From: Sphingomonas canadensis
GTDB taxonomy: Bacteria > Pseudomonadota > Alphaproteobacteria > Sphingomonadales > Sphingomonadaceae
Direction: 5' to 3'
Assembly (NCBI RefSeq): GCF_026013525.1
Contig: NZ_JAPDRA010000001.1
Location: 124,001 to 188,000 of the forward strand
DNA length: 64,000 nucleotides
The notes beneath the pieces are model-generated. The model had not been told where the DNA came from, made no database searches, and was given only the letters and a program-made list of their open reading frames with translations. Of the stretch, positions 1-64,000 are shown in pieces. Made by a program: the position numbers and the translations under genes. The first letter of the stretch is position 1; the number at the start of each line of letters is the position of its first letter.

Positions 1-447
1 TTGCGGCGCGAACTCGTGCCGGACAGTGAAGGGGCCGGCGAACATACCGGCGCGCCGGCCCTGACCGTCGAGCTGGAGCCGATCGGGGCCGAGATCGAGA
101 TCGCCTATGTCAGCGACGGCACGATCAATCGGGCGCAGGGCGTTTGCGGCGGCGCGGCCGCCGGCGCGGCCGCCCAGGCAAAGCGCACGCAGGCGGGCGT
201 CGTGGATCTCCCGCCCTTCGGTCATCTGCGCCTTCGCCCGGGCGAGGCGCTGCTTTCGGTCGGCACCGGGGGTGGAGGCTTCGGCGATCCGCGGCGGCGC
301 GATCCGGCCAAGGTGTGCGAGGATGTTCGCGACCGGCGGATATCGCGCCAGCGGGCATGGCTGACCTACGGCGTCGCGATCGGCGAGGACGGCGCGATCG
401 ATGCCCGCGCAACCACTGAACTCCGCACGAAAGGCCCTTCGGAATGA
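1..447 (+). CDS. Hydantoinase B/oxoprolinase family protein, C-terminal part (partial)
   Basis: This is the 3' end of a gene that begins before the window; 148 codons are visible. The stretch RELVPDSEGAGEHTGAPAL and the Gly-rich GTGGGGFGDP followed by RDPAKV resemble the C-terminus of N-methylhydantoinase B/5-oxoprolinase beta subunits, which with a HyuA-type partner use ATP to open hydantoin or oxoproline rings in the cytoplasm. Substrate cannot be told from this fragment. The stop overlaps the start of the next gene (ATGA at 444-447), so the two are probably translationally coupled in one catabolic operon. The family call rests on remembered motifs. Confidence 0.72.
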   Translation: MRRELVPDSEGAGEHTGAPALTVELEPIGAEIEIAYVSDGTINRAQGVCGGAAAGAAAQAKRTQAGVVDLPPFGHLRLRPGEALLSVGTGGGGFGDPRRRDPAKVCEDVRDRRISRQRAWLTYGVAIGEDGAIDARATTELRTKGPSE

Positions 448-1211
448 AACTCGCAAACCAGGTCGCGCTCATCTTCGGCGGCAGCTCGGGCATCGGCAAG
501 GCGACTGCCCTACGGTTGGCGCGCGAAGGCGCGACAGTGGCGGTCGTCGCCAGCGAAAAGCTGGCCCGGGCGACCGCCGTTGCCGACGAGATCGCGGCCG
601 CTGGCGGAAAGGCGCGCGGCTTCGTCGCCGATGTGCGCGATGTGCAGTCGATCCGCTCGGTCGTCGCCGATGTCGAGGCCGCGCTCGGCCCGATCGAGAT
701 CATGGTCTATTCGGCCGGCGTCTATTACCCGACGATCCTGGGCGAGCTCGACGAAGCGAAGTTCGACGCGATGGTCGATATCAACTTCAAGGGAGCCTTC
801 TTCGCGATCGACGCCGTTGCCGGGGCGATGAAGACGCACGGGCGCGGGCGCATCGTCACCCTGGCATCGGTCGCCGCCTTTCGCGGCTCGTCCTCCTATC
901 CGCTCTACGCGGCGACCAAGGCCGCCGTCATGATGCTGACCAAGTCGCTGGTCGGACGGCTTGCACCGCACGGAATCCACATCAACGCTGTCGCGCCAGG
1001 CAATACCGCGACCCCGCTCAACGAGAACGACCGGCTGGGAGCGGGCAGCGCCGAGATCCTGGCGGCGAAGGCGGCGATCACGCCCAGCGGGCGCACCTAT
1101 TCCCCGCCGGAGGAGATCGCCGCCGCGATTCACTTCCTCGTTTCGGGCGAAGTACGCGCGATGCACGGCGCCACGTTGCTGATCGACGAAGGCCTGTTTG
1201 CTGGCATGTAG
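444..1211 (+). CDS. SDR family NAD(P)-dependent oxidoreductase
   Basis: A 255-aa classical short-chain dehydrogenase/reductase. The Rossmann glycine motif GGSSGIG is at residues 12-18, the catalytic Ser at about 142 (LASVAAF), and YAATK at 155-159 gives the catalytic Tyr and Lys. The usual NNAG is replaced by SAGV near 90. It should reduce or oxidise a small alcohol/ketone in the cytoplasm; the substrate is not evident. The start overlaps the stop of the upstream hydantoinase-type gene and its stop overlaps the earliest possible start of the GST gene, so all three look like one operon. Confidence 0.9.
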   Translation: MKLANQVALIFGGSSGIGKATALRLAREGATVAVVASEKLARATAVADEIAAAGGKARGFVADVRDVQSIRSVVADVEAALGPIEIMVYSAGVYYPTILGELDEAKFDAMVDINFKGAFFAIDAVAGAMKTHGRGRIVTLASVAAFRGSSSYPLYAATKAAVMMLTKSLVGRLAPHGIHINAVAPGNTATPLNENDRLGAGSAEILAAKAAITPSGRTYSPPEEIAAAIHFLVSGEVRAMHGATLLIDEGLFAGM

Positions 1212-1221
1212 GGGGCGGCGC

Positions 1222-1962
1222 GTGGAACTCTATTTCAACTGGAATGCGGTGTGCGCGCTGAAGGTGGTGCTGTGCCTGGCCGAGAAGGGCGTGGACTGGA
1301 CGCCGCGCCATATCGTGCTCGGAAAGTTCGAGCAGCTCGAGCCCGGATATCTCGCGATCAATCCGGCGGGCGTGGTCCCGGCGCTTGTCCACGATGGCCA
1401 CGTCATCCTCGAGTCGTCAGTTATCCTGGAATATCTCGAGGATGCGTTTCCGGATTTCGCGCTGCGGCCGGCGGCGGCCGCGGATCGTGCCCGGATGCGC
1501 TGGTGGATGCGCCAGGTGGACGATATCGTGCATCCCTCCGTGCGGCCGATCAGCTTCGCGCGCTTCGTTGCGCCGCGCGCAAAGGCGCTTTCGGAGGCCG
1601 AACGGGCGGCTATGCTTTCCCGGACCCCCAAGAAGGAGATAGCCGATCTTTGGGATCGCGCAGCGGGTGCTCCGTTCAGCGACGAGGAAATTGGCAGGTA
1701 CCTGACGTCTATCCGAAAGGTGCTGATCTCGATGGAAGAGCAGTTGCGCGGATCGCGGTGGCTCGCCGGTGATATGCTGAGCCTGGGCGATATCGCGATG
1801 GCGCCCTATTTCCGCAGGTTCGAACAACTCGGCGTGACGTCTCTCTGGAGCGAGCTGCCCGCCGTGTCGTCCTGGTGGCAACAGATGCGCGCACGCCCGG
1901 CCTATGCTGCGCTTGACCGGCTCAGGCTGCAATATGCCCCGGCTGACCATCCTGCGGCCTGA
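1222..1962 (+). CDS. Glutathione S-transferase family protein
   Basis: A cytosolic GST-type protein: an N-terminal thioredoxin-like domain starting VELYFNWNAVCALK, the glutathione-binding loop region NPAGVVPALV followed by ESSVILEYLED (the ES motif), then an alpha-helical C-terminal domain. GTG at 1222 is preferred because GGGGGCGG lies just upstream; an in-frame ATG at 1198 would overlap the SDR gene by 14 nt and is possible. It follows the SDR directly, so it may act in the same pathway, for example glutathione conjugation, isomerisation or dehalogenation of an intermediate. Substrate unknown. Confidence 0.85.
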   Translation: MELYFNWNAVCALKVVLCLAEKGVDWTPRHIVLGKFEQLEPGYLAINPAGVVPALVHDGHVILESSVILEYLEDAFPDFALRPAAAADRARMRWWMRQVDDIVHPSVRPISFARFVAPRAKALSEAERAAMLSRTPKKEIADLWDRAAGAPFSDEEIGRYLTSIRKVLISMEEQLRGSRWLAGDMLSLGDIAMAPYFRRFEQLGVTSLWSELPAVSSWWQQMRARPAYAALDRLRLQYAPADHPAA

Positions 1963-2303
1963 TCGGCGACAGTGCGGCTTGAAATGCGCTCCATCTTTGC
2001 GGGCATGCGAAACGGCTCGCGGCGAGGTTGAAGGCAGGGCGGACATGGCCCTGTCGAGACGCCACCGGCGAACCGCATCAACTGGCAGGCCGGGGCGGTT
2101 GACCGGCGCCGGCGCAAGGAAAAACACGTCGGTTCGGCACCTATTGAAGCAAGGGCGATCTGCGCGTCATCGCGGCGGCTTTGGGCTTGATGGCGCGGCG
2201 CGGGTCGCGATGTGTCCGGATCGGGAAACGGCGGGCGCGGCAATGTGCCTCGCCCGCCGCTTTCCCGGCCCGTATATGCCCCCGGCGGAAGCGGCGCCGG
2301 CGC
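1963..2303. other. Intergenic region without a convincing gene
   Basis: This 341-nt gap separates convergent genes (GST on plus, TonB-dependent receptor on minus). Open frames cross it but none has codon use or a start signal like its neighbours. The only clear structure is the hairpin at 2223-2266, listed separately. Confidence 0.6.
2223..2266 (-). terminator. Hairpin downstream of the TonB-dependent receptor gene
   Basis: A 9-bp perfect GC stem (CGGCGGGCG with CGCCCGCCG) extended by GGGAAA/TTTCCC after a one-base bulge, with a 13-nt loop. It lies 38 nt past the receptor stop. There is no T-run after the stem on either strand, so it is only terminator-like. Confidence 0.4.
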
Positions 2304-4661
2304 CTAGAAGCGCGTGCCGAACTGGATTCCGATCGTGCGCGGGCGGTTGACCGATACGCTGGTCGGGCGGAAGTCCAGCTTGCCGGCGTTCAGGATCGGG
2401 GTGCCGGTGTTACCCTGGATCGCCTGATACTCGATCTCGTTGGTCAGATTGTCGACGAACGCGGTCAGCGACCAATGTTCGCTTTCCAGGCCGACGCGCA
2501 GGTTGACGAAATTCTGCGCGCCCATCCGGCTCGACGGATAGTTCTGCGACAGCGCGAAGCGCGAGCCGATATACTGGTACGACAGGTTGGCGGTGACCGA
2601 GAGATCGCCGTCCACCGGCTGGCGGATGTCGACGCCCGCCGCCGCCGCCCATTCCGGCGTGTTGACCGGCCGGTTGCCCTTCTGAAGGTCTTCCGTGAAC
2701 CCGAGCGCGGCCAGCGTGGCGGGATTGGCCAGCGCCGCGCCGCTCTGGAAGGACGCATCCTGCCAGGTGCCGCTCAGATAGAAGTTCACGCCGCGCGCCG
2801 CGCGCCAGCTCGACTGAAGCTCGACGCCGTAGATCTCAAGATCGGGGCCGTTCAGCGTGAGCACGAACGGGTTCGCGGTCAGGATCTGCGGATCCTTGAA
2901 ATCGGTATGGAAGGCGGAGACGTTGAGCGTCAGCGCGTCGTCCAGCCAGCGCGTCTTGGCGCCGATCTCGAACGAGAGCACCTCATCCTCGCGGAACGAG
3001 CGCGCCTGTTCGAACCGGGCCAGGCTGGGCGGGGTGCCCGCGCCGCGCAGCGCCGAGGTGAAGGGATTGAGGTTGCCGTTGCGCACGCCCGTGGCGGCGA
3101 TGGCGTAGAGCATCGCATCGTCGCCGACGTCCAGCTCGATCGCGGCGCGCGGCAGGAAGCGGCGGAGCTGGAAGGATTCCTCCAGCGGGATGCCCGCCGC
3201 GGTCGCCGTCGCGTTGACGTCGGCGATGACGAAGGGAGGCGCCAGGCCGTTGGGCGCGCCGCCGAACGCCGCGATCGACTGGATCGAGACGCTCGTGATC
3301 TTCTCGTCGACATAGCGCACGCCCGCGATCAGGCGCAGCCGCTCGCTCGCCCTGAGCGTGCCTTCGACGAAGCCCGAGATCTGGCGCGAATCGACCGAGC
3401 CGGCCTGGCCGATCAGCGTCGTGCCGCCGACGGGCGTCGTATAGGGCGCGAACTCCGGGGCCGTAGTGGTCAGGTGGGCGATATAGCTCGCATCCTGATA
3501 ATAGACGCCGCCGATCAGATCGAAGGCGCCGCCCAGATCGGTGGCGAAGCGCAGCTCCTGGGTGAAGCTCTCGTCATCCGCGTTCGACAGGCCGGTGGCG
3601 GTCAGCACGGTGGTGAACAGGCCGAATGCCGCGGCCGACTGGGCGTCGAAGAACTCGTCCCGCCGGCTGCGGGTGTACCAGCCGGTGATCGCGGTGAGCG
3701 TAACCGGCCCGGCGTCATATTCGACCTTGCCGGTATAGAGCTCGAACTTGTCGCGATTGTCCCCCTGAACCGGTGTCGAGAGGACCAGCGCGGTCTTGGC
3801 GGCGGGCGGCGCGTTGACCTCATAGCTGCCGCCGAAATCGTCGCGGCCGGCGAAGGCCATCAGCCGGATCGAGAGATCGTCCGTGGGCTTCCACAGCGCG
3901 ACCACGCGGCCGCTGAACGCGCGATAATCGTTGAAATTGTCGATGCCCAGGCGCGGATTGTCGATGAACCCGTCGTCCTTGCGATAGTTGACGACCGCGC
4001 GGATGCCGAGCCGGTCCGGAACCAGGATGAACGAGCTTGCGGCGGAAGCGGCGACATTGGTGCCGCCTTCGTCCGTGAACGACAGGCTCGACTGGAACAC
4101 CATGTCGGATGCCAGGGCGCCGCCAAGGTTCGGATCGCGCGAGAAATAGCGGATCGTGCCGCCCACCGATCCCTCGCCGAACAGCGTCGGCTGCGGCCCG
4201 CGCAGCACCTCGATCCGGTCGAAGTCGAAATAGTTGAAGTCGCGCTGGCTCGCGGTCGCGGCGGCGACGGGAATGTCGTCGAGGAACTGGCTGACCAGCG
4301 GGCCGGAGCCGCCGAGATCGGACAGCCGCGGCGAGACGCCGTTGGAGATGCCGCGGACGCTGACGTCATTCTGGCTGGGGCCGCGATCGATGGTCGAAAG
4401 GCCGGGCGTGCGGCGGGCGATATCCTCGAACTCGTCGATGCCCTCGCGCGCGATCGCGCGGCCGTCGATCGCGGAGATGCTGCCGCCGATGTCCTGAACC
4501 GTCTCCTCGCGGAAGCGCGCGGTGACGACGATGTCGCCTTCGGAGGACTGGTCCGCCGGATCGTCCGAGGCCTGGGCCTGCGCGGCGGTGGCGCCCAACG
4601 TCGCGCAGAGCGCGATCATGCTCGTAGCAAGTAGCGTGCGGCCCGTTTGCCGTAGTTTCAT
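2304..4661 (-). CDS. TonB-dependent outer-membrane receptor
   Basis: A 785-aa outer-membrane receptor. A Sec signal peptide (residues 1 to about 31, ending AQA) is followed by the TonB box DIVVTA at 43-48, a plug domain with the LRGPQPTLFGEGSVGGTIRYFS segment region around 150-175, and a long beta-barrel ending in the aromatic residue F (FGTRF). Such receptors take up siderophores, glycans or other substrates too large for porins using TonB/ExbBD energy. The start at 4661 is chosen because GGGGAGGAT lies just upstream. It is divergent from a Tat-exported serine hydrolase; the shared region carries repeat motifs that may be a GntR operator. Ligand unknown. Confidence 0.93.
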   Translation of the reverse strand: MKLRQTGRTLLATSMIALCATLGATAAQAQASDDPADQSSEGDIVVTARFREETVQDIGGSISAIDGRAIAREGIDEFEDIARRTPGLSTIDRGPSQNDVSVRGISNGVSPRLSDLGGSGPLVSQFLDDIPVAAATASQRDFNYFDFDRIEVLRGPQPTLFGEGSVGGTIRYFSRDPNLGGALASDMVFQSSLSFTDEGGTNVAASAASSFILVPDRLGIRAVVNYRKDDGFIDNPRLGIDNFNDYRAFSGRVVALWKPTDDLSIRLMAFAGRDDFGGSYEVNAPPAAKTALVLSTPVQGDNRDKFELYTGKVEYDAGPVTLTAITGWYTRSRRDEFFDAQSAAAFGLFTTVLTATGLSNADDESFTQELRFATDLGGAFDLIGGVYYQDASYIAHLTTTAPEFAPYTTPVGGTTLIGQAGSVDSRQISGFVEGTLRASERLRLIAGVRYVDEKITSVSIQSIAAFGGAPNGLAPPFVIADVNATATAAGIPLEESFQLRRFLPRAAIELDVGDDAMLYAIAATGVRNGNLNPFTSALRGAGTPPSLARFEQARSFREDEVLSFEIGAKTRWLDDALTLNVSAFHTDFKDPQILTANPFVLTLNGPDLEIYGVELQSSWRAARGVNFYLSGTWQDASFQSGAALANPATLAALGFTEDLQKGNRPVNTPEWAAAAGVDIRQPVDGDLSVTANLSYQYIGSRFALSQNYPSSRMGAQNFVNLRVGLESEHWSLTAFVDNLTNEIEYQAIQGNTGTPILNAGKLDFRPTSVSVNRPRTIGIQFGTRF

Positions 4662-4718
4662 TTTCTGATCCTCCCCGCCGCGCGCACCCTCGTCCGGAGC
4701 CATCCTGCGGCACATCCT

Positions 4719-4768
4719 GTTACTCCGCAGTTACAGCTATTGTCAACGATATTAGATTTTGTTTACAA
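4719..4768. promoter_or_regulatory. Divergent promoter/operator region, candidate GntR sites
   Basis: The AT-rich gap between the receptor and the hydrolase holds TTGTCAAC (4740-4747) and GTTTACAA (4761-4768), an imperfect inverted repeat. The second lies in TTGTTTACAA, close to the GT-n-TA-n-AC core typical of GntR operators. GTTAC occurs twice at 4719 and 4730, exactly 11 bp apart, which puts both copies on one DNA face. The GntR gene at 6101 is the obvious candidate ligand. This is inference from pattern only. Confidence 0.4.
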
Positions 4769-4796
4769 GATGTGCAGCGATACGGAGAGGACCCGA

Positions 4797-6104
4797 ATGA
4801 CCGAGATGATGGGCCGCCGCGCCTTTGGCGCCATGCTTGCGGGCACCTGCTTCTCCACGATGCTGCCCGCGCCGGGCCTCGCCGCCACGGGGGATCGCAA
4901 GCGACTCGCGGCGGCGCTCGACACGTGGCTCGCCCGGATTGTCGACAATGGATGGGTCAGCGGCGCCGCGGTCCGGATCGAAAAGGCGGGGGCCGCCCCG
5001 CTCACGCGGCTGCACGGCTTCGCCGACCGCGAGGCGCGGACGCCGCTTGGCGAATCGACCATCTACCGCATCTATTCGATGACCAAGCCGGTGACCGCCG
5101 CCTGCATGATGACGCTGGTGGAGGACGGCAAGGTCGCGCTGGACCAGCCGGTCCGCGAGCTGCTGCCCGAATGGTCCGACCCGCAGGTGCTGGTGCGTTT
5201 CGACGGCGACAAGCCGGTGACCGAGCCTGCGAAACGCCCGATCACCGTGCGCCACCTGCTTACGCATACCTCGGGCCTGAGCGAGAGCTTCAATAAGGGT
5301 TTCGAGCCCAGCGCCGACCTCTATCATCGCATCGGCCTGATCGCCGGCCAGTTCCGCCCCGCGCTCGGGATCACGTCGCTCAAGCGCTACAGCGAGGTGC
5401 TGGCCACGATTCCGCTCGCCTTCCAGCCGGGCGAGAAGTGGCTCTACAGCAGCGGGCTGGAGGTGGCGGGGCGCGTCATCGAGGCGGCTTCGGGCCGGGA
5501 TTACGAATCCTATCTGCGCGCGCGCCTGCTGCAGCCGCTGGGCATGGCCGACACCCATTTCGCGCTCCCGGCATCGAAGCGGCCACGCCTGGCCGCCATG
5601 TATGTGGGCAGCCCGGACGGCAAGACCGCGCGGCTCAACCCGCCGATGATCCCCGCCTGGGGCGAAGACAGCGTGATCCCGATGGGCGGCAGCGGCCTCT
5701 TCTCCACGCTCGGCGATTACACGCGGTTCGCGCAGATGCTGATCGGCCGCGGGCGGCTGGGCCGCGCCCGGGTGCTGCGCGCGGAAAGCGTCACGGCGAT
5801 GATGACGAACCAGTTGCCCCCGGCGCTGGGCGACATGCCGTTGAGCGCCGCCGCGCGCTTCGGGCTGGGCGGCGAGGTGAAGGGGCTGGGCTTCGGCCTG
5901 GGCGGCTCCGTGCTGGTCGACCCGGCGGCGGCCGGCGGCATGGGCCATCGCGGCGAATATGCCTGGGGCGGCGCGGCAAGCACCACCTTCTGGGTCGATC
6001 CCGTCACCCGCACCAGCGTGGTGCTGATGACTCAAAAGCTTCCCTCCGGCATCCACCCGTTGCGCGACGAGCTGCGTCGCCTTGTCTACGGGAGGCTGCC
6101 TTGA
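4797..6104 (+). CDS. Serine hydrolase, beta-lactamase class C-like, Tat-exported
   Basis: A 435-aa beta-lactamase/esterase-fold protein (PF00144 type). The N-terminus has a twin-arginine segment (GRRAFGAMLAG) and hydrophobic stretch ending near AATG at 32, suggesting Tat export to the periplasm. The catalytic SxxK is SMTK at 94-97, and YSSG near 220 is the likely Tyr motif; TVRHLLTHTSGL is typical of the family. ATG 4797 is chosen over 4740 because GGAGAGG lies 7 nt upstream. Family members hydrolyse esters, amides or beta-lactams; the substrate here is unknown. Its stop overlaps the start of the GntR gene. The paralogue at 32862 shares the same motifs. Confidence 0.9.
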   Translation: MTEMMGRRAFGAMLAGTCFSTMLPAPGLAATGDRKRLAAALDTWLARIVDNGWVSGAAVRIEKAGAAPLTRLHGFADREARTPLGESTIYRIYSMTKPVTAACMMTLVEDGKVALDQPVRELLPEWSDPQVLVRFDGDKPVTEPAKRPITVRHLLTHTSGLSESFNKGFEPSADLYHRIGLIAGQFRPALGITSLKRYSEVLATIPLAFQPGEKWLYSSGLEVAGRVIEAASGRDYESYLRARLLQPLGMADTHFALPASKRPRLAAMYVGSPDGKTARLNPPMIPAWGEDSVIPMGGSGLFSTLGDYTRFAQMLIGRGRLGRARVLRAESVTAMMTNQLPPALGDMPLSAAARFGLGGEVKGLGFGLGGSVLVDPAAAGGMGHRGEYAWGGAASTTFWVDPVTRTSVVLMTQKLPSGIHPLRDELRRLVYGRLP

Positions 6105-6814
6105 GCCGGAGAATACCACCGCCGCATGACGATATGCCGGCGGCAGAACGCATCGCGGGCGAGATCGTCCGCCGCATCAACCAGGGCGCGCTGGCGCCGG
6201 GCGCGCGCATCACCGAACAGGCGCTGGCCGACGAGTTCGACACCAGCCGCGGCCCGGTGCGCGACGCGCTCAAGCTGCTCCATGCCAAGGGCTGGGTGGA
6301 GATCGTGCCCAAGGTCGGCGCGCGGGTGGCCGCGCTCGACGGTTCGCCGACGCTCGAATCGATCCTGATCTCCGGCTCGATGCTGGGGCTCGCCTATCGC
6401 TTCGCGGTGATGAAGGCGAGCGACGCGCAGATCGACGATTTCTTCGCGCGCGCCAGCCGCGTCATCACGCTGGGCCGCGCCGAGGGGACATCGCCCGACG
6501 AGTTCGCGCGCGCCGCGATCGACGCGGGAAATTTCGCCATCGCGCTCGCCGACAACCGCCGCATCGACGATATCGTCGGCCCGGTTCCGCAGGGCGCGCT
6601 TTCCGGCTTCATCCCGATGAGCGTGCAGAACGAACAGGCGATGCAGGAAGCGACCGATCTGTGGATCGAGCTCGCCACCGCCTTTCGCATGCGCGACGCC
6701 GACGCCGCCGAGCGGCTGGGCCGCCGGATGACCGAGACCTCCTATCGCCGGATCCTTCGCTGGCAGGTCCAGCGCGCCGGCGATCCAAAACCGAATGCGT
6801 ACCGGAGGGAGTGA
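6101..6814 (+). CDS. GntR family transcriptional regulator (FCD type)
   Basis: About 237 aa. An N-terminal winged helix (AERIAGEIVRRINQGAL...ITEQALADEFDTSRGPVRDALKLLH) is followed by an all-helical ligand domain like the FadR/FCD group. TTG 6101 is favoured because GGGAGG sits 5 nt upstream and it overlaps the hydrolase stop; ATG 6134 is the alternative. The C-terminal domain lacks an obvious metal-binding His set. Sitting between two serine hydrolases and near a divergent receptor promoter with palindromic motifs, it probably controls this cluster in response to a small acid. The effector is unknown. Confidence 0.88.
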   Translation: MSRRIPPPHDDMPAAERIAGEIVRRINQGALAPGARITEQALADEFDTSRGPVRDALKLLHAKGWVEIVPKVGARVAALDGSPTLESILISGSMLGLAYRFAVMKASDAQIDDFFARASRVITLGRAEGTSPDEFARAAIDAGNFAIALADNRRIDDIVGPVPQGALSGFIPMSVQNEQAMQEATDLWIELATAFRMRDADAAERLGRRMTETSYRRILRWQVQRAGDPKPNAYRRE

Positions 6815-6841
6815 ACACCCAAAAAAGCAGAGGAGAGGATA

Positions 6842-8017
6842 ATGAAATTGTCGAAGAAACTTATCGGCGCCGGATTGCTGTTCGCATCGAGCAGCGCGTT
6901 CGCGGCCTATGCGATCAACGAGGCGGTCAAGGCCCCGCCGCAGGCCCCTGGTGCCGTCCGCGTCGCGGCGGGGCCACAGGCTCCCGGCGGATCGGCCGGA
7001 GCGTCGCTCGCCGCCCAGCCGCAGGAGGGCGCCGCGCTGGTCGACAATTGCGCGCCGATCCGCGCCGCGATCGACGCCGCCCGGCTTCAGAACGTCGCGG
7101 TGATCTTCGGCAACGGCGCGGGCGAGATCTGCCGCTACAAGAAGGGCGCGATCGAGTATAACCAGAAGCTCGCGCTCGCCTCGGCCACCAAGCTGCTGAC
7201 CGGCATCCTTTCCTATCGCATGATCCAGGCGGGCAAGATCACCGCCAACGCCAAGCCGCAGCAATATTTCGGCTATTGGACCAACAGCGCCAGCGACAAC
7301 CGCAGCAAGATCACGCTGGAGCAGCTTCTGGCGTTCACCAGCGGCTTCAACACCAAGGACGCGAACCTGCTGAGCTGCGTGTACAATGCCTACACGACGC
7401 TCGATCTGTGCATCCGCCGGATCTATCTGGGCAACCTCGATAGCGTGCCGGGCGCGGTCTATTTCTATGGCCCGCATCACATGCAGGTCGCCGCCGGCAT
7501 GCTCGACGCGGCCGATACCGGCGATTTCGGCGCCATCTTCGCCCGCTATGTGACGACGCCGCTGGGCCTTACCAACACCAGCTATGCGCTGCAGAGCGCC
7601 GCCAACCCCTGGGCGGCCGCGGGCGGCGAGAGCACGGCGGAGGATTATGCCGTGATCATGCAGGCGCTGTTCAACGGGACGCTGGTGACCGACCTGAATA
7701 ACTTCTTCGCGCCGCGCACGCTGACCGCGACGAAGGGCGAGGTGCCGGCCGCGATCCTGGCCAACAACGGCAGTCAATGGGAATATGCCCAGGGAAGCTG
7801 GGTGGAGTGCGAATATGGCACCGGCGGCGCCAACTATGCGACGCAATGCGCCAACGACAAGATCAACTCCTCGCCCGGCGCCTGGGGCTTCACGCCCTGG
7901 ATCGATCGCCAGAACGGCTATTGGGCGCTGATCGCCACCGAAGACCATGACAACGGCGCCGAGAAGGGCGTGGAGCTGGAGCAGGTGCTGCAGCCGCTGA
8001 TGGTGGCGGCGCTCTAA
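6842..8017 (+). CDS. Secreted serine hydrolase, beta-lactamase-like
   Basis: A 391-aa secreted protein with a signal peptide (KKLIGAGLLFASSSAFA) and an Ala/Pro-rich linker to about residue 65. SxxK is SATK at 114-117, and FYGPHHMQ near 215 probably supplies the Tyr. It belongs to the broad class C beta-lactamase/esterase superfamily but is clearly more divergent than the hydrolase at 4797. Four or more Cys suggest disulfides. GAGGAGAGG lies just before the ATG. It is the last gene before the IS insertion and likely shares regulation with the GntR gene 27 nt upstream. Substrate unknown. Confidence 0.82.
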   Translation: MKLSKKLIGAGLLFASSSAFAAYAINEAVKAPPQAPGAVRVAAGPQAPGGSAGASLAAQPQEGAALVDNCAPIRAAIDAARLQNVAVIFGNGAGEICRYKKGAIEYNQKLALASATKLLTGILSYRMIQAGKITANAKPQQYFGYWTNSASDNRSKITLEQLLAFTSGFNTKDANLLSCVYNAYTTLDLCIRRIYLGNLDSVPGAVYFYGPHHMQVAAGMLDAADTGDFGAIFARYVTTPLGLTNTSYALQSAANPWAAAGGESTAEDYAVIMQALFNGTLVTDLNNFFAPRTLTATKGEVPAAILANNGSQWEYAQGSWVECEYGTGGANYATQCANDKINSSPGAWGFTPWIDRQNGYWALIATEDHDNGAEKGVELEQVLQPLMVAAL

Positions 8018-8077
8018 CCCCCACAGCAATCGCGACGGCGGCGGCTCCCCCCAGGGGCCGCCGCCTGCAAAGCCGAT

Positions 8078-8090
8078 TAGAGCGGTTTCC
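8078..8090 (+). repeat. IS630 left end: TA duplication plus terminal inverted repeat
   Basis: TA at 8078-8079 followed by GAGCGGTTTCC, the exact reverse complement of the right end at 9121-9131. Confidence 0.9.
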
Positions 8091-9131
8091 ACACGAACTG
8101 AATCGACGGGGATCCCCTTTGCGGTGGCGTTGTGATTCAGACTTCCTGCTGGTGGCAGGAGGCCGGCATGGATGGGACGCACTCTTTCACAGGATCTTCG
8201 GGACCGGGTTGTGGCAGCGGTCGATAGCGGTCTGAGCTGCCGGGCGGCGGCGGCCCGCTTTGATGTCAGCGTGTCGAGTGCGATCCGCTGGCGACGGCTT
8301 GCGCTGGAGCATGGCCGGGCCTTGGCCAAGCCGCGCGGCGGCGACAGGCATTCGGGCAAGATCGAGGCCCATGGCGCTTTCATCCGTGAGTTGATCGCCG
8401 AACAAGGAGACATGACCCTTGTTGAGGTTCAGGCGCGGTTGATCGAGCGCGGCGCCTGGGTGGGGATCGGCACGGTGCATCGCTTCTTCGTCCGTCACGG
8501 GATCACGCGCAAAAAAAGACCGGGCACGCGATCGAGCAGGACCGTCCCGACGTCCTGAGGCAACGCCGGCACTGGTTCGACGGCCAGGTCGACCTTGAAC
8601 CTGAACGCCTGGTCTTCATCGACGAGACCTGGACTGCCACGAACATGACCCGCAGCCATGGACGCTGCCCGAAAGGCGAGCGACTGCGGATGGGCTTCCC
8701 GCACGGGCACCGCAAGACCACCACGCTCGTCGCTGGCCTGCGCATGACCGGCATGGTCGCGCCGATGGTACTCGACGGACCGATCAACGGCGATTGGTTC
8801 GAGGCCTATGTCGAGCAGGTGCTGGTGCCCGAACTGCGCCCTGGCGACGTAGTCATCATGGACAACCTCTCCAGCCACAAGCGGACCGCCGTGAAGGAAA
8901 GGATCGAAGCAGCCGGCGCAACCCTGCGCTTCCTCCCGCCATACAGCCCCGACTTCAACCCTATCGAGAAGGCCTTCTCCCGCCTCAAGGCCATGCTCCG
9001 CAGGGCTGGCGAGCGAACCGTCAGCGGCTTGTGGGACCTGATCGGCAAGCTCGTCGACATCTTCCAGCCCAACGAATGCACCAATTACTTCAAATCCTGC
9101 GGCTATGAACCAGAATGAACGGAAACCGCTC
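8080..9131 (+). mobile_element. IS630-family insertion sequence, complete
   Basis: A 1052-bp element bounded by the perfect 11-bp inverted repeats GAGCGGTTTCC (8080-8090) and GGAAACCGCTC (9121-9131). Both ends abut a TA dinucleotide (8078-8079 and 9132-9133), as expected for IS630/Tc1-type insertion with TA duplication. It carries one transposase split into two frames. Intact ends suggest recent insertion; the neighbouring genes are not visibly broken. Confidence 0.93.
8172..9118 (+). CDS. IS630 family transposase, two frames joined by -1 frameshift
   Basis: The first frame (8172-8558) encodes the helix-turn-helix part (MGRTLSQDLRDRVV, then winged helix). A run of seven A (8511-8517) allows a -1 shift: reading then continues as KKTGHAIEQDRPDV and on into the catalytic DDE domain, ending at 9118. 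Catalytic residues are visible in VFIDETW, VVIMDNLSSH and SPDFNPIEKAFSRLK. Several IS families use such A-runs for programmed frameshifting to limit transposition, so the break is more likely regulation than decay. The fused product is about 315 aa, normal for the family. Confidence 0.87.
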
Positions 9132-9133
9132 TA
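9121..9133 (-). repeat. IS630 right end: terminal inverted repeat plus TA duplication
   Basis: GGAAACCGCTC followed by TA; it begins 2 nt after the transposase stop codon. Confidence 0.9.
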
Positions 9134-9355
9134 AGCACCCGTCCCTCTCCGTCATCTGGCTTACCCACATCATAATCGACGACACCTTTGCAGCAGCCTT
9201 GACTAAAACCGGCGCGACGTGATTTGATCAGATTGGGCACGCAGCACCCGACCTGTCGCCAAGTCAAACCGCTGCTCTAATCACATTCCGCACGCCGACT
9301 TTCCATCTCGGCTGCAGCTTAAATGGCGACCGGCAGCTTGACGATGGAGGACGCT

Positions 9356-10096
9356 GTGCGCCTACCGCTATCATTGACTGATCTTCCCGCGCTGAAAAGC
9401 GATCTACGCAAAGCCAATATCGACGTTCAGGCCGCCCGCCGCATCGAAGGCGCTGCCCGAGGCTTCGGATACGGCAGCTACGCAACGATGAGGCTCGCCC
9501 TACAGGACGGCATCCAAGTGGTGGAACCGGACGACGCGGTGTTTGCCGACTATATTGGCTTCACAGCAGACGAGTATGGGCCGCGAACTCTGTCCCGGGC
9601 ACTTGCCCGAGTAGCCGTGCGCTCGGTCATGGAGCGTGAGCCGCAGCTTACGGAGCGTGGCTATGACACGGTCTGGCCGCGCTTTTCGGACGAGCGGAAA
9701 ATGACGCTCGATGAGCGCAAGGCTGCCTTTGCCAAGCGCCGGGAAGACACGCTGCACGACAACTCGATGGACGAGTTCGAGCTCGCTTGGATTTACCTCT
9801 CGATGCAACAGCGGCGGAAGACCATCAACATGGACTTCGGCAGTTATGGCCTGAAGCACAGGGCCGAGAATCTCTCCCGAAAGCAGGGGCAGTACACCCA
9901 TCTCGGCGACTACGTGTCGAACGGCATGTTTATCATCGCCGCGCTCGCCTGTGGGTTCGAGGCGAAGCAGATCGATTACGGACCGAATGCCTGCTTCAAC
10001 ATCTCAAGCAAGACGATCCGCGCAACGGCTGGCCATCCGATCATGACCCGTCGCGACCAGGGCCGCCTTTTCGCAATGGCGATGGCATCAGCCTGA
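9356..10096 (+). CDS. Hypothetical protein, possible accessory gene
   Basis: About 246 aa and not recognised. An early segment (ARRIEGAARGFGYGSYATM) loosely recalls the helical motif found at the ends of some glyoxalase-superfamily plasmid proteins, but this is weak. The middle is highly charged and the C-terminal half has YVSNGMFIIAALACGF and GPNACFNISSKT. No signal peptide or transmembrane segment. GTG 9356 is chosen because GGAGG lies 5 nt upstream; ATG 9323 is in frame but lacks an SD. The gene is visibly less GC-rich than its neighbours and lies between an IS and a tRNA, which suggests horizontal acquisition. Function unknown. Confidence 0.65.
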   Translation: MRLPLSLTDLPALKSDLRKANIDVQAARRIEGAARGFGYGSYATMRLALQDGIQVVEPDDAVFADYIGFTADEYGPRTLSRALARVAVRSVMEREPQLTERGYDTVWPRFSDERKMTLDERKAAFAKRREDTLHDNSMDEFELAWIYLSMQQRRKTINMDFGSYGLKHRAENLSRKQGQYTHLGDYVSNGMFIIAALACGFEAKQIDYGPNACFNISSKTIRATAGHPIMTRRDQGRLFAMAMASA

Positions 10097-10100
10097 CCTT

Positions 10101-10124
10101 GGGGCGGTGTTCCGGCACCGCCCC
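10101..10124 (+). terminator. Hairpin after the hypothetical gene
   Basis: GGGGCGGTG and CACCGCCCC form a perfect 9-bp stem with a 6-nt loop, 4 nt after the gene's stop. No T-run follows, so it may be only a stabilising hairpin. Confidence 0.5.
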
Positions 10125-10157
10125 GCGCAAATCGGAAGTCGCGCAAAATCCGCGCAG

Positions 10158-10182
10158 AAAATTGTCGGCCCGAAGGCCGACA
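10158..10182 (-). terminator. Rho-independent terminator of tRNA-Val
   Basis: Read on the minus strand: TGTCGGCC, TTCG tetraloop, GGCCGACA, then ATTTTCT. It lies about 20 nt beyond the tRNA 3' end. Confidence 0.75.
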
Positions 10183-10203
10183 GTCGCTAACTACTTGAAA
10201 ATA

Positions 10204-10279
10204 TGGTGGGCGGTGACGGGCTCGAACCGCCGACCCTCTCGGTGTAAACGAGATGCTCTACCAACTGAGCTAACCGCCC
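10204..10279 (-). tRNA. tRNA-Val (anticodon TAC)
   Basis: A 76-nt tRNA with encoded CCA. The acceptor stem pairs GGGCGGT (10279-10273) with ACCGCCC; D-arm TAGCTCAGTTGGTAGAGCA, anticodon loop TTTACAC giving UAC, and T-loop GTTCGAGCC are all canonical. It reads GUA/GUG valine codons. It sits at the border between the IS-bearing accessory segment and the conserved region, a common integration landmark, though no duplicated 3' tRNA end was seen. Confidence 0.96.
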
Positions 10280-10364
10280 GCCCGGCCTGGCGCGCGGGGC
10301 ATGGCCACGCCGCTTCCGGAAGCCAGCGCGGATGCCAGACCGGTGCCGCGCCCGCAAGGGGGCT

Positions 10365-11345
10365 TCAGACGATCGCCAACCCGGCCCGCTTCACGGCGGC
10401 GGCATAGCCGCGCATCCCGTCCAGCCCCATCGGGCTCAGCGCGATATAGGCGCGGCGGCGATCACTGGGGTCCGCCTGCCGCTCGAACAGCCGGGCGTCG
10501 TGCAGCGTGCCGATCCAGCGCAGCGCGGTGGTGGGCGGCACGGCCGCGGCGATGCACAGGCTAGAAACCGACACCCGCCGCCGCTCCAGATGCGCGGCGA
10601 ACAGATCGAGCAGCATGTCCCAGGCCGGATCGGCGAACAGGTCGCCACGGAAGAACTGGCTGCGCATCCGCCGTGCGCGGATCACGGCGCGGATCTCCGC
10701 CGCCGTCGCCTCCGGCCGGTCCTCGTCGGGTCCGCGATAGCCGCCGTCCGGCTCGCGCAGCGGCATGGCGCCGTTGCCCTGCTCGTCGCCGCGGGAAAGC
10801 CGCGCGAGTTCCTCTGCCAGCCGCGCCATCTCTTCGCTCAGCCGCTGGAGCGGCGAGCCGTCCGGCTCGGGCACCGCGCGCGCGGGCGATCGCACGCGGA
10901 AATGCCGCCGCTGCGCCGCGCGCATCCGCGCCACCGCCACCGCCGCGGCGCGATCCCCCTGGGTCGGGCGGCACAGCATCAGCGCCTCGCCGCCCAGCAG
11001 GTGCGTTGCGGCAATGTCGATCTGTTCGGGCGAAACGGTTGCCACCAGGCCAAGCTGCCGTTCGCGTGCCACCGTATCGGCCTGCGGCAGCACCAGATCG
11101 AGCAGGGCGTCCGGCGCCGCCTCGCCCTCGATCAACAGCAGGTCCATGGCATATTGGCGCTCCAGCCCGGCCGCGGCCTCGGCAAAGCCGATGCGGCGGC
11201 AGGTGCGGATTCCCGCCGCCTCCAGCGCCGCGACGGCTTCGTGCGCGTCACCGTCGCTCTCCGCCACCACCAGCGCGCTTCCCTGGCGGGCATAATCGGC
11301 CTGATACGGGTCAGCGTTCGCGTTCGGCCCCACCTTGATCCCCAT
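10365..11345 (-). CDS. MarR-type winged-helix regulator with pseudo-receiver N-terminus
   Basis: A 326-aa protein in two parts. Residues about 22-145 resemble a response-regulator-like alpha/beta domain, but the expected phospho-acceptor position reads DLLLIEGE, so phosphorylation is unlikely. A charged coiled stretch (about 160-185) links to a C-terminal MarR-like winged helix (RRMRSQFFRGDLFADPAWDML... then VPPTTALRWIGTLHDARLFERQADPSDRRRAYIALS). It should bind DNA as a dimer. An inverted repeat just upstream (11378-11417) could be its own operator. Target genes and signal unknown. Confidence 0.78.
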   Translation of the reverse strand: MGIKVGPNANADPYQADYARQGSALVVAESDGDAHEAVAALEAAGIRTCRRIGFAEAAAGLERQYAMDLLLIEGEAAPDALLDLVLPQADTVARERQLGLVATVSPEQIDIAATHLLGGEALMLCRPTQGDRAAAVAVARMRAAQRRHFRVRSPARAVPEPDGSPLQRLSEEMARLAEELARLSRGDEQGNGAMPLREPDGGYRGPDEDRPEATAAEIRAVIRARRMRSQFFRGDLFADPAWDMLLDLFAAHLERRRVSVSSLCIAAAVPPTTALRWIGTLHDARLFERQADPSDRRRAYIALSPMGLDGMRGYAAAVKRAGLAIV

Positions 11346-11377
11346 GTAGTTCGTCTTCTGTTCCGGAATGCCGCACT

Positions 11378-11417
11378 CCTCCGAAACGGGTGAGTCCGAA
11401 TTCCTCCATTTCGGAAG
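11378..11417. promoter_or_regulatory. Inverted repeat upstream of the MarR-like gene
   Basis: CCTCCGAAACGG (11378-11389) and CCATTTCGGAAG (11406-11417) are inverted copies matching at 10 of 12 positions, centred about 50 bp before the regulator's start codon. Position and symmetry fit an autoregulatory operator; no experiment supports it. Confidence 0.35.
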
Positions 11418-11476
11418 TTTGGGCTACGCGGCCCCGCGGCTTAGGGACGCGAATGCTCCGGAGCGGACCGGTTACG

Positions 11477-12430
11477 TTACCCTTCCGGATCGAAATCCTG
11501 CGGCATCGCGTGCCCGTCATCGGTCAGGAAACCGCGCGCCGCGCTCGCCATCGCCCCGCCGAACAGCGCGGTCATCAGGCCCTGCACCGCATAGGCCAGC
11601 GCACTGACCGCGAGCAGCAGGCCCATGTTCGCGGCAAACCACTGCTGCATGAAGGCGAATACCAGCTTGGGGTCCGGCTCGGCGGAAGGATCGGCCGGCA
11701 CCAGCGACGCCATCCCGCCGAACAGGCTGAACAACAGGGGAATGGACATGATGGTGTTCAGCACGATCCAGAAGATCGCGATCAGCAGATAGGCGAGGAA
11801 CAGCGTCCAGAACCGCCCCCGCGTCGCCGCCCATGCCTCGTCGATCGAAAGCCGGCCGCGCAGGAACGACACCGCATAGATCAGCGACAGCCGGACCATC
11901 ACCCAGATCACAAGACACAAGGCGGCCACCGCCAGCAGAAAGCCCACGATCCCGCCCGTGGCCGGCGAATCGCGGGTGATCACCGCCACCAGGCCGGTCA
12001 GCATGAACAGCATCAGCATCAGGATGAAGCCAAGGATGATCGCCGCGATCACGATCACCGCATAGGTGAAGAAGGTGCGCAGCTCATCCCACCCGAGCCG
12101 CAGATAGCCGAAGCCGTCCTCCTCCGGCCGCAGCAGCGCGCGAAACGCCGCGCACAGCACCACGGACGTCAGCAGCACCCCGCCGAACTGGATCAGCAGC
12201 GACAGCCCCTGAAACCGTCCCATGCCGTTCATCATCGCCATCTGGGCGCCCGCCGGGTTCTCGGGATCGATGTGCTGCATCGCCTCGAACATCTGCGGCA
12301 TCTGGCCGAGCACCAGCGCCGCACCCGCCAGGCCCACCGCGACATACACCAGCACCCAGATCAGCACGGCGCCCGGCCGCCGCGCGATCAGGCCGAACGC
12401 ATCGCCCAATATGGTCCCCACCGTCGTCAT
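11477..12430 (-). CDS. Six-helix integral membrane protein, unknown function
   Basis: A 317-aa inner-membrane protein with about six transmembrane segments (for example VLIWVLVYVAVGLAGAALVL, VIVIAAIILGFILMLMLFML, FLAYLLIAIFWIVLNTIM). The layout, with an early FGLIARRPGA amphipathic segment, resembles the uncharacterised membrane proteins related to glycerophosphodiester phosphodiesterase membrane domains. No catalytic motif is visible. It starts 39 nt after the pntB stop on the same strand and may be the last gene of that operon. Confidence 0.75.
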   Translation of the reverse strand: MTTVGTILGDAFGLIARRPGAVLIWVLVYVAVGLAGAALVLGQMPQMFEAMQHIDPENPAGAQMAMMNGMGRFQGLSLLIQFGGVLLTSVVLCAAFRALLRPEEDGFGYLRLGWDELRTFFTYAVIVIAAIILGFILMLMLFMLTGLVAVITRDSPATGGIVGFLLAVAALCLVIWVMVRLSLIYAVSFLRGRLSIDEAWAATRGRFWTLFLAYLLIAIFWIVLNTIMSIPLLFSLFGGMASLVPADPSAEPDPKLVFAFMQQWFAANMGLLLAVSALAYAVQGLMTALFGGAMASAARGFLTDDGHAMPQDFDPEG

Positions 12431-12469
12431 CGCCGCAGCCCCCTGTTCCAGTGCCGCGCGCGTCCGCCG

Positions 12470-13930
12470 TCAGTCGAGGGACTTTACGATTTCCTCGACC
12501 ATCTTCTTGGCGTCTGCGAGCAGCATCATCGTATTGTCACGATAGAATAGCTCATTATCGACGCCCGCATAGCCCACACCGCCCATCGATCGCTTGATGA
12601 ACAACACGGTCTTCGCCTTTTCCACGTCGAGTACGGGCATGCCATAGATCGGCGAGGTCTTGTCGGTCTTCGCCGCGGGATTGGTCACGTCGTTCGCGCC
12701 GATGACAAAGGCGACGTCGGTCTGCGCGAATTCGCTGTTGATGTCCTCCAGCTCGAACACCTCGTCATAGGGAACGTTTGCTTCGGCCAGCAGCACGTTC
12801 ATATGCCCCGGCATGCGCCCGGCGACCGGATGGATGGCGTATTTCACGCGCACGCCATGTTCCTTCAGCTTGTCGGCCATCTCGCGCAGCGCGTGCTGCG
12901 CCTGGGCGACCGCCATGCCGTATCCAGGGACGATGATCACCTGCTCGGCCTGGCTCATCAGGAAGGCGGCGTCCTCGGCCGATCCGCGCTTCCACGGCCG
13001 GTCGATCGCCTGGCCCGCAGCCGCGCCGCCGCTCTCCGCGCCGAATCCGCCCGCGATCACGCTGATGAAGCTGCGGTTCATCGCCTTGCACATGATATAG
13101 CTCAGGATCGCGCCCGAGCTGCCCACCAGCGCGCCGGTGATGATCATCGCGCTGTTATGCAGCGTGAAGCCCATCGCCGCCGCCGCCCAGCCCGAATAGC
13201 TGTTGAGCATGCTGACCACCACCGGCATGTCCGCGCCGCCGATCGGGATGATCAGCAGGAAGCCGATGACGAAGCTGAGCGCCGTCACCGTCCAGAACAC
13301 CCAGGGGCTCTGGTCGGTCAGGAAATAGCCGATCAGGCCCAGGATCGCCGCCAGCGTGCCCAGGTTGATCAGGTGCCGGCCGGGCAGCAGGATCGGCGCG
13401 CCGCTCATGTTGCCGTTGAGCTTCAGGAACGCGATCACCGATCCGGAGAAGGTGATCGCGCCGATCGCAACGCCCAGCCCCATCTCGATCCGGCTGACCG
13501 AGTGGATGACCGGCGTGTAAAGGCCATCGGTTCCCGCCAGCGGCACCATCTCGGCGATGCCGAACGCGATCGGGTTCAGGAACGCCGCCGCCGCCACCAG
13601 CACCGCCGCCATGCCCACCAGCGAGTGGAAGGCAGCCACGAGCTGCGGCATCGCCGTCATCTTGATCGCGCGCGCGGTGACGAAGCCGATCAGCCCGCCG
13701 ATGCCCACCGCGGCGCCCACCTCGGTCCAGCTATAGGGCAGCGTCCAGTTGGCGGGCGGATGGACGATCAGCGTCGTCGCCACCGCGATCACCATGCCCA
13801 GCATGCCGAAACGGTTGCCCGCGCGGCTGCTCGACGGACTGGAAAGCCCGCGCAGCGCCAGGATGAAGAAGATGCCGGCGGCCAGATAGGCCAGCGCCAC
13901 CCACGGATTGACTGCAGCCCCCTCGTGCAT
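12470..13930 (-). CDS. pntB: NAD(P) transhydrogenase subunit beta
   Basis: A 486-aa protein with eight or nine transmembrane helices in the N-terminal half and a soluble NADP(H)-binding domain III at the C-terminus (VIIVPGYGMAVAQAQH, then VKYAIHPVAGRMPGHMNVLLAEA and DVAFVIGANDVTNPAA). Together with the two PntA parts it couples proton entry to hydride transfer from NADH to NADP+, supplying NADPH. It follows pntA2 by 12 nt, so the three pnt genes are one transcription unit. Full length for the family. Confidence 0.97.
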   Translation of the reverse strand: MHEGAAVNPWVALAYLAAGIFFILALRGLSSPSSSRAGNRFGMLGMVIAVATTLIVHPPANWTLPYSWTEVGAAVGIGGLIGFVTARAIKMTAMPQLVAAFHSLVGMAAVLVAAAAFLNPIAFGIAEMVPLAGTDGLYTPVIHSVSRIEMGLGVAIGAITFSGSVIAFLKLNGNMSGAPILLPGRHLINLGTLAAILGLIGYFLTDQSPWVFWTVTALSFVIGFLLIIPIGGADMPVVVSMLNSYSGWAAAAMGFTLHNSAMIITGALVGSSGAILSYIMCKAMNRSFISVIAGGFGAESGGAAAGQAIDRPWKRGSAEDAAFLMSQAEQVIIVPGYGMAVAQAQHALREMADKLKEHGVRVKYAIHPVAGRMPGHMNVLLAEANVPYDEVFELEDINSEFAQTDVAFVIGANDVTNPAAKTDKTSPIYGMPVLDVEKAKTVLFIKRSMGGVGYAGVDNELFYRDNTMMLLADAKKMVEEIVKSLD

Positions 13931-13942
13931 CTGCCCCGCCCC

Positions 13943-14236
13943 TTACTTGGTCTTTTTCTTGTACATGGCGAGCATCCGCGCGGTTACCGCGAAGCCGCCG
14001 AAGATATTGACGCTCGCCAGCCCGACCGCGACCAGCCCCAGCCATTTGGGCAGCGGATCCGCCCCGATCGGCAACGGCGCCACGCTGGCGATCAGCGCGC
14101 CGACGATGATCACCGAAGAGACCGCGTTGGTAACGCTCATCAGCGGCGTGTGCAGCGCCGGCGTAACCGACCACACGACATAATAGCCGACGAAGCACGC
14201 CAGCACGAAGATCGACAGGATCGAGATGAAGTCCAT
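13943..14236 (-). CDS. pntA2: NAD(P) transhydrogenase subunit alpha part 2
   Basis: A 97-aa membrane protein with three transmembrane helices and a Lys-rich C-terminus (MYKKKTK). It matches the membrane segment that in enteric PntA is fused to the NAD-binding domain; in alphaproteobacteria it is a separate gene. HTPLMSVTNAVSS is a characteristic family segment. It anchors domain II together with PntB. Confidence 0.95.
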   Translation of the reverse strand: MDFISILSIFVLACFVGYYVVWSVTPALHTPLMSVTNAVSSVIIVGALIASVAPLPIGADPLPKWLGLVAVGLASVNIFGGFAVTARMLAMYKKKTK

Positions 14237-14249
14237 GGCTCTTCCTTAA

Positions 14250-14297
14250 TCCTCCCCGGCACGGGGAGGGGGACCGTCCGCAGGACGGTGGAGGGGG
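14250..14297 (+). repeat. GC-rich palindromic repeat unit, copy C
   Basis: A 48-bp unit built from CTCCCCGGCACGGGGAG, then GGGGACC, a small CCGCAGG-centred hairpin (GTCCGCAGGAC) and GGTGGAGGGGG. It has the same architecture as the two copies inside truB at 62072-62198 and lies in the 149-nt gap between pntA1 and pntA2. This looks like a REP-type family dispersed in the genome. Confidence 0.7.
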
Positions 14298-14385
14298 TTC
14301 GCTGCAAGCGAACCGGCCGAAGCAGCCGCCCGGTCCGCGTCTTCCATAGTCTCTGAAGCGCCGATGCGGGGGAGCCTGCCTGAGC

Positions 14386-15507
14386 TCACCCTAACAGCCT
14401 CGGGTTCACCACCTTGCCGCCCTGGGTCAGCCGGATCGCGTCGCCGATCTCTTCGTCCAGCACGGGCGCGCCCTTCTCCTTGTCCCAGAAGGCGGACAGG
14501 AAGTTGAACAGGTTGCGCGCGAACAGCGCGGAGCTGTCGGCGGCCAGGCGGCTGGGCACGTTCTTGTGCCCGACGATCTTCACGCCGTGCCGCTCCACCA
14601 CCTCGCCCGCGACCGCACCCTCGACGTTGCCGCCCTGCTCGACGGCCAGGTCAACGATCACGCTGCCGGCACGCATCGTCGCGATCTGCGCGTCGCTGAT
14701 CAGCCGCGGCGCCGGGCGCCCGGGGATCAGCGCGGTGGTGATCACGATGTCCTGCTTGGCGATGTGCGCGGAAACCAGCTCGGCCTGGGCCTTCTGATAT
14801 TCCTCGCTCATCTCGGTGGCGTATCCGCCCGCGCCCTCGCCCTCGATCCCGGCGACATTTTCGACGAAGATCGGCTTGGCGCCCAGCGACTGGATCTGCT
14901 CCTTGGTCGCGGAGCGGACGTCGGTGGCGGAGACCTGGGCGCCCAGCCGCCGCGCGGTGGCGATCGCCTGCAGCCCGGCCACGCCCACGCCCATCACGAA
15001 GCATTTGGCGGCGGAAACGGTGCCCGCCGCGGTCATCATCATCGGAAAGGCGCGGCCATATTCGGCCGCAGCGTCCAGCACCGCCTTGTAGCCCGACAGG
15101 TTCGATTGCGAGGACAGGATGTCCATCGACTGCGCGCGCGTGATGCGCGGCATGAATTCCATCGCCAGCGCCTCGAACCCGGCGGCGGCATAGGCGTCCA
15201 CGCGCCCGCGCTCGCCGAAGGGGTTCAGCCCCGCGACGATCCAGGCGCCCGGCGCGGCGCCGCCCAGCGAATCGGGCGAAGGCCCCTGCACGCCCAGCAC
15301 GATGCCGGCGCCGGCCAGCGCCTCAGCGCGCGTTCCCACGCTGGCCCCCGCCGCGGCATAGGCGGCATCGTCGATCGAGGCGGTCAGGCCCGCACCGGCC
15401 TCGACCGCCACCTCGGCGCCGAGCCCCACGAACTTCTTTACCGTCTCGGGCGTCGCGGAAACCCGCCGCTCGCCGGCGGCGGATTCCTTGAGGACCGCGA
15501 TCTTCAC
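14386..15507 (-). CDS. pntA1: NAD(P) transhydrogenase subunit alpha part 1
   Basis: About 373 aa, the soluble NAD(H)-binding domain I of transhydrogenase, related to alanine dehydrogenase. It begins VKIAVLKESAAGERRVSATP; GVGVAGLQAIATARRLGAQV is the nucleotide-binding glycine motif, and EQGGNVEG near the end is typical. GTG 15507 is chosen because it matches the family N-terminus and overlaps the stop of the upstream cytochrome oxidase subunit gene. A longer frame from 15567 would add residues with no family match. Confidence 0.96.
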   Translation of the reverse strand: MKIAVLKESAAGERRVSATPETVKKFVGLGAEVAVEAGAGLTASIDDAAYAAAGASVGTRAEALAGAGIVLGVQGPSPDSLGGAAPGAWIVAGLNPFGERGRVDAYAAAGFEALAMEFMPRITRAQSMDILSSQSNLSGYKAVLDAAAEYGRAFPMMMTAAGTVSAAKCFVMGVGVAGLQAIATARRLGAQVSATDVRSATKEQIQSLGAKPIFVENVAGIEGEGAGGYATEMSEEYQKAQAELVSAHIAKQDIVITTALIPGRPAPRLISDAQIATMRAGSVIVDLAVEQGGNVEGAVAGEVVERHGVKIVGHKNVPSRLAADSSALFARNLFNFLSAFWDKEKGAPVLDEEIGDAIRLTQGGKVVNPRLLG

Positions 15508-15644
15508 TTGGGCGCGATCAGGAAAACTACGAAAGCGCCAATCAGGGCAGCGATCACCGTGCCCCACGTCATCATCGATTTGAAGCCAGTCCAGGTCTGC
15601 TCATGCGCCTGAAGCTCGGCTCCGTTCTCTCCACCACCAGCCAT
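15504..15644 (-). CDS. aa3-type cytochrome c oxidase subunit IV-like small membrane protein
   Basis: A 46-aa gene beginning MAGGGENGAELQAHEQTW and containing one transmembrane helix after WTGFKSMMTWGTVIA. The HEQTW..F motif and single helix match the bacterial aa3 oxidase subunit IV family (PF07835), tiny accessory subunits of the terminal oxidase. Its TGA overlaps the GTG of pntA1, so it is the first cistron of the transhydrogenase operon. The weak upstream context (no strong SD) leaves the initiation rate uncertain. Confidence 0.85.
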   Translation of the reverse strand: MAGGGENGAELQAHEQTWTGFKSMMTWGTVIAALIGAFVVFLIAPK

Positions 15645-15813
15645 GCGTTTCTATCCCCTCAACGCTTGCCCGCCGTCCTTAGCCGCGGCCGGCCCGCGGC
15701 ATCAAGCCCGGCGGCGTCCGTTACGCAATCGATACATTCCGTGTCAGGCTTAAGGCCGCCTTTACCCCTCTTCTCTATTTCATGCGACCGGAAACGGGAC
15801 ATTGGGGACAGGA

Positions 15814-17241
15814 ATGACGCGCAACGGGCAGCGCCTCCTCATGCTGATCGACGACGAGCCGGCACAGCGCCGGCTGGTCGCCGCGATCGCATCGCGCCGG
15901 GGCTGGCGCACCATCTTCGCGGGCGATTCGGAAACCGCCATCGCCACGCTGGGCACGCCGGACGGCATGGGCCTGGACGCGGCGGTGCTGGATCACAGCT
16001 CGCCGGACTTCGACGCGCCGGCGCTGATCGCCGAGCTGCGCGCGCGCCGGCCGCAGCTTCCGATCCTGGTGCTCACCGCCAATGGATCGGTTGCCGCCGC
16101 GGTTGCCGCGATGCGCGCGGGCGCCACCGATTTCCTGGTCAAGCCGATCGCGTCGGAACGCCTGCTCGCCGCGCTGGAGAGCGCCGTCGGCGGCAAGACC
16201 GCGGGCGAGCTGCGTCCGCTGACCGAGAAGCTTTCCGCCCCGCTGGGCTTCGACGAGATCGTCGGGGCCGCGCCGCAGTTCCGCGCCGCGCTGGCGATCG
16301 CGGCCAAGGCGGCGCGCGCGCGTGTGCCCGTGCTGGTCGAAGGCGAATCGGGCGTGGGCAAGGAAGTGATCGCCGAGGCGATCCACGCCGCCTCGCCGCG
16401 CGCCAAGAAAGAGATGATCCGCGTCAATTGCGGCGCGATCCCCGCCAACCTGGTCGAATCGGAGCTGTTCGGGCACGAAAAGGGCGCCTTCACCGGCGCG
16501 TTCGAGCGCAAGATCGGCCGCTTCGCCGATGCCGACGGCGGCACAATCTTCCTGGACGAAGTGGGCGAGATGCCGCTGGAGGCGCAGGTGAAGCTGCTGC
16601 GCGTGCTCCAGTCGGGCGAGATCCAGCCGATCGGCGCGCGCCATGTGCGCGAGGTGGACGTGCGCGTGATCGCCGCCACCAACAAGACGCTGCTGGCCGA
16701 GGTGGAGGCCGGGCGCTTCCGCGAGGACCTTTATTACCGGCTCAACGTCGTGCAGGTGACGATCCCGCCGCTGCGCGAGCGCGCGGGCGACATTCCCGCG
16801 CTGGCCCGCCACCTGCTCGGCCGCATCGCCGATCAGCCGGGGCTGCGCCCGCTGGGCATCACCGATGACGCGCTGGCGCTGCTCGGCAGCTATGACTGGC
16901 CGGGCAACGTCCGCCAGCTCCAGAACGCGCTGTTCCGCGCGGCCGTGCTCTGCGAGAGCGACGGGCTGACCCGCGCCGATTTCCCGCAGATCGCCCAGCT
17001 CGCCGCCGGACGTCCCGCGGGCGGCCCCGTCGCCGGCCAGGCATCGGGCAACGCGGGCATCACGCTGTTCCGCCCCGACGGCAACCTGCGCGCGCTGGAC
17101 GAGATCGAGGCGGACGTGATCCGCCTGGCCATCGGCCATTACCGCGGCCGCATGACAGAGGTCGCGCGGCGCCTGGGCATCGGCCGTTCCACGCTCTACC
17201 GCAAGCTGGGCGAGCTGGGGATCGATCAGAGCGCCGCCTGA
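15814..17241 (+). CDS. NtrC-like sigma-54-dependent response regulator
   Basis: A 475-aa protein with three domains. The receiver (1-120) keeps acidic residues D13/D14, phospho-acceptor D60 (AVLDH) and K110. The AAA+ domain has Walker A GESGVGKE (177-184), the sigma-54 contact GAFTGA (224-229) and Walker B GGTIFLDE. The Fis-type helix-turn-helix ends the protein (VARRLGIGRSTLYRKLGEL). It should activate sigma-54 promoters when phosphorylated. No histidine kinase is adjacent, so it is an orphan here. ATG 15814 is chosen with ACAGGA upstream. Confidence 0.93.
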   Translation: MTRNGQRLLMLIDDEPAQRRLVAAIASRRGWRTIFAGDSETAIATLGTPDGMGLDAAVLDHSSPDFDAPALIAELRARRPQLPILVLTANGSVAAAVAAMRAGATDFLVKPIASERLLAALESAVGGKTAGELRPLTEKLSAPLGFDEIVGAAPQFRAALAIAAKAARARVPVLVEGESGVGKEVIAEAIHAASPRAKKEMIRVNCGAIPANLVESELFGHEKGAFTGAFERKIGRFADADGGTIFLDEVGEMPLEAQVKLLRVLQSGEIQPIGARHVREVDVRVIAATNKTLLAEVEAGRFREDLYYRLNVVQVTIPPLRERAGDIPALARHLLGRIADQPGLRPLGITDDALALLGSYDWPGNVRQLQNALFRAAVLCESDGLTRADFPQIAQLAAGRPAGGPVAGQASGNAGITLFRPDGNLRALDEIEADVIRLAIGHYRGRMTEVARRLGIGRSTLYRKLGELGIDQSAA

Positions 17242-17247
17242 CGCGGC

Positions 17248-17718
17248 TCAGTTCGCCGGGGCGTTGGCCGATGCGACCATGGCGTCGAAATCCGCCTTGG
17301 TGATGCCGATCAGCAGCCCCTTGCGATCCTTGCCGAACGCTTCGAGCGGCACCGCGACCTTGCCGCCGGGCGCGGACACCACCGCATCGGCCATCGCAAC
17401 CGATTCGACCGTGCCGATCACCACACCCTTGCTGTCGCGCACCTCCGCCCCCGCCGCGATATCGCCGGGCTTGGCGGGGACGGCGCGCGGCGCCTTGGTC
17501 CGTTCGGCGCGTTGACCCCGGGCGATCGCTTCGTCGCGTGCGATTTCCGCGCTGCGGGCCGCCGCATCGCCGCCGCGGAAGTCGCGCGCCTCCGAGCCCA
17601 CCAGCGTGGCGTCCGGCCCTGCCACGGCCGGCGGGGCGCTTACCGCCTGGGCATGCGCCGCCCCGGCGCCCAGCGTCAGCCCCGCGATCGCCAGCGTGCT
17701 GCGCAGCATCGTCCGCAT
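17248..17718 (-). CDS. Secreted protein with PRC-barrel-like C-terminal domain
   Basis: A 156-aa protein with a Sec signal peptide (MRTMLRSTLAIAGLTLGAG...AHAQA). After a low-complexity stretch, GAEVRDSKGVVIGTVESV begins a small beta-barrel-like domain resembling PRC-barrel or related fragments, ending KGLLIGITKADFDAMVASA. Probably periplasmic. The start at 17718 is chosen for the strong GGAGGT SD. Function unknown. It ends 6 nt from the stop of the convergent NtrC-like gene. Confidence 0.78.
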   Translation of the reverse strand: MRTMLRSTLAIAGLTLGAGAAHAQAVSAPPAVAGPDATLVGSEARDFRGGDAAARSAEIARDEAIARGQRAERTKAPRAVPAKPGDIAAGAEVRDSKGVVIGTVESVAMADAVVSAPGGKVAVPLEAFGKDRKGLLIGITKADFDAMVASANAPAN

Positions 17719-17781
17719 CGGGACCTCCTCTCCTTGTCCTGCGCTGTCAGGATAGGCCCGCCGGGACGCCATTTCTAGGAG

Positions 17782-18783
17782 TTAATCGTCCTCGTCCTCG
17801 AAGCCCGCCAGTTCGAGCGCCCGTGCGCGGATCTGGCGCTGCCGGCACCAATGGACCAGCGCGTCCTCGCGCCCATGCGTCACCCACACCTCGCGCGGGG
17901 CCAGCTCGGCGATGGTGCCGGTCAGCTCGTCCCAATCGGCATGGTCGGAAAGGATCAGCGGCAGCTCCACATTCTGCTGCCGCGCGCGCTGGCGGATGCG
18001 CATCCAGCCGGACGCCATCGCCGTCACCGGATCGGGCAGCCGGCGCGACCAGCGATCGTTGAGCGCGGAAGGCGGCGCCACCACGATCCGCCCCGCCAGC
18101 TCCGCCCTGGCCACGCCCGTCGCGGGGCGCAGCTCGCCCAGCTCGACGCCCAGTTCGACATACAGGTCGCACAACCGCTGCTGCGCGCCGTGGAGGTAGA
18201 TGGGATCGTCGAACCCCATTGCCCGCAGCTCGCGGATCACCCGCTGCGCCTTGCCCAGCGCATAGGCGCCCAGCAGCACGCACCGCTCGGGCTCGGCGCG
18301 CAGCCGGGCGAGCAGCTTGTCCAGCTCGTCATGCGTATCCGGATGGCGGAACACCGGCAGGCCGAAGGTCGCTTCGGTGACGAAGACGTCGCACGGCACG
18401 GGCTCGAACGGCGCGCAGGTCGGGTCCGGCCGCCGCTTGTAGTCGCCCGATACCACGATGCGCTCGCCGCGATGCTCCAGCACCGCCTGCGCCGATCCCA
18501 GCACATGGCCGGCGGGCGCCAGCCGCACCGCCACCGCGCCCATCGCCACCGCCTCGCCATAGGCCAGCGCGCGGCCGTTCTGGGGGCCATAGCGCGCCAC
18601 CATGATCGCCAGCGTCTCGCGCGTCGCCCACACCTCGCCATGGCCGCCGCGCGCATGATCGGCATGGCCATGCGTCACGATCGCACGCGGCACCGGTCGC
18701 GAAGGATCGATCCAGGCATCCGCGGCGGGAACATATATCCCCTCGCGATGCGGTTCGATCCAGTCGCCCAGCCTAGCCATCAT
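17782..18783 (-). CDS. Ligase-associated-type MBL-fold DNA exonuclease
   Basis: A 333-aa metallo-beta-lactamase/beta-CASP-like protein with the metal motif HGHADH (38-43), later GDYKRRPDP, a terminal LSDHADW and a WVTHG motif. This matches the exonuclease of the ligase-associated DNA repair set, which usually includes a DEXH helicase, an ATP-dependent ligase and a phosphoesterase. The helicase is present, divergent and almost abutting; the ligase and phosphoesterase are not within the window next to it. Start 18783 or 18780 (two consecutive Met codons). Confidence 0.9.
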   Translation of the reverse strand: MMARLGDWIEPHREGIYVPAADAWIDPSRPVPRAIVTHGHADHARGGHGEVWATRETLAIMVARYGPQNGRALAYGEAVAMGAVAVRLAPAGHVLGSAQAVLEHRGERIVVSGDYKRRPDPTCAPFEPVPCDVFVTEATFGLPVFRHPDTHDELDKLLARLRAEPERCVLLGAYALGKAQRVIRELRAMGFDDPIYLHGAQQRLCDLYVELGVELGELRPATGVARAELAGRIVVAPPSALNDRWSRRLPDPVTAMASGWMRIRQRARQQNVELPLILSDHADWDELTGTIAELAPREVWVTHGREDALVHWCRQRQIRARALELAGFEDEDD

Positions 18784-18798
18784 GCCTATATGGCCGTG

Positions 18799-21216
18799 AT
18801 GCCCGCCGCTTCCCAGCTCCCCGAACCCATTTCGCGCTGGTTCGCGGCGCGCGGGTGGACACCGCGGCGGCACCAGCGCGACATGCTAGCCGCCGCGCGG
18901 GCCGGGCAGCATGCGCTGCTCGTCGCCCCCACCGGCGCCGGCAAGACGCTGGCGGGCTTCCTGCCCAGCCTGGCCGAGCTGGTCGAGGCGCCGGCGCGCG
19001 GGCTCCACACGCTCTATATCTCGCCGCTCAAGGCGCTGGCGGTGGACGTGCGCCGCAACCTGCTGACCCCGATCGAGGAGATGGGCCTGCCGATCCGCGT
19101 CGAGGCGCGCACCGGCGATACCCCGCACGAGCGCAAGGCACGCCAGCGCGCCGACCCGCCCGAGATCCTGCTCACCACCCCCGAAAGCCTCAGCCTGCTG
19201 CTGTCGCACGAGGACAGCCTGTACCTGTTCCGCGACCTGCGCACCGTGGTGATCGACGAGGTCCACGCCTTTGCCACCGGCAAGCGCGGCGACCTGCTGG
19301 CGCTGGCGCTGGCGCGACTCCAGGGGATCGCGCCGGGGCTGCGCCGCGTCGCGCTGTCGGCCACGGTCGCCGATCCGGACGGCTATCGCGCCTGGCTGGC
19401 GCCGCATGGCGACATCGATGCGGTGACGCTGGTGGCGGGGGAAAAGGGCGCCGATCCGCATGTCGATATCCTGTTGCCGCAGGATCGCGTGCCCTGGGCC
19501 GGCCATTCGGGCACCTATGCCATCCCCCAGGTGATGGCGGAGATCGAGCGGCACCGGACCACCATCGTCTTCTGCAACACGCGCGGGCTGGCCGAGCTGA
19601 TCCTGCAGCAATTGTGGAAGGTGAACGTCAACGGCCTGCCCATCGCCGTCCACCACGGCAGCCTTAGCCTGGAGGCCCGCCGCCGCGCCGAGCAGGCGAT
19701 GGCCGACGGCAGGCTGCGCGCGCTGGTCGCCACCGCCAGCCTCGATCTGGGGGTGGACTGGGGCGACGTCGATTGCGTGATCCAGATGGGCGCGCCCAAG
19801 GGATCGTCGCGCCTGCTCCAGCGCATCGGCCGCGCGAACCACCGGCTGGACGAGCCCAGCGAGGCGATCCTGGTCCCCGGCAACCGCTTCGAATATCTGG
19901 AGGCGCGCGCCGCATTGGACGCGGTGGAGGAAGGCGAACTGGACCCGGACGCCTTCCGCCCCGGCGCGCTCGACGTGCTGGCGCAGCATGTCATGGCCTG
20001 CGCCTGCGCCGCCCCCTTCCGCGCGGAGGAATTGCTGCACGAGGTACGCGCAGCATTGCCCTATTCGGCGCTGACGGCGGAGGCGTTCGATCGCGTCCTC
20101 GGCTTCATCGCCGACGGCGGCTATTCGCTGCGCGCCTATGACCGGTTCAAGCGCCTCACGCGCGGCGCAGACGGCATGTGGCGCGTCAGCCACCCCAGCT
20201 TCGTCGCGCAGCATCGCCTGAACGCGGGCATCATCGTCGAGGAGCCGATGCTGGAGGTCCGCTTCCGCAACGGCCGCAAGCTGGGCCGTGTCGAGGAGAT
20301 GTTCGGCGCCTCGCTCAGCCCCGGCGACACCTTCTTCTTCGCCGGGCTCAGCCTGGAGGTGGAGCGCGTCGACACCAGCGACATCCTGGTCCGCGCCACC
20401 AGCCGCCCCGCGCGCATCCCGAGCTATATGGGCGCGCGCCTCGCGATCACCGCCAATCTGGCGCGCCGCGTCCGCGCCTTCCTGCACGATCGCCGCGAAT
20501 GGCCGCGCTTCCCAGACGATGTGCGCGAATGGCTGGAGGTGCAGCAATTGCGCTCACGCCTGCCCGCGCCGGGCCAGCTCCTGGTCGAGACCTTCCCGCA
20601 CGAAGGCAAGCACCATATGGTGATCTACAGCTTCGAAGGCTGGAACGCGCACCAGTCGCTCGGCATGCTGATCACGCGGCGGATGGAGGCGCAGGGGCTG
20701 AAGCCGATCGGCTTCGTCGCCAATGACTATGCGCTCGCCTGCTACGGGCTGGAGCCGGTCCGCAACCCCCAGGAACTGCTTTCGCCCGAGATACTGGAGC
20801 ATGAGTTCGTCGAATGGGTGCAGGGCTCGGCGCTGCTCAAGCGCGCCTTCCGCGAGGTGGCGATCATCGGCGGACTCGTCGAGCGGCAGCATCCGGGCAA
20901 GAAGAAGAGTGGCCGCCAGGTCACCTTCTCCACCGACCTGATCTACGACGTGCTGCGCAAGTATGAGCCCGATCACCTGCTGCTGCGCGCGGCCTGGGCC
21001 GATGCGCGCGCACGGATGACCGATGTCGGGCGGCTGGGCCACCTGCTCGACAATGCGGCGGAGACGATGCTGCACATCGATCTGCCGCGCGTATCGCCGA
21101 TGGCGGTTCCGGTGCTGATCATGATCGGCCGCGAAAGCCTGCCCCAGGGCAGCGCCGACGACGCGATATTGATGGAAGCCGAAGCGCTGGCGGCGCAGGC
21201 GATGCGCCTGGACTGA
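18799..21216 (+). CDS. Ligase-associated DNA repair DEXH helicase (Lhr-type)
   Basis: An 805-aa superfamily 2 helicase. Walker A APTGAGKT is at 43-50, the DEVH box in VIDEVHAFATGKRGDL, motif III in ALSATVAD, and motif VI in LLQRIGRANHR, followed by the winged helix and long C-terminal Lhr-core regions. Such enzymes translocate on single-stranded DNA and unwind RNA:DNA or DNA forks during damage response. ATG 18799 (or 18790) begins only 6-15 nt from the divergent exonuclease start, so promoters must overlap the opposite gene or the transcripts be nearly leaderless. Confidence 0.95.
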   Translation: MPAASQLPEPISRWFAARGWTPRRHQRDMLAAARAGQHALLVAPTGAGKTLAGFLPSLAELVEAPARGLHTLYISPLKALAVDVRRNLLTPIEEMGLPIRVEARTGDTPHERKARQRADPPEILLTTPESLSLLLSHEDSLYLFRDLRTVVIDEVHAFATGKRGDLLALALARLQGIAPGLRRVALSATVADPDGYRAWLAPHGDIDAVTLVAGEKGADPHVDILLPQDRVPWAGHSGTYAIPQVMAEIERHRTTIVFCNTRGLAELILQQLWKVNVNGLPIAVHHGSLSLEARRRAEQAMADGRLRALVATASLDLGVDWGDVDCVIQMGAPKGSSRLLQRIGRANHRLDEPSEAILVPGNRFEYLEARAALDAVEEGELDPDAFRPGALDVLAQHVMACACAAPFRAEELLHEVRAALPYSALTAEAFDRVLGFIADGGYSLRAYDRFKRLTRGADGMWRVSHPSFVAQHRLNAGIIVEEPMLEVRFRNGRKLGRVEEMFGASLSPGDTFFFAGLSLEVERVDTSDILVRATSRPARIPSYMGARLAITANLARRVRAFLHDRREWPRFPDDVREWLEVQQLRSRLPAPGQLLVETFPHEGKHHMVIYSFEGWNAHQSLGMLITRRMEAQGLKPIGFVANDYALACYGLEPVRNPQELLSPEILEHEFVEWVQGSALLKRAFREVAIIGGLVERQHPGKKKSGRQVTFSTDLIYDVLRKYEPDHLLLRAAWADARARMTDVGRLGHLLDNAAETMLHIDLPRVSPMAVPVLIMIGRESLPQGSADDAILMEAEALAAQAMRLD

Positions 21217-21300
21217 GCGCGGATGCCGCCGCTGGCGGCTGGGTCCGCCCCGGCCATATTTGCGATTGCTGCGCAGCATGGCGCGCGATATCCTGCCGCC

Positions 21301-22257
21301 ATGGCCGCGCTTCGCGCCCTTGCCGCGCTGATGCTCCCGCTCGGGACGCTGGGCGCAGCGCACCCTGCCCCCCAGGACCCGCCGACCGGGGAGATGCAGG
21401 GCATCCCGCCCGATGCGAAAACCCGGTCGCTGATGCTGGGCGAACTCGATTCCCGGCTCACCGTGAAGGTGGCGGTGGGCGACGCCGGCCCGTTCAACTT
21501 CATCATCGATACCGGCGCCGAACGCACCGTCGTCTCGCGCGAGCTGGCCGGATCGCTCGGCCTGGCGCCGGGCGTGCCGGTCCAGCTCGTCTCAATGAGC
21601 GGAACGGAACAGGTGAACACCGTGGTGGTGCCGGGGCTGGCGATCGAGGCGATCGGCAAGCGTCACGACATCCTGGCCCCCGCGCTGGAGCGGAGCGATC
21701 TGGGCGCGCAGGGGCTGCTGGGGATCGATACGCTGCAGGATCATGTCGTCCGCATCGATTTCGACGCCGGGACGATGACGGTGGCGGCCAGCCAGAAGCG
21801 CCGCCGCGCGCCCCGCTCGGACGACGAGATCGTCGTCACCGCGCGCAGCCGCTTCGGCCAGTTGATCGTGACCGACGCCTATTTCGCCAACAGCCGCGTC
21901 GAGGTGGTGATCGATACCGGCGCGCAGGTGAGCATGGGCAACACCGCGTTCCGCAACCTGATCGGCAAGCGCAAGCTGGCGGTGACCCCGATCGAGCTTA
22001 CCAGCGTGACCGGCGGCAAGCTGGCCGCGGACTATGCGCTGGTGCCCAAGATGCATGTCGGGGGCGTGCGCTTCGACCAGCTTCCGGTCGCCTTTGCGGA
22101 GGTCGCGCCCTTCGCCAAGTTCGGGCTGACGCAGAAGCCCGCGCTGCTGCTCGGCATGGATGCGCTGCGCGGCTTCCGCCAGGTGGAGATCGACTTCCCC
22201 AACCGGCAGGTGCGCTTCCGCATGCAGAAGCGCCTCTCCGTCCCGCGGTTCCGCTGA
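21301..22257 (+). CDS. Secreted retropepsin-like aspartyl protease, two-domain
   Basis: A 318-aa protein with a short signal-like N-terminus (MAALRALAALMLPLG). Two retroviral-type aspartyl protease halves are present, each with the catalytic motif DTGA: IIDTGAERT (D70) and VIDTGAQVS (D205), so a single chain may form the active site. The linker contains DEIVVTARS at 175-183, identical in its core to TonB boxes of sphingomonad receptors. ATG 21301 is chosen over 21223 because it gives a clean signal peptide. Substrate unknown. Confidence 0.83.
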   Translation: MAALRALAALMLPLGTLGAAHPAPQDPPTGEMQGIPPDAKTRSLMLGELDSRLTVKVAVGDAGPFNFIIDTGAERTVVSRELAGSLGLAPGVPVQLVSMSGTEQVNTVVVPGLAIEAIGKRHDILAPALERSDLGAQGLLGIDTLQDHVVRIDFDAGTMTVAASQKRRRAPRSDDEIVVTARSRFGQLIVTDAYFANSRVEVVIDTGAQVSMGNTAFRNLIGKRKLAVTPIELTSVTGGKLAADYALVPKMHVGGVRFDQLPVAFAEVAPFAKFGLTQKPALLLGMDALRGFRQVEIDFPNRQVRFRMQKRLSVPRFR

Positions 22258-22325
22258 CGGCCGATCGGCGCCGCGCTCCGCCAGCCGATTGACAACGCTG
22301 CCCCACTCGCGCTCAGGGTGGCGCG

Positions 22326-23759
22326 ATGACCCGCCTCTCCCGCACCGCGCTCGCCTCGCTTCCGCCCGCCATCCTCCGGCCCGGGCATGATCCCGCCGGC
22401 ATCGCCACCGGCATCGTCCATTTCGGCCCCGGCGCCTTTCATCGCGCGCACCAAGCCGCCTATGTCGACCGGCTGCTGGACCAGGACCCGCGCTGGGGCA
22501 TCGCCGCGGTCTCGCTGCGAAGCGGCACCACCACCGATGCGCTGAAGGCGCAGCAGGGCCTCTACGCGCTGGCGGTGATCGATCGCGAGCCCGAAACGCG
22601 CATCCTGGCCGCGCACAGCGACGCGATCGGCCCCGGCGAGGGCGCCCGGCTGCGCGCGCTGCTCGCGGACCCGGCGGTGCGGCTGGCGACCAGCACGGTG
22701 ACCGAGAAGGGCTATTGCCTGGGGCCGGACGGCACGCTCGATCTCGCCCACCCGGATATCGTCCATGACAGCGCCCGGCCCGCCGAGCCGGCCAGCGTGA
22801 TCGGATGGATCGTCGCCGGGCTCGCGGATCGCCGCGCGGCGGGCGTCCCGCCGTTCGCGATGCTGTGCTGCGACAACATGACCGGCAACGGCGCGAAGGT
22901 GCGCGCCGCCTGCGTCACGCTGGCGCGCGAATGGGACGCGGGTCTGGCGGACTGGATCGCGGGCGAAGTGGCGTTCCCCGATTCGATGGTCGATTCGATC
23001 ACCCCCGCCAGCGATCCCGCCTTCCTGGCCGGGGTGGCGGCCGGACTGGGCGTCGAGGATCGCGCCGCCGTCCAGCGCGAACGCTTCACCCAATGGGTGC
23101 TCGAACGCTGCGATCTGCCCGGCGCGCCGGATCTTGCCGCCGCCGGGGTGACGCTGACCGGCGACGTGCGCGGTTACGAGCAGGCCAAGCTGCGCATCCT
23201 GAACGGCGCGCACTCGACGCTCGCCTATGCCGGGCTGGCGCTGGGGCACGAGACGGTGTTCGAGGCGATGTCAAACCCGGCGCTGGCGGGCTTCGCCGCG
23301 CGGCTGGTGCATCAGGATATCCGCGCCTCGCTCCCGGCGATCGAGGGGCTGGATACCGCCGCCTATGCCGATGCGGTGCTCGATCGCTTCCGCAATCCCG
23401 CGATCCGCCACCTGCTGTCGCAGATCGCGTGGGATGGATCGCAGAAGCTGCCCTATCGCATCCTGGATACCACGCGCGAGGCGCTGGAGGCGGGCCGTCC
23501 CGTGGACCGGCTGGCGGTGCCCGTGGCCGCCTGGATCGCCTTCCTCCGCCGCAAGGCGCTGGCGGGCGAAGCGATCACCGATCCGCTGGCGGACAAGCTG
23601 GCGGCCGCCGCATCGGGGAACGATCCCGTCGCCGCCGTGCTGGCGATCCGCCAGGTGTTCCCGCAGCGGCTGGCCGAGGACGCGCGCTACGCCGCCGCGG
23701 TGGCAGACACCTTCGCGATGCTGGACGGGGGCAGGACGGACGCGCTGCTCGCGCTCTAA
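22326..23759 (+). CDS. Mannitol dehydrogenase family protein (fructuronate reductase-like)
   Basis: A 477-aa long-chain polyol dehydrogenase. The N-terminal Rossmann domain has IVHFGPGAFHRAHQA; the family signature KLRILNGAHSTLAYAG is present in the second domain. Enzymes of this family interconvert mannitol/fructose, mannonate/fructuronate or altronate/tagaturonate with NAD(H); the sequence alone does not separate them. No sugar transporter or other hexuronate gene is adjacent. The gene is full length. Confidence 0.9.
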   Translation: MTRLSRTALASLPPAILRPGHDPAGIATGIVHFGPGAFHRAHQAAYVDRLLDQDPRWGIAAVSLRSGTTTDALKAQQGLYALAVIDREPETRILAAHSDAIGPGEGARLRALLADPAVRLATSTVTEKGYCLGPDGTLDLAHPDIVHDSARPAEPASVIGWIVAGLADRRAAGVPPFAMLCCDNMTGNGAKVRAACVTLAREWDAGLADWIAGEVAFPDSMVDSITPASDPAFLAGVAAGLGVEDRAAVQRERFTQWVLERCDLPGAPDLAAAGVTLTGDVRGYEQAKLRILNGAHSTLAYAGLALGHETVFEAMSNPALAGFAARLVHQDIRASLPAIEGLDTAAYADAVLDRFRNPAIRHLLSQIAWDGSQKLPYRILDTTREALEAGRPVDRLAVPVAAWIAFLRRKALAGEAITDPLADKLAAAASGNDPVAAVLAIRQVFPQRLAEDARYAAAVADTFAMLDGGRTDALLAL

Positions 23760-23812
23760 AGTCTGCCAATTTCTGGCGGAGTCGGCACCGGACCGAATCC
23801 AGGCCGCCCCGA

Positions 23813-24910
23813 TCAGATCGCCCGGGGGCCGTCCGTGCCCAGCAGGTGCGTGCAGAGCTGCTTCTCCGGCGAATCGTCCGGCTCCAGCGCCGCCACCGTC
23901 ACCCAGCCGGCCGCGCGCAGCTCCGCGCCCGTCTCCGCTGGCGTGCCCAGCGGCAGGAACAGCCGCCGCCGCTCCCCCATCGCCAGCCCGGCATCCAGGA
24001 TGCGATCGGCATAGAGCGAGAAGCCCACCGCCGGCTCCTCGCGCCCGTCCTCGTGCATGATGGCATAGGCGCCGCCACGGCCGATCTCGTCGCGCACGCC
24101 GTCCGCGAACAGCGAGAAGCCGATCCAGCTCTGATATTCGAAACCGTGCCGCTCGGTCGGGTCCAGCGTCAGCGCCGCCGCGCCGCCCAGGCTGTCCGCC
24201 ACCGCCGCCAGCCCGTCCAGCCTGCTGGCCAGCGCATTGCCCGCGTCGATCGCGCGCAGCCGCGCCATGGCGGGCGCGAACGGCCCGGCCGCCTCGATCA
24301 GCGGCAGATAGCGCGCGTCGATCGCCGCGACGGCGCCCGCGTCCTTGGCGTCCAGCCGGTCGCGCAGCGCCGCCAGCGACGCGCCGTCCAGCGCACCCGC
24401 CGCCAGCGTATCGACCAGATCGGGCAGCGTGAAATCCACCTTGATGCCGCTAAGGCCTGCCGCTGCCAGCGCCTCGATGGCGACGCGAACGATTTCCGCC
24501 ACCGCGCCGACGCTGTCGAGCCCGATCAGCTCGGCGCCCATCTGGCGCATCGCGCGCTCCGGATGCAGCTCCGACGCGCGCAGCTTCAGCACCGGTCCGG
24601 CATAGGAAAGCCGCACGGGGCGCGGGTGATGCCCCATCCGCGTCACCGCGATCCGGCCCACCTGCGCGGTGATATCCGGCCGGATCGCCAGCGTGCGCTG
24701 CGACACCGGATCGACGAATCGCACCGCGTTGCGCATCCCGCCCGCCTTCAGCCGCGATGCGAGCGCATCGCCGAATTCGGCCAGCGGCGGATCGACCCGC
24801 TCATAGCCATAGAGGCGCGCATGCCCCAGCACGCGCGCCTCCAGCGCCGCCGCGGCATCGGCCAGCGGCGGCAATCGATCGTGGAATCCCTCTGGCAACA
24901 GGCCGGTCAT
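23813..24910 (-). CDS. hisZ: ATP phosphoribosyltransferase regulatory subunit
   Basis: A 365-aa paralogue of histidyl-tRNA synthetase catalytic domain that lacks the anticodon-binding part. Signatures are LLPEGFHDRLPPLA at the N-terminus, the class II synthetase-like SQRTLAIRPDIT (motif 2 region) and GRGGAYAIMHEDGREEPAVGFSL split across motif 3. HisZ activates short-form HisG in the first step of histidine synthesis; hisG is not next to it here. The start at 24910 is chosen because it matches the family; a frame from 25078 would run through the hairpin repeats upstream. Confidence 0.9.
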   Translation of the reverse strand: MTGLLPEGFHDRLPPLADAAAALEARVLGHARLYGYERVDPPLAEFGDALASRLKAGGMRNAVRFVDPVSQRTLAIRPDITAQVGRIAVTRMGHHPRPVRLSYAGPVLKLRASELHPERAMRQMGAELIGLDSVGAVAEIVRVAIEALAAAGLSGIKVDFTLPDLVDTLAAGALDGASLAALRDRLDAKDAGAVAAIDARYLPLIEAAGPFAPAMARLRAIDAGNALASRLDGLAAVADSLGGAAALTLDPTERHGFEYQSWIGFSLFADGVRDEIGRGGAYAIMHEDGREEPAVGFSLYADRILDAGLAMGERRRLFLPLGTPAETGAELRAAGWVTVAALEPDDSPEKQLCTHLLGTDGPRAI

Positions 24911-24960
24911 GGAGTGACCCCTAGCGTTTGTTTCGGCGACGCCGCAACGGCGCCGGCGCC

Positions 24961-25038
24961 GGCACTGGCCCGCTCCCCCGCCCGGCCACCCATCGGCAGT
25001 ATCCTGTGGGTGGCCGGGCGGGGGAGCGGGCCGGTGCC
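24961..25038. repeat. Near-perfect 32-bp inverted repeat upstream of hisZ
   Basis: Left arm 24961-24992 and right arm 25007-25038 are reverse complements except for one position that would still pair as G-U in RNA; the loop is 14 nt. The arms are rich in CGCTCCCCCGCC. It lies about 50 nt before the hisZ start. No T-run follows on either strand. Confidence 0.85.
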
Positions 25039-25072
25039 GCTTCGGCGAAGCTGGAAGCGTCCCTAGCCAAGC

Positions 25073-25100
25073 CGTCATCCCGGCGAAAGCCGGGATGACG
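25073..25100. repeat. REP-like hairpin with GAAA tetraloop
   Basis: CGTCATCCCGGC, GAAA, GCCGGGATGACG: a perfect 12-bp stem. This exact palindrome type is a widely dispersed intergenic element in several proteobacteria. It lies 11 nt after the serA stop and may stabilise or end that transcript. Confidence 0.8.
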
Positions 25101-25111
25101 CGCCGGCGATG

Positions 25112-26689
25112 TCAGAACTTCAGCGCCATCACCGTCTTCACCCCGGGCAGCGCGCGGACCGCGGCCACCAGATCGGGACCGACAGGATCGTCGACCGAGA
25201 GCAGCAGCACCGCCTCGCCCCCGGCCGACTGGCGGCCCAGGTGGAAGGTGCCGATGTTCACGCCCGCCTCGCCCAGCGCGGTGCCCAGGCGGCCGATGAA
25301 GCCGGGGGCGTCCTCGTTGACGATATAAAGCATGTCGCCCGCCAGATCGGCCTCGACCTTCACGCCGAACAGCTCGACGAGGCGCGGCGCGGCATCGCCG
25401 AACAGCGTGCCCGCCACCGAACGCTCACCCGCGCCGGTCTTCACCGATACGCGGATCAGCGAGTGATAATCGCCCTCGCGCTCGGTGCGGATCTCGCGCA
25501 CCTCCATCCCGCGCTCCTTCGCCAGGAAGGGGGCGTTGACCATGTTCACCGTATCCGAATGGACGCGCAGGAACCCGGCCAGCACCGCGCTTACGATCGG
25601 CTTCTGGTTCAGCTCGGCCGCCGCGCCCTCGCTGTGGATCGAGACGCGCGCGATGCCGCCATGGGCAAGCTGGCCCACCAGGCTGCCCAGCTTTTCCGCC
25701 AGCGCCATATAGGGCTTCAGCCGCGGCGCCTCTTCGGCCGACAGGCTCGGCACGTTGAGCGCGTTGGTGATGCCGCCGGTGGTCAGATAGTCGGCCATCT
25801 GCTCGGCGATCTGGATCGCCACGTTCACCTGCGCCTCGGTGGTCGACGCGCCCAGGTGCGGGGTGGAGATGAAGTTGGGCGTGCCGAACAGCGGATGCTC
25901 CTTGGCGGGCTCCACCGCGAACACGTCGAGCGCGGCGCCGGCGACATGGCCCGATTCCAGCCCCTTCTTCAGGGCCGCCTCGTCGATCAGCCCGCCGCGC
26001 GCGCAGTTGATGATGCGCACGCCCTTCTTGGTCTTGGCCAGGTTCTCCGCGCTCAGGATGTTGCGCGTCTGATCGGTCAGCGGCGTGTGGAGCGTGATGA
26101 AGTCGGCGCGGGCCAGGAGCTGGTCCAGCTCCACCTTCTCCACGCCCATCTCCAGCGCGCGCTCGGGCGTCAGGAACGGATCATAGGCTACCACCTTCAT
26201 CCTGAGCCCCAGCGCGCGATCGGCGACGATCGAGCCGATGTTGCCCGCGCCGATCAGGCCCAGCGTCTTCGCGGTCAGCTCGACGCCCATGAAGCGGTTC
26301 TTCTCCCACTTGCCCGCCTGGGTGGAGGCATCCGCCTCCGGAAGCTGGCGGGCGAGCGCGAACATCAGCGCGATGGCGTGTTCGGCGGTGGTGATCGAAT
26401 TGCCGAACGGGGTGTTCATCACCACCACGCCCTTGGCCGATGCGGCCGGGATATCGACATTGTCCACGCCGATCCCGGCGCGGCCCACCACCTTCAGGTT
26501 GGTCGCGGCCTCCAGTATCTCCTTGGTCACCTTGGTCGAGCTGCGGATGGCCAGGCCGTCATATTTACCGATGATCGCCATCAGCTCTTCGGGCGTCTTG
26601 CCGGTGATCTCGTCCACCTCGACCCCGCGGTTGCGGAAGATCTGGGCGGCGAGCGGGTCCATCTTGTCGGAAATCAGTACCTTGGGCAT
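25112..26689 (-). CDS. serA: D-3-phosphoglycerate dehydrogenase
   Basis: A 525-aa long-form enzyme for the first step of serine synthesis. It has the substrate domain (VVGRAGIGVDNVD), the NAD-binding motif GLIGAGNIGSIV, the catalytic HLGAST segment, then an intervening domain (about 315-450) and a C-terminal ACT domain (LYIVNEDAPGFIGRLG) that in relatives senses serine. It is downstream of serC on the same strand with a 127-nt GC-rich gap, so serC and serA are likely co-transcribed. Confidence 0.97.
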   Translation of the reverse strand: MPKVLISDKMDPLAAQIFRNRGVEVDEITGKTPEELMAIIGKYDGLAIRSSTKVTKEILEAATNLKVVGRAGIGVDNVDIPAASAKGVVVMNTPFGNSITTAEHAIALMFALARQLPEADASTQAGKWEKNRFMGVELTAKTLGLIGAGNIGSIVADRALGLRMKVVAYDPFLTPERALEMGVEKVELDQLLARADFITLHTPLTDQTRNILSAENLAKTKKGVRIINCARGGLIDEAALKKGLESGHVAGAALDVFAVEPAKEHPLFGTPNFISTPHLGASTTEAQVNVAIQIAEQMADYLTTGGITNALNVPSLSAEEAPRLKPYMALAEKLGSLVGQLAHGGIARVSIHSEGAAAELNQKPIVSAVLAGFLRVHSDTVNMVNAPFLAKERGMEVREIRTEREGDYHSLIRVSVKTGAGERSVAGTLFGDAAPRLVELFGVKVEADLAGDMLYIVNEDAPGFIGRLGTALGEAGVNIGTFHLGRQSAGGEAVLLLSVDDPVGPDLVAAVRALPGVKTVMALKF

Positions 26690-26694
26690 TTCAA

Positions 26695-26816
26695 TTCTCC
26701 CTCTCCCCCTTCAGGGGAGCGGCCGGGGAAAGCGCCCCGGCCCTGTCGATGTTCGGATCGGCGGAGAGGGCCTTCCCTCTCCCGGCCCCTCCCCCGGAGG
26801 GGAGCGGGCCAAAGGG
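26695..26816. repeat. GC-rich palindromic block between serC and serA
   Basis: Two related palindromic units (CTCCCCCTTCAGGGGAGCGG and CTCCCCCGGAGGGGAGCGG) flank GGCCGGGG/CCCCGGCC and GGCGGAGAGGGCC/CCCTCTCC pairings. Likely folded in the serC-serA mRNA; could set relative expression of the two genes. Confidence 0.5.
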
Positions 26817-27971
26817 TCAGCCAGCCTTCACGGCCGCATAGGCCCAGTCGAGCCAGGGACCGAGCGCCTCGATATCGGCGGTCTCGACCGTCGCGCCGCA
26901 CCAGATGCGCAGCCCCGGCGGGGCATCGCGATATCCGGCGACGTCATAGGCCGCGCCTTCCTTCTCGAGCAGCCCGGCGAACTTCTTGATGAAGCCCTCG
27001 TCGGCGCCCGCGACGGACAGGCACACGCTGGTCTTCGACCGGCTGGCCGGATCGGCGGCGAGGTGGCTGAGCCAGTCGCGCGCCTCCACGATCCGGTCGA
27101 GCGCGGCGGCATTGGCGTCCGATCGCGCGATCAGGCCTTCCGGCCCGCCCAGCGACTTCGCCCATTCGAGCGCGAAGATCGCGTCCTCCACCGCCAGCAT
27201 CGACGGGGTGTTGATCGTCTCGCCCTTGAACACGGCCTCGGCCAGCGCGCCCTTCGACATCAGGCGGAACACCTTGGGCAGCGGCCAGGCCGGCGTATGG
27301 CTGGCCAGCCGCTCGACCGCGCGCGGGCCGAGGATCAGCACGCCATGGCCGCCCTCGCCCCCCAGCACCTTCTGCCACGAGAAGGTGGCGACATCGATCT
27401 TGTCCCACGGAATGTCATAGGCGAACACGGCAGAGGTGGCGTCGGCGAAGCTCAGCCCCTCGCGATCGGCGGGGATCCATTCGCCGTCGGGCACGCGCAC
27501 GCCGCTGGTGGTGCCGTTCCAGGTGAACAGCACGTCGTTGCTCCAGTCGACCTGCGACAGATCGGGCAGTTCGCCGTAACCGGCGCGGATCACCGTGGGA
27601 TCGAGCTTGAGCTGCTTGGCGGCATCGGTGACCCAACCTTCACCGAAGCTCTCCCACGCCAGCGTGGTGACCGGGCGGGCGCCCAGCATCGTCCACATCG
27701 CCATCTCGAATGCGCCGGTATCCGAACCGGGGACGATGCCGATGCGATGCGTATCGGGCAGCGCGAGCATCTCGCGCATCAGATCGATGCAATATTGCAG
27801 CCGGTTCTTGCCGAGCTTCGAGCGGTGCGAGCGGCCGAGCGACTCGGTGGCGAGCTTCTCGGGCGACCAGCCCGGGGGCTTCGCGCAGGGACCGGAGGAA
27901 AAGAAGGGGCGCGCCGGAAGGGTGGCAGGCTTGGCAGGCGCAACGGCGCCCGCGGCAGTAAGTTCAGTCAT
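26817..27971 (-). CDS. serC: Phosphoserine aminotransferase
   Basis: A 384-aa class V PLP enzyme that converts 3-phosphohydroxypyruvate to phosphoserine. FFSSGPCAKPPGWS begins the conserved part, TWNGTTSGVRVPDG marks the active site, and DIPWDKIDVATFSWQKVLGGE contains the PLP lysine (SWQK). The N-terminal 20 residues are Ala/Pro-rich. The mRNA leader can fold so that its SD is paired (see 27978-27993). First gene of the serC-serA unit. Confidence 0.97.
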   Translation of the reverse strand: MTELTAAGAVAPAKPATLPARPFFSSGPCAKPPGWSPEKLATESLGRSHRSKLGKNRLQYCIDLMREMLALPDTHRIGIVPGSDTGAFEMAMWTMLGARPVTTLAWESFGEGWVTDAAKQLKLDPTVIRAGYGELPDLSQVDWSNDVLFTWNGTTSGVRVPDGEWIPADREGLSFADATSAVFAYDIPWDKIDVATFSWQKVLGGEGGHGVLILGPRAVERLASHTPAWPLPKVFRLMSKGALAEAVFKGETINTPSMLAVEDAIFALEWAKSLGGPEGLIARSDANAAALDRIVEARDWLSHLAADPASRSKTSVCLSVAGADEGFIKKFAGLLEKEGAAYDVAGYRDAPPGLRIWCGATVETADIEALGPWLDWAYAAVKAG

Positions 27972-27977
27972 GTCAGA

Positions 27978-27993
27978 CTCTCCTTGCAGAGAG
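27978..27993 (-). promoter_or_regulatory. SD-sequestering hairpin in the serC leader
   Basis: On the minus strand, CTCTC pairs with GAGAG of the AGGAGAG ribosome-binding site 6 nt before the serC ATG, with a short loop. A conserved serC leader motif is known from alphaproteobacteria (Rfam serC family); this could be an instance, but I judged only this stem. Confidence 0.45.
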
Positions 27994-28140
27994 CACGCGC
28001 GGCGTTGGGACCGCGTGGCCCGTCGACCGAACTAGCGACGGCGCCGGCAAAGTCAATCGCGGCCTTGGCGGCGCCCGTTCAAACGTCGCGGCCGGCACGG
28101 CGTTGGCAATTCGTTAACCATGTTCGCCTAGCCTCGGCGC

Positions 28141-28836
28141 ATGCGAAACTGGCGCCGGATGATCGCGGCCGCGCTGATCGGCCTTACCCTTTCGGGCTGC
28201 TTCGGCGGCGGCGACCGGGCCGCGCCGCGGCCTGCGCCCTTCCCCATCCGCGAACGCCCCGGCGGACCCGTGACGCTGGATCTTCCGCCCAGCGCCGAGA
28301 CTCAGCAATGCTTCACCGATCTGGTGCGCGCGGACGTCCGCTACACGCCGGTTCCCGATCGCGACTATGGCAGCGGCTGCATCGTCGCCGGGGCGGTCTC
28401 GCTCAACGATATCGGCGTGCCGGTGACGGGGCTGAAGGAGATGCGCTGCCCGCTGGCGCGCGCCTTTACCGCTTGGGTGCGCCACGCCGTCGCGCCCGCC
28501 GCGTGGCAGGTGCTGGGCAGCCGGCTGGTGCGCGTCGAGACCTATGGCACCTATGCCTGCCGCGGCGTGGTGGGCCGCGGGGCACAGGGCGCCGCCAAGC
28601 TTTCCGAACATGGCCGCGGCAACGCGGTGGACGTCTCCGCCTTCGTCCTGGCCGACGGGCGCAGGATCACGATCGAGACGGGATGGGGATCGCCGGACCT
28701 TCAGATCCGCGCCTTCCTCCAGACCATCCACAAGTCCGCGTGCCGCCGGTTCCAGACCGTGCTGAGCCCCGATTACAACGCGGCGCATTACAACCACCTG
28801 CACCTGGACATGGGCACCGGCCCCTTCTGCCGCTGA
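28141..28836 (+). CDS. Extensin-like C-terminal domain lipoprotein
   Basis: A 231-aa protein with a lipoprotein signal (ALIGLTLSGC, Cys at about 20). The C-terminal half is the extensin-like domain (PF06904): SEHGRGNAVDVSAFV and HYNHLHLDMG carry the His/Asp set of LAS-type zinc peptidases, so a cell-wall peptidase role is plausible. Likely periplasmic and membrane-anchored. It is divergent from serC. Confidence 0.88.
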   Translation: MRNWRRMIAAALIGLTLSGCFGGGDRAAPRPAPFPIRERPGGPVTLDLPPSAETQQCFTDLVRADVRYTPVPDRDYGSGCIVAGAVSLNDIGVPVTGLKEMRCPLARAFTAWVRHAVAPAAWQVLGSRLVRVETYGTYACRGVVGRGAQGAAKLSEHGRGNAVDVSAFVLADGRRITIETGWGSPDLQIRAFLQTIHKSACRRFQTVLSPDYNAAHYNHLHLDMGTGPFCR

Positions 28837-28893
28837 ACCGCCGCCGGGTGCCCGCCATTTCCTATATCGCGCAGATGATCTAAGCCCGGACGA

Positions 28894-29781
28894 ATGACCG
28901 ACGAAACGCATGTACCTTCGCGCGTATTCCGCCCCGCGAAGCAGGACGCCGAGAGCGTCAAGGATATCAGCAGCTCGCCCCAGACCGAGCATCCGGCCTA
29001 TCGCCTCGCCTTCCAGGACATGGATTTCCTGCTGCGCGAGGATCTGCGCCCGGTGCGCTTCCAGCTCGAACTGCTCAAGCCGCAGCTCCTGCTGGACGAG
29101 GCGAACATCGCGTCGACTTTCGTCTTCTATGGCTCCGCGCGGATTCCGGAACCCGGCAAGGCGGTCGCGCTGCGCGCGCTGGCCGACGATGACCAGTCGA
29201 AGCGGATCGCCGAGCGGCTGATCGCCAAATCGAAATATTACGATGTCGCGCGCGAGCTGGCGCGGATGACGAGCAACTTCCCGCTCGACGAATCGGGGAA
29301 GAAGCATTTCGTGGTCTGCTCCGGCGGCGGCCCTTCGATCATGGAGGCGGCGAACCGCGGCGCGGCGGATGTCGGCGCCGAATCGGTGGGGCTGAACATC
29401 GTTCTGCCGCACGAACAGGCGCCCAACCCCTATGTCACCCCCGGGCTGAGCATGCAGTTCCACTATTTCGCGCTGCGCAAGATGCACTTCCTGCTCCATG
29501 CGCGCGCGGTGGCGGTGTTCCCCGGCGGCTTCGGCACGTTTGACGAGGCGTTCGAGCTGCTGACGCTTATCCAGACCGGCAAGGTCAGCCCGATCCCGGT
29601 GCTGTTCTATGGCAAGGAATTCTGGAGCCGCGTCGTCAATTTCGAGGCGCTGTGCGAGGAAGGCGTGATCAGCCCGCGCGACCTGAACCTGTTCCACTTC
29701 TGCGAGGGAGCGGAGGAAGGCTGGGAGATCGTGCAGGATTTCTGGCGCGGCAAGACACCGCGGACCAGCGGCCGGGCCTGA
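28894..29781 (+). CDS. LOG family protein (nucleotide-binding Rossmann fold)
   Basis: A 295-aa protein with VFYGSARIPEPG, CSGGGPSIMEAANRGA and the family signature PGGFGTFDE (about 212-220). LOG proteins release cytokinin bases or hydrolyse nucleotide monophosphates at the N-glycosidic bond (LOG/PpnN-like). An N-terminal extension of about 70 residues precedes the core. It ends at a strong bidirectional terminator. Confidence 0.9.
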   Translation: MTDETHVPSRVFRPAKQDAESVKDISSSPQTEHPAYRLAFQDMDFLLREDLRPVRFQLELLKPQLLLDEANIASTFVFYGSARIPEPGKAVALRALADDDQSKRIAERLIAKSKYYDVARELARMTSNFPLDESGKKHFVVCSGGGPSIMEAANRGAADVGAESVGLNIVLPHEQAPNPYVTPGLSMQFHYFALRKMHFLLHARAVAVFPGGFGTFDEAFELLTLIQTGKVSPIPVLFYGKEFWSRVVNFEALCEEGVISPRDLNLFHFCEGAEEGWEIVQDFWRGKTPRTSGRA

Positions 29782-29814
29782 CGGCGGCCTGGAGGCTGCT
29801 TCGAGGCCGGATGC

Positions 29815-29850
29815 AAAAAGGGCCGGGCCAATGCGGCCCGGCCCTTTTTT
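29815..29850. terminator. Bidirectional rho-independent terminator
   Basis: AAAAA, then GGGCCGGGCC (29820-29829), 5-nt loop, GGCCCGGCCC (29835-29844), TTTTTT. It serves both the LOG gene (plus) and the cytochrome c gene (minus). Confidence 0.93.
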
Positions 29851-29876
29851 GCCGGATCAGCGAATCGCTTCGCGGA

Positions 29877-30485
29877 TCAGTGCGCGGCCGGCGCCGCGGC
29901 GTTGCCTTCCGCCGGAGCGGCGGCATTGCCCTCTGCCGCGGCGGCCGCAGGAGCCGCATCGGCGGCCGGAAGCGGCAGGTTCGAGCCCTGGGCGTTGAGA
30001 TAGGCGATCACGTTCGCGCGCGCCTGGGCATCGGCGATGCCGGCGAAGGTCATCTTGGTGCCGGGGGCATATTTGCGCGGGCTGGTGAGCCACTCGTCCA
30101 GCGCCTCGAACGTCCAGTTGCCCGGAACGCCCTTCAGCGCGTCCGAATAGGCGAAGCCGGCGACATGGCCGTGCGCCTTGCCCACGCTGGCGTAGAGGTT
30201 CGGGCCGATGCCGTTGGCGCCGCCCTGGTTGATCGTGTGACAGGCGGTGCACTGCTTGAACACCGTCTCGCCCTTGGCGACGTCGGCCGAGGCCAGGCGC
30301 ACCGCGATCGGCGCCACGGCGGCCGCGCCGCCGCCCTCGCCGCCTGATTCGACACCCTCGATCGGGTAACCCATCTTCTCCGGACGCTCCGACTTGAAGA
30401 CGATGCCGCTCACGATCGAAAGCCCGAGCGCCACAATGCCACCCGCCAGAGCCCAGCCCGCGAACGTATTCGAACGATCATCCAT
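29877..30485 (-). CDS. Membrane-anchored class I cytochrome c
   Basis: A 202-aa protein with an uncleaved N-terminal helix (FAGWALAGGIVALGLSIVSGIVF) and one haem c site QCTACH (C79, C82, H83) with axial Met in PGTKMTF (M145). This matches membrane-bound cytochrome c552/CycM-type electron carriers between the bc1 complex and aa3 oxidase. The C-terminal 35 residues are Ala-rich with two EGNAAAPA repeats. It would face the periplasm. Confidence 0.92.
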   Translation of the reverse strand: MDDRSNTFAGWALAGGIVALGLSIVSGIVFKSERPEKMGYPIEGVESGGEGGGAAAVAPIAVRLASADVAKGETVFKQCTACHTINQGGANGIGPNLYASVGKAHGHVAGFAYSDALKGVPGNWTFEALDEWLTSPRKYAPGTKMTFAGIADAQARANVIAYLNAQGSNLPLPAADAAPAAAAAEGNAAAPAEGNAAAPAAH

Positions 30486-30591
30486 TTCCAGCGATGCCCC
30501 AGAAGAAAAGACGTGCCCCCTTAGTACCGCCTTCGACGCATCGCAAGCTAGGGTTGCCCACGATCGCGCACCCGGCTAGCGCGCGCCCACC

Positions 30592-31482
30592 ATGGAGAAC
30601 TTCGCCGCCCCGGCACGCCCGATCGTCGCCGCCATGACCGCCGCCGCCGCCGCCCATCCGGAGCGCGCGGTCGCCTTTCAGGGCGCGCCCGGCGCCAATT
30701 CGCACGTCGCGGCGCTCCAGGCCTTTCCCGACGGGCTGCCGCTGCCCTGCTTCAGCTTCGAGGACGCGATCGACGCGGTGAAGGAAGGCGCGGCCGATTG
30801 CGCGATCATCCCGATCGAGAATTCGCTGCACGGCCGCGTGGCGGACATCCATTTCCTGTTGCCCGAATCGGGGCTGGTGATCACCGGCGAGCATTTCCTG
30901 CCGATCAAATATGAGCTCGCCGCCACCGGCACGCTGGATCAGGTGAAGGAGGCGATGAGCCACACCCAGGCGCTGGGCCAGTGCCGCAACTGGCTGAAGG
31001 CGCACGGCATCATGCCGGTGGCCTATCCCGACACGGCGGGCGCCGGCGCGGTGGTGGCCGAGATGGCGAATCCGGAAGTCGCGGCGCTGGTGCCGCCGGG
31101 CGCGGGCAAGCTCTATGGCCTGAACGTGCTGGCTTCGGGGCTGGCCGACGCCGAGCACAACATGACGCGATTCGTGGTGCTGGCCCGATCCGCGCCGGAA
31201 CGCCCGCGCACCGGGCCGCAGATGACCACCTTCATCTTCGAGGTGCGCAACGTGCCCGCCGCGCTCTACAAGGCGCTCGGCTGCTTCGCCACCAACGGCG
31301 TGAACATGACCAAGCTGGAAAGCTATCAGCGCGGCGGCAGCTTCGCGGCGACCGAATTCTACGCGGACATCGTCGGCCACCCGGACGACCCCAATGTGGC
31401 CGAGGCGCTGCGCGAGCTGCAGTTCCACGCCAAGCACGTCCGCGTGCTGGGCACCTATCCCCAGGCGCGCAAGCGGGGCTGA
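30592..31482 (+). CDS. pheA: Prephenate dehydratase
   Basis: A 296-aa monofunctional enzyme that makes phenylpyruvate for phenylalanine synthesis. The catalytic domain begins VAFQGAPGANSHVAAL; the HNMTRFVVL segment holds the essential TRF. The C-terminal ACT domain (TTFIFEVRNVPAALYKALGCF, residues about 205-285, in two parts) would give feedback control by phenylalanine, but the usual ESRP motif reads ESYQ. A separate chorismate mutase lies at 44860. Confidence 0.95.
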   Translation: MENFAAPARPIVAAMTAAAAAHPERAVAFQGAPGANSHVAALQAFPDGLPLPCFSFEDAIDAVKEGAADCAIIPIENSLHGRVADIHFLLPESGLVITGEHFLPIKYELAATGTLDQVKEAMSHTQALGQCRNWLKAHGIMPVAYPDTAGAGAVVAEMANPEVAALVPPGAGKLYGLNVLASGLADAEHNMTRFVVLARSAPERPRTGPQMTTFIFEVRNVPAALYKALGCFATNGVNMTKLESYQRGGSFAATEFYADIVGHPDDPNVAEALRELQFHAKHVRVLGTYPQARKRG

Positions 31483-31504
31483 GCCCGAAGCCGCGTCCGC
31501 CGGA

Positions 31505-31957
31505 TCAGCCCGGCACGTTGCGGCAGATGCCCAGCATTTCCATCAGGCCGTCCATCGCCTTCACGTCGCCGAACACGGCGTTGTCGATGCCGGAAAGCAG
31601 CGCGGGTGCCTCCCGCTCGAACTGGCCGTGCATGGCATCCAGATTGCCGTTGCGTTCGAAATGGACGTCCATCACGCGCGACGACCAGGCGCTGGCGGTG
31701 CGGCCGGTGGCCTCCTCGCTCACCGCCGCGGGCAGTGCGGCCAGCAGCGCCGCGCTGGGCACGCCGTCCGAAATCGCGCGGCGCCACTGATCCCAGTAGA
31801 GCGCGCAGCGTGTCTCCTCGCCTATCGTCTGCGGCGTGACGCCGGCGCCGGCGCCGCGATCGAAGGCCGCGGTTCCCGCCCGGCCCAGCGCCGCGGCGTC
31901 CTGCACGGCCGGAAACGGCAGCGCGGCGGCGATCAGGGCAGCGAACAGCACGGTCAT
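31505..31957 (-). CDS. Hypothetical secreted protein
   Basis: A 150-aa protein with a short signal peptide (MTVLFAALIAAALPFPAV). Mature part contains ETRCALYWDQWR near 50 and MLGICRNVPG at the end, two Cys that could pair. Not recognised. Its ATG overlaps the nudC stop (ATGA), so it is translationally coupled as the last gene of the mutY operon. Confidence 0.7.
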   Translation of the reverse strand: MTVLFAALIAAALPFPAVQDAAALGRAGTAAFDRGAGAGVTPQTIGEETRCALYWDQWRRAISDGVPSAALLAALPAAVSEEATGRTASAWSSRVMDVHFERNGNLDAMHGQFEREAPALLSGIDNAVFGDVKAMDGLMEMLGICRNVPG

Positions 31958-32865
31958 CGCGCATCCTCGTCAAGCCGCGGCGCCTCCGCTGACTCGTCCT
32001 GCTCCGCCATCCAGGTCCTCAGCAGCGTGTGGGCGATGGCGAAGGGCGGGGGCGGCAGGAACGGCGCGGGTTCGCCCGCGAAGCTGGCGCGGACCTCGTC
32101 GCGCGTCACCCAGATCACGTCCTCCAGCTCGGTCGTGTCGATGTCGAGCGCGTCGCCCTGCGCCGCGCCGATGCAGGCGATCATCAGCGACGAGGGAAAG
32201 GGCCAGGGCTGGCTGGCGATATAGCGCACCGTTTCCGGCGCCACCCGCACGCCCGATTCCTCCAGCGTCTCGCGCGCAACCGCCTCCTCGATCGATTCGC
32301 CGGGCTCGACGAAGCCCGCCAGCGCCGAATAGCGGCCCGGCGGCCAGCCGCGTCCGCGGCCCAGCAGCGCGCGACCCCGAAACTCGGCCAGCATGATGAC
32401 GACGGGGTCGGTGCGCGGAAAATGCTCGGACGAACAGGCGGGGCAGCGGCGGCCCCAGCCGGCCTTGAACGGCGCAGTCGGGGTGCCGCATTGCGCGCAG
32501 AAACGGTGCCGCATGTGCCAGTCCACCACGCTGCGGGCACCGGCATAGAGCGCGGCCTCCGCAACCGGAAGCGCCGCCAGCGCCGCGAAGATCGCCGGGT
32601 TGCGCCCCTTCACCGGGGGCTCTGCCGGATCGGCCGCGGCGAAGCACGGCACACCTTCGTCCAGGCCCAGGAACACCACCTCCCCGCCCGCCGGGGCATC
32701 GGCGAGCGGCCCCCACGCGAGGTGCCCGTCCGCGATCTCCGGATCCAGGTTGCGCCAGCGCAGCAGCCGCGCGCGCGGATCGGCCATCACCGCCGCCAGC
32801 GCTTCCGGATCGGCGCGGACGCGATCGGCGCGATCGATTGTCGCGCCCGTGAAGCCGGGACTCAC
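31954..32865 (-). CDS. nudC: NAD(+) diphosphatase / NAD-capped RNA decapping Nudix hydrolase
   Basis: A 303-aa protein with a zinc ribbon (CAQCG...CPACSSEHFPRTDP) and a Nudix box GFVEPGESIEEAVARE followed by TLEESGV. NudC hydrolyses NADH/NAD+ to NMN(H) plus AMP and removes NAD caps from RNA. The final SQPWPFPSSLM is the family signature that recognises NAD. It is coupled by ATGA overlaps both to the hydrolase upstream and the small gene downstream. Confidence 0.95.
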   Translation of the reverse strand: MSPGFTGATIDRADRVRADPEALAAVMADPRARLLRWRNLDPEIADGHLAWGPLADAPAGGEVVFLGLDEGVPCFAAADPAEPPVKGRNPAIFAALAALPVAEAALYAGARSVVDWHMRHRFCAQCGTPTAPFKAGWGRRCPACSSEHFPRTDPVVIMLAEFRGRALLGRGRGWPPGRYSALAGFVEPGESIEEAVARETLEESGVRVAPETVRYIASQPWPFPSSLMIACIGAAQGDALDIDTTELEDVIWVTRDEVRASFAGEPAPFLPPPPFAIAHTLLRTWMAEQDESAEAPRLDEDAR

Positions 32866-34190
32866 CGGGCCAGGTCGGCGTAGACCGCCTTCGACACGTC
32901 TGTGCGGACCGGATAGCGGGTGTCGGGGAAGTAATTGACCATCACCGTGCCGCGCACGCCACGCACCGGATCGACCCAGCCGAGCGTTCCCGCCGCGCCG
33001 GCCCAGCCGAAGGTGCCCTTGCCCGGCCCGTCAGGCGCATCGGCAAGATAGACCGACCCGCCCGCACCGAAGCCGAGCGGCGCGCCCAGCCCCGAGAGCG
33101 CCTGAAGGCCCGCGGTATCGGTGCCCGGGGGCAGCAGGTTCGACATCGCGAGCTTCACAGTCTCCGGCTTCAGCACGCGCACGCCATCCAGGTCGCCGCC
33201 GTTCTGGAGCATCGCCAGGAACCGGTCATAGTCGCGCGCCGAGGAGACCAGCCCGGCGCCGCCATAGGGGAAGCTGGGCGGGGTGAGCCACACCGATGTA
33301 GCGCCCGGATCGATCGGCAGGCGCGTTTCGCCCAGCCAGGTATAGTTGGTCGCCAGCCGCCCCTTTTCGGACGCGGGCACCGTGAACCAGGTCGAGCTCA
33401 TGTCGAGCGGGCGGAACAGCCGGGTTTCGAGGAAGGTATCGAACCGCATTCCGCTGGCCACCTCGATCACGCGGCCGAGCAGGTCGAGCGCGATCGAATA
33501 GCTCCATTTGTCGCCCGGATCGGCGATCAGCGGCAGCGTCGCCACGCGATCGGCGAACTCGGCCAGGCTGGCGGGGCGCACCGGCCGCGCCGTCGCCTCC
33601 AGCGCCGTGTTGAGCGCGCCGGGGGTGATGCCCAGCCGGTTGTATTCAGCCAGCAGCGGCCCGGTGGTGATGATGTTGTAGCCCAGCCCCGCGGTGTGAG
33701 TGAGCAGGTGGCGCACCGTGATCTCGCGCTTGGCCGGGCGGCTGGTCAGGTCCTTGGCCGGATCGACCAGCACCTTCATGTTCTTGAACGCCGGGATGAA
33801 GTCCGAAATCGGCTGATCGAGCTTCAGCTTGCCTTCCTGGACCAGGATCATCGCGGCGATGCCGGTGACCGGCTTGGTCATCGAATAGACGCGCCACAGG
33901 CTGTTCTCGTCGGCGCGCGGGGCTCCCGCATCGGCGGCGATGGCGCCATAGGTGAGATAGTCGGGCGACTCGCCCTTGCGGCCGATCGCCACCACCGCGC
34001 CGGGAATCTTGCCGCTGGTGACATAGGCCGATGCCGCCGCCGCCGTGGCGGGCCAGGGGCCGCCGGTTTCCGCCTGTACGGCCACCGCCTGGGCATTGGC
34101 GGGCGCAGGATGCCACAGCGGTGTGCCCGCCGCGATTCCCGCCGTCGCCACGCCGGCCAGCGCCAGCCGCACCCAGTTCCGCTTGATCAT
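32862..34190 (-). CDS. Serine hydrolase, beta-lactamase class C-like, secreted
   Basis: A 442-aa secreted protein (signal peptide to about ANAQA, residue 35). SxxK is SMTK in RVYSMTKPVTG (about 102-105), the Tyr motif is KWSYSIALD, and TVRHLLTHTAGLG is shared with the hydrolase at 4797, a clear paralogue. The start overlaps the mutY stop (ATGA at 34187-34190), which fixes the start at 34190. Esterase, amidase or beta-lactamase activity cannot be told apart. Its place between two genome/nucleotide-sanitising genes is unexplained. Confidence 0.9.
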   Translation of the reverse strand: MIKRNWVRLALAGVATAGIAAGTPLWHPAPANAQAVAVQAETGGPWPATAAAASAYVTSGKIPGAVVAIGRKGESPDYLTYGAIAADAGAPRADENSLWRVYSMTKPVTGIAAMILVQEGKLKLDQPISDFIPAFKNMKVLVDPAKDLTSRPAKREITVRHLLTHTAGLGYNIITTGPLLAEYNRLGITPGALNTALEATARPVRPASLAEFADRVATLPLIADPGDKWSYSIALDLLGRVIEVASGMRFDTFLETRLFRPLDMSSTWFTVPASEKGRLATNYTWLGETRLPIDPGATSVWLTPPSFPYGGAGLVSSARDYDRFLAMLQNGGDLDGVRVLKPETVKLAMSNLLPPGTDTAGLQALSGLGAPLGFGAGGSVYLADAPDGPGKGTFGWAGAAGTLGWVDPVRGVRGTVMVNYFPDTRYPVRTDVSKAVYADLAR

Positions 34191-35203
34191 CGCCCTCTCC
34201 CCAACGCCTTCGCCGCCTTGGCGAACAGCGTGGGCAGGCCCGCATCGCCGATCGCCGCCACGGGCCACCACTCGCCCGTAACCTGCCCTGAATGCTCCGC
34301 GATTGTGGCAGTCGCAAGCGCGCAATCGAGCCGGAAATGGGTGAAGCCGTGCGAAACGCCCGCCCCGGCAATGCGCCAGTCCGCATCGAACGGCGCGTCG
34401 GCCAGCCCGGGCGGCGAATCGGTCCAGGGGCCGGTGGGCAGCGCGCGCATGCCGCCGAGCAGCCCCTTGGCCGGGCGGCGCACGAGCAGGACATGCCCGT
34501 CGCGCTCTGCCCAGAAGATCGTGCCGTGCCGCAGCGGCCGATCCGGCTTGCGCGCCTTCAGCGGGAACCGTTCCGGCGCCCCGCCCGCGAACCCCGCGCA
34601 GGCGCGGCGCAGCGGACAGGCCAGGCAGGCGGGCGCGCGCGCGGTGCAGACCGTGGCGCCCAGATCCATCATCGCCTGGGCGAAATCGCCAGCGCGCTCC
34701 TGCGGCGTGATCGAATCGGCCAGCGCATGGATGCGCGGCTTGGCGCCCGGCAGCGCCTCTTCCAGCGCGAACAGCCGCGCGACGACCCGCTCGACATTGG
34801 CATCGACCACCACCGCGCGGCGGCCGAAGGCGATGGCGGCGATCGCCGCCGCGGTATAGCCGCCGATGCCGGGCAGCGTGCGCAACTCCGCCTCGCTGTC
34901 CGGCAGCGCGCCGCGCTGCGCCACCTCCCGCGCGCAGGCCAGCAGGTTGCGCGCACGGGCATAATAGCCGAGCCCCGCCCAGGCCGACATCAGATCGGCG
35001 TCGTCCGCCGCCGCCAGGCTTTCGAAATCGGGCCAGCGCGCCGTGAACCGCTCGAAATAGGGGATCACCGTGGCGACCTGGGTCTGCTGGAGCATCACCT
35101 CTGACAGCCAGGTGCGATAGGGTCCGGGCGCGCTGCGCCACGGCAGCGTGCGGGCATTGGCATCGTACCAGCTCAGAAGCGCTGCGGAGATGTTGTCGGG
35201 CAC
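34187..35203 (-). CDS. mutY: A/G-specific adenine glycosylase
   Basis: A 338-aa DNA repair glycosylase that removes adenine opposite 8-oxoguanine. The helix-hairpin-helix and catalytic Asp are in TLPGIGGYTAAAIAAIAFG and VVVDANVERVV; the iron-sulfur cluster ligands C-x6-C-x2-C-x5-C are in the CTARAPACLACPLRRAC region. A Nudix-like C-terminal domain follows. First gene of the four-gene overlapping operon; divergent from the DciA-like gene. Confidence 0.96.
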   Translation of the reverse strand: MPDNISAALLSWYDANARTLPWRSAPGPYRTWLSEVMLQQTQVATVIPYFERFTARWPDFESLAAADDADLMSAWAGLGYYARARNLLACAREVAQRGALPDSEAELRTLPGIGGYTAAAIAAIAFGRRAVVVDANVERVVARLFALEEALPGAKPRIHALADSITPQERAGDFAQAMMDLGATVCTARAPACLACPLRRACAGFAGGAPERFPLKARKPDRPLRHGTIFWAERDGHVLLVRRPAKGLLGGMRALPTGPWTDSPPGLADAPFDADWRIAGAGVSHGFTHFRLDCALATATIAEHSGQVTGEWWPVAAIGDAGLPTLFAKAAKALGRGR

Positions 35204-35230
35204 AGGCCCCTATGGCATGGACCGGATGGA

Positions 35231-35764
35231 ATGACGAAGCCTCCGCGCACCACCACCCGCAAGCCGAAGGCCGAGGCCCAGCGCGCCAACCGCGCCCGCC
35301 CGGTTTCCGAGCTGCTGCCCAGCGTCGGCCGCGCGGCGTTCCGCCGTTTCGGCTTCGTCCAGCATTCGGTGGTGAGCCGCTGGGGCGAGATCGTCGGCGA
35401 TCGCTATGCCGCCGTTTCCGCGCCCGAGGCGATCCGCTTCCCGCGCGGCCAGCGCGACTCGGGGGTGCTCCACCTGGTCGTCAGCGGCGCGCACGGCACG
35501 ATGCTGCAGCATGTGGCGCCTGAGATCGTCGAACGGGTCAACCGCTTCTTCGGCTATCCCGCGGTGGCGCGGCTGGCGATCCGCCAGGGCGATGTGAAGC
35601 GCCCCGGCCGCGCCGTCGCTCCCCCCGCGCCCGATCACGTGCCCGACGAGCTGGGCGAGAGCCTGCGCGGCATCGCCGATCCGGAGCTGAAGGCCGTGCT
35701 CGAATCGCTTGCGGCGGGCGTTGCGGCGCAATCGGGCATTCCCAAGATCGGAAAGATCAGTTGA
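35231..35764 (+). CDS. DUF721/DciA-like replicative helicase loader
   Basis: A 177-aa protein with a DUF721 domain (about 25-125): RPVSELLPSVGRAAFRRFG, VVSRWGEIVG and LHLVVSGAHGTMLQHVAPEI are characteristic. Proteins of this family (DciA) load DnaB in bacteria without DnaC. The basic N-terminus could bind DNA. TGA overlaps the ATG of the following DsbA-like gene, forming dciA-dsbA-dsbA-smc. Confidence 0.82.
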   Translation: MTKPPRTTTRKPKAEAQRANRARPVSELLPSVGRAAFRRFGFVQHSVVSRWGEIVGDRYAAVSAPEAIRFPRGQRDSGVLHLVVSGAHGTMLQHVAPEIVERVNRFFGYPAVARLAIRQGDVKRPGRAVAPPAPDHVPDELGESLRGIADPELKAVLESLAAGVAAQSGIPKIGKIS

Positions 35765-36474
35765 TGCGTCCCCTGCATGCCCTTCTCGCCCCGTTCGCGC
35801 TGCTGGGGCTGGCCGCTGCCGGGCCTGCCACGCCCCCCGCTGCCGCGCCGGCGGCGCAGAAGGTGGATTGGGTGCGCGTGGTGGCGCGCGTGCCGGGCGG
35901 CGGCGTGCGCCAGGGCAATCCCAACGCGCCGGTGAAGCTGGTGGAATATGGATCGCGAAGCTGCCCCACCTGCGGCCGCTTCGCGCAGGAAGGCGTGGGG
36001 CCGCTGCGCGCCAACTATATCGCCACCGGCAAGGTGAGCTATGAATTCCGCGACTATCCGGTGCATCCGCAGGATCCGGCGGGCGCGATCCTGGGCCGCT
36101 GCACCACCGATGCCGGCTTCTTCCCGGTGCTCGACGCCTTCTACGCCGAGCAGCAGCGGCTGAACGCCAACGCCGAATCGGCCACCGACGCGGAACTGGC
36201 TCCGCTGGCCGACGCGCCGCTGACCAGGGTCCAGGCGTTCTGGGCGCGCAAGGCCGGCTATATCGACCTGCTCCAGCGCAAGGGGATGAGCGCCGCGCGC
36301 ATCCAGGCGTGCCTCAACGATCCGGCCAACATCCGTTCGTTCGGCACGCTGATCGAAACCGCGCGCAGCCAGGGCGTGAACAGCACGCCGACCTTTTTCG
36401 TGAACGGCAACCGGCTCGACGGCATCTACCTCTGGGCGCAGCTTGAGCCCGTGCTCAAAGGCTATGGCGGATGA
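35764..36474 (+). CDS. DsbA-family thiol:disulfide oxidoreductase (paralogue 1)
   Basis: About 236 aa with a signal peptide (HALLAPFALLGLAAAGPA). The thioredoxin-fold domain holds the active site CPTC in YGSRSCPTCGRFA and the cis-Pro in NSTPTFFVNG. It should oxidise or reshuffle disulfides in periplasmic proteins. ATG 35764 overlaps the DciA-like stop; a TTG just before it is less likely. Its tandem paralogue follows after 30 nt. Confidence 0.88.
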   Translation: MRPLHALLAPFALLGLAAAGPATPPAAAPAAQKVDWVRVVARVPGGGVRQGNPNAPVKLVEYGSRSCPTCGRFAQEGVGPLRANYIATGKVSYEFRDYPVHPQDPAGAILGRCTTDAGFFPVLDAFYAEQQRLNANAESATDAELAPLADAPLTRVQAFWARKAGYIDLLQRKGMSAARIQACLNDPANIRSFGTLIETARSQGVNSTPTFFVNGNRLDGIYLWAQLEPVLKGYGG

Positions 36475-36504
36475 CCGCCGCATCGAATCCAACGGAGAGC
36501 TGAA

Positions 36505-37224
36505 ATGCGTGTAGCGCTTGCCCTGATTCCCCTGATGATCCTGGCCGGCTGCGGCGGCGGCAGCAGCGACGGCAACGTCACCGCGCCGCCCGTGGCCAAC
36601 ATCGCTCCGCCCGCCGGCAAGCAATGGGTGGACGTGGTGACCCCCACGCCCGAGGGCGGGATGATCCAGGGCAATCCCGAAGCGCCGATCAAGCTGGTGG
36701 AATATGGATCGCGAAGCTGCCCGGCGTGCCGCGCCTTCGCGCTGACCGGCATGGCGCCGCTGCGCGAGAAGTACGTCTCCACCGGCCGGGTGAGCTATGA
36801 GTTCCGCGAGTTCTTCGTCCACCCGCAGGATCTGGGCATCGCGCTTGTCGGCCGCTGCGTTTCGAACGAGGCGTTCTTCCCGGTGCTCGACGCGATGTAC
36901 GAGCAGCAGGACGTGCTGAGCGCCAAGGCCGAAGAGGTGTACCGCTCGCTCGATCCCGCGGCCGCGCCGCTCACGCTGGCGGCCCAATGGGCGCACGGCC
37001 TCGGCTATGTGAACCTGATCAAGCAGATGGGCGTCAGCGAGGACAAGGCCAACGCCTGTCTGAGCGACCAGAAGTCGCTGGAGACCATCTCCAAGCACAT
37101 CGAGGCCGCCACCGCCAAGGGCGTGAGCGGCACGCCGACCTTCTTCATCAACGACCGGCAGCAGGAAGGCGCCGGATCGTGGCCCGCGATCGAGCAGCGG
37201 CTGCAGGCGGCCGGGGCGCGATAG
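36505..37224 (+). CDS. DsbA-family lipoprotein (paralogue 2)
   Basis: A 239-aa paralogue of the preceding gene, but with a lipobox (LMILAGC), so it is predicted to be membrane-anchored in the periplasm. Active site CPAC in YGSRSCPACRAFA; cis-Pro in SGTPTFFIND. The shared LVEYGSRSC and FPVLDA segments show tandem duplication followed by divergence of the targeting signal and of the active-site dipeptide (PT to PA). Confidence 0.88.
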   Translation: MRVALALIPLMILAGCGGGSSDGNVTAPPVANIAPPAGKQWVDVVTPTPEGGMIQGNPEAPIKLVEYGSRSCPACRAFALTGMAPLREKYVSTGRVSYEFREFFVHPQDLGIALVGRCVSNEAFFPVLDAMYEQQDVLSAKAEEVYRSLDPAAAPLTLAAQWAHGLGYVNLIKQMGVSEDKANACLSDQKSLETISKHIEAATAKGVSGTPTFFINDRQQEGAGSWPAIEQRLQAAGAR

Positions 37225-37249
37225 GCCACGGCGCGCGCGGGCGCAGGCG

Positions 37250-40200
37250 ATGCAAATCAAGCGGCTGAGGCTGACCGGCTTCAAGAGCTTCGTCGATCCC
37301 GCCGACCTGCGCATCGAGCCGGGGCTGACGGGCATCGTCGGCCCCAACGGCTGCGGCAAATCGAACCTGCTCGAAGCGCTACGCTGGACGATGGGCGAGA
37401 ACAGCCCGAAATCGATGCGCGGCGCCGGCATGGAGGATGTGATCTTCGCCGGCACGGCGACGCGCCCCGCGCGCGACTTCGCCGAAGTGTCGATCCTGGC
37501 CGAGCGGATGGGCGGCGAGGATGACAGCGAGCTGGAGGTCGTGCGCCGGATCGAACGCGGCGCCGGTTCCGCCTATCGCATCAACGGGCGCGACGTGCGC
37601 GCCAAGGATGTGGCGCTGCTGTTCGCCGATTCGGCCACCGGCGCGCACAGCCCCGCGCTGGTGAGCCAGGGGCGCATCGGCGCGATCATCCAGGCCAAGC
37701 CCGGCGAGCGCCGCGCGATGCTGGAGGAGGCTGCCGGCATCGCCGGGCTGCACGTCCGCCGCAAGGATGCCGAGCAGAAGCTGCGCGCGACAGAAGCGAA
37801 CCTGACCCGGCTCGACGAACTGATCCTGGACCAGGAGAATCGCGCCGCCGCGCTGAAGCGCCAGGCCCGCCAGGCCGAGCGCTACCGCGAGCTTTCCGAC
37901 CGGATCCGCACCGCCGAGGCGCGGATGATCTTCGCCCGCTGGCGCGATGCCGCGGCCGCCGCCGACGCGGCCCGGCGCGAGGCACAGGCGGCCGAGGCGC
38001 AGGTGAGCGAGCGCACCGCCGCGCACGATGCCGCCGCCGCGGCCCAGCAATCCGCGGCCGAAACGCTGGCCGCCGCCCGCGCCGAGGCGCTTCGCATCCG
38101 CGACCGCGCGACCGAGGCGATGCACCGGCTGGCAACGCTGCGCAGCGACCGCGCGTCCGTGGAGCGGCGGATCGGCGAGCTGCGCGCCTCCGCGCTGCGG
38201 CTGGCCGAGGACAAGGGGCGCGAGGGCGCGCTGGCCCGCGACGCCGCCGAGGCGCTGGCGCGGCTGGAGGAGGAAAGCGCCGCGCTGGACCGGCGCATCG
38301 CGGATTCGCAGGCGCGCATGCCCCAGCTCGACACCGCGCTGGCCGAGGCCGAACGCGCCGCGCGCGATGCCGAGGTGGCGCTGGCCCAGGCGCTGGCGGC
38401 GCAGGCGAGCGAGGCGGCCGAGGCGCGCGTGGCAGAGGCCGCGCTGAACGCCGCACGGACGCGGGTGGAGCGCGCCGACCGCGATCAGGCGCGTGTCGAG
38501 GCCGAGCTGCGCGCGCTGCCGGATGCCGATCCGCTCCGCGCCGAAAAGACCCGTGCCGCCCAGGCGCGCGAACAGGCGCTGCACCAGGCAGAGACCGCGC
38601 GCACCGGGCTGGCCCGCGCCGACGCCGCGGAGCGATCGGCGATCGAATCGCGTGATCGCGCCCAATCCGCACGCGCCGCCGCCCATGCCGAACTGGCCCA
38701 GCTCGACAGCGAGGCCGCCGCGCTGGCCAAGGCCACCCGGCCCAGCGGCAAGGATCGGCTGCTCGACAAGCTGGACGTCGATGCGGGCTATGAGCGCGCG
38801 CTGGCCGCCGCGCTGGGCGACGATCTGGAGGCCGGGCTGGACCCGCACGACGAGCGCCACTGGGCGGGCGCCGCGCCGCAGCCGGGCGATCCCCCGGCCC
38901 CCGCGGGCGCCAGCGCGCTTGCCGAGCATGTCCGCGCGCCCGATGCGCTGGCCCGGCGGCTGGCGCAGGTGCTGGTGGCCGAGAGCGACAGCGGCCAGCC
39001 GCTCGCGGCGGGCCAGCGGCTGGTGACGCTGGCGGGCGTGCTGCGGCGCTGGGACGGCTATGTCGCGCGATCGGGCGGCGCGGCGGCGGCCGAGCGGCTG
39101 GAGCGCGTCAATCGGCTGAACGCGATCGAGAAGGCGCGGCCCGCCGCCGTGCGTGCGGTGGACGCGGCCGACGCGGAGCTGGCGCGGATCGACGCCGACA
39201 TCGCCGAGGCCCGCCGCGCCGCTGCCGACGCCCGCCGCGTGCTGGAACATGCCGAAACCGCCGGGCGCGATGCCGCGCGTGCCGAGGACCGCGCGACCGG
39301 GCAGCTCGAGCGGCTCGACGCGCAGCGCGCCGACCTGGAGGCGCGCCGCGCGCGCGTGGACGCCGAGCGCGACGAGGCGGCCGGCGAACTGACCCGTGCC
39401 GAAGCCGCCAAGGCCGCGCTGCCCGACGGCAGCGAGACGCGCGCGCGCGTCTCCGCGCTCAATGCCGAGGCCGAGGCCCGCCGCACCGCCACCGCCGCCG
39501 CCCGCGCCGAGCGCGGCGGGCTGGAGCGCGAGATCGCGTCGGCGCGCGAACGGCTGGCCGCCGCGGGCGCCGAGAGCCGGAGCTGGAAGACCCGCGCGGG
39601 CGAGGCCGCACGCCGCATCGCCGAGATGGACAAGCGCGCGCAGGAGCTTTCCGACGAGGCCGATTCGCTGAGCGGCCGCCCCGCCCAGCTCGACGCCGCG
39701 ATCGCCGAGGCCGAGCGCGAGAGCGAGGGCGCACGCAGCGAATCCGCCGCCGCCCAGGCCGCCGAGGCCGCCGCCGAAGCCGCGCTGCGCGGCACCGAGG
39801 CCGCCGTGCGCGCCGCCGCAGAGGCGCTGGCCCAGGCCCGCGAGCATCGCGCCGGCGCCACCGCGCGCGCCGAGAATCAGGACGCGCGGCGGATCGAGAT
39901 GGGCCGCCTGTCGGGCGAGCGTTTCGAATGTCCCCCGCCGCTGCTGCCCGAACGCGCGGGCTTCAAGGAAGACACGGTGCGCGAGCCCGGCGACGAATCG
40001 GCCGCGCACGACCGGCTGATCGCCGAGCGCGAGCGGATCGGCCCGGTGAACCTGGTGGCCGAGACCGAACTGGCCGAGCTGATGTCCGCCGCGGAGGGCA
40101 ATGCCCGCGAGCGCGACGAGCTGGTGCAGGCCGTCCACCGGCTGCGCGGCAGCATCGGCACGCTGAACCGCGAGGGGCGGCTGCGGTTGCTGGCCGCGTT

Positions 40201-40663
40201 CGAGGCGGTGGACCAGCATTTCCGCCGGCTGTTCACCACGCTGTTCAACGGCGGCCAGGCGCATCTGGAGCTGGTTGATTCGGACGATCCGCTGGAGGCC
40301 GGGCTGGAGATCATGGCCCAGCCGCCGGGCAAGAAGCTGCAATCGCTCACGCTGCTTTCGGGCGGCGAGCAGGCGCTGACCGCCGTCGCGCTGATCTTCG
40401 CGCTGTTCCTCACCAATCCCGCGCCGATCTGCGTGCTGGACGAGGTCGACGCGCCGCTCGACGACGCCAATATCGAGCGTTTCTGCGACCTGCTCGACCG
40501 GATGACTCAAGAAACCGCGACGCGATACCTGATCGTCACCCACAACGCCGCGACGATGAGCCGCATGCACCGGCTGTTCGGCGTGACCATGGTGGAACAG
40601 GGCGTCAGCCGCCTGGTCAGCGTCGATCTGGGCGGGGCGGAGCGGCTGCTGGCCGCCGAATAG
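37250..40663 (+). CDS. smc: Chromosome segregation ATPase SMC
   Basis: A 1137-aa SMC protein with Walker A GPNGCGKSN at 32-40, two long Ala/Glu/Arg-rich coiled coils separated by a hinge near 500-600, the ABC signature LLSGGEQAL and Walker B ICVLDEVDAPLDD. With ScpA/ScpB it forms condensin that organises and segregates the chromosome. The gene is intact. It follows two DsbA-like genes and a DciA-like gene on the same strand, an arrangement probably kept in the lineage. Confidence 0.97.
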   Translation: MQIKRLRLTGFKSFVDPADLRIEPGLTGIVGPNGCGKSNLLEALRWTMGENSPKSMRGAGMEDVIFAGTATRPARDFAEVSILAERMGGEDDSELEVVRRIERGAGSAYRINGRDVRAKDVALLFADSATGAHSPALVSQGRIGAIIQAKPGERRAMLEEAAGIAGLHVRRKDAEQKLRATEANLTRLDELILDQENRAAALKRQARQAERYRELSDRIRTAEARMIFARWRDAAAAADAARREAQAAEAQVSERTAAHDAAAAAQQSAAETLAAARAEALRIRDRATEAMHRLATLRSDRASVERRIGELRASALRLAEDKGREGALARDAAEALARLEEESAALDRRIADSQARMPQLDTALAEAERAARDAEVALAQALAAQASEAAEARVAEAALNAARTRVERADRDQARVEAELRALPDADPLRAEKTRAAQAREQALHQAETARTGLARADAAERSAIESRDRAQSARAAAHAELAQLDSEAAALAKATRPSGKDRLLDKLDVDAGYERALAAALGDDLEAGLDPHDERHWAGAAPQPGDPPAPAGASALAEHVRAPDALARRLAQVLVAESDSGQPLAAGQRLVTLAGVLRRWDGYVARSGGAAAAERLERVNRLNAIEKARPAAVRAVDAADAELARIDADIAEARRAAADARRVLEHAETAGRDAARAEDRATGQLERLDAQRADLEARRARVDAERDEAAGELTRAEAAKAALPDGSETRARVSALNAEAEARRTATAAARAERGGLEREIASARERLAAAGAESRSWKTRAGEAARRIAEMDKRAQELSDEADSLSGRPAQLDAAIAEAERESEGARSESAAAQAAEAAAEAALRGTEAAVRAAAEALAQAREHRAGATARAENQDARRIEMGRLSGERFECPPPLLPERAGFKEDTVREPGDESAAHDRLIAERERIGPVNLVAETELAELMSAAEGNARERDELVQAVHRLRGSIGTLNREGRLRLLAAFEAVDQHFRRLFTTLFNGGQAHLELVDSDDPLEAGLEIMAQPPGKKLQSLTLLSGGEQALTAVALIFALFLTNPAPICVLDEVDAPLDDANIERFCDLLDRMTQETATRYLIVTHNAATMSRMHRLFGVTMVEQGVSRLVSVDLGGAERLLAAE

Positions 40664-40681
40664 CCGGAAGGGAGCGAGAGG

Positions 40682-41017
40682 ATGACCCGACTGACCTGGT
40701 TCGCCGCGCTGGCCGCACCGGTGCTGATCGCCGCGCAGGGCGCGCCCGTGCTGGTAACCGGCCGGGTGACCAGCGGCGCGGGAACGCCCGAAGCCGGCGT
40801 GACCGTGCGGATCGAGCGGCTGGACGTGAGCACCACCACCGGCATCGACGGCAGCTACCGGCTGAAACTGCCGGGCGGCTATATCCCTGCCGGTGCGACG
40901 CTGACGATCACCGCGGCGCGCGACGGGCTGAAGCCGGGCAGCGCATCGCTGCGCATCACGCCCGCGCCAAGGCTGGAGCAGGATTTCGTGCTGGAACGCA
41001 CCACCGCCGCGGATTGA
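40682..41017 (+). CDS. Small secreted protein with carboxypeptidase-regulatory-like domain
   Basis: A 111-aa protein with a signal peptide (LTWFAALAAPVLIAAQG) and one beta-sandwich domain of the CarboxypepD_reg/CNA-B type: VTGRVTSGAGTPEAGVTVRI and TGIDGSYRLKLPGG. Probably a periplasmic or surface binding module. It starts 18 nt after smc. Confidence 0.72.
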   Translation: MTRLTWFAALAAPVLIAAQGAPVLVTGRVTSGAGTPEAGVTVRIERLDVSTTTGIDGSYRLKLPGGYIPAGATLTITAARDGLKPGSASLRITPAPRLEQDFVLERTTAAD

Positions 41018-41089
41018 GCGCCGCCGCAACGAATCCTGGGGCTCGCACGTTGTCGATGCCAGGCAAGGTGCCGTCAGGGAGGTGTGGCG

Positions 41090-41677
41090 ATGGCGGGGTT
41101 CGGCGGATTCTGGGGTGCGATTGCCGTGGCCGGGCTGGTGGCTGCGCCGTTGGCATTGGCGCAGGACGGACGCGGCAAGGAGCGGCAGGAGGCCCCCGTA
41201 CCGTCGAAGGACAAGAAGGATAAGGACCCGAAGGAACGGGACGCGAAAGACCCCAAGGACGCCCGGGACAGCCGCACCACCGGCGAAGTGGCCGAGGATA
41301 TCGCCACCCAGCCCGTGCGCGACGTGGGGATCATGAAGACCAAGGTGCCCCCGCTGCTCGTCGAGGTGCGCAAGGACCCCTATTCCTTTCAGGGCGCGGC
41401 CAATTGCCGCCAGATCGGAGCGTCGCTGGAGGAACTGAATGCCGTGCTCGGCCCAGACTATGAAGCGAACCCCGACCCCAGATACAGCCGCAAGATGAAG
41501 GTGACGGGCCATACCGTCGCCGGGCTAATCGTGCCGTTCCGCGGGATCGTGCGGGAGGTGAGCGGCGCGGCATCGGCGCAGCGCGAGCTGGACGCCTCCA
41601 TCGACGCGGGGCTGGCCCGGCGCGGCTTCCTGCGCGGGTTGCAGGTGGCCCGCAAGTGCAAGGGAAGGCCGCGGTAG
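41090..41677 (+). CDS. Hypothetical secreted protein with charged linker
   Basis: About 195 aa: a signal peptide (FWGAIAVAGLVAAPLALAQ), a striking Lys/Asp-rich linker (DKKDKDPKERDAKDPKDARD, residues about 40-60), then a compact domain with one Cys in AANCRQIG and a second near the end (VARKCKG). Start chosen with GGGAGG about 7 nt upstream. Function unknown. Confidence 0.72.
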   Translation: MAGFGGFWGAIAVAGLVAAPLALAQDGRGKERQEAPVPSKDKKDKDPKERDAKDPKDARDSRTTGEVAEDIATQPVRDVGIMKTKVPPLLVEVRKDPYSFQGAANCRQIGASLEELNAVLGPDYEANPDPRYSRKMKVTGHTVAGLIVPFRGIVREVSGAASAQRELDASIDAGLARRGFLRGLQVARKCKGRPR

Positions 41678-41802
41678 GCCACGGAAGAGCGCGCCCGCGC
41701 TCCGTTCTGCCCAGCTTGCACAGACCATCCAGGCCGGGATCGGCCACGGGATATCGTCTCCAGCAAGCCAGGTCCGAACGAAGCGCGGACGGATATCCGG
41801 AC

Positions 41803-42072
41803 TCAGCGCGCCTTGTTCTCCAGCCTCGCGTCGTCCTTGGCATCGATCTCGCGTGCCCTGGCCTCGCCCGCGTCCTCGACATTGTCGGCCTTGTCCTCGA
41901 GCATCTCCGCGAGCACCGAATTGTTGGTCGCGTCGGCCTGGGCCTCGAGCGCGTCGGACATCGCCTCGGCGTTCGCCTCGACATTCTGCGCGGCACGATC
42001 GTCAGCGCCGCCACCGCATGCGGCAAGCGTCAGCAATCCTGCGGCACCCGCCGCCTTTATGAGCAATTTCAT
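41803..42072 (-). CDS. Small Ala/Asp/Glu-rich lipoprotein
   Basis: An 89-aa predicted lipoprotein (lipobox LAAC after MKLLIKAAGAAGLLT). The mature part is acidic, helical and repetitive in ANAEA/ALEAQAD. Start 42072 gives the clean signal. Not recognised; it could be a small outer-membrane or periplasmic structural lipoprotein. It is the next gene after the GH13 gene on the minus strand, with a 49-nt gap. Confidence 0.7.
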   Translation of the reverse strand: MKLLIKAAGAAGLLTLAACGGGADDRAAQNVEANAEAMSDALEAQADATNNSVLAEMLEDKADNVEDAGEARAREIDAKDDARLENKAR

Positions 42073-42121
42073 AATCTTGTCCCCTGTTACATTCAGGCGG
42101 GGATCAAGCGCTTGAGTCCGC

Positions 42122-43708
42122 TCAGGGTTCCCGGGCCAGCACCACGCCTTCGTCCGCGCGCAGAGACAGCATGCCCTCAACGGTTTCGCCCGGCGGCCCG
42201 GCGGTGGTGAGCAACGGGCGGAAGCGTCCTTCGGGCAGCGCCAGCACAGCCTCTCCGCCGCCCAGGTTCAGCGCCACCAGCAGCCGCGCGTCCCCATGCC
42301 GCCGTTCATAGGCGAGCACGTCGCCCTCCGCCGCCACGCCATGCCAGCTTCCGCTCGCCAGCGCCGGATGGGCACGGCGCAGCGCCAGCAGGCCGCGCGT
42401 CAGGCACCACATCGACGCAGGATCGGCGCGCTCGGCCGCCACATTGCGCGCGGGCCAGTCCGCGTGGAGCGGCAGCCACGGCTCCCCGGTGGAAAAGCCC
42501 GCGTTCGGCGATCCGTCCCACGCCATCGGCGTGCGGCAGGGATCGCGGCCCCAGCCCAGCCCGGGCTCGTTGATTTCGCGCGGATCGCGCACCTGCTCCG
42601 GCGCGATCGGCACATCCTCCATCCCCAGCTCGTCGCCGTAATAGAGCGTCGGCGTGCCGCGCAGCGTGAGGAGCAGCATCATCGCCACCCGCGCCTGGCG
42701 CGCGCCCACCCGCGTCGCGACGCGCGGGCGATCGTGGTTGCCCAGCACCCAGTTGGGCCAGGCGCCGGGCGGCAGCAGCCCTTCATATTTGGCGATGCGG
42801 TGCGCGATCTTGCGGGCGTGCCAGTCCGCGCCGATGAGCTGGAAGTTGAAGGGCAGGTGGACGCCCGGCGCCTCCGCGCTGCCGTAATAGGCCATCAGCC
42901 GTTCGACCGGCAGATAGATCTCACCCACCAGCACCGCGCCATGTTCATCGGCGATCGCGCGCATTGCGGCAGCGATCGCATGCACCTCCGGCTGGTCCGT
43001 CGAGTTGGTCTGGAGGACCTTCAGGAATTCGGGCAGCCCCGGCCGCCAGTCCGGGTTGGCGGGATTATCCGGGAAACCGGCGTGCTTGATCATGTGCCAC
43101 AGCACGTCGATGCGGAAACCGTCCACGCCGCGATCGAACCAGAAGCGCAGCACCTCCATCATCGCCGCGCGCACCGCCGGGTTGCGCCAGTTCAGGTCGG
43201 GCTGCTGCTTCAGATAGGCGTGGTAATAATATTGGCCGCTGGCCGCATCCCATTCCCACGCCGAGCCGCCGAAATCGCTGATCCAGTTGTTGGGCGGCCC
43301 GCCGCCGGGCGCGGGATCGCGCCACAGATACCAGTCGCGCTTCGGGCTGGTCCGCGCGCTGCGGCTCTCGGCGAACCACGGGTGCTGTTCGGACGTATGG
43401 TTGGGCACCAGATCGAGCAGCACCCTCAAGCCCCGCGCATGCGCCGCGGCCAGCAGCGCATCGAAATCCGCCAGCGTACCGAAGCGCGGATCGATGCCGC
43501 AATAATCCGCCACGTCATAGCCGAAGTCCGCCATGGGCGACGGGAAGATGGGCGAGATCCAGATCGCGTCCACGCCCAGCGCGACAAGATCGTCGAGCCG
43601 CGCCGCGATGCCGCGCAGATCGCCCACCCCGTCGCCGTCGCTGTCCTGGAAGCTGCGCGGATAGACCTGGTAGATCACCCCGCGCTGCCACCAGGCGGCT
43701 TCGGTCAC
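42122..43708 (-). CDS. GH13 alpha-glucosidase
   Basis: About 528 aa, an alpha-amylase family (GH13) enzyme of the oligo-1,6-glucosidase/alpha-glucosidase type. It begins AWWQRGVIYQVYPRSFQDS; the catalytic Asp is in DGFRIDVLW, the acid Glu in VLVGEIYLP and the transition-state Asp in VLGNHDRPR. Probably cytoplasmic since no signal peptide is seen. GTG 43708 is chosen: it overlaps the stop of the GH130 gene (GTGA) and is 12 codons inside the longest frame. Confidence 0.92.
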   Translation of the reverse strand: MTEAAWWQRGVIYQVYPRSFQDSDGDGVGDLRGIAARLDDLVALGVDAIWISPIFPSPMADFGYDVADYCGIDPRFGTLADFDALLAAAHARGLRVLLDLVPNHTSEQHPWFAESRSARTSPKRDWYLWRDPAPGGGPPNNWISDFGGSAWEWDAASGQYYYHAYLKQQPDLNWRNPAVRAAMMEVLRFWFDRGVDGFRIDVLWHMIKHAGFPDNPANPDWRPGLPEFLKVLQTNSTDQPEVHAIAAAMRAIADEHGAVLVGEIYLPVERLMAYYGSAEAPGVHLPFNFQLIGADWHARKIAHRIAKYEGLLPPGAWPNWVLGNHDRPRVATRVGARQARVAMMLLLTLRGTPTLYYGDELGMEDVPIAPEQVRDPREINEPGLGWGRDPCRTPMAWDGSPNAGFSTGEPWLPLHADWPARNVAAERADPASMWCLTRGLLALRRAHPALASGSWHGVAAEGDVLAYERRHGDARLLVALNLGGGEAVLALPEGRFRPLLTTAGPPGETVEGMLSLRADEGVVLAREP

Positions 43709-44823
43709 CGGAAGCGTTCCTTGGGGATATGGGTCACGCGGCACGCCAGATCGGCCTCGCCCGAGACCACGATGTAATGATCGCCCGCGTCCGCGATGCC
43801 GGTGGTGAAGACCACGGGCGTGGGCAGGTACATGCGATCGGCCAGCGGCGCGGTGAGCGCCGGGTTCGCCTCGATCAGCGGCTGGCTGTCCTCGATCCGA
43901 AGCGGCTTCGACGGGTCCTCACGATCGAGCAGCGCCCAGAAGGTGCGATAGACGCCCACCGCCTCGCGCCGCTCCACGCCGTGATAGAGCATCAGCCAGC
44001 CCTCGGGCGTCAGAATCGGCTGGGTGCCGCCGCCCAGCCGCGCGCTGACCGGCGTTCCCTTGCGCGCGCGGATGCCGGGCGTGTCGAGCGGACGCCAGTG
44101 CAGCGCATCGGGCGAGACCGCGAAATGGATCGCCGGCCCGCCCAGCCAGGGCGAATCCTCCGGATAGGCGAAATAGGCGTCGCCCAGCGGGCGGGTGAGA
44201 GCCATATATTTGCCGTGGGGCTTGCCCTCGAACAGGATCATGTCCTTGTTCTGGTGATCCAGCACCACCCCCAGCGGCTTGTAGTCGATGCCGTTCACCG
44301 AATGATACATGGCGGTACATTGGCGATCGGCGGAAACGCCGCAGGTCGTCATCCACCAGGTTCCGCCGACCAGGCTGATCCGCGCGTCCTCCACGCCATA
44401 TTCCTGATAGGAGGCGGATGGCGCGATCGCCTTGTCGTAATGCACCTTCACGATTTCGCGCGCGTCGCGCGTCACCTCGACCGGCAGCAGCCAGGAAAGC
44501 GAGGTGAGGCCATAGAGCCGCATGCCCGCGCCCTTCAGCGCGAAGGTGCGCGGATCGGCCATCTCGACGCCGGCCAGCCGGTGGCGGTCCAGCACATGGC
44601 CCTCGGGCGTCCAGCGGATCGTCTGCACCCAGTCGCCGTCCACCGGATCGGCCAGCGCCTCGGCCACGCGCACCATCAGCAGCAGATTGCCGTTGGGCAG
44701 CCGCGCGAGCCCGGGGTTGAAGGCGCCCAGCACGAAGGTGGGCGCGTCGATCGACCCGCGCAGCGGCGACTGCGCCAGATCGACGTCGCCGGGCGTGAAG
44801 ATCAGATAATCGTCAGCGGACAT
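43705..44823 (-). CDS. GH130-family glycoside phosphorylase-like protein
   Basis: A 372-aa five-bladed beta-propeller type protein of GH130. The FNPGLARLPNGN start, YGVEDARISLV and LMLYHGVE segments match phosphorylases that break beta-mannosides with phosphate. Its stop overlaps the GH13 gene (GTGA), so the two enzymes are co-translated and likely act on one glycan. The exact linkage specificity cannot be read. The chorismate mutase stop lies 36 nt upstream on the same strand. Confidence 0.85.
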   Translation of the reverse strand: MSADDYLIFTPGDVDLAQSPLRGSIDAPTFVLGAFNPGLARLPNGNLLLMVRVAEALADPVDGDWVQTIRWTPEGHVLDRHRLAGVEMADPRTFALKGAGMRLYGLTSLSWLLPVEVTRDAREIVKVHYDKAIAPSASYQEYGVEDARISLVGGTWWMTTCGVSADRQCTAMYHSVNGIDYKPLGVVLDHQNKDMILFEGKPHGKYMALTRPLGDAYFAYPEDSPWLGGPAIHFAVSPDALHWRPLDTPGIRARKGTPVSARLGGGTQPILTPEGWLMLYHGVERREAVGVYRTFWALLDREDPSKPLRIEDSQPLIEANPALTAPLADRMYLPTPVVFTTGIADAGDHYIVVSGEADLACRVTHIPKERFR

Positions 44824-44859
44824 GGTGCCGGCGCCCCGCCCGCTGCGATCCGGCGGGCA

Positions 44860-45150
44860 TCATGCGGCCCCCGCCCCCTGCATCCGCTCATGGTGGCGGA
44901 TCACCTCGTCGATGATGAAGCGCAGGAACTTCTCCGAGAACTCGGGATCGAGATCGGCGGACTTGGCCAGCGCGCGCAGGCGGGCGATCTGCGCCTCTTC
45001 GCGCCCCGGATCGGCGGGGGGAAGGCCCGATTCGGCCTTGTGGCGGCCCACCGCCTGGGTGACCTTGAACCGCTCCGCGAGCAGGAAAACGAGCGCGGCG
45101 TCGATATTGTCGATGCTCTGGCGGTAGCGATTCAGCGTCTCGTCCGGCAT
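44860..45150 (-). CDS. Chorismate mutase, AroQ type
   Basis: A 96-aa helical chorismate mutase (PF01817): MPDETLNRYRQSIDNIDAAL contains the first helix, RFKVTQAVGRHKAESGLP the catalytic Arg/Lys, and EKFLRFIIDEVIRHHE the C-terminal helix with Gln/Glu positions. It converts chorismate to prephenate for the dehydratase at 30592 and tyrosine synthesis. Monofunctional, cytoplasmic, no signal peptide. Upstream of the glycosidase pair but probably functionally unrelated. Confidence 0.9.
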   Translation of the reverse strand: MPDETLNRYRQSIDNIDAALVFLLAERFKVTQAVGRHKAESGLPPADPGREEAQIARLRALAKSADLDPEFSEKFLRFIIDEVIRHHERMQGAGAA

Positions 45151-45273
45151 GGCGCCTCTTTCGCCCGCGGCGCGACCGCGCGCAAGGGCCGGAATCGCGT
45201 TACCGGAATCGGCCGCCGCCGCCCCGCCCGCTCTTGCCTTTGCCGCCGCTTGGTTCCAGAGCGCCTCCTCATA

Positions 45274-46287
45274 ATGAGCGCCACGATCCACCGCCTGGGC
45301 AGCGAGCGCCCGCCTTCGCTTGAGCCGATGCTGGAGCTGGTGGCGCCCGACATGAACCTTGTGAACGCCGTCATCCTGGACCGGATGCAGTCGGACATTC
45401 CGCTGATCCCGGAACTGGCCGGCCACCTGATCGCGGGCGGCGGCAAGCGGATGCGGCCGATGCTGACGCTGGCGAGCGCGCGGCTGCTCGGCTATTCGGG
45501 CGCGCGCCACCACAAGCTGGCCGCCGCGGTGGAATTCATCCACACCGCCACGCTGCTGCACGACGATGTGGTCGACAGTTCGGACCTGCGCCGCGGCCGC
45601 CGCACCGCCAACATCATCTGGGGCAACCCGGCCAGCGTGCTGGTGGGCGACTTCCTGTTCAGCCGTTCGTTCGAGCTGATGGTGGAGGACGGCAGCCTGA
45701 AGGTGCTGAAGATCCTGTCCAACGCCAGCGCGGTGATCGCCGAGGGCGAGGTGAACCAGCTCACCGCCACGCGCCGGATCGATCTGGGCGAGGAACGCTA
45801 TCTGGAGATCATCGGCGCCAAGACCGCCGCGCTGTTCGCCGCCGCCTGCCGCATCGCCGCCGTGGTGGCGGAGCGGCCCGAGGCGGACGAGCTGGCGCTC
45901 GACGCCTATGGCCGCAACCTGGGCATCGCCTTCCAGCTTGTCGACGACGCGATCGACTATGTCTCCGACGCCGGCACGATGGGCAAGGACGCCGGCGACG
46001 ATTTCCGGGAGGGCAAGATGACCCTGCCCGTGATCCTGGCCTATGCCCGCGGCAGCGACAGCGAGCGCGTGTTCTGGCAGGAGGCCGTCTCCGGCCGCCG
46101 CGCCGCCGACACCGATTTCGCCGAGGCGGTACGGCTGATCCGCGCCACCCGCGCGGTGGACGACACACTGGCCCGCGCGCGCCATTACGGCCAGCGCGCG
46201 ATCGACGCGATCGGCGGCTTCCCCAACGGCGCGGCCAAGGACGCGATGGTCGAGGCGGTCGAGTTCGCCGTCGCCCGCGCCTATTGA
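45274..46287 (+). CDS. Trans-polyprenyl diphosphate synthase (ubiquinone side chain)
   Basis: A 337-aa prenyltransferase. The first Asp-rich motif is LLHDDVVDSSD and the second QLVDDAIDY; GGGKRMRPML is the substrate loop. Long-chain members make the octaprenyl or decaprenyl tail of ubiquinone by adding isopentenyl units. In sphingomonads decaprenyl is expected, but length cannot be read from sequence. ATG 45274 is chosen as the family start. Confidence 0.93.
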   Translation: MSATIHRLGSERPPSLEPMLELVAPDMNLVNAVILDRMQSDIPLIPELAGHLIAGGGKRMRPMLTLASARLLGYSGARHHKLAAAVEFIHTATLLHDDVVDSSDLRRGRRTANIIWGNPASVLVGDFLFSRSFELMVEDGSLKVLKILSNASAVIAEGEVNQLTATRRIDLGEERYLEIIGAKTAALFAAACRIAAVVAERPEADELALDAYGRNLGIAFQLVDDAIDYVSDAGTMGKDAGDDFREGKMTLPVILAYARGSDSERVFWQEAVSGRRAADTDFAEAVRLIRATRAVDDTLARARHYGQRAIDAIGGFPNGAAKDAMVEAVEFAVARAY

Positions 46288-46291
46288 GCGC

Positions 46292-46594
46292 TTGGACAGC
46301 GGCGGCTCACTCGAACGCGATCCGCTGACCGGCAGGCCGCTGGCGCCCAGGGGGTGGCGGATCGCGCGCATGCTCGTAACGGCGGTGCGGATGATCGGGC
46401 TCGTGCTGCTCGCCATCGGCATCGCGATGCAGCTTTCGGGCAGCGCCAACGCCAAGGCGCTCTACGCCGCCGCCGCGATGGTGCTGGCCTATGCGCAGTT
46501 CCGCGCGTTCTTCCTGCGCCAGACGCAGCGCCGCTTCGAACGCATCATCGCCGCGCACGAACGGGATGAAGCGAACGGCAGCCAGCCAGCCTGA
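46292..46594 (+). CDS. Small two-helix membrane protein
   Basis: About 100 aa with two predicted helices (LVTAVRMIGLVLLAIGIAMQ and ALYAAAAMVLAYAQFRAFFL) and a charged tail. TTG at 46292 follows the polyprenyl synthase by 4 nt; ATG 46370 would give a shorter protein, so the start is uncertain. Function unknown; likely co-transcribed with the synthase gene. Confidence 0.6.
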   Translation: MDSGGSLERDPLTGRPLAPRGWRIARMLVTAVRMIGLVLLAIGIAMQLSGSANAKALYAAAAMVLAYAQFRAFFLRQTQRRFERIIAAHERDEANGSQPA

Positions 46595-46598
46595 GCCC

Positions 46599-47960
46599 CT
46601 AATCCCCCGCCGGCAGCCGCCATTCGACGCGCAGGCCAGGGCCGGCATCGGCGAAGCGCACTTCCGACCCGTGGAGCGCCGCCACGCTGGTCACCAGCGC
46701 CAGCCCCAGGCCGAAGCCAGGCACCTGTTCCGTCCCCGGCGCGCGGAAGAAGCGTTCGCCCAGCTTGCCCTCCAGTTCGGGCGGCACGCCAGGCCCGTTG
46801 TCGGCGATGCCCAGCAGCGCTTGCCCGCCCTCGCGCGCCAGCGTCACCGCGATGCGCCCGCCGCGCGGGGTGAACTTGGCGGCATTGTCGATCAGGTTGC
46901 TCACCGCCTGGAACAACAGATCCGGATCGCCGGTCACCGCGATGCCGGGGGCGATTGCGGTCTCCAGCGTCAGCGCGCGCTCTTCCGCCTGGGGGGCGTG
47001 ATATTCGGCGGCGTCGGCCACCAGCGCGCTGAGATCCAGCGGGCGCAACGCCGCGCGCGGCCGCGAAGCCTCGATACCCGAGATGCGCAGCACGCCATCG
47101 AACATCCGCGCCAGCCGCTCCGCCTCCTCCTGCGCGCGCGCGACCAGCGCCGGGGCGCGATCGGGCGGCGCACAGGCCAGCTCGGCCAGCTCCGCCTGCA
47201 GCCGGGCGAGCGGCGTGCGCAGTTCGTGCGCCACGCTGTCCGACACGCGGCGCACCGCCTCCAGCGATGCCTCGATCCGGTCGAGCATCGCGTTTAGCGT
47301 CGCCGCCAGCCGGTCCATGTCGTCGCGGTTGCCGCGTTCGGGGATGCGGCCCGAAAGATCGCCGGCCATCACGCGGTGCGCGGCCGCGGTCATCGCCTCG
47401 ATCTGGCGGCCGATCGACCGGCTGAGCAGCGCGCCGCCCGCGATCACCAGCAGCAGCACCGCCGGGACGCCCCAGGCCATCGCGTTGCGGATGACGTCGC
47501 CGATCTTGTCATATTCCTCGATGTCGCGGCCGATCAGCATCCGCATGCCGCCCGCCAGCGGCAGATCGAGCACCAGCGCCTCGTGATCGTCCTCGTCGCC
47601 GTCGCGATAGATGTCCGCCTCGATCCGCAGCCATCGCGCGTCGGACGCGGCGGGCCAGCTCGGCAGGTTGGTGGTCAGCACATGGCCGTCGGCCGCGATC
47701 AGCGCGTGATAGGCGAGTGAGGCCGCGCCGGGCTCCGCCGCCCGCACGCGCAGCGCCTGCGCCAGCGCCTGCGGCCCGCGCGCGGCGAACAACCGCTCAT
47801 ATTGATGCGCCTCGGCCTCCACCTCATGCTCGATCGATTCGATCGGGCGGTGGATGCTGATCCAGTAGAAGGAGCCGAGCAGGATCGACAGCGATACGGT
47901 GAACAGCACCGCATAGAGCAGTGCCAGCCGGAACGAGAAGCTGGTGAGCAGCCGGCTCAT
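46599..47960 (-). CDS. Sensor histidine kinase (OmpR-family partner)
   Basis: A 453-aa inner-membrane kinase: TM1 about 11-33, periplasmic sensor with an acidic GDEDDHE segment (121-127), TM2 about 162-181, HAMP, H-box DSVAHELRTPLARL (His245), N-box NLIDNAAKF and G-boxes IADNGPGVP and GFGLGLAL. It phosphorylates the adjacent regulator, with which it overlaps by ATGA. The signal is unknown; the acidic loop could bind a cation. Confidence 0.94.
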   Translation of the reverse strand: MSRLLTSFSFRLALLYAVLFTVSLSILLGSFYWISIHRPIESIEHEVEAEAHQYERLFAARGPQALAQALRVRAAEPGAASLAYHALIAADGHVLTTNLPSWPAASDARWLRIEADIYRDGDEDDHEALVLDLPLAGGMRMLIGRDIEEYDKIGDVIRNAMAWGVPAVLLLVIAGGALLSRSIGRQIEAMTAAAHRVMAGDLSGRIPERGNRDDMDRLAATLNAMLDRIEASLEAVRRVSDSVAHELRTPLARLQAELAELACAPPDRAPALVARAQEEAERLARMFDGVLRISGIEASRPRAALRPLDLSALVADAAEYHAPQAEERALTLETAIAPGIAVTGDPDLLFQAVSNLIDNAAKFTPRGGRIAVTLAREGGQALLGIADNGPGVPPELEGKLGERFFRAPGTEQVPGFGLGLALVTSVAALHGSEVRFADAGPGLRVEWRLPAGD

Positions 47961-48631
47961 CCCGTTCGCAGCCGGTAGCCCGATCCGCGCACGGTTTCGA
48001 TCAGCATATCGTCGAACCCGCGTTCGATCTTCTGGCGCAGGCGGCTGACATGCTGGTCGATCACATTGGTCTGCGGATCGAAATGATAGTCCCAGACATG
48101 CTCCAGCAGCATGGATCGCGTGACCACCCGGCCCGCGTTGCGCGCAAGATATTCGAGGATGCGGAACTCGCGCGCGGTCAGCTCGATCCGCTGCCCGGCA
48201 CGGCGCACGATGCGCGCGGCGATATCGATCTCCAGCGGGCCGATGCGCAGCTCGGTGGCGGGCGGGGCCGCGGCGGGGCGCCTGCCCAGCGCCTCCACCC
48301 GCGCCAGCAGCTCGGTGAGCGCGAAGGGCTTGGTGAGATAATCGTCACCGCCCGCGCGCAGCCCCTTCACCCGCTCGTCGATCGCCCCCAGCGCGCTCAG
48401 GATCAGCACGGGGGTGGTGTCGCCCGTCGCGCGGATCGTCTGCAGCACGCTGAGCCCGTCCACATTGGGCAGCATGCGATCGAGCACGATCACGTCGAAC
48501 TGTTCGGAACTGGCGAGCGCCAGCCCCGCAGCGCCGTCCGCCGCGCGCGCGGCAAGATGCCCTTCCTCGCGCAACCCCTTGTCGACGAAGTCGGCGACGC
48601 GGTCGTCATCCTCGATCAGCAGCACCCGCAT
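47957..48631 (-). CDS. OmpR-family response regulator
   Basis: A 224-aa receiver plus winged-helix protein. DD at 9-10, phospho-acceptor in VIVLDRMLPNVDG, Lys in YLTKPFAL, and a C-terminal OmpR/PhoB helix (AREFRILEYLARNAGRVVTR) are visible. Start 48631 is chosen as the family N-terminus MRVLLIEDD. It overlaps its kinase gene. A 44-aa membrane gene is read divergently from the same 122-nt region and may be its target. Confidence 0.94.
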   Translation of the reverse strand: MRVLLIEDDDRVADFVDKGLREEGHLAARAADGAAGLALASSEQFDVIVLDRMLPNVDGLSVLQTIRATGDTTPVLILSALGAIDERVKGLRAGGDDYLTKPFALTELLARVEALGRRPAAAPPATELRIGPLEIDIAARIVRRAGQRIELTAREFRILEYLARNAGRVVTRSMLLEHVWDYHFDPQTNVIDQHVSRLRQKIERGFDDMLIETVRGSGYRLRTG

Positions 48632-48753
48632 GGGCAGCCTATGTGCCAGCCACCGCCGGATTTCGATAGCCGGGCGCGAACATGGCGGGAAACAAATGTT
48701 ACTGTCATCGAACTGCGACATGACCGTGCCATTGGCGCCGCCAAGGAGATGTC

Positions 48754-48888
48754 ATGTCCATGCGAACCGAGCGTAACCGGAGCCACGAGATGAAGTCGGG
48801 CAAGCCCTGCTTCGCGCTGTTCGTCGGCCTGCTGCTGTGGGGCATGCGCAACGCCGAGACCCCGGCGGGCGAGCCCCGCCACGGCTGA
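48754..48888 (+). CDS. 44-aa membrane microprotein
   Basis: A short gene beginning MSMRTERNRSHEMK with one hydrophobic segment, PCFALFVGLLLWGM (about 18-31), and an AETPAGEP tail. AAGGAGA lies 5 nt before the ATG, one of the best SD sequences in the window. It is divergent from the response regulator, an arrangement often seen for small membrane modulators of two-component systems. Homologues were not checked. Confidence 0.6.
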   Translation: MSMRTERNRSHEMKSGKPCFALFVGLLLWGMRNAETPAGEPRHG

Positions 48889-48953
48889 TCCGCCGCCGCG
48901 GCGCGCGCCGGGCGGCGTGCGCGCGGCCGTGAAATATGCCAAGGCCGCCGCGC

Positions 48954-51434
48954 ATGAGCGGCCTTCCCATCCTTGCCATATTGCCGGACCTGCTCGCCGC
49001 GCTGAACGCGGGCGGCTCCGCCGTGCTCGTCGCCCCGCCCGGCGCGGGCAAGACGACGGCGGTGGCGCCCGCGCTGCTGGGCGAAGAATGGTGTACCGGC
49101 GAGGTGCTGCTGCTCTCGCCCCGCCGCCTGGCCGCGCGCGCCGCCGCCGAGCGGATGGCCGCGCTGGCGGACGAGCCGGTGGGCCGGACCTATGGCTATG
49201 CCACCCGGATGGACAGCAAGCGATCCGCCGCGACGCGCGTGACCGTGCTGACAGAGGGCATCTTCGTGAACCGGATCCAGGCGGACCCGGAGCTTTCGGG
49301 CGTGTCCGCCGTGCTGTTCGACGAGGTGCATGAGCGCAGCCTGGACAGCGATTTCGGCCTGGCGCTGGCGCTCGACGCGCAGGCGGCGCTACGCCCGGAC
49401 CTGCGCGTCCTGGCGATGTCAGCCACGCTGGACGGCGCCCGCTTCTCCGCGCTGATGGCAGGGGAAACCGGAGCCGCCGCCCCGGTGATCGAGAGCGAGG
49501 GGCGCAGCCACCCGCTGGAGCTGCGCCACATCGGCCGCGCGGCAGAGGCGCGGATCGAGGATTCGATGGCCGCCGCGATCCGCCAGGCGCTGCGAGAGGC
49601 CGACGGCGGCGTGCTCGCCTTCCTGCCCGGCGTGGCCGAGATCGAGCGCACCGCCGAGCGGATCGGCGAGGTTCCCGGCGCCGTGCTCCACAAGCTCCAC
49701 GGCAGCCTGGAGCCCGCCGCCCAGCGCGCGGCGATCGCCCCCGATCCCGCCGGGCGGCGCAAGATCGTGCTGGCCACATCGATCGCGGAGACGTCGCTGA
49801 CGCTGGACGGCATCCGCGTGGTGGTCGATTCGGGGCTGGCGCGGCGCCCGCGCTACGATCGCGCGGCGGGGATGACTCGGCTGGTGACCGAACGCGCGAG
49901 CCACGCCGCCGTGACCCAGCGCGCCGGCCGCGCCGCGCGCCAGGGGCCGGGCGTGGCCTATCGCCTGTGGGAGGCCGCCGCCACCGCCGGCCTGCCCCGG
50001 TTCGACCCGCCCGAGATGCTGGAGGCGGACCTCTCCGCGCTGACGCTCGACTGCGCCTTGTGGGGCGTGGCCGATCCACGGGCGCTGCGCTGGCTCGATC
50101 CCCCGCCCGAAGCGGCGGTGCAGGAAGCGCGCGCGCGGCTGGCGGCGCTGGAGGCGATCGACGGCGACGGCCGCCCCACGGCGCACGGCAAGGCGATCGC
50201 CGCGCTGCCCCTGCCTCCGCGGCTGGGCCATATGCTGGTGCGCGCGGGCGAGCGCGGGCTGGCGCGCACCGCCGCCGAGGTGGCCGTGCTGCTCGGCGAG
50301 CGCGGGCTGGGCGGCAACGACGCCGACCTGGAGCTCAGGCTGCGGCGCTGGCGGGGCGAGCGCGGCCAGCGCGCGGAGAACGCCCGGCGGCTGGCCGAAC
50401 GCTGGCGCAAGCTGGTCCCCGGCTCGGCTGCCGAAGACGGCGGCGGCGGCGGCGAGGAAACCGCTACCTGCATCGCGCTCGCCTTCCCGGATCGCATCGC
50501 CAGGCGGCGCGACGGCAGCGGCGAGACCTGGGCTTCGGCGGGCGGGCGTGGCTTCCGCCTCGATCCTTCCTCCAGCCTGGCCCGCGCCGAATGGCTGGCG
50601 GTGGCGGAGACCCAGGGCATGGCGGCAGGCGCGCGCATCCTTTCCGCCGCGCAGATCGACGCCGCGACGGTGGAGGCGCTGTTCGGCCACCGTATCGAGA
50701 CGCGCCGCAGCGTGGCCTTCGATCCCGCCACCGGCGCGGTGAAGGCCGAGCGCGAGCGGCGGCTGGGCGCGATCCGCCTGTCGGGCGGCCCCGATTCGGC
50801 AGCGAGCGCGGCGGAGATCGAGGCCGCGCTGCTGGAGGGCGTGCGCACGCACGGGCTGGCGCTGCTCCCCTGGTCCGAAGGGGCGGCGGCGCTGCGGACG
50901 CGATCCGCCTTCGCGGCAAAGCATGGCGGGGGTGACGATGCGCTTTCGGACGCGGCGTTGGTGGCACGGCTCGACGAATGGCTGCCGCCGCTGCTCGCGG
51001 GCAAGCGCCGGCTCGACGCGATCGCGGCCGAGGCGCTGACCCATGCGCTGGAGGGGCTGATCGGCTGGGACGCGATGCGCGCACTCGACCGTATCGCGCC
51101 CGCCCGGATGGAGACGCCCGCAGGGTCCAGCCACGCGATCGACTATGGCGCCGAGGGCGGCCCCACCGTGGAGGTGCGCGTGCAGGCGCTGTTCGGGCTT
51201 TCCGAACATCCGATGGCGGGCGGCGTGCCGATCGTCCTCAGCCTCACCTCGCCCGCCGGCCGCCCGATCCAGACGACGCGCGACCTGCCCGGCTTCTGGA
51301 AGGGGAGCTGGGCCGCGGTGGCGAAGGAGATGCGCGGGCGATACCCCAAACATCCCTGGCCCGACGATCCCGCAAGCGCATCCGCGACGCTCAGGACAAA
51401 GAAAGCCGACGCAAGGGGCGCAGGCCCGCGCTAG
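48954..51434 (+). CDS. hrpB: ATP-dependent helicase HrpB
   Basis: An 826-aa DExH-box helicase. Walker A is APPGAGKTT, the box DEVHERS, motif III LAMSATLD, motif VI TQRAGRAARQGPG. After the helicase core come the HA2-like and HrpB C-terminal regions, including ARIL and HPMAGGVPI near the end. HrpB is a putative RNA helicase in bacteria with unclear substrate. ATG 48954 is chosen; ATG 48936 is the alternative. Confidence 0.95.
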   Translation: MSGLPILAILPDLLAALNAGGSAVLVAPPGAGKTTAVAPALLGEEWCTGEVLLLSPRRLAARAAAERMAALADEPVGRTYGYATRMDSKRSAATRVTVLTEGIFVNRIQADPELSGVSAVLFDEVHERSLDSDFGLALALDAQAALRPDLRVLAMSATLDGARFSALMAGETGAAAPVIESEGRSHPLELRHIGRAAEARIEDSMAAAIRQALREADGGVLAFLPGVAEIERTAERIGEVPGAVLHKLHGSLEPAAQRAAIAPDPAGRRKIVLATSIAETSLTLDGIRVVVDSGLARRPRYDRAAGMTRLVTERASHAAVTQRAGRAARQGPGVAYRLWEAAATAGLPRFDPPEMLEADLSALTLDCALWGVADPRALRWLDPPPEAAVQEARARLAALEAIDGDGRPTAHGKAIAALPLPPRLGHMLVRAGERGLARTAAEVAVLLGERGLGGNDADLELRLRRWRGERGQRAENARRLAERWRKLVPGSAAEDGGGGGEETATCIALAFPDRIARRRDGSGETWASAGGRGFRLDPSSSLARAEWLAVAETQGMAAGARILSAAQIDAATVEALFGHRIETRRSVAFDPATGAVKAERERRLGAIRLSGGPDSAASAAEIEAALLEGVRTHGLALLPWSEGAAALRTRSAFAAKHGGGDDALSDAALVARLDEWLPPLLAGKRRLDAIAAEALTHALEGLIGWDAMRALDRIAPARMETPAGSSHAIDYGAEGGPTVEVRVQALFGLSEHPMAGGVPIVLSLTSPAGRPIQTTRDLPGFWKGSWAAVAKEMRGRYPKHPWPDDPASASATLRTKKADARGAGPR

Positions 51435-51498
51435 GATTTCCCTCGTATTAGGCGGTGCCGATTGCGCCGAAGGCGGACAGACTCTAGAGGATTCGCCC

Positions 51499-51780
51499 AT
51501 GAAGACCGCCCGCATCTATCAGCGCCCGAAGAACGCGATGCAGTCCGGACGCGCGCTCACCGGCCAGTGGATCATCGAGTTCGAACCGGCCGAGCCGCAG
51601 CGCGCCGATCCGCTCACCGGCTGGGCGGGATCGGGCGACACCCAGGCGCAGCTTCGCCTGCGATTCCCCACGCTGGAAGCCGCCAAGGCCTATGCCGAGC
51701 GCGAAGGCGTGGCCTATCACGTCGTCCCCGCGCCCGATCGCAAGCTCAAGCTCCAGGCCTACGCCGACAATTTCCGGTAG
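51499..51780 (+). CDS. NDUFS4-like accessory subunit of respiratory complex I
   Basis: A 93-aa protein of the ETC complex I conserved region family (PF04800), the homologue of mitochondrial NDUFS4/AQDQ. MKTARIYQRPKNAMQSG at the N-terminus and GWAGSGDTQAQLRLRFPTLE are characteristic. It stabilises the NADH module. It is a marker of alphaproteobacteria. It stands alone here, 64 nt after hrpB. Confidence 0.93.
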   Translation: MKTARIYQRPKNAMQSGRALTGQWIIEFEPAEPQRADPLTGWAGSGDTQAQLRLRFPTLEAAKAYAEREGVAYHVVPAPDRKLKLQAYADNFR

Positions 51781-51794
51781 GACCGGGCCGCCCC

Positions 51795-51831
51795 ATCCTC
51801 GCCCGCCGGGGGGAGGATCGAGCGAAGCTCA
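51795..51831. repeat. Hairpin between convergent genes
   Basis: ATCCTC and GAGGAT form a stem around CCCGCCGGGG, followed by GAGCGAAGCTC. It lies between the complex I subunit (plus) and the Nudix gene (minus); it may stabilise both ends. No T-run. Confidence 0.4.
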
Positions 51832-52359
51832 GCCCAGCAGTACCTGCGCCAGCGGCAGCAGCATGCGGACGTCGATCGCGACGCCCTCGGCGCGCTTCTC
51901 GGCCACGAAGGCGCTCACGCCCGCCAGCGGCACGCGGTGGACGGTGATGTCCTCGCCCGCCACGCCGCCGCCTTCGCCCACGCGCCGCACGCCATGCGCG
52001 CGCACCAGCGTGAAGCTTTCGGAGACCATGCCGGGCGAGCTGAAATATTCGCCGAGCAGCTCCACCCGCTCAGCGGTGTGGCCGGTTTCCTCTTCCAGCT
52101 CGCGGATCGCGGCCAGCTCCACCGTGTCGCCCTCATGCTCGTCGCCGATCAGCCCGGCGGGCAGCTCCAGGCAGCGGCGGCCCAGCGGCACGCGATACTG
52201 CTCGACCATCAGCAGGTGCCCCTCGGCGTCCACCGCCACGATCACGGCGGCCCGGATGCCCCGCGCGCGGGCGACATATTCCCACCGGCCCTGCCGCTTG
52301 GCGACGATCCACTTGCCTTCCCAGGGCGTCTCTACCGGTGCGTCGGCGTCGGGCGTCAT
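51829..52359 (-). CDS. Nudix hydrolase (ADP-ribose pyrophosphatase-like)
   Basis: A 176-aa Nudix enzyme: LELPAGLIGDEHEGDTVELA precedes the box, AIRELEEETGH. The PAGLI motif and the DLVRAH-like segment match ADP-ribose pyrophosphatases of the NudF type. It is the last gene of the lemA-TPM operon, with an ATGA overlap. Confidence 0.88.
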   Translation of the reverse strand: MTPDADAPVETPWEGKWIVAKRQGRWEYVARARGIRAAVIVAVDAEGHLLMVEQYRVPLGRRCLELPAGLIGDEHEGDTVELAAIRELEEETGHTAERVELLGEYFSSPGMVSESFTLVRAHGVRRVGEGGGVAGEDITVHRVPLAGVSAFVAEKRAEGVAIDVRMLLPLAQVLLG

Positions 52360-53039
52360 AGTTCGATCAGCCTGTCGGGAAGCTCGTTGATATCGTCCCC
52401 GGTCTTGGGGAAATGCTCGGCCAGGATGCTGCCCATCATCGTCACGGCTTCGGCCATGCCGGCCGCCGGATCGCCTGCGCGCACCTGATCGATCAGCGCC
52501 GCCATCGCCTCGCCCCAGCGTTCGGGCGCGACCTTCGAATGGATCGCCTCGTCCGCGATGATCTCCGCGCGGTGCTCGCGCAGCGACAGATAGAGCAGCA
52601 CGCCGACACGCCCCACGGTCCGCTTTTCCGCGCTGGTGCGGAAGAACTGGAGCGCGCGGCGGCGCACCCGCCGCGTCTTGGTGGCACCGGGCGTCAGCAG
52701 CATGCGCAACGGCATCCAGGCCAGGCCATAGCGCACGATCAGGAAGACGATCGTCTGGCCGATCGCCAGCAGGAACAGCGCGGTGGGCAGCACGCTCTCC
52801 TCGCTGTGCCAGCCGCCGCCGAACCAGGCGAGCTTCATGTCGATCAGCCCGGGGAACACCGCGGCCGCGACGATCAGCAACAGCATCGCGCCGATCGCAT
52901 AGTGCAGCCCGACGTCATGATAGCTGTCCGAACGGCCGGCGACGATCGTCACGATCTCGCCGTCGGTGGTTTCCTCGGCCGCGGCCACCGCGGCGGTGAC
53001 CTGCGCATGTTGTTCGGGCGTGAAGCGAAATCCTGCCAT
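52356..53039 (-). CDS. TPM-domain membrane protein
   Basis: About 227 aa. A TPM_phosphatase-type domain (TLP18.3/Psb32 family: EETTDGEIVTIVAGRS, then RAEIIADEAIHSKV) is interrupted by two or three membrane helices (AIGAMLLLIVAAAVFPGL; ALFLLAIGQTIVFLIV). Start 53039 shares its A with the stop of the preceding gene. Probably acts with the paralogue upstream and LemA. Confidence 0.85.
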   Translation of the reverse strand: MAGFRFTPEQHAQVTAAVAAAEETTDGEIVTIVAGRSDSYHDVGLHYAIGAMLLLIVAAAVFPGLIDMKLAWFGGGWHSEESVLPTALFLLAIGQTIVFLIVRYGLAWMPLRMLLTPGATKTRRVRRRALQFFRTSAEKRTVGRVGVLLYLSLREHRAEIIADEAIHSKVAPERWGEAMAALIDQVRAGDPAAGMAEAVTMMGSILAEHFPKTGDDINELPDRLIEL

Positions 53040-53836
53040 CACCAGCTCCCCGATGCGCCGCCGCCGCCGAACGACCCGCCGCCGCCGGAAAAGCCGCCAC
53101 CGCCACCGCCGCCCCAGCCGCCGCCGTCATTGTCGCCGCCGCCGCGCGTCGCTGCGTCCAGCACGCTCCACAGGATCACCGGGCCCCAACCGCCGCGATA
53201 GCGCCGGCCCTGACGCCGGTTGCCGATGCCGGCCAGGGTGGCGATCACGATGATCGCGACGATGAAGAACCACAGCCCCGGCCCATCGTCGCCATTCCCG
53301 CCCGACTGGGCCTGGGCGTCCAGCTTTTCCTTGGCGCGCACCTCGGCCGCTTCGAGCGGCAGCTTCATCTGCTCGCCGATCTCCTGCGCGCCGGCCATGA
53401 TCCCGCCGGCCATGTCGCCGTCGCGGAATTTGGGCAGGATCACGTCGTTGATGATCAGCGACGAAAGCGCGTCGGTCATCACCGGCTCCAGGCCGTAGCC
53501 GACCTCGATCCTAACCTTGCGCTCCTTGGGCGCGACGATCAGCAGGATGCCGTTGTTGGCGCCTTCCTGCCCGATCTTCCACGCGCGGCCCAGGCGATAG
53601 CCGTAATCCTCGATCGGATAGTCCTGAAGGTCCGGGATCGTCGCCACCACGAACTGGCGCGACGACGCCTTCTCGATATCCGCCGAGAGCGCGGTGAGCT
53701 GCGCCTCCTGCTCGGGGCTGAGCAGGTTGGCGGCATCGACCACGCGGCCGGTGAGCGCGGGGAAGTTCTGGGCGTGCGCCAGCGGCACCCAGAGCAGGGC
53801 GAGCAGCAGTGCCGCCAGCCAGTTGCGGATGTTCAT
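53039..53836 (-). CDS. TPM-domain protein with Gly-rich tail (YgcG-like)
   Basis: A 265-aa protein with a signal peptide (MNIRNWLAALLLALLWVPLAHAQ), a TPM domain (ALTGRVVDAANLLSPEQEAQL, ILLIVAPKERKVRIEVGYGLE), one membrane helix (LWFFIVAIIVIATLAG) and a tail of Gly/Ser/Trp repeats at the C-terminus (about the last 30 residues). Such tails occur in YgcG-type proteins. It belongs to the LemA operon. Confidence 0.88.
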   Translation of the reverse strand: MNIRNWLAALLLALLWVPLAHAQNFPALTGRVVDAANLLSPEQEAQLTALSADIEKASSRQFVVATIPDLQDYPIEDYGYRLGRAWKIGQEGANNGILLIVAPKERKVRIEVGYGLEPVMTDALSSLIINDVILPKFRDGDMAGGIMAGAQEIGEQMKLPLEAAEVRAKEKLDAQAQSGGNGDDGPGLWFFIVAIIVIATLAGIGNRRQGRRYRGGWGPVILWSVLDAATRGGGDNDGGGWGGGGGGGFSGGGGSFGGGGASGSW

Positions 53837-53864
53837 CCCCGTGCTCCCGGGCCGCCCGCCGGGA

Positions 53865-54455
53865 TCAGTTGGTGTTGCCGAAGCTGACGGTCGGCGCCAC
53901 GTCCGCGCCCGCCTTCGCCTGGAACGGCGTCATCGGCTTGGCGCCGTAGAACACGGTCGCGCCGATCGAATCCGGGAAGGTGCGGATGGTGGTGTTATAG
54001 CTCTGCACCGCCGCGTTATAATCGCGGATGGCGATGTTGATGCGGTTTTCGGTGCCCTCAAGCTGGCTCATCAGCGCGGTGAAGTTCGCCTGGCTCTGGA
54101 GCTGGGGATAGGCCTCCACCGTCACCAGCAGGCGGCTTAGCGAGCCGCTGAGCTGCTGCTGCGCGGCCTGGAACTGCTCCACCTTCGCCGGATCGGTCAG
54201 ATCGTCGGCGGTCACCTGCATCGAGCTGGCCTTGGCGCGCGCCTCGGTCACGTCGGTCAGGATCTTGCCTTCGGAAGCGGCGGCGCCCTTCACGGTGGCC
54301 ACCAGATTGGGGATCAGGTCGGCACGGCGCTGATAGGCGGCCTGCACGTCGGCCCATTTGGCCTTGGCATTCTCCTCGGCCGTCGGCACGCTGTTGAGGC
54401 CGCAGGCGGAAAGCAGCGCCGCAGCAGCGAGCGCCAGCACAGCACGAATCTTCAT
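53865..54455 (-). CDS. LemA family lipoprotein
   Basis: A 196-aa protein with a lipobox (LLSAC) and the LemA family core: [36 protein letters not shown], and [17 protein letters not shown]. Function of LemA proteins is unclear; in other bacteria they cluster with TPM/YgcG and peptidases as here. The start at 54455 gives the clean signal. Confidence 0.92.
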
Positions 54456-54595
54456 CGGGTTCCCTCCGGACCAGTCTGATGGCGGCTTATATGGGCATGA
54501 CACCCCCGACGAAAAGGGGCTTGCGCGCAATCGCCCGATGGCGCCCATTGCCGGGACAGGCAACGGCACCCGCAAGAAAGGGAGGAAGCGCCAGA

Positions 54596-55036
54596 ATGTG
54601 GAACGAGTTCAAGACCTTCATCGCCCGAGGCAATGTTTTCGATCTGGCCGTGGGCGTGATCATCGGCGCGGCGTTCGGCAACATCACCAAATCGCTGACC
54701 GAGGACGTGATCATGCCGGTGATCGGCGCGATCTTCGGCGGGCTCGATTTCTCCAGCCATTTCGTGCTGCTGGGCGATGTGCCCGCGGGCTATGCGGGAT
54801 CGCTGGCCAGCTATGCCGATCTCAAGAAGGCGGGCGCCCCGGTGCTCGGCTATGGCGAGTTCGTGACGGTGGCGATCAACTTCGTCATCCTCGCCTTCAT
54901 CGTGTTCCTGATGGTGCGCTTCGTGAACCGCGTCATGGCGGCGGCGCAAAAGCCCGAGCCTGAGGCGGCGCCCGCCCCCGAACCGGCCGAGCTGGCGCTG
55001 CTGCGCGAGATCCGCGACGAGTTGAAGAAACGCTGA
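54596..55036 (+). CDS. mscL: Large-conductance mechanosensitive channel
   Basis: A 146-aa membrane channel with [20 protein letters not shown] at the N-terminus and two helices. The first helix ([19 protein letters not shown]) contains the pore gate. The C-terminus is Ala/Pro/Glu-rich. It opens on membrane stretch to release solutes during osmotic downshock. GGGAGGAAG precedes the ATG. Confidence 0.97.
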
Positions 55037-55129
55037 TCGTCGCGGGCCACGCGCGCGCCGGGGCCGGGGCGATTGTTGCGGAAGCGGAGCGATGATAGGC
55101 TCGCCGCTCAACCCGGCCGGGGGAATGCC

Positions 55130-56329
55130 ATGCGCCTGCGCGATGCCATGATTGCCGCGATCCTTGCCTGCTGGGCGCTGCCCGCGGCGGCACAGCCTGT
55201 CTATGTCGCCCCCGCCGGATCGTCCGAGCGGCCGCAGAACGGGGTCGTGGCCGCGACGGTTGACGCATCCCGGCCGCCGGTGCCCGAAACCGGCACAGCC
55301 GACTACCGGATCGAGACCAGCGGCGGCAAATGCCTGGTGCCGCAGATGCGCGACAACCAGGTCTATCTGCTGCGCCCCGGCGCCTGCGTGGACGGCGTGC
55401 TGCTCAACGCGCGCTTCCATGGCAACCAGCGCGCGCGGCTGGAGCTGGACCGCAGCGGAAGCTGTGTCGCGGTCCGCCGCCGCGATTTCGACGGCAGCGG
55501 GCTGATGTATCGCACCTGGGCCGATGGCCTGGCCGCCGTGCCCTGCACCGATGCGATCGAGCTGCGTTACCGCATCGATTGGGCGGGCGACGGCCTGGTT
55601 TCCATCCGCACCGCCGATGGCAAGTGCTGGACGGTTGCGGACACCGGCATCCTGGTGCTCCCCTGCGATCGCAGCGCGGGGCAGCGCTTCCGCCTGCTTC
55701 AGCCCGCCGCCGCGGGGCGCGTGGCACCCGATGGCCGGGTGCAGCCCGCCACGGGCGCCGCCCCGGCCCCGGCGGCCCCATCGCCGGCTGTGACGCTTCC
55801 CGTGATCACCCCCCCGCCGCCGCCCCGCGCACCCGCGACCGGGGCCGAGCGGATGGCCGCGCTGCCCCGTCCCGCCGGGCTGCCCGCCAACGCCCCGCCG
55901 CCGGCGCGCTACTGGCTGTTTCCGGCGGGCCGGGAGGGCGCCTGCGTGCGCGTGACCGGAACCGGCGCCGCGGCCACGGTCCGGCTTGGCCGCGATTGCA
56001 CGCCCGACCCCGATTCGCTCACCCAGCTCGACTGGACCGGCCCGCGCGGCTTCCGCCTCGCCAACCTGGAGCCCGCCGGACTGTGTTTCGTCGCGGGCAA
56101 GAGGCCGTGGATCACCGCCGAAGCCTGTACCCCCGCAGACGCCCAGCATTTCACGATCGAACCGGCCGGCTTTCGCGATTATTGGGTGATCAAGACCGCA
56201 GGCGGCCTGTGCCTGGCGGTGCGCGGCAAGAACGACATTGGGACCGGCGTGAACAACTCGGCGCTATTCCCGGAGCCCTGCCGCGCAGCCGGGGAACAAT
56301 ATTTCGAGCTCTATCCGCAGGAAGATTGA
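55130..56329 (+). CDS. Secreted protein with beta-trefoil-like repeats
   Basis: A 399-aa secreted protein (signal AMIAAILACWALPAAAQ). At least four cysteine-paired repeats resemble ricin-type beta-trefoil units: GGKCLVPQMRDN, GKCWTVADTG, CVRVTGTGA and GLCLAVRGKND, each followed by a C-containing strand (for example LPCDRSAGQRF and PCRAAGEQYF). A Pro-rich linker (about 225-260) separates two lectin-like halves. It may bind a glycan. Ligand and role unknown. Confidence 0.7.
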   Translation: MRLRDAMIAAILACWALPAAAQPVYVAPAGSSERPQNGVVAATVDASRPPVPETGTADYRIETSGGKCLVPQMRDNQVYLLRPGACVDGVLLNARFHGNQRARLELDRSGSCVAVRRRDFDGSGLMYRTWADGLAAVPCTDAIELRYRIDWAGDGLVSIRTADGKCWTVADTGILVLPCDRSAGQRFRLLQPAAAGRVAPDGRVQPATGAAPAPAAPSPAVTLPVITPPPPPRAPATGAERMAALPRPAGLPANAPPPARYWLFPAGREGACVRVTGTGAAATVRLGRDCTPDPDSLTQLDWTGPRGFRLANLEPAGLCFVAGKRPWITAEACTPADAQHFTIEPAGFRDYWVIKTAGGLCLAVRGKNDIGTGVNNSALFPEPCRAAGEQYFELYPQED

Positions 56330-56349
56330 GGCGGCTTCCGGGCCTGCGC

Positions 56350-56781
56350 TCAGGCGGCGGCCAGGCTTGCCGCGGTGGCGTCGGCCAGGCTGGTGCCGTC
56401 CAAGATGCGCGCGGTTTCGTCGCGCACGCGCGCCATCGCCGCGCGGATCGCGCAGCTCGCCTCGTCCTTGCAATCGTTGCACGGGCGATAGGCGGTGCGG
56501 CTGACGCAGGGCACCAGCGCCAGCGGCCCTTCGATCACGCGGATGATTTCTCCCAGCGAGATCATATGCTTGGGCCGCGAGAGCATATAGCCGCCCGCCT
56601 TGCCCCGATGGCTGACCAGGAACCCGGCCTCACGCAGGTCCGCCAGGATCAGCTCCAGGAACTTGCGCGGCACATTCGCCTCGGCGGCGATGCGGTTCAT
56701 CGGCGTGGGCTTGCCTTCGGGCGGCTGCGTTGCGAGGAACAGCATCGCACGCAGCGCATAACGGGAACGCTGGGTCAGCAT
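56350..56781 (-). CDS. Rrf2 family iron-sulfur transcriptional regulator
   Basis: A 143-aa regulator: winged helix at the N-terminus (MLTQRSRYALRAMLFLA; VPRKFLELILADLREAG), then a Cys set PCVSRTAYRPCNDCKDEASC. Four Cys, three of them probably cluster ligands, suggest an IscR/RirA/NsrR-like iron-sulfur sensor, but which one is not evident. It faces the tmRNA region and is divergent from it. Confidence 0.88.
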   Translation of the reverse strand: MLTQRSRYALRAMLFLATQPPEGKPTPMNRIAAEANVPRKFLELILADLREAGFLVSHRGKAGGYMLSRPKHMISLGEIIRVIEGPLALVPCVSRTAYRPCNDCKDEASCAIRAAMARVRDETARILDGTSLADATAASLAAA

Positions 56782-56832
56782 GGTGCATGCTCCATGCCAA
56801 TTTTCTGCTTTGCTGGGAAGCCTTTGCGCGGT

Positions 56833-56861
56833 CTTTTCATCCGCGCCCGAATCCCTATATT
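56833..56861 (+). promoter_or_regulatory. Candidate promoter of the tmRNA gene
   Basis: TATATT (56856-56861) is a good -10; CTTTTC (56833-56838) 17 bp upstream is a poor -35. Predicted transcription start near 56868. Confidence 0.35.
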
Positions 56862-56889
56862 GGAAGTTGCCGGTTTCGGCCGGCTATGG

Positions 56890-57211
56890 GGATAAACGAA
56901 GGCGTGCAATAGGCGCAGCGGACCCGGGGGCAGTACCCGGCGGCTCCACCATAACCGGTGGTGTATCTGGACACCGTTTCTGACGGGGCCGAACCAGGAT
57001 CGACGTGTGTTGAAAAGCGCATTCCATCTCTCAGCGTGGGCCACTGCGACGGTCCGTTACACAAGTGCCAACGATAACGAGGCGCTCGCGATTGCGGCCT
57101 AACCCAAGTCTTCACGGACTAGGTTAGTCAGACAAAAGCGCGGTTGGACCGCACCGGGCAACAGAAGCGGATTCCAGCGGCACGGGGAGCGCCGGGCAAC
57201 AGAAGCTCCCC
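56890..57211 (+). ncRNA. ssrA: tmRNA, circularly permuted two-piece form
   Basis: The gene is permuted. The 3' acceptor piece comes first and ends CGGCTCCACCA at 56951; after a 33-nt intervening segment the 5' piece starts GGGGCCG at 56985, which pairs fully with CGGCTCC of the first. The tag frame (57067-57102) encodes ANDNEALAIAA and a TAA stop. Stem CCCAAGTC/GACTAGG and a later GGGGAGC/GCTCCCC stem follow. It rescues stalled ribosomes with SmpB. Ends are estimates: about 56890 and 57211. Confidence 0.9.
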
Positions 57212-57374
57212 ACCCTTCCGCGTCCCGACCCCTCCCGTCCCGCCCCGGCCTCCGGGCATTCCCCGATCGTGCCGATCCCGTAACGGCGATCCCCCGAATG
57301 TCGCCAGCCGTCCGCATGCGCTCTTTTGTTAACCATCAGGACGGCGATTCCGCCGCAGGCGATGGAGGCCCGAA

Positions 57375-57554
57375 ATGCTGGGCAAGCGCTGGCAAGGTAC
57401 CGCAGGGATGCTGGCTTTCGCGGTGATGGCGACGGTTACGCTGGTGGAGGGCACCCGCCCGCCGAGGCTGCCCAAGCCCGAGATCAAGGCCCCGGCGCTG
57501 CTCGCCGATCGCGACGCCGCAGGCGCCGGCGGCACCCGCTTCCGCACCCGCTGA
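57375..57554 (+). CDS. Small signal-anchored protein, unknown
   Basis: A 59-aa gene: MLGKRWQGTAGMLAFAVM begins a single hydrophobic segment, then a Pro/Arg-rich tail (RPPRLPKPEIKAP) and AGGTRFRTR end. GGAGG is 6 nt before the ATG. Not recognised. It lies between the tmRNA and the HWE kinase. Confidence 0.5.
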   Translation: MLGKRWQGTAGMLAFAVMATVTLVEGTRPPRLPKPEIKAPALLADRDAAGAGGTRFRTR

Positions 57555-57568
57555 AGCTCCCGCCGCCC

Positions 57569-58588
57569 TCAGGCGGGCAGCGTCAGCCGGGCCACGGTAC
57601 GCTCGCCGCGCTCCAGGGTGAAGCTGCCGCCAAGCTGTTCCGCCAGCGTCCGCGCGATGCCGAGCCCAAGCCCCGCCGCCTCCGCCATCGCAAAGCCATC
57701 GGGCAGGCCGCAGCCGTCGTCGCGCACCTCCACGGTCAGCATGCCTTCGCCATCGCGCGCGTGGACAACGTCGATCCGCCCGCCGGAGCGCGCGGCAAAG
57801 CCATGCTCGATGGCGTTGGCCACCGCCTCCGCCACGATCAGCGCCACCGGCAGCGCGGCATCGGGGGCCAGCATCACGTCGCCGTCACCCTGGACGGCCA
57901 CGGTGATGCCGTCGCGGCCGCTCATCTCGACCGCGTCGGCGCACAGCGGCGCCAGGAAATCCTGCATCGCGCGCGCCTTGCCGTCGGCGGCGTAGAGCTG
58001 GCGGCTGACACGGCCGATCATGCCGATGCGCCGCGCCGCCTCGTCCACCGCGGCGCGCGCGTTGGCGTCGGTCACATGCCGTTTCTGAAGGACCAGCAGC
58101 CCGGCGGCGACCTGAAGATTGTTCGAAACCCGGTGCTGCAGCTCACGGAACAGCGCCTCGCGCGTTTCCGCCAGCGCCGCCGACCGCGCGCGTTCGCGCC
58201 GCAGCATTGCGTTGGTCTGCTGCATCAGGTGGAACAGCCACAGCGTGAACCCCGCCAGCACGACGAAGGGCACCACCGCCGGCAGTATCGCGACGAACAC
58301 GCCCGGCCGCATCGGATCGCCGATCAGCAAGGTCCAGGCCAACAGCAGGCTGAAGCCGGCCGCCGCCACCGCGGTGCGCACGCCGAACAGGAACGCGGTG
58401 AGCATCACCGCCGGGAAGAAGAACAGAAAGGGCAGGCCCGTGGGCGCCCAGGGCCGGATCGCGATGCGCAAAAGCAGCGCCAGCGCCACAAGCCCCAGCG
58501 CGGCGGCAGGGGCGATCCAGGGGCGTGCGGGCGCGATCGGAAACCGTTCGTGCCAGCGTTCGCCAGGCGAAGCCTCTTTCCCTGCCAT
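57569..58588 (-). CDS. HWE/HisKA_2-type membrane sensor histidine kinase
   Basis: A 339-aa kinase with a DUF4118-like N-terminal membrane module of about four helices (residues 25-122) and a C-terminal kinase. The phospho-acceptor is in RELQHRVSNNLQV (His152); the ATPase has VAEAVANAIEHGFA and DDGCGLPDG. This type is common in the alphaproteobacterial general stress response. No response regulator is adjacent. Confidence 0.9.
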   Translation of the reverse strand: MAGKEASPGERWHERFPIAPARPWIAPAAALGLVALALLLRIAIRPWAPTGLPFLFFFPAVMLTAFLFGVRTAVAAAGFSLLLAWTLLIGDPMRPGVFVAILPAVVPFVVLAGFTLWLFHLMQQTNAMLRRERARSAALAETREALFRELQHRVSNNLQVAAGLLVLQKRHVTDANARAAVDEAARRIGMIGRVSRQLYAADGKARAMQDFLAPLCADAVEMSGRDGITVAVQGDGDVMLAPDAALPVALIVAEAVANAIEHGFAARSGGRIDVVHARDGEGMLTVEVRDDGCGLPDGFAMAEAAGLGLGIARTLAEQLGGSFTLERGERTVARLTLPA

Positions 58589-58753
58589 CCCCGACCTGTT
58601 GCCGTTTTCGGGGCACCCTAGCCCAGCGCCCGGCGGAGCCCCAGCGAATTATCCCATTGCCGTAGCGGAATGCGGCAGGCCGTTGGCGCCCGGCCGCGCC
58701 GATCGCTGAAGCGGTTCCGGCTCCCCGGCCGGAAATGAAAATGGCCGGAAACG

Positions 58754-58785
58754 AAAAGGGGGGACGCGGTTTCCCGCGCCCCCCC
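58754..58785 (-). terminator. Rho-independent terminator of pnp
   Basis: On the minus strand GGGGGG-C-CGCGG, a 4-nt loop and CCGCG-T-CCCCCC, then TTTT. It lies about 40 nt after the pnp stop. Confidence 0.8.
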
Positions 58786-58824
58786 GGCTTTCCGTTCCTG
58801 CCTCCCGGTTGCCCGGGCTGCGGA

Positions 58825-61161
58825 TCAGTTCTCGGTGATGAACGAGGGCAGGCCGATATCGGCACCGTCGTCGTCCTTGCCCTCCGAACGCTCGCGGCGC
58901 GGACCGCGATCGCCACGCGGGCCGCGGTCGCCGCCCTCGCGGCGGGGGCCGCGATCCCGGCCGCCCTCGCGGCGGCGGTCACCGTCACGACCGCCACGAT
59001 CGCCGCGCGGACCGCGATCACCGCCCTCGCGCGGCTCGCGTGCCGGACGGGTATCCTCCAGCTCGGCGCCAGTTTCCTGATCAACGACGCGCATCGACAG
59101 GCGCACCTTGCCGCGCGGATCGATCTCGAGAACCTTGACCTTCACCTCCTGGCCTTCGCTCAGGACGTCGGACACCTTCTCGACGCGCTCGTTCTTGATC
59201 TCGGAGACGTGGACCAGGCCGTCACGCGCGCCCATGAAGTTCACGAAGGCGCCGAAATCGACCAGGTTGACCACCTTGCCGTTGTAGATCTTGCCGACCT
59301 CGGGCTCCTCGACGATGCCGAGGATCCACTTGCGGGCCGCCTCGATCTGATCGAGGTCCGACGAGCTGATCTTGATCACGCCCTCGTCGTCGATGTCCAC
59401 CTTGGCGCCGGTGGTCGCCACGATCTCGCGGATCACCTTGCCGCCGGTGCCGATGACGTCGCGGATCTTCGACTTGTCGATCTGCATCGTCTCGATGCGC
59501 GGGGCATGGGCGGAAAGCTCGGCGCGGACTTCGCCCAGCGCCTTGTTCATCTCGCCCAGGATGTGCGCGCGGCCATCCTTGGCCTGCGCCAGCGCGGCCT
59601 CGAAGATCTCCTTGGTGATGCCGGCGATCTTGATGTCCATCTGCATCGTGGTGATGCCTTCGGACGTGCCAGCCACCTTGAAGTCCATGTCGCCCAGGTG
59701 ATCCTCGTCACCCAGGATGTCGGAGAGGATCGCGAAATCCTTGCCTTCCAGGATCAGGCCCATCGCGATGCCGGAAACCGGGCGCGTGATCGGCACGCCC
59801 GCGTCCATCATCGCCAGCGAACCGCCGCAAACCGACGCCATCGACGACGAGCCGTTGCTCTCCGTGATGTCGCTGGTCAGGCGGATCGTGTAGGGGAAAT
59901 CCTCCTTGGCCGGCAGCACCGGGTGCAGCGCGCGCCACGCCAGCTTGCCATGGCCAACCTCGCGGCGGCCCGGCGCGCCGAAGCGGCCGACTTCACCGAC
60001 CGAATAGGGCGGGAAGTTATAGTGCAGCATGAAATGCTGGTAGCTGAGCCCGTTCAGGCCATCGATCATCTGCTCGGCGTCCTTGGTGCCAAGGGTGCAG
60101 GTGGCGATGGTCTGGGTCTCGCCGCGGGTGAACAGCGCGGAGCCGTGCGCACGCGGGAGGAAATGGGTCTCGGCCACGATCGGGCGGATCTGGGTGGTGG
60201 TGCGGCCGTCGATGCGCTTGCCGTCCTTCAGGATGGCGGTGCGGACGATCTCGGCCTCCAGCTTCTTGGTCAGCTTGATGCCGGCCATGACTTCCTGGGG
60301 GCTCAGGCCGTCTTCGGCGAACTTCGCCTTCGCCTTCGCGCGCGCCTCGTTCAGCGCGTTCGAGCGGGCCGACTTGTCGGTCAGCTTGTAGGCGGCGGCG
60401 ATGTCCTTGCCGATCAGCTTCTTGATCGAGTCCTTGAGCTTGGCGTTGTCGTCCTGCGACGCCATCTCCCACGGATCCTTGGCCGCCTGCTCGGCCAGCT
60501 TGACGATCGCCTTGATCACCTCGCGGCAGGCGTCGTGCGCGAACAGCACCGCGCCCAGCATGACCTCTTCCGAAAGCTCCTTGGCCTCGGACTCGACCAT
60601 CATCACCGCGTCATAGGTGGCGGCGACGACCAGATCGAGCTCGCCAGCGGCGACCTGCTCGTCGGTCGGGTTCAGGATGTACTCGCCATCCAGATAGCCC
60701 ACGCGCGCGGCGCCGATCGGCCCCATGAAGGGCACGCCCGAAATCGTCAGCGCGGCCGACGCGGCGACCATCGCCAGGATGTCGGGCTCGTTCTCGCCGT
60801 CATAGCTCAGCACCTGAGCGATGGCGTTGATCTCGTTGTAGAAGCCCTCGGGGAACAGCGGGCGGATCGGGCGGTCGATCAGGCGGGAGACCAGCGTCTC
60901 CTTCTCGGTCGCGCCGCGCTCGCGCTTGAAGAAACCGCCGGGGATGCGGCCGGCGGCGGAATATTTTTCCTGATAATGGACGGTGAGCGGGAAGAAATCC
61001 TGCCCTTCCTTCACGCTCTTCGCGGCGGTCACCGCACAGAGCACCACCGTCTCGCCCAGCGTCGCCATCACGGCGCCGTCGGCCTGGCGGGCAACCTTGC
61101 CCGTTTCGAGAGTCAGCGACTTGCCGCCCCACTCGATCGATACAGTCTTCTTGTCGAACAT
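58825..61161 (-). CDS. pnp: Polynucleotide phosphorylase
   Basis: A 778-aa exoribonuclease: two RNase PH domains, KH domain ([20 protein letters not shown]) and S1 domain ([21 protein letters not shown]). It degrades mRNA 3' to 5' with phosphate. The C-terminal tail (about 70 residues) is unusually Arg/Gly/Asp-rich with repeated GDRGPR/GGDRG blocks, a disordered RNA-binding extension. It is downstream of rpsO with its own 214-nt leader. Confidence 0.97.
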
Positions 61162-61264
61162 GTTGTTTCCTTCACTCCCCGCGCCCTATGCGCGGGGGGC
61201 CAATGAGAGCGGGCCGGGTTGGCCCGTGGAGGTCGGCCGGATTGCCTTCCTCCCGTCAGTCTTC

Positions 61265-61325
61265 CCCGGCGGGTGCCGGGTCCGGTCCAGCGGCCGGCGG
61301 GGCGCGCTGGCCCCGGATTGCTGGA
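61265..61325 (-). other. Structured leader of pnp
   Basis: Within the 214-nt gap between rpsO and pnp are CCCGGC/GCCGGG (61265-61280) and TCCAGC/GCTGGA (61286-61325). In other bacteria the pnp leader is a folded site for RNase III and PNPase autoregulation; the presence of stems fits, the mechanism is not shown. Confidence 0.45.
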
Positions 61326-61346
61326 AAACCGGCTTGCGCCGGTGCG

Positions 61347-61373
61347 AAAAGGGCGCCGCTAGGGGCGCCCTTT
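61347..61373 (-). terminator. Terminator-like hairpin between rpsO and pnp
   Basis: Minus strand: AAA, GGGCGCC, 6-nt loop, GGCGCCC, TTTT. It starts just after the rpsO stop and may partly end the truB-rpsO transcript. Confidence 0.7.
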
Positions 61374-61375
61374 GA

Positions 61376-61645
61376 TCACTTGCGAAGGCCCAGCTTGCCG
61401 ATCAGATCGGTGTAGCGCTGCGCGTCCTTCTTCTTCAGGTAGCTGAGCAACTGGCGCCGCTTGTTCACGAGCATCAGCAGGCCGCGGCGGGAATGGTTGT
61501 CCTTGGCGTGGCTCTTGAAGTGCTCGGTGAGGTTCTGGATCCGCTCGGTGAGGATCGCGACCTGGACCTCGGGGCTGCCGGTGTCGCCCTCGACGCGGGC
61601 GTGCTCCTTGATGAGCGCTTCCTTGCGCTCCTGCGTGATCGACAT
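61376..61645 (-). CDS. rpsO: 30S ribosomal protein S15
   Basis: An 89-aa full-length S15 ([40 protein letters not shown]). It binds 16S rRNA helix 22 and the h20-22 junction and organises the platform. It lies 21 nt after truB on the same strand, the usual truB-rpsO-pnp order. Confidence 0.98.
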
Positions 61646-61666
61646 GCGTTTTCCTTCGACATCACA

Positions 61667-62662
61667 TTACAGGTTGAAACCGCGAACGACCCGGACTTCC
61701 CCGGCCTGAGCCTCCACCAGCGCGACCGGAATCTCGTCCAGCGTCGCGAAATGGAGGCCATCGTCGGCGGCGATCCCGGTCAACATCTGCCCCATGCGGA
61801 GCATCCCTGCCTGACCGGGGGAGAGGGATAGAGCCGGGATGTCGTCCAGCCCCGCCCTCAACGGCAGGAGATGTTGTTCAAGCGCGCGGCTCTTAGCGGT
61901 ATCCGCCAGATTGTCCAGCGAAATCGCCTGGTCCAGCGTGAACGGCCCCGCCTTCACGCGCCGCAGATAGGTGACGTGGCCCACCGTTCCCAGCGCCAGC
62001 GCGATATCGCGCGCCAGGCTGCGGATATAGGTGCCCTTGGAGACATGGGCACGCAACGTCACGGTCTCCAACTCCTCCCCCGGGGGGGGAGGGAGACCAG
62101 CCGCAGGCTGGTGGAGGGGTAGCGCCCCCAGGGACGCATCGCTCGTGGATAATACCCCTCCACCGCTTCGCGGTTCCCCTCCCCCTCCGGGGGAGGAATG
62201 GCACAGCGAATGCACCGTCACCGACCGGCTCTTCAGCGCCACCGCCTCGCCCGCGCGGGCGAGGTCATAGGCGCGCTCGCCGTCCACCTTCAGCGCCGAA
62301 TAGGCGGGCGGAACCTGATCGATCGGCCCGGTGAAGCGGGGCAGCACCGCCGCCACCCCGGCGATCGTGGGCCGCACGTCCGATTGCGCGATCACCTTGC
62401 CCTCGGCATCCAGCGTGTCGGTCTGCTCGCCGAAGCGGATGGTGAAGTCATAGACCTTGTCGCTGTCGAGCATGCGGCCCGCCAGCTTGGTCGCCTCGCC
62501 GATCGCGATGGGCAGCACGCCGCTCGCCAGCGGATCCAGCGTGCCGCCATGGCCCACCTTCCATTTGCCGTAGCCGCCCTCGCGCAGCGCGCGCTTGACC
62601 GCGCTCACCCCCTGGGTGGAGCCCAGCCCCAGGGGCTTGTCGAGGATGATCCAGCCATGCAC
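61667..62662 (-). CDS. truB: tRNA pseudouridine-55 synthase with repeat-encoded insertion
   Basis: A 331-aa TruB that makes Psi55 in the T-loop of tRNA. Catalytic Asp43 is in GGTLDPLASGV; KVYDFTIRFGEQTDTLD and HVSKGTYIRSLARDIA are family segments. Residues about 154-198 have no TruB counterpart: they are Gly/Pro/Ser-rich and are encoded exactly by the inverted pair of palindromic repeats at 62072-62198. The reading frame stays open through the insertion. It falls in a loop between two conserved strands, so activity may be retained. Confidence 0.94.
   Translation of the reverse strand: MHGWIILDKPLGLGSTQGVSAVKRALREGGYGKWKVGHGGTLDPLASGVLPIAIGEATKLAGRMLDSDKVYDFTIRFGEQTDTLDAEGKVIAQSDVRPTIAGVAAVLPRFTGPIDQVPPAYSALKVDGERAYDLARAGEAVALKSRSVTVHSLCHSSPGGGGEPRSGGGVLSTSDASLGALPLHQPAAGLPPPPGEELETVTLRAHVSKGTYIRSLARDIALALGTVGHVTYLRRVKAGPFTLDQAISLDNLADTAKSRALEQHLLPLRAGLDDIPALSLSPGQAGMLRMGQMLTGIAADDGLHFATLDEIPVALVEAQAGEVRVVRGFNL
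62072..62121 (+). repeat. Palindromic repeat copy A inside truB
   Basis: A 50-bp unit: CTCCTCCCCCGG and GGGGGAGGG, then GACC, AGCCGCAGGCT, GGTGGAGGGGTA. Related to copy B (inverted) and copy C at 14250. Confidence 0.85.
62153..62198 (-). repeat. Palindromic repeat copy B inside truB, inverted
   Basis: Read on the minus strand it begins ATTCCTCCCCCGGAGGGGGA and ends GGTGGAGGGGTA, the same unit as copy A in opposite orientation; 31 bp separate the two. Confidence 0.85.
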
Positions 62663-62700
62663 GCGGGCCGTCTAGCCGCAGCGCCGCGCGCGCGCCAGCG

Positions 62701-63090
62701 TCACGCGCCCGCGGGCTGCTCCGCCTTGGCCTTCTTGGGCTTGGCGGGCGGCGGGCCGGAGCGCACCAGATCGGCGATGGCGCAACGCTCGCCGCGCACC
62801 AGCACCGAATCGCCGCGCGTCAGCGACGGCCCCCAGGTCTTGAACGCCACCGCAAAGGCATAGGGCAGCTCATGGCAGCGCGTGAAGAAACTGGCGTAAT
62901 ACCAGTTCTTGCGGCTGTCCTGCAGGTACACGCCGTTGCCGTCGCGGGCGGGCTCGAAATTGCGGATGCCGCCGTGATCGATGAACGGGATATCGGCGCG
63001 CTCGCCCGATTTCGGGCCGGGGGTCTGCGCCAGCGCCGGGCCTGCGAGCAACAGGAGCGGAGGCAGAAACGCGATTGACGGACGCAACAC
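62701..63090 (-). CDS. DUF6491-like secreted protein
   Basis: About 129 aa with a signal peptide (SIAFLPPLLLLAGPALAQ). The core has DHGGIRNFEPARDGNGVYLQ, WYYASFFTRCHELPYAF and the second Cys in GERCAIADLV, which may form a disulfide. It looks like the sphingomonad DUF6491 family. GTG 63090 (or TTG 63087) with AAAGGA upstream is preferred over a longer frame. The next gene on the same strand is a paralogue. Confidence 0.72.
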   Translation of the reverse strand: MLRPSIAFLPPLLLLAGPALAQTPGPKSGERADIPFIDHGGIRNFEPARDGNGVYLQDSRKNWYYASFFTRCHELPYAFAVAFKTWGPSLTRGDSVLVRGERCAIADLVRSGPPPAKPKKAKAEQPAGA

Positions 63091-63236
63091 GACAAGGTCC
63101 TTTCCAGCATCCCGCTGCCGGGACGCTTTCCTGCAACGCCGCCCCACGTACCCGCAGCGCTAACGCGCTCCACCTGAACCCAGGCTGATCCGCAAGCAAC
63201 AGGATCGACCGGCGCCTCGTAGAAACGCGAGCCCCG

Positions 63237-63713
63237 TCAACGCAACGTCACACCCCGCGGGTTCTGTCGCATGCCGGGGTCACTGCCCGGCAGGCTGGCG
63301 ACCCGCATCGCCCCGCCATCCGCGGCGCGCGCGCCGCGGCGCAGGCCGGCGGCTGGGGAGGCGCTATAGCGCAGATCGGAAATCCGGCATTCCGCCATGC
63401 CTGCCTCGCGCGAAAAGGTAACGCGCGTGCCGGCCGCTATTCGCCGGTCGCCCGAACGCTCGAAGCCCAGAATCGCTGCGCGCGACGCTGCTTCGCACCG
63501 TGAAGCGAAGCGGGCGAGATACCACTGGTTCTTGCGATCGCGCAGATAGAGCGCGGACCCATCGGGGGTCGCGACGAACTCGCGGAACAGTCCGTCGAGC
63601 GAAGTATAGTCGATTACAGCCGGCGCGCCGGCCCGGGGCGCATCCGTCTGCGCAAGCACGGCAGTTGAGAGAAACACGGCGGGAATAACGGCAAAAGCAC
63701 GAATATTTGTCAT
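63237..63713 (-). CDS. DUF6491-like secreted protein, second copy
   Basis: A 158-aa protein with a signal peptide (IRAFAVIPAVFLSTAVLAQ). It shares the plan of its neighbour: SLDGLFREFVATPDGSALYL, WYLARFASRCEAA, and MAECRISDLRYS. The C-terminal 35 residues are extra. Start chosen with GGGAG upstream. Likely tandem duplicates of a periplasmic protein of unknown role. Confidence 0.7.
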   Translation of the reverse strand: MTNIRAFAVIPAVFLSTAVLAQTDAPRAGAPAVIDYTSLDGLFREFVATPDGSALYLRDRKNQWYLARFASRCEAASRAAILGFERSGDRRIAAGTRVTFSREAGMAECRISDLRYSASPAAGLRRGARAADGGAMRVASLPGSDPGMRQNPRGVTLR

Positions 63714-63758
63714 GATCGGACTCCCTCTGCGACCGGTCTGAACAAACCGCACGAAATT

Positions 63759-64000
63759 CTATGCATCCCTAGATGAACGCAGCATGAAATGCTTGCGGCA
63801 CAGCGCGACATAGCGCTCGTTGCCGCCGATCTCCTTCTGCGCGCCTTCGCTCACGGCGTTGCCCGCGGCATCCACGCGCAGGTTCATCGTCGCCTTTCGC
63901 CCGCATTCACAGACCGACTTGATCTCCACCAGCGAGTCGGCCAGCGCCAGCAGCCCTGCCGATCCGGGGAACAGCCGTCCCTGGAAATCGGTGCGCAGGC
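63759..64000 (-). CDS. tdk: Thymidine kinase, C-terminal part (partial)
   Basis: The last 79 or so codons of a gene that extends past the window. [20 protein letters not shown], then [16 protein letters not shown] with zinc Cys, and [11 protein letters not shown] are characteristic of type II thymidine kinase, which phosphorylates thymidine with ATP for salvage. Read from the sequence directly; the stop is TAG at 63759. Confidence 0.9.

Follow-up and report, generated by a model that had tools for sequence, protein, structure and literature searches.

Palindromes inside truB are already known. Di Nocera et al. (2013; PMC3733652) describe, in the available sections of that paper, REPs of the GTAG and CGTC kinds inside genes, including truB of S. 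maltophilia, E. litoralis and S. alaskensis; they cite R. conorii truB as carrying RPE-1, report two Xanthomonas with different REPs at about one recB site, and suggest that flexible linkers or loops are tolerant places. RPE are described in the available text of PMC10969869 as palindromes of about 150 bp lying in frame in unrelated genes, and intragenic palindromic repeats, whether an accident or a route to new protein segments, are there called still unexplored. The available sections of PMC3733652 report no site common to several repeat families in many species, unlike the TruB loop described below. In the open-licence literature we found no report of REPs in truB beyond PMC3733652, none of several palindrome families taking turns in one loop, and none of a site in murD.

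The palindromic insert in truB

The window, by which we mean the whole 64,000-nucleotide stretch of Sphingomonas canadensis DNA that was analysed, contains a truB gene whose listed start is GTG and whose product scored 220.8 with TIGR00431 (cut-off 151.45). The Pfam domains TruB_N (33-153) and TruB_C_2 (214-272) flank an insert at about residues 154-198, and a Pfam search of this TruB found no domains beyond the TruB ones. The features of the locus are as follows.

61667..62662, minus strand: truB, tRNA pseudouridine(55) synthase, 331 aa (TIGR00431, E 1.5e-65)
62073..62197, no strand assigned: type A palindromic element, an inverted pair of units in frame in truB (ends as in the dispersed copies; fold z −6.2)
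62073..62121, plus strand: first unit, with a TCCTCC terminal hairpin, a second hairpin (ACCAGCCGCAGGCTGGT) and a G-rich tail (from the sequence)
62122..62152, no strand assigned: centre separating the two units (from the sequence, and by analogy with the fast-evolving centre in a related clade)
62153..62197, minus strand: second unit, head-to-head with the first (from the sequence and inverted repeat pair I1)

We set the bounds of the element at 62073 and 62197 because the dispersed copies end in TCCTCC...GGAGGA; the original prediction, which placed an inverted palindromic pair at 62069-62203, was accurate to a few bases. The truB segment contains a 37-nt inverted repeat, 78% complementary, with arms at 62062-62098 and 62172-62208. 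Folding of 62060-62210 gave −99.7 kcal/mol versus −71.9 (sd 4.5) for shuffled sequences, a z of −6.2, with none of 200 shuffles as low. That z value, together with the dispersed copies, ruled out a chance origin of the palindrome. An Rfam search returned ten weak matches, mostly to microRNA models and all below their gathering scores. Each unit also has a single-unit match elsewhere in the genome, for example C12:506891-506947 (88%) for the first and C12:359798-359845 (90%) for the second. As had been predicted, translation and the Pfam matches showed the frame open and the TruB domains intact around the insert. The prediction that about 45 TruB residues come from the palindrome pair held as to an in-frame insert, but that figure includes native flanks: the loop measures 141 nt versus 39 nt for the commonest short loop of relatives (20 of 57), a net gain of about 34 residues.

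Dispersed copies and their ends

Type A occurs in its own genome at seven places besides truB at E < 2e-5, the best other copy being C4:47105-47229 with 83% over query positions 14-139; a subset of these copies, viewed by eye, seem to be intergenic or at gene ends. Viewed by eye, the C4 copy follows directly on what may be the start codon of an acetyltransferase frame, and that frame runs open through the copy. At 14250-14297 in the window itself, a pattern match followed by inspection by eye showed one type A unit (TCCTCCCCGGCACGGGGAGG...GGTGGAGGGGG), which is probably a gene-adjacent single-unit copy. In six other genomes type A gave 69-82 strand-wise matches each among the best 40 candidates per genome, most of which spanned the full unit, from query position 3 to 134-138; since a palindrome is matched on either strand, they represent at least about 40 places per genome.

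A joined query, containing one loop each of the five further palindrome types that we found in truB (types B to F), gave 59-108 matches per carrier genome among the best 40 candidates per genome, counting matches to any part of the query. Types B to E recur many times, each in one carrier genome: among the matches listed, nearly all were to the genome's own type in the carriers of B (G057), C (G147) and D (G067), and type E accounted for 8 of 15 in G031. Type F appeared, among the matches listed, at the truB site and one other place in G024 and at two places in G031, and makes a weak case for a dispersed repeat, the weakest among the types. Several genomes (G051, G075, G078 and others) gave many extra matches in the TruB protein search; these are possibly translated repeat copies, and annotation may turn repeats of this kind into spurious proteins.

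In 27 type A copies the letters most often present at the ends were AGATCCTCC...GGAGGATCT. Of 29 copies, taken from six genomes, 27 had the outer end TCCTCC, which served as the search anchor, and AGA mostly preceded it. Some units in the S. canadensis genome end in GGGGTAG on the inner side, and most of the type A truB inserts in the DNA alignment do not. Direct duplicates of at least 3 nt, as a target-site duplication would leave, flanked none of the 27 copies (for 3 nt, the average in shuffled pairs is 2.7). A search for Y1_Tnp (PF01797, RAYT) found none in the S. canadensis genome and matches over the cut-off in 15 of 151 group genomes, and these counts give no support to RAYT as the mover of type A.

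Type A thus shares with REPs of the GTAG superfamily its dispersed, head-to-head paired palindromic units, but in the copies read it lacks their conserved GTAG end, and its genome lacks the associated RAYT (Y1_Tnp). Types B, C, D and F mostly carry CGTCA/TGACG ends, which recall those of CGTC-tagged REPs, whereas the type A copies read are without CGTC ends. Like MITEs as characterized in the available text of PMC10969869, type A is short and dispersed and has terminal inverted repeats; the target-site duplication of MITEs is absent in the 27 copies. The long truB loops resemble Rickettsia palindromic elements in being inserted in frame within protein genes (85 of 86 loops), a likeness by description to elements of another organism. 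To that extent the comparison with Rickettsia drawn in the original prediction is apt; its picture of a mobile REP-like pair made protein-coding also fits, mobility being read from the dispersal and from the changes among relatives.

The TruB loop in related genomes

TruB was present in 149 of 151 Sphingomonas-group genomes and the site was read in 143; those left out were two without a match, three with weak matches (G007, G069 and G144), one without a listed place (G138) and two cut by contig ends (L131 and L133). Loop lengths were bimodal, 27-69 nt in 57 of the 143 and 93-231 nt in the other 86. Hence the segment is not ordinary conserved TruB sequence common to all relatives, and copies of the unit do lie elsewhere in the genome, as expected if the pair had been inserted. 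Folding with z below −3 was found in 76 of 88 loops of at least 60 nt. The frame was kept, without stops, in 85 of the 86 long loops; the lone out-of-frame loop was in G088, a single-contig assembly that is 88% complete. Match lengths in BLAST for 28 type A copies, taken modulo 3, were distributed 6/11/11, and of 162 reading frames crossing type A copies 138 were open. The lack of stops in truB inserts therefore says little alone, and the stronger point is that their lengths are multiples of three.

By hand assignment from translated motifs, the 86 long loops comprised 61 of type A, 9 of B, 4 of C, 4 of E, 3 of D, 2 of F, one of G, one unrecognised and one C plus A double. The six palindrome types can be sorted by sequence into about four groups: A; E, a G/C-rich palindrome of a different kind; B with C, whose representatives have 24-nt ends 83-88% alike; and D with F, whose representatives are 68% alike over 100 nt. 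Between representatives of different groups no match exceeded 18 nt. All C loops (4 of 4) and all D loops (3 of 3) contained both CGTCA and TGACG, as did 5 of 9 B loops and 1 of 2 F loops. Among named relatives, Stakelama sediminis, Sphingobium ummariense and several Sphingomonas have a type A loop, as do three records of S. faeni; the loop is type F in Sphingomonas sp. Leaf230 and type C in Leaf20 and S. aurantiaca. The double insert (L119, G005) has type C and then type A, the type A region in truB of Sphingomonas sp. A2-49 (L194) is unusually long, and some short loops look relic-like by eye, for example HSSPTVRDGPPSGAGEELVE or LRHPGDGMELES.

Among 30 sites fetched from other genera of the family 28 were read, and 8 of these (L271, L272, L274, L278, L280, L281, L285 and L287) have a conserved, seemingly non-palindromic TruB insert (SAFATTAGRPDPYDP...; about SAFATTAGRPDPYDPSAPLELAD), which may have no relation to the palindromes or may have been domesticated long ago. 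Because of these 8 sites the family-wide list of TruB spans was not used as evidence. In a class-wide search three genomes, S. canadensis and two of the same family, had a TruB span above 700 nt among the matches listed, which were the best-scoring ones and covered about 150 of the 268 genomes with a match.

Exchange of palindrome types

A tree of 142 TruB cores, constructed without the loop columns and without L112, requires at least 43 type changes and 26 changes between long and short; support is modest (27 of 139 branches starred), so that 43 is a rough figure. If starred branches alone are counted, A must have changed at least 13 times and short at least 10 times. In neighbouring rows of the tree A stands next to C, D, E or short, and near-identical TruBs have differing palindrome types. 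One clade of 14 rows with support 100 contains 11 A, 2 C and 1 F; its DNA alignment places A, C and F in one interval with the same flanks on either side. One clade clearly shares an inherited type A insert.

In all six genomes in which at least 3 copies were compared, the truB insert was on average nearer to copies in the same genome than to the truB inserts of other species; a seventh, G051, with one copy compared, went the opposite way (1 of 7). This test used 24 of the 28 copies fetched and three from the S. canadensis genome, omitting L336, which is itself truB, as well as L334, L340 and L346, whose genome could not be assigned; the copies were the best-scoring ones and therefore a biased sample.

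Insertions in murD and other genes

Flanks were read for 28 type A copies (L324-L351), again the best-scoring ones. Four lay in frame in recognised genes, one in truB (L336), two in murD (L343 and L348) and one in the gene for a dihydrolipoamide acyltransferase (L347), where the element is in the E2 linker, after the lipoyl domain (70-142) and before the E3-binding domain (224-255). Another three (L327, L331 and L340) passed the composition test used for in-frame copies.

The murD profile match began late, at position 56-61, in 59 of 151 genomes. At the 55 sites read fully, the insert was in frame in 54 and out of frame in one (G082); G121 and G054, whose murD starts near a contig end, were not read, and L404 and L426 were read in part. 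The 50 in-frame murDs measured have 89-136 residues between motifs versus 59-72 in genomes without the late start (27 of 30 read). By assignment partly from pattern and partly by eye, about 18 inserts are type A and about 36 E-like. Five further murDs (L438-L442) combine an early match start with a long span, and the two that could be read have 80 and 82 residues, so that murD inserts may be undercounted. The murD of S. canadensis matches from position 3 with an ordinary span, and an insert is not indicated there. The out-of-frame G082 murD (L427) contains a short remnant of an element, which either reflects a true defect or arose by misassembly at a palindrome. Judged from these sequences murD is a second in-frame insertion site. 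Among 137 genomes, excluding G085, G088, G007, G035, G083 (no listed main murD match), G121 and G054, long loops occurred in both genes in 47, in truB only in 34, in murD only in 8 and in neither in 48 (Fisher p 2e-7), an association that relatedness of the genomes may inflate. The original prediction is right and understates the case, in that several palindrome types use the TruB loop and murD has a similar site.

Structure and sequence evolution of the insert

Large variation in TruB length is restricted to the loop: in the 129 of 143 TruBs measured, the standard deviation was 1.3 aa before the loop, 18.6 in it and 1.9 after it. In a structure model of the window's TruB built with 36 aligned sequences (mean pLDDT 85), only residues 160-188 fell below 50, and the insert was modelled as an excursion between strands 146-155 and 200-207. 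The closest structural match of the model was E. coli TruB 1k8w, in which the insert maps between chain residues 172 and 181. The model thus suggests a disordered excursion at a beta hairpin turn, and from frame conservation together with the model we conclude that the inserted segment is probably translated into a surface excursion that TruB tolerates.

In eight truBs of the clade sharing the inherited type A insert, pN/pS was 0.75 in the loop versus 0.09 in the core; in this clade the inserted peptide drifts in near-neutral evolution. When the loop was divided, using eight rows of which one was changed relative to the pN/pS set, pS was 0.024 in the palindrome arms versus 0.212 in the core, and much higher in the centre and tail. 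This slow synonymous change in the arms hints that more than neutral drift is acting; pS was as low as in the arms in 29 of 300 core windows of equal length. Minor-allele frequency was 0.024 in paired columns versus 0.164 in unpaired columns. Compensatory changes occurred in none of 56 pairs in a 9-row set and in one pair in each of two small sets; with almost none found, they were set aside as proof of RNA structure.

Discussion

We consider it highly probable that the truB insert is a copy of the dispersed type A repeat, in frame and tolerated, and that the TruB loop is a recurrent landing site for exchangeable palindromes. We propose that type A, an inverted pair of double-hairpin units of about 48 nt amounting to about 125-135 bp, would have entered the turn of the TruB beta hairpin with the frame unbroken. 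Resident palindromes would insert widely, and a few loops of core enzymes would tolerate in-frame copies; the tolerant loops would fill, empty and refill, with gains, losses and replacements recurring. In related species the loop is short, or has type A, or has one of five other palindrome types. Gain, loss and replacement recur, in our interpretation, probably because selection spares only frame-preserving insertions in permissive loops. We infer a survival filter rather than a target preference, and neutral tolerance is the simplest account. Against this account weigh the lack of a target-site duplication, the lack of Y1_Tnp in the S. canadensis genome, the slow synonymous change in the arms, the G051 comparison and the out-of-frame copies in G088 truB and G082 murD.

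The insert might instead be kept for a role at the RNA or DNA level, as a hairpin in truB mRNA, upstream of rpsO, that alters stability or the translation of a neighbour, or as something that binds a DNA protein. The nearly frozen arms in one clade (pS 0.024 versus 0.212), the contrast between paired and unpaired columns (0.024 versus 0.164) and the very strong folding speak for such a role; nevertheless the loop is short in 57 of 143 relatives, types are swapped among close relatives, hardly any compensatory changes are seen, synonymous rates are equally low in 29 of 300 core windows, and gene conversion with other copies could also slow the arms, and on this balance we regard the role as unlikely. 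That several element types occupy one loop of the same two genes could also mean that the integration machinery prefers a DNA sequence at the truB and murD sites, without selection sparing permissive loops. We think this quite unlikely: types with different ends use one loop, the flanking codons of truB and murD differ, the flanks of the 27 type A copies mainly show the element's own terminal palindrome (AGATCCTCC / GGAGGATCT), and the sites examined are a modelled loop and an interdomain linker.

A single ancestral insertion, inherited vertically and diverged into the present variety, would accord with the predominance of type A (61 of 86 long loops), with the clade that clearly has an inherited insert, and with the resemblances of B to C and of D to F. 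It is very improbable as an account of the whole, since the groups A, E, B/C and D/F share no match above 18 nt, the types recur elsewhere in their carrier genomes and are swapped between near-identical TruBs, and the inserts were nearer to same-genome copies in 6 of 6 genomes. Hardly credible is the suggestion that translational bypass or splicing skips or removes the segment and keeps it out of TruB altogether. The only ground for raising this is the very stable hairpin, and nothing favours it directly; the frame is kept in 85 of 86 truB and 54 of 55 murD inserts, which would be needless if the segment were skipped or excised, and the window's TruB has no further Pfam domain.

Starting from the preferred reading of a tolerated, exchangeable repeat, a broader proposal may be made, which we offer as a doubtful extension. 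In sphingomonads a few loops of core enzymes (TruB, MurD and perhaps the E2 linker) might be refuges that unrelated selfish palindromes share, from which copies would be lost or replaced only in frame. Gene conversion, or selection acting on the hairpin, would then preserve the arms as the encoded peptide drifts, and residents of long standing could become ordinary protein, as the non-palindromic TruB insert of other genera might be.

The TruB loop, filled by different elements in many species, forms with the murD site a natural replicated experiment in two core enzymes. Short, filled, double and probably relic states exist side by side, making gain, loss and fate countable. The finding also marks the TruB and MurD loops as places that tolerate tens of extra residues, and illustrates a way in which core genes can accommodate selfish DNA.
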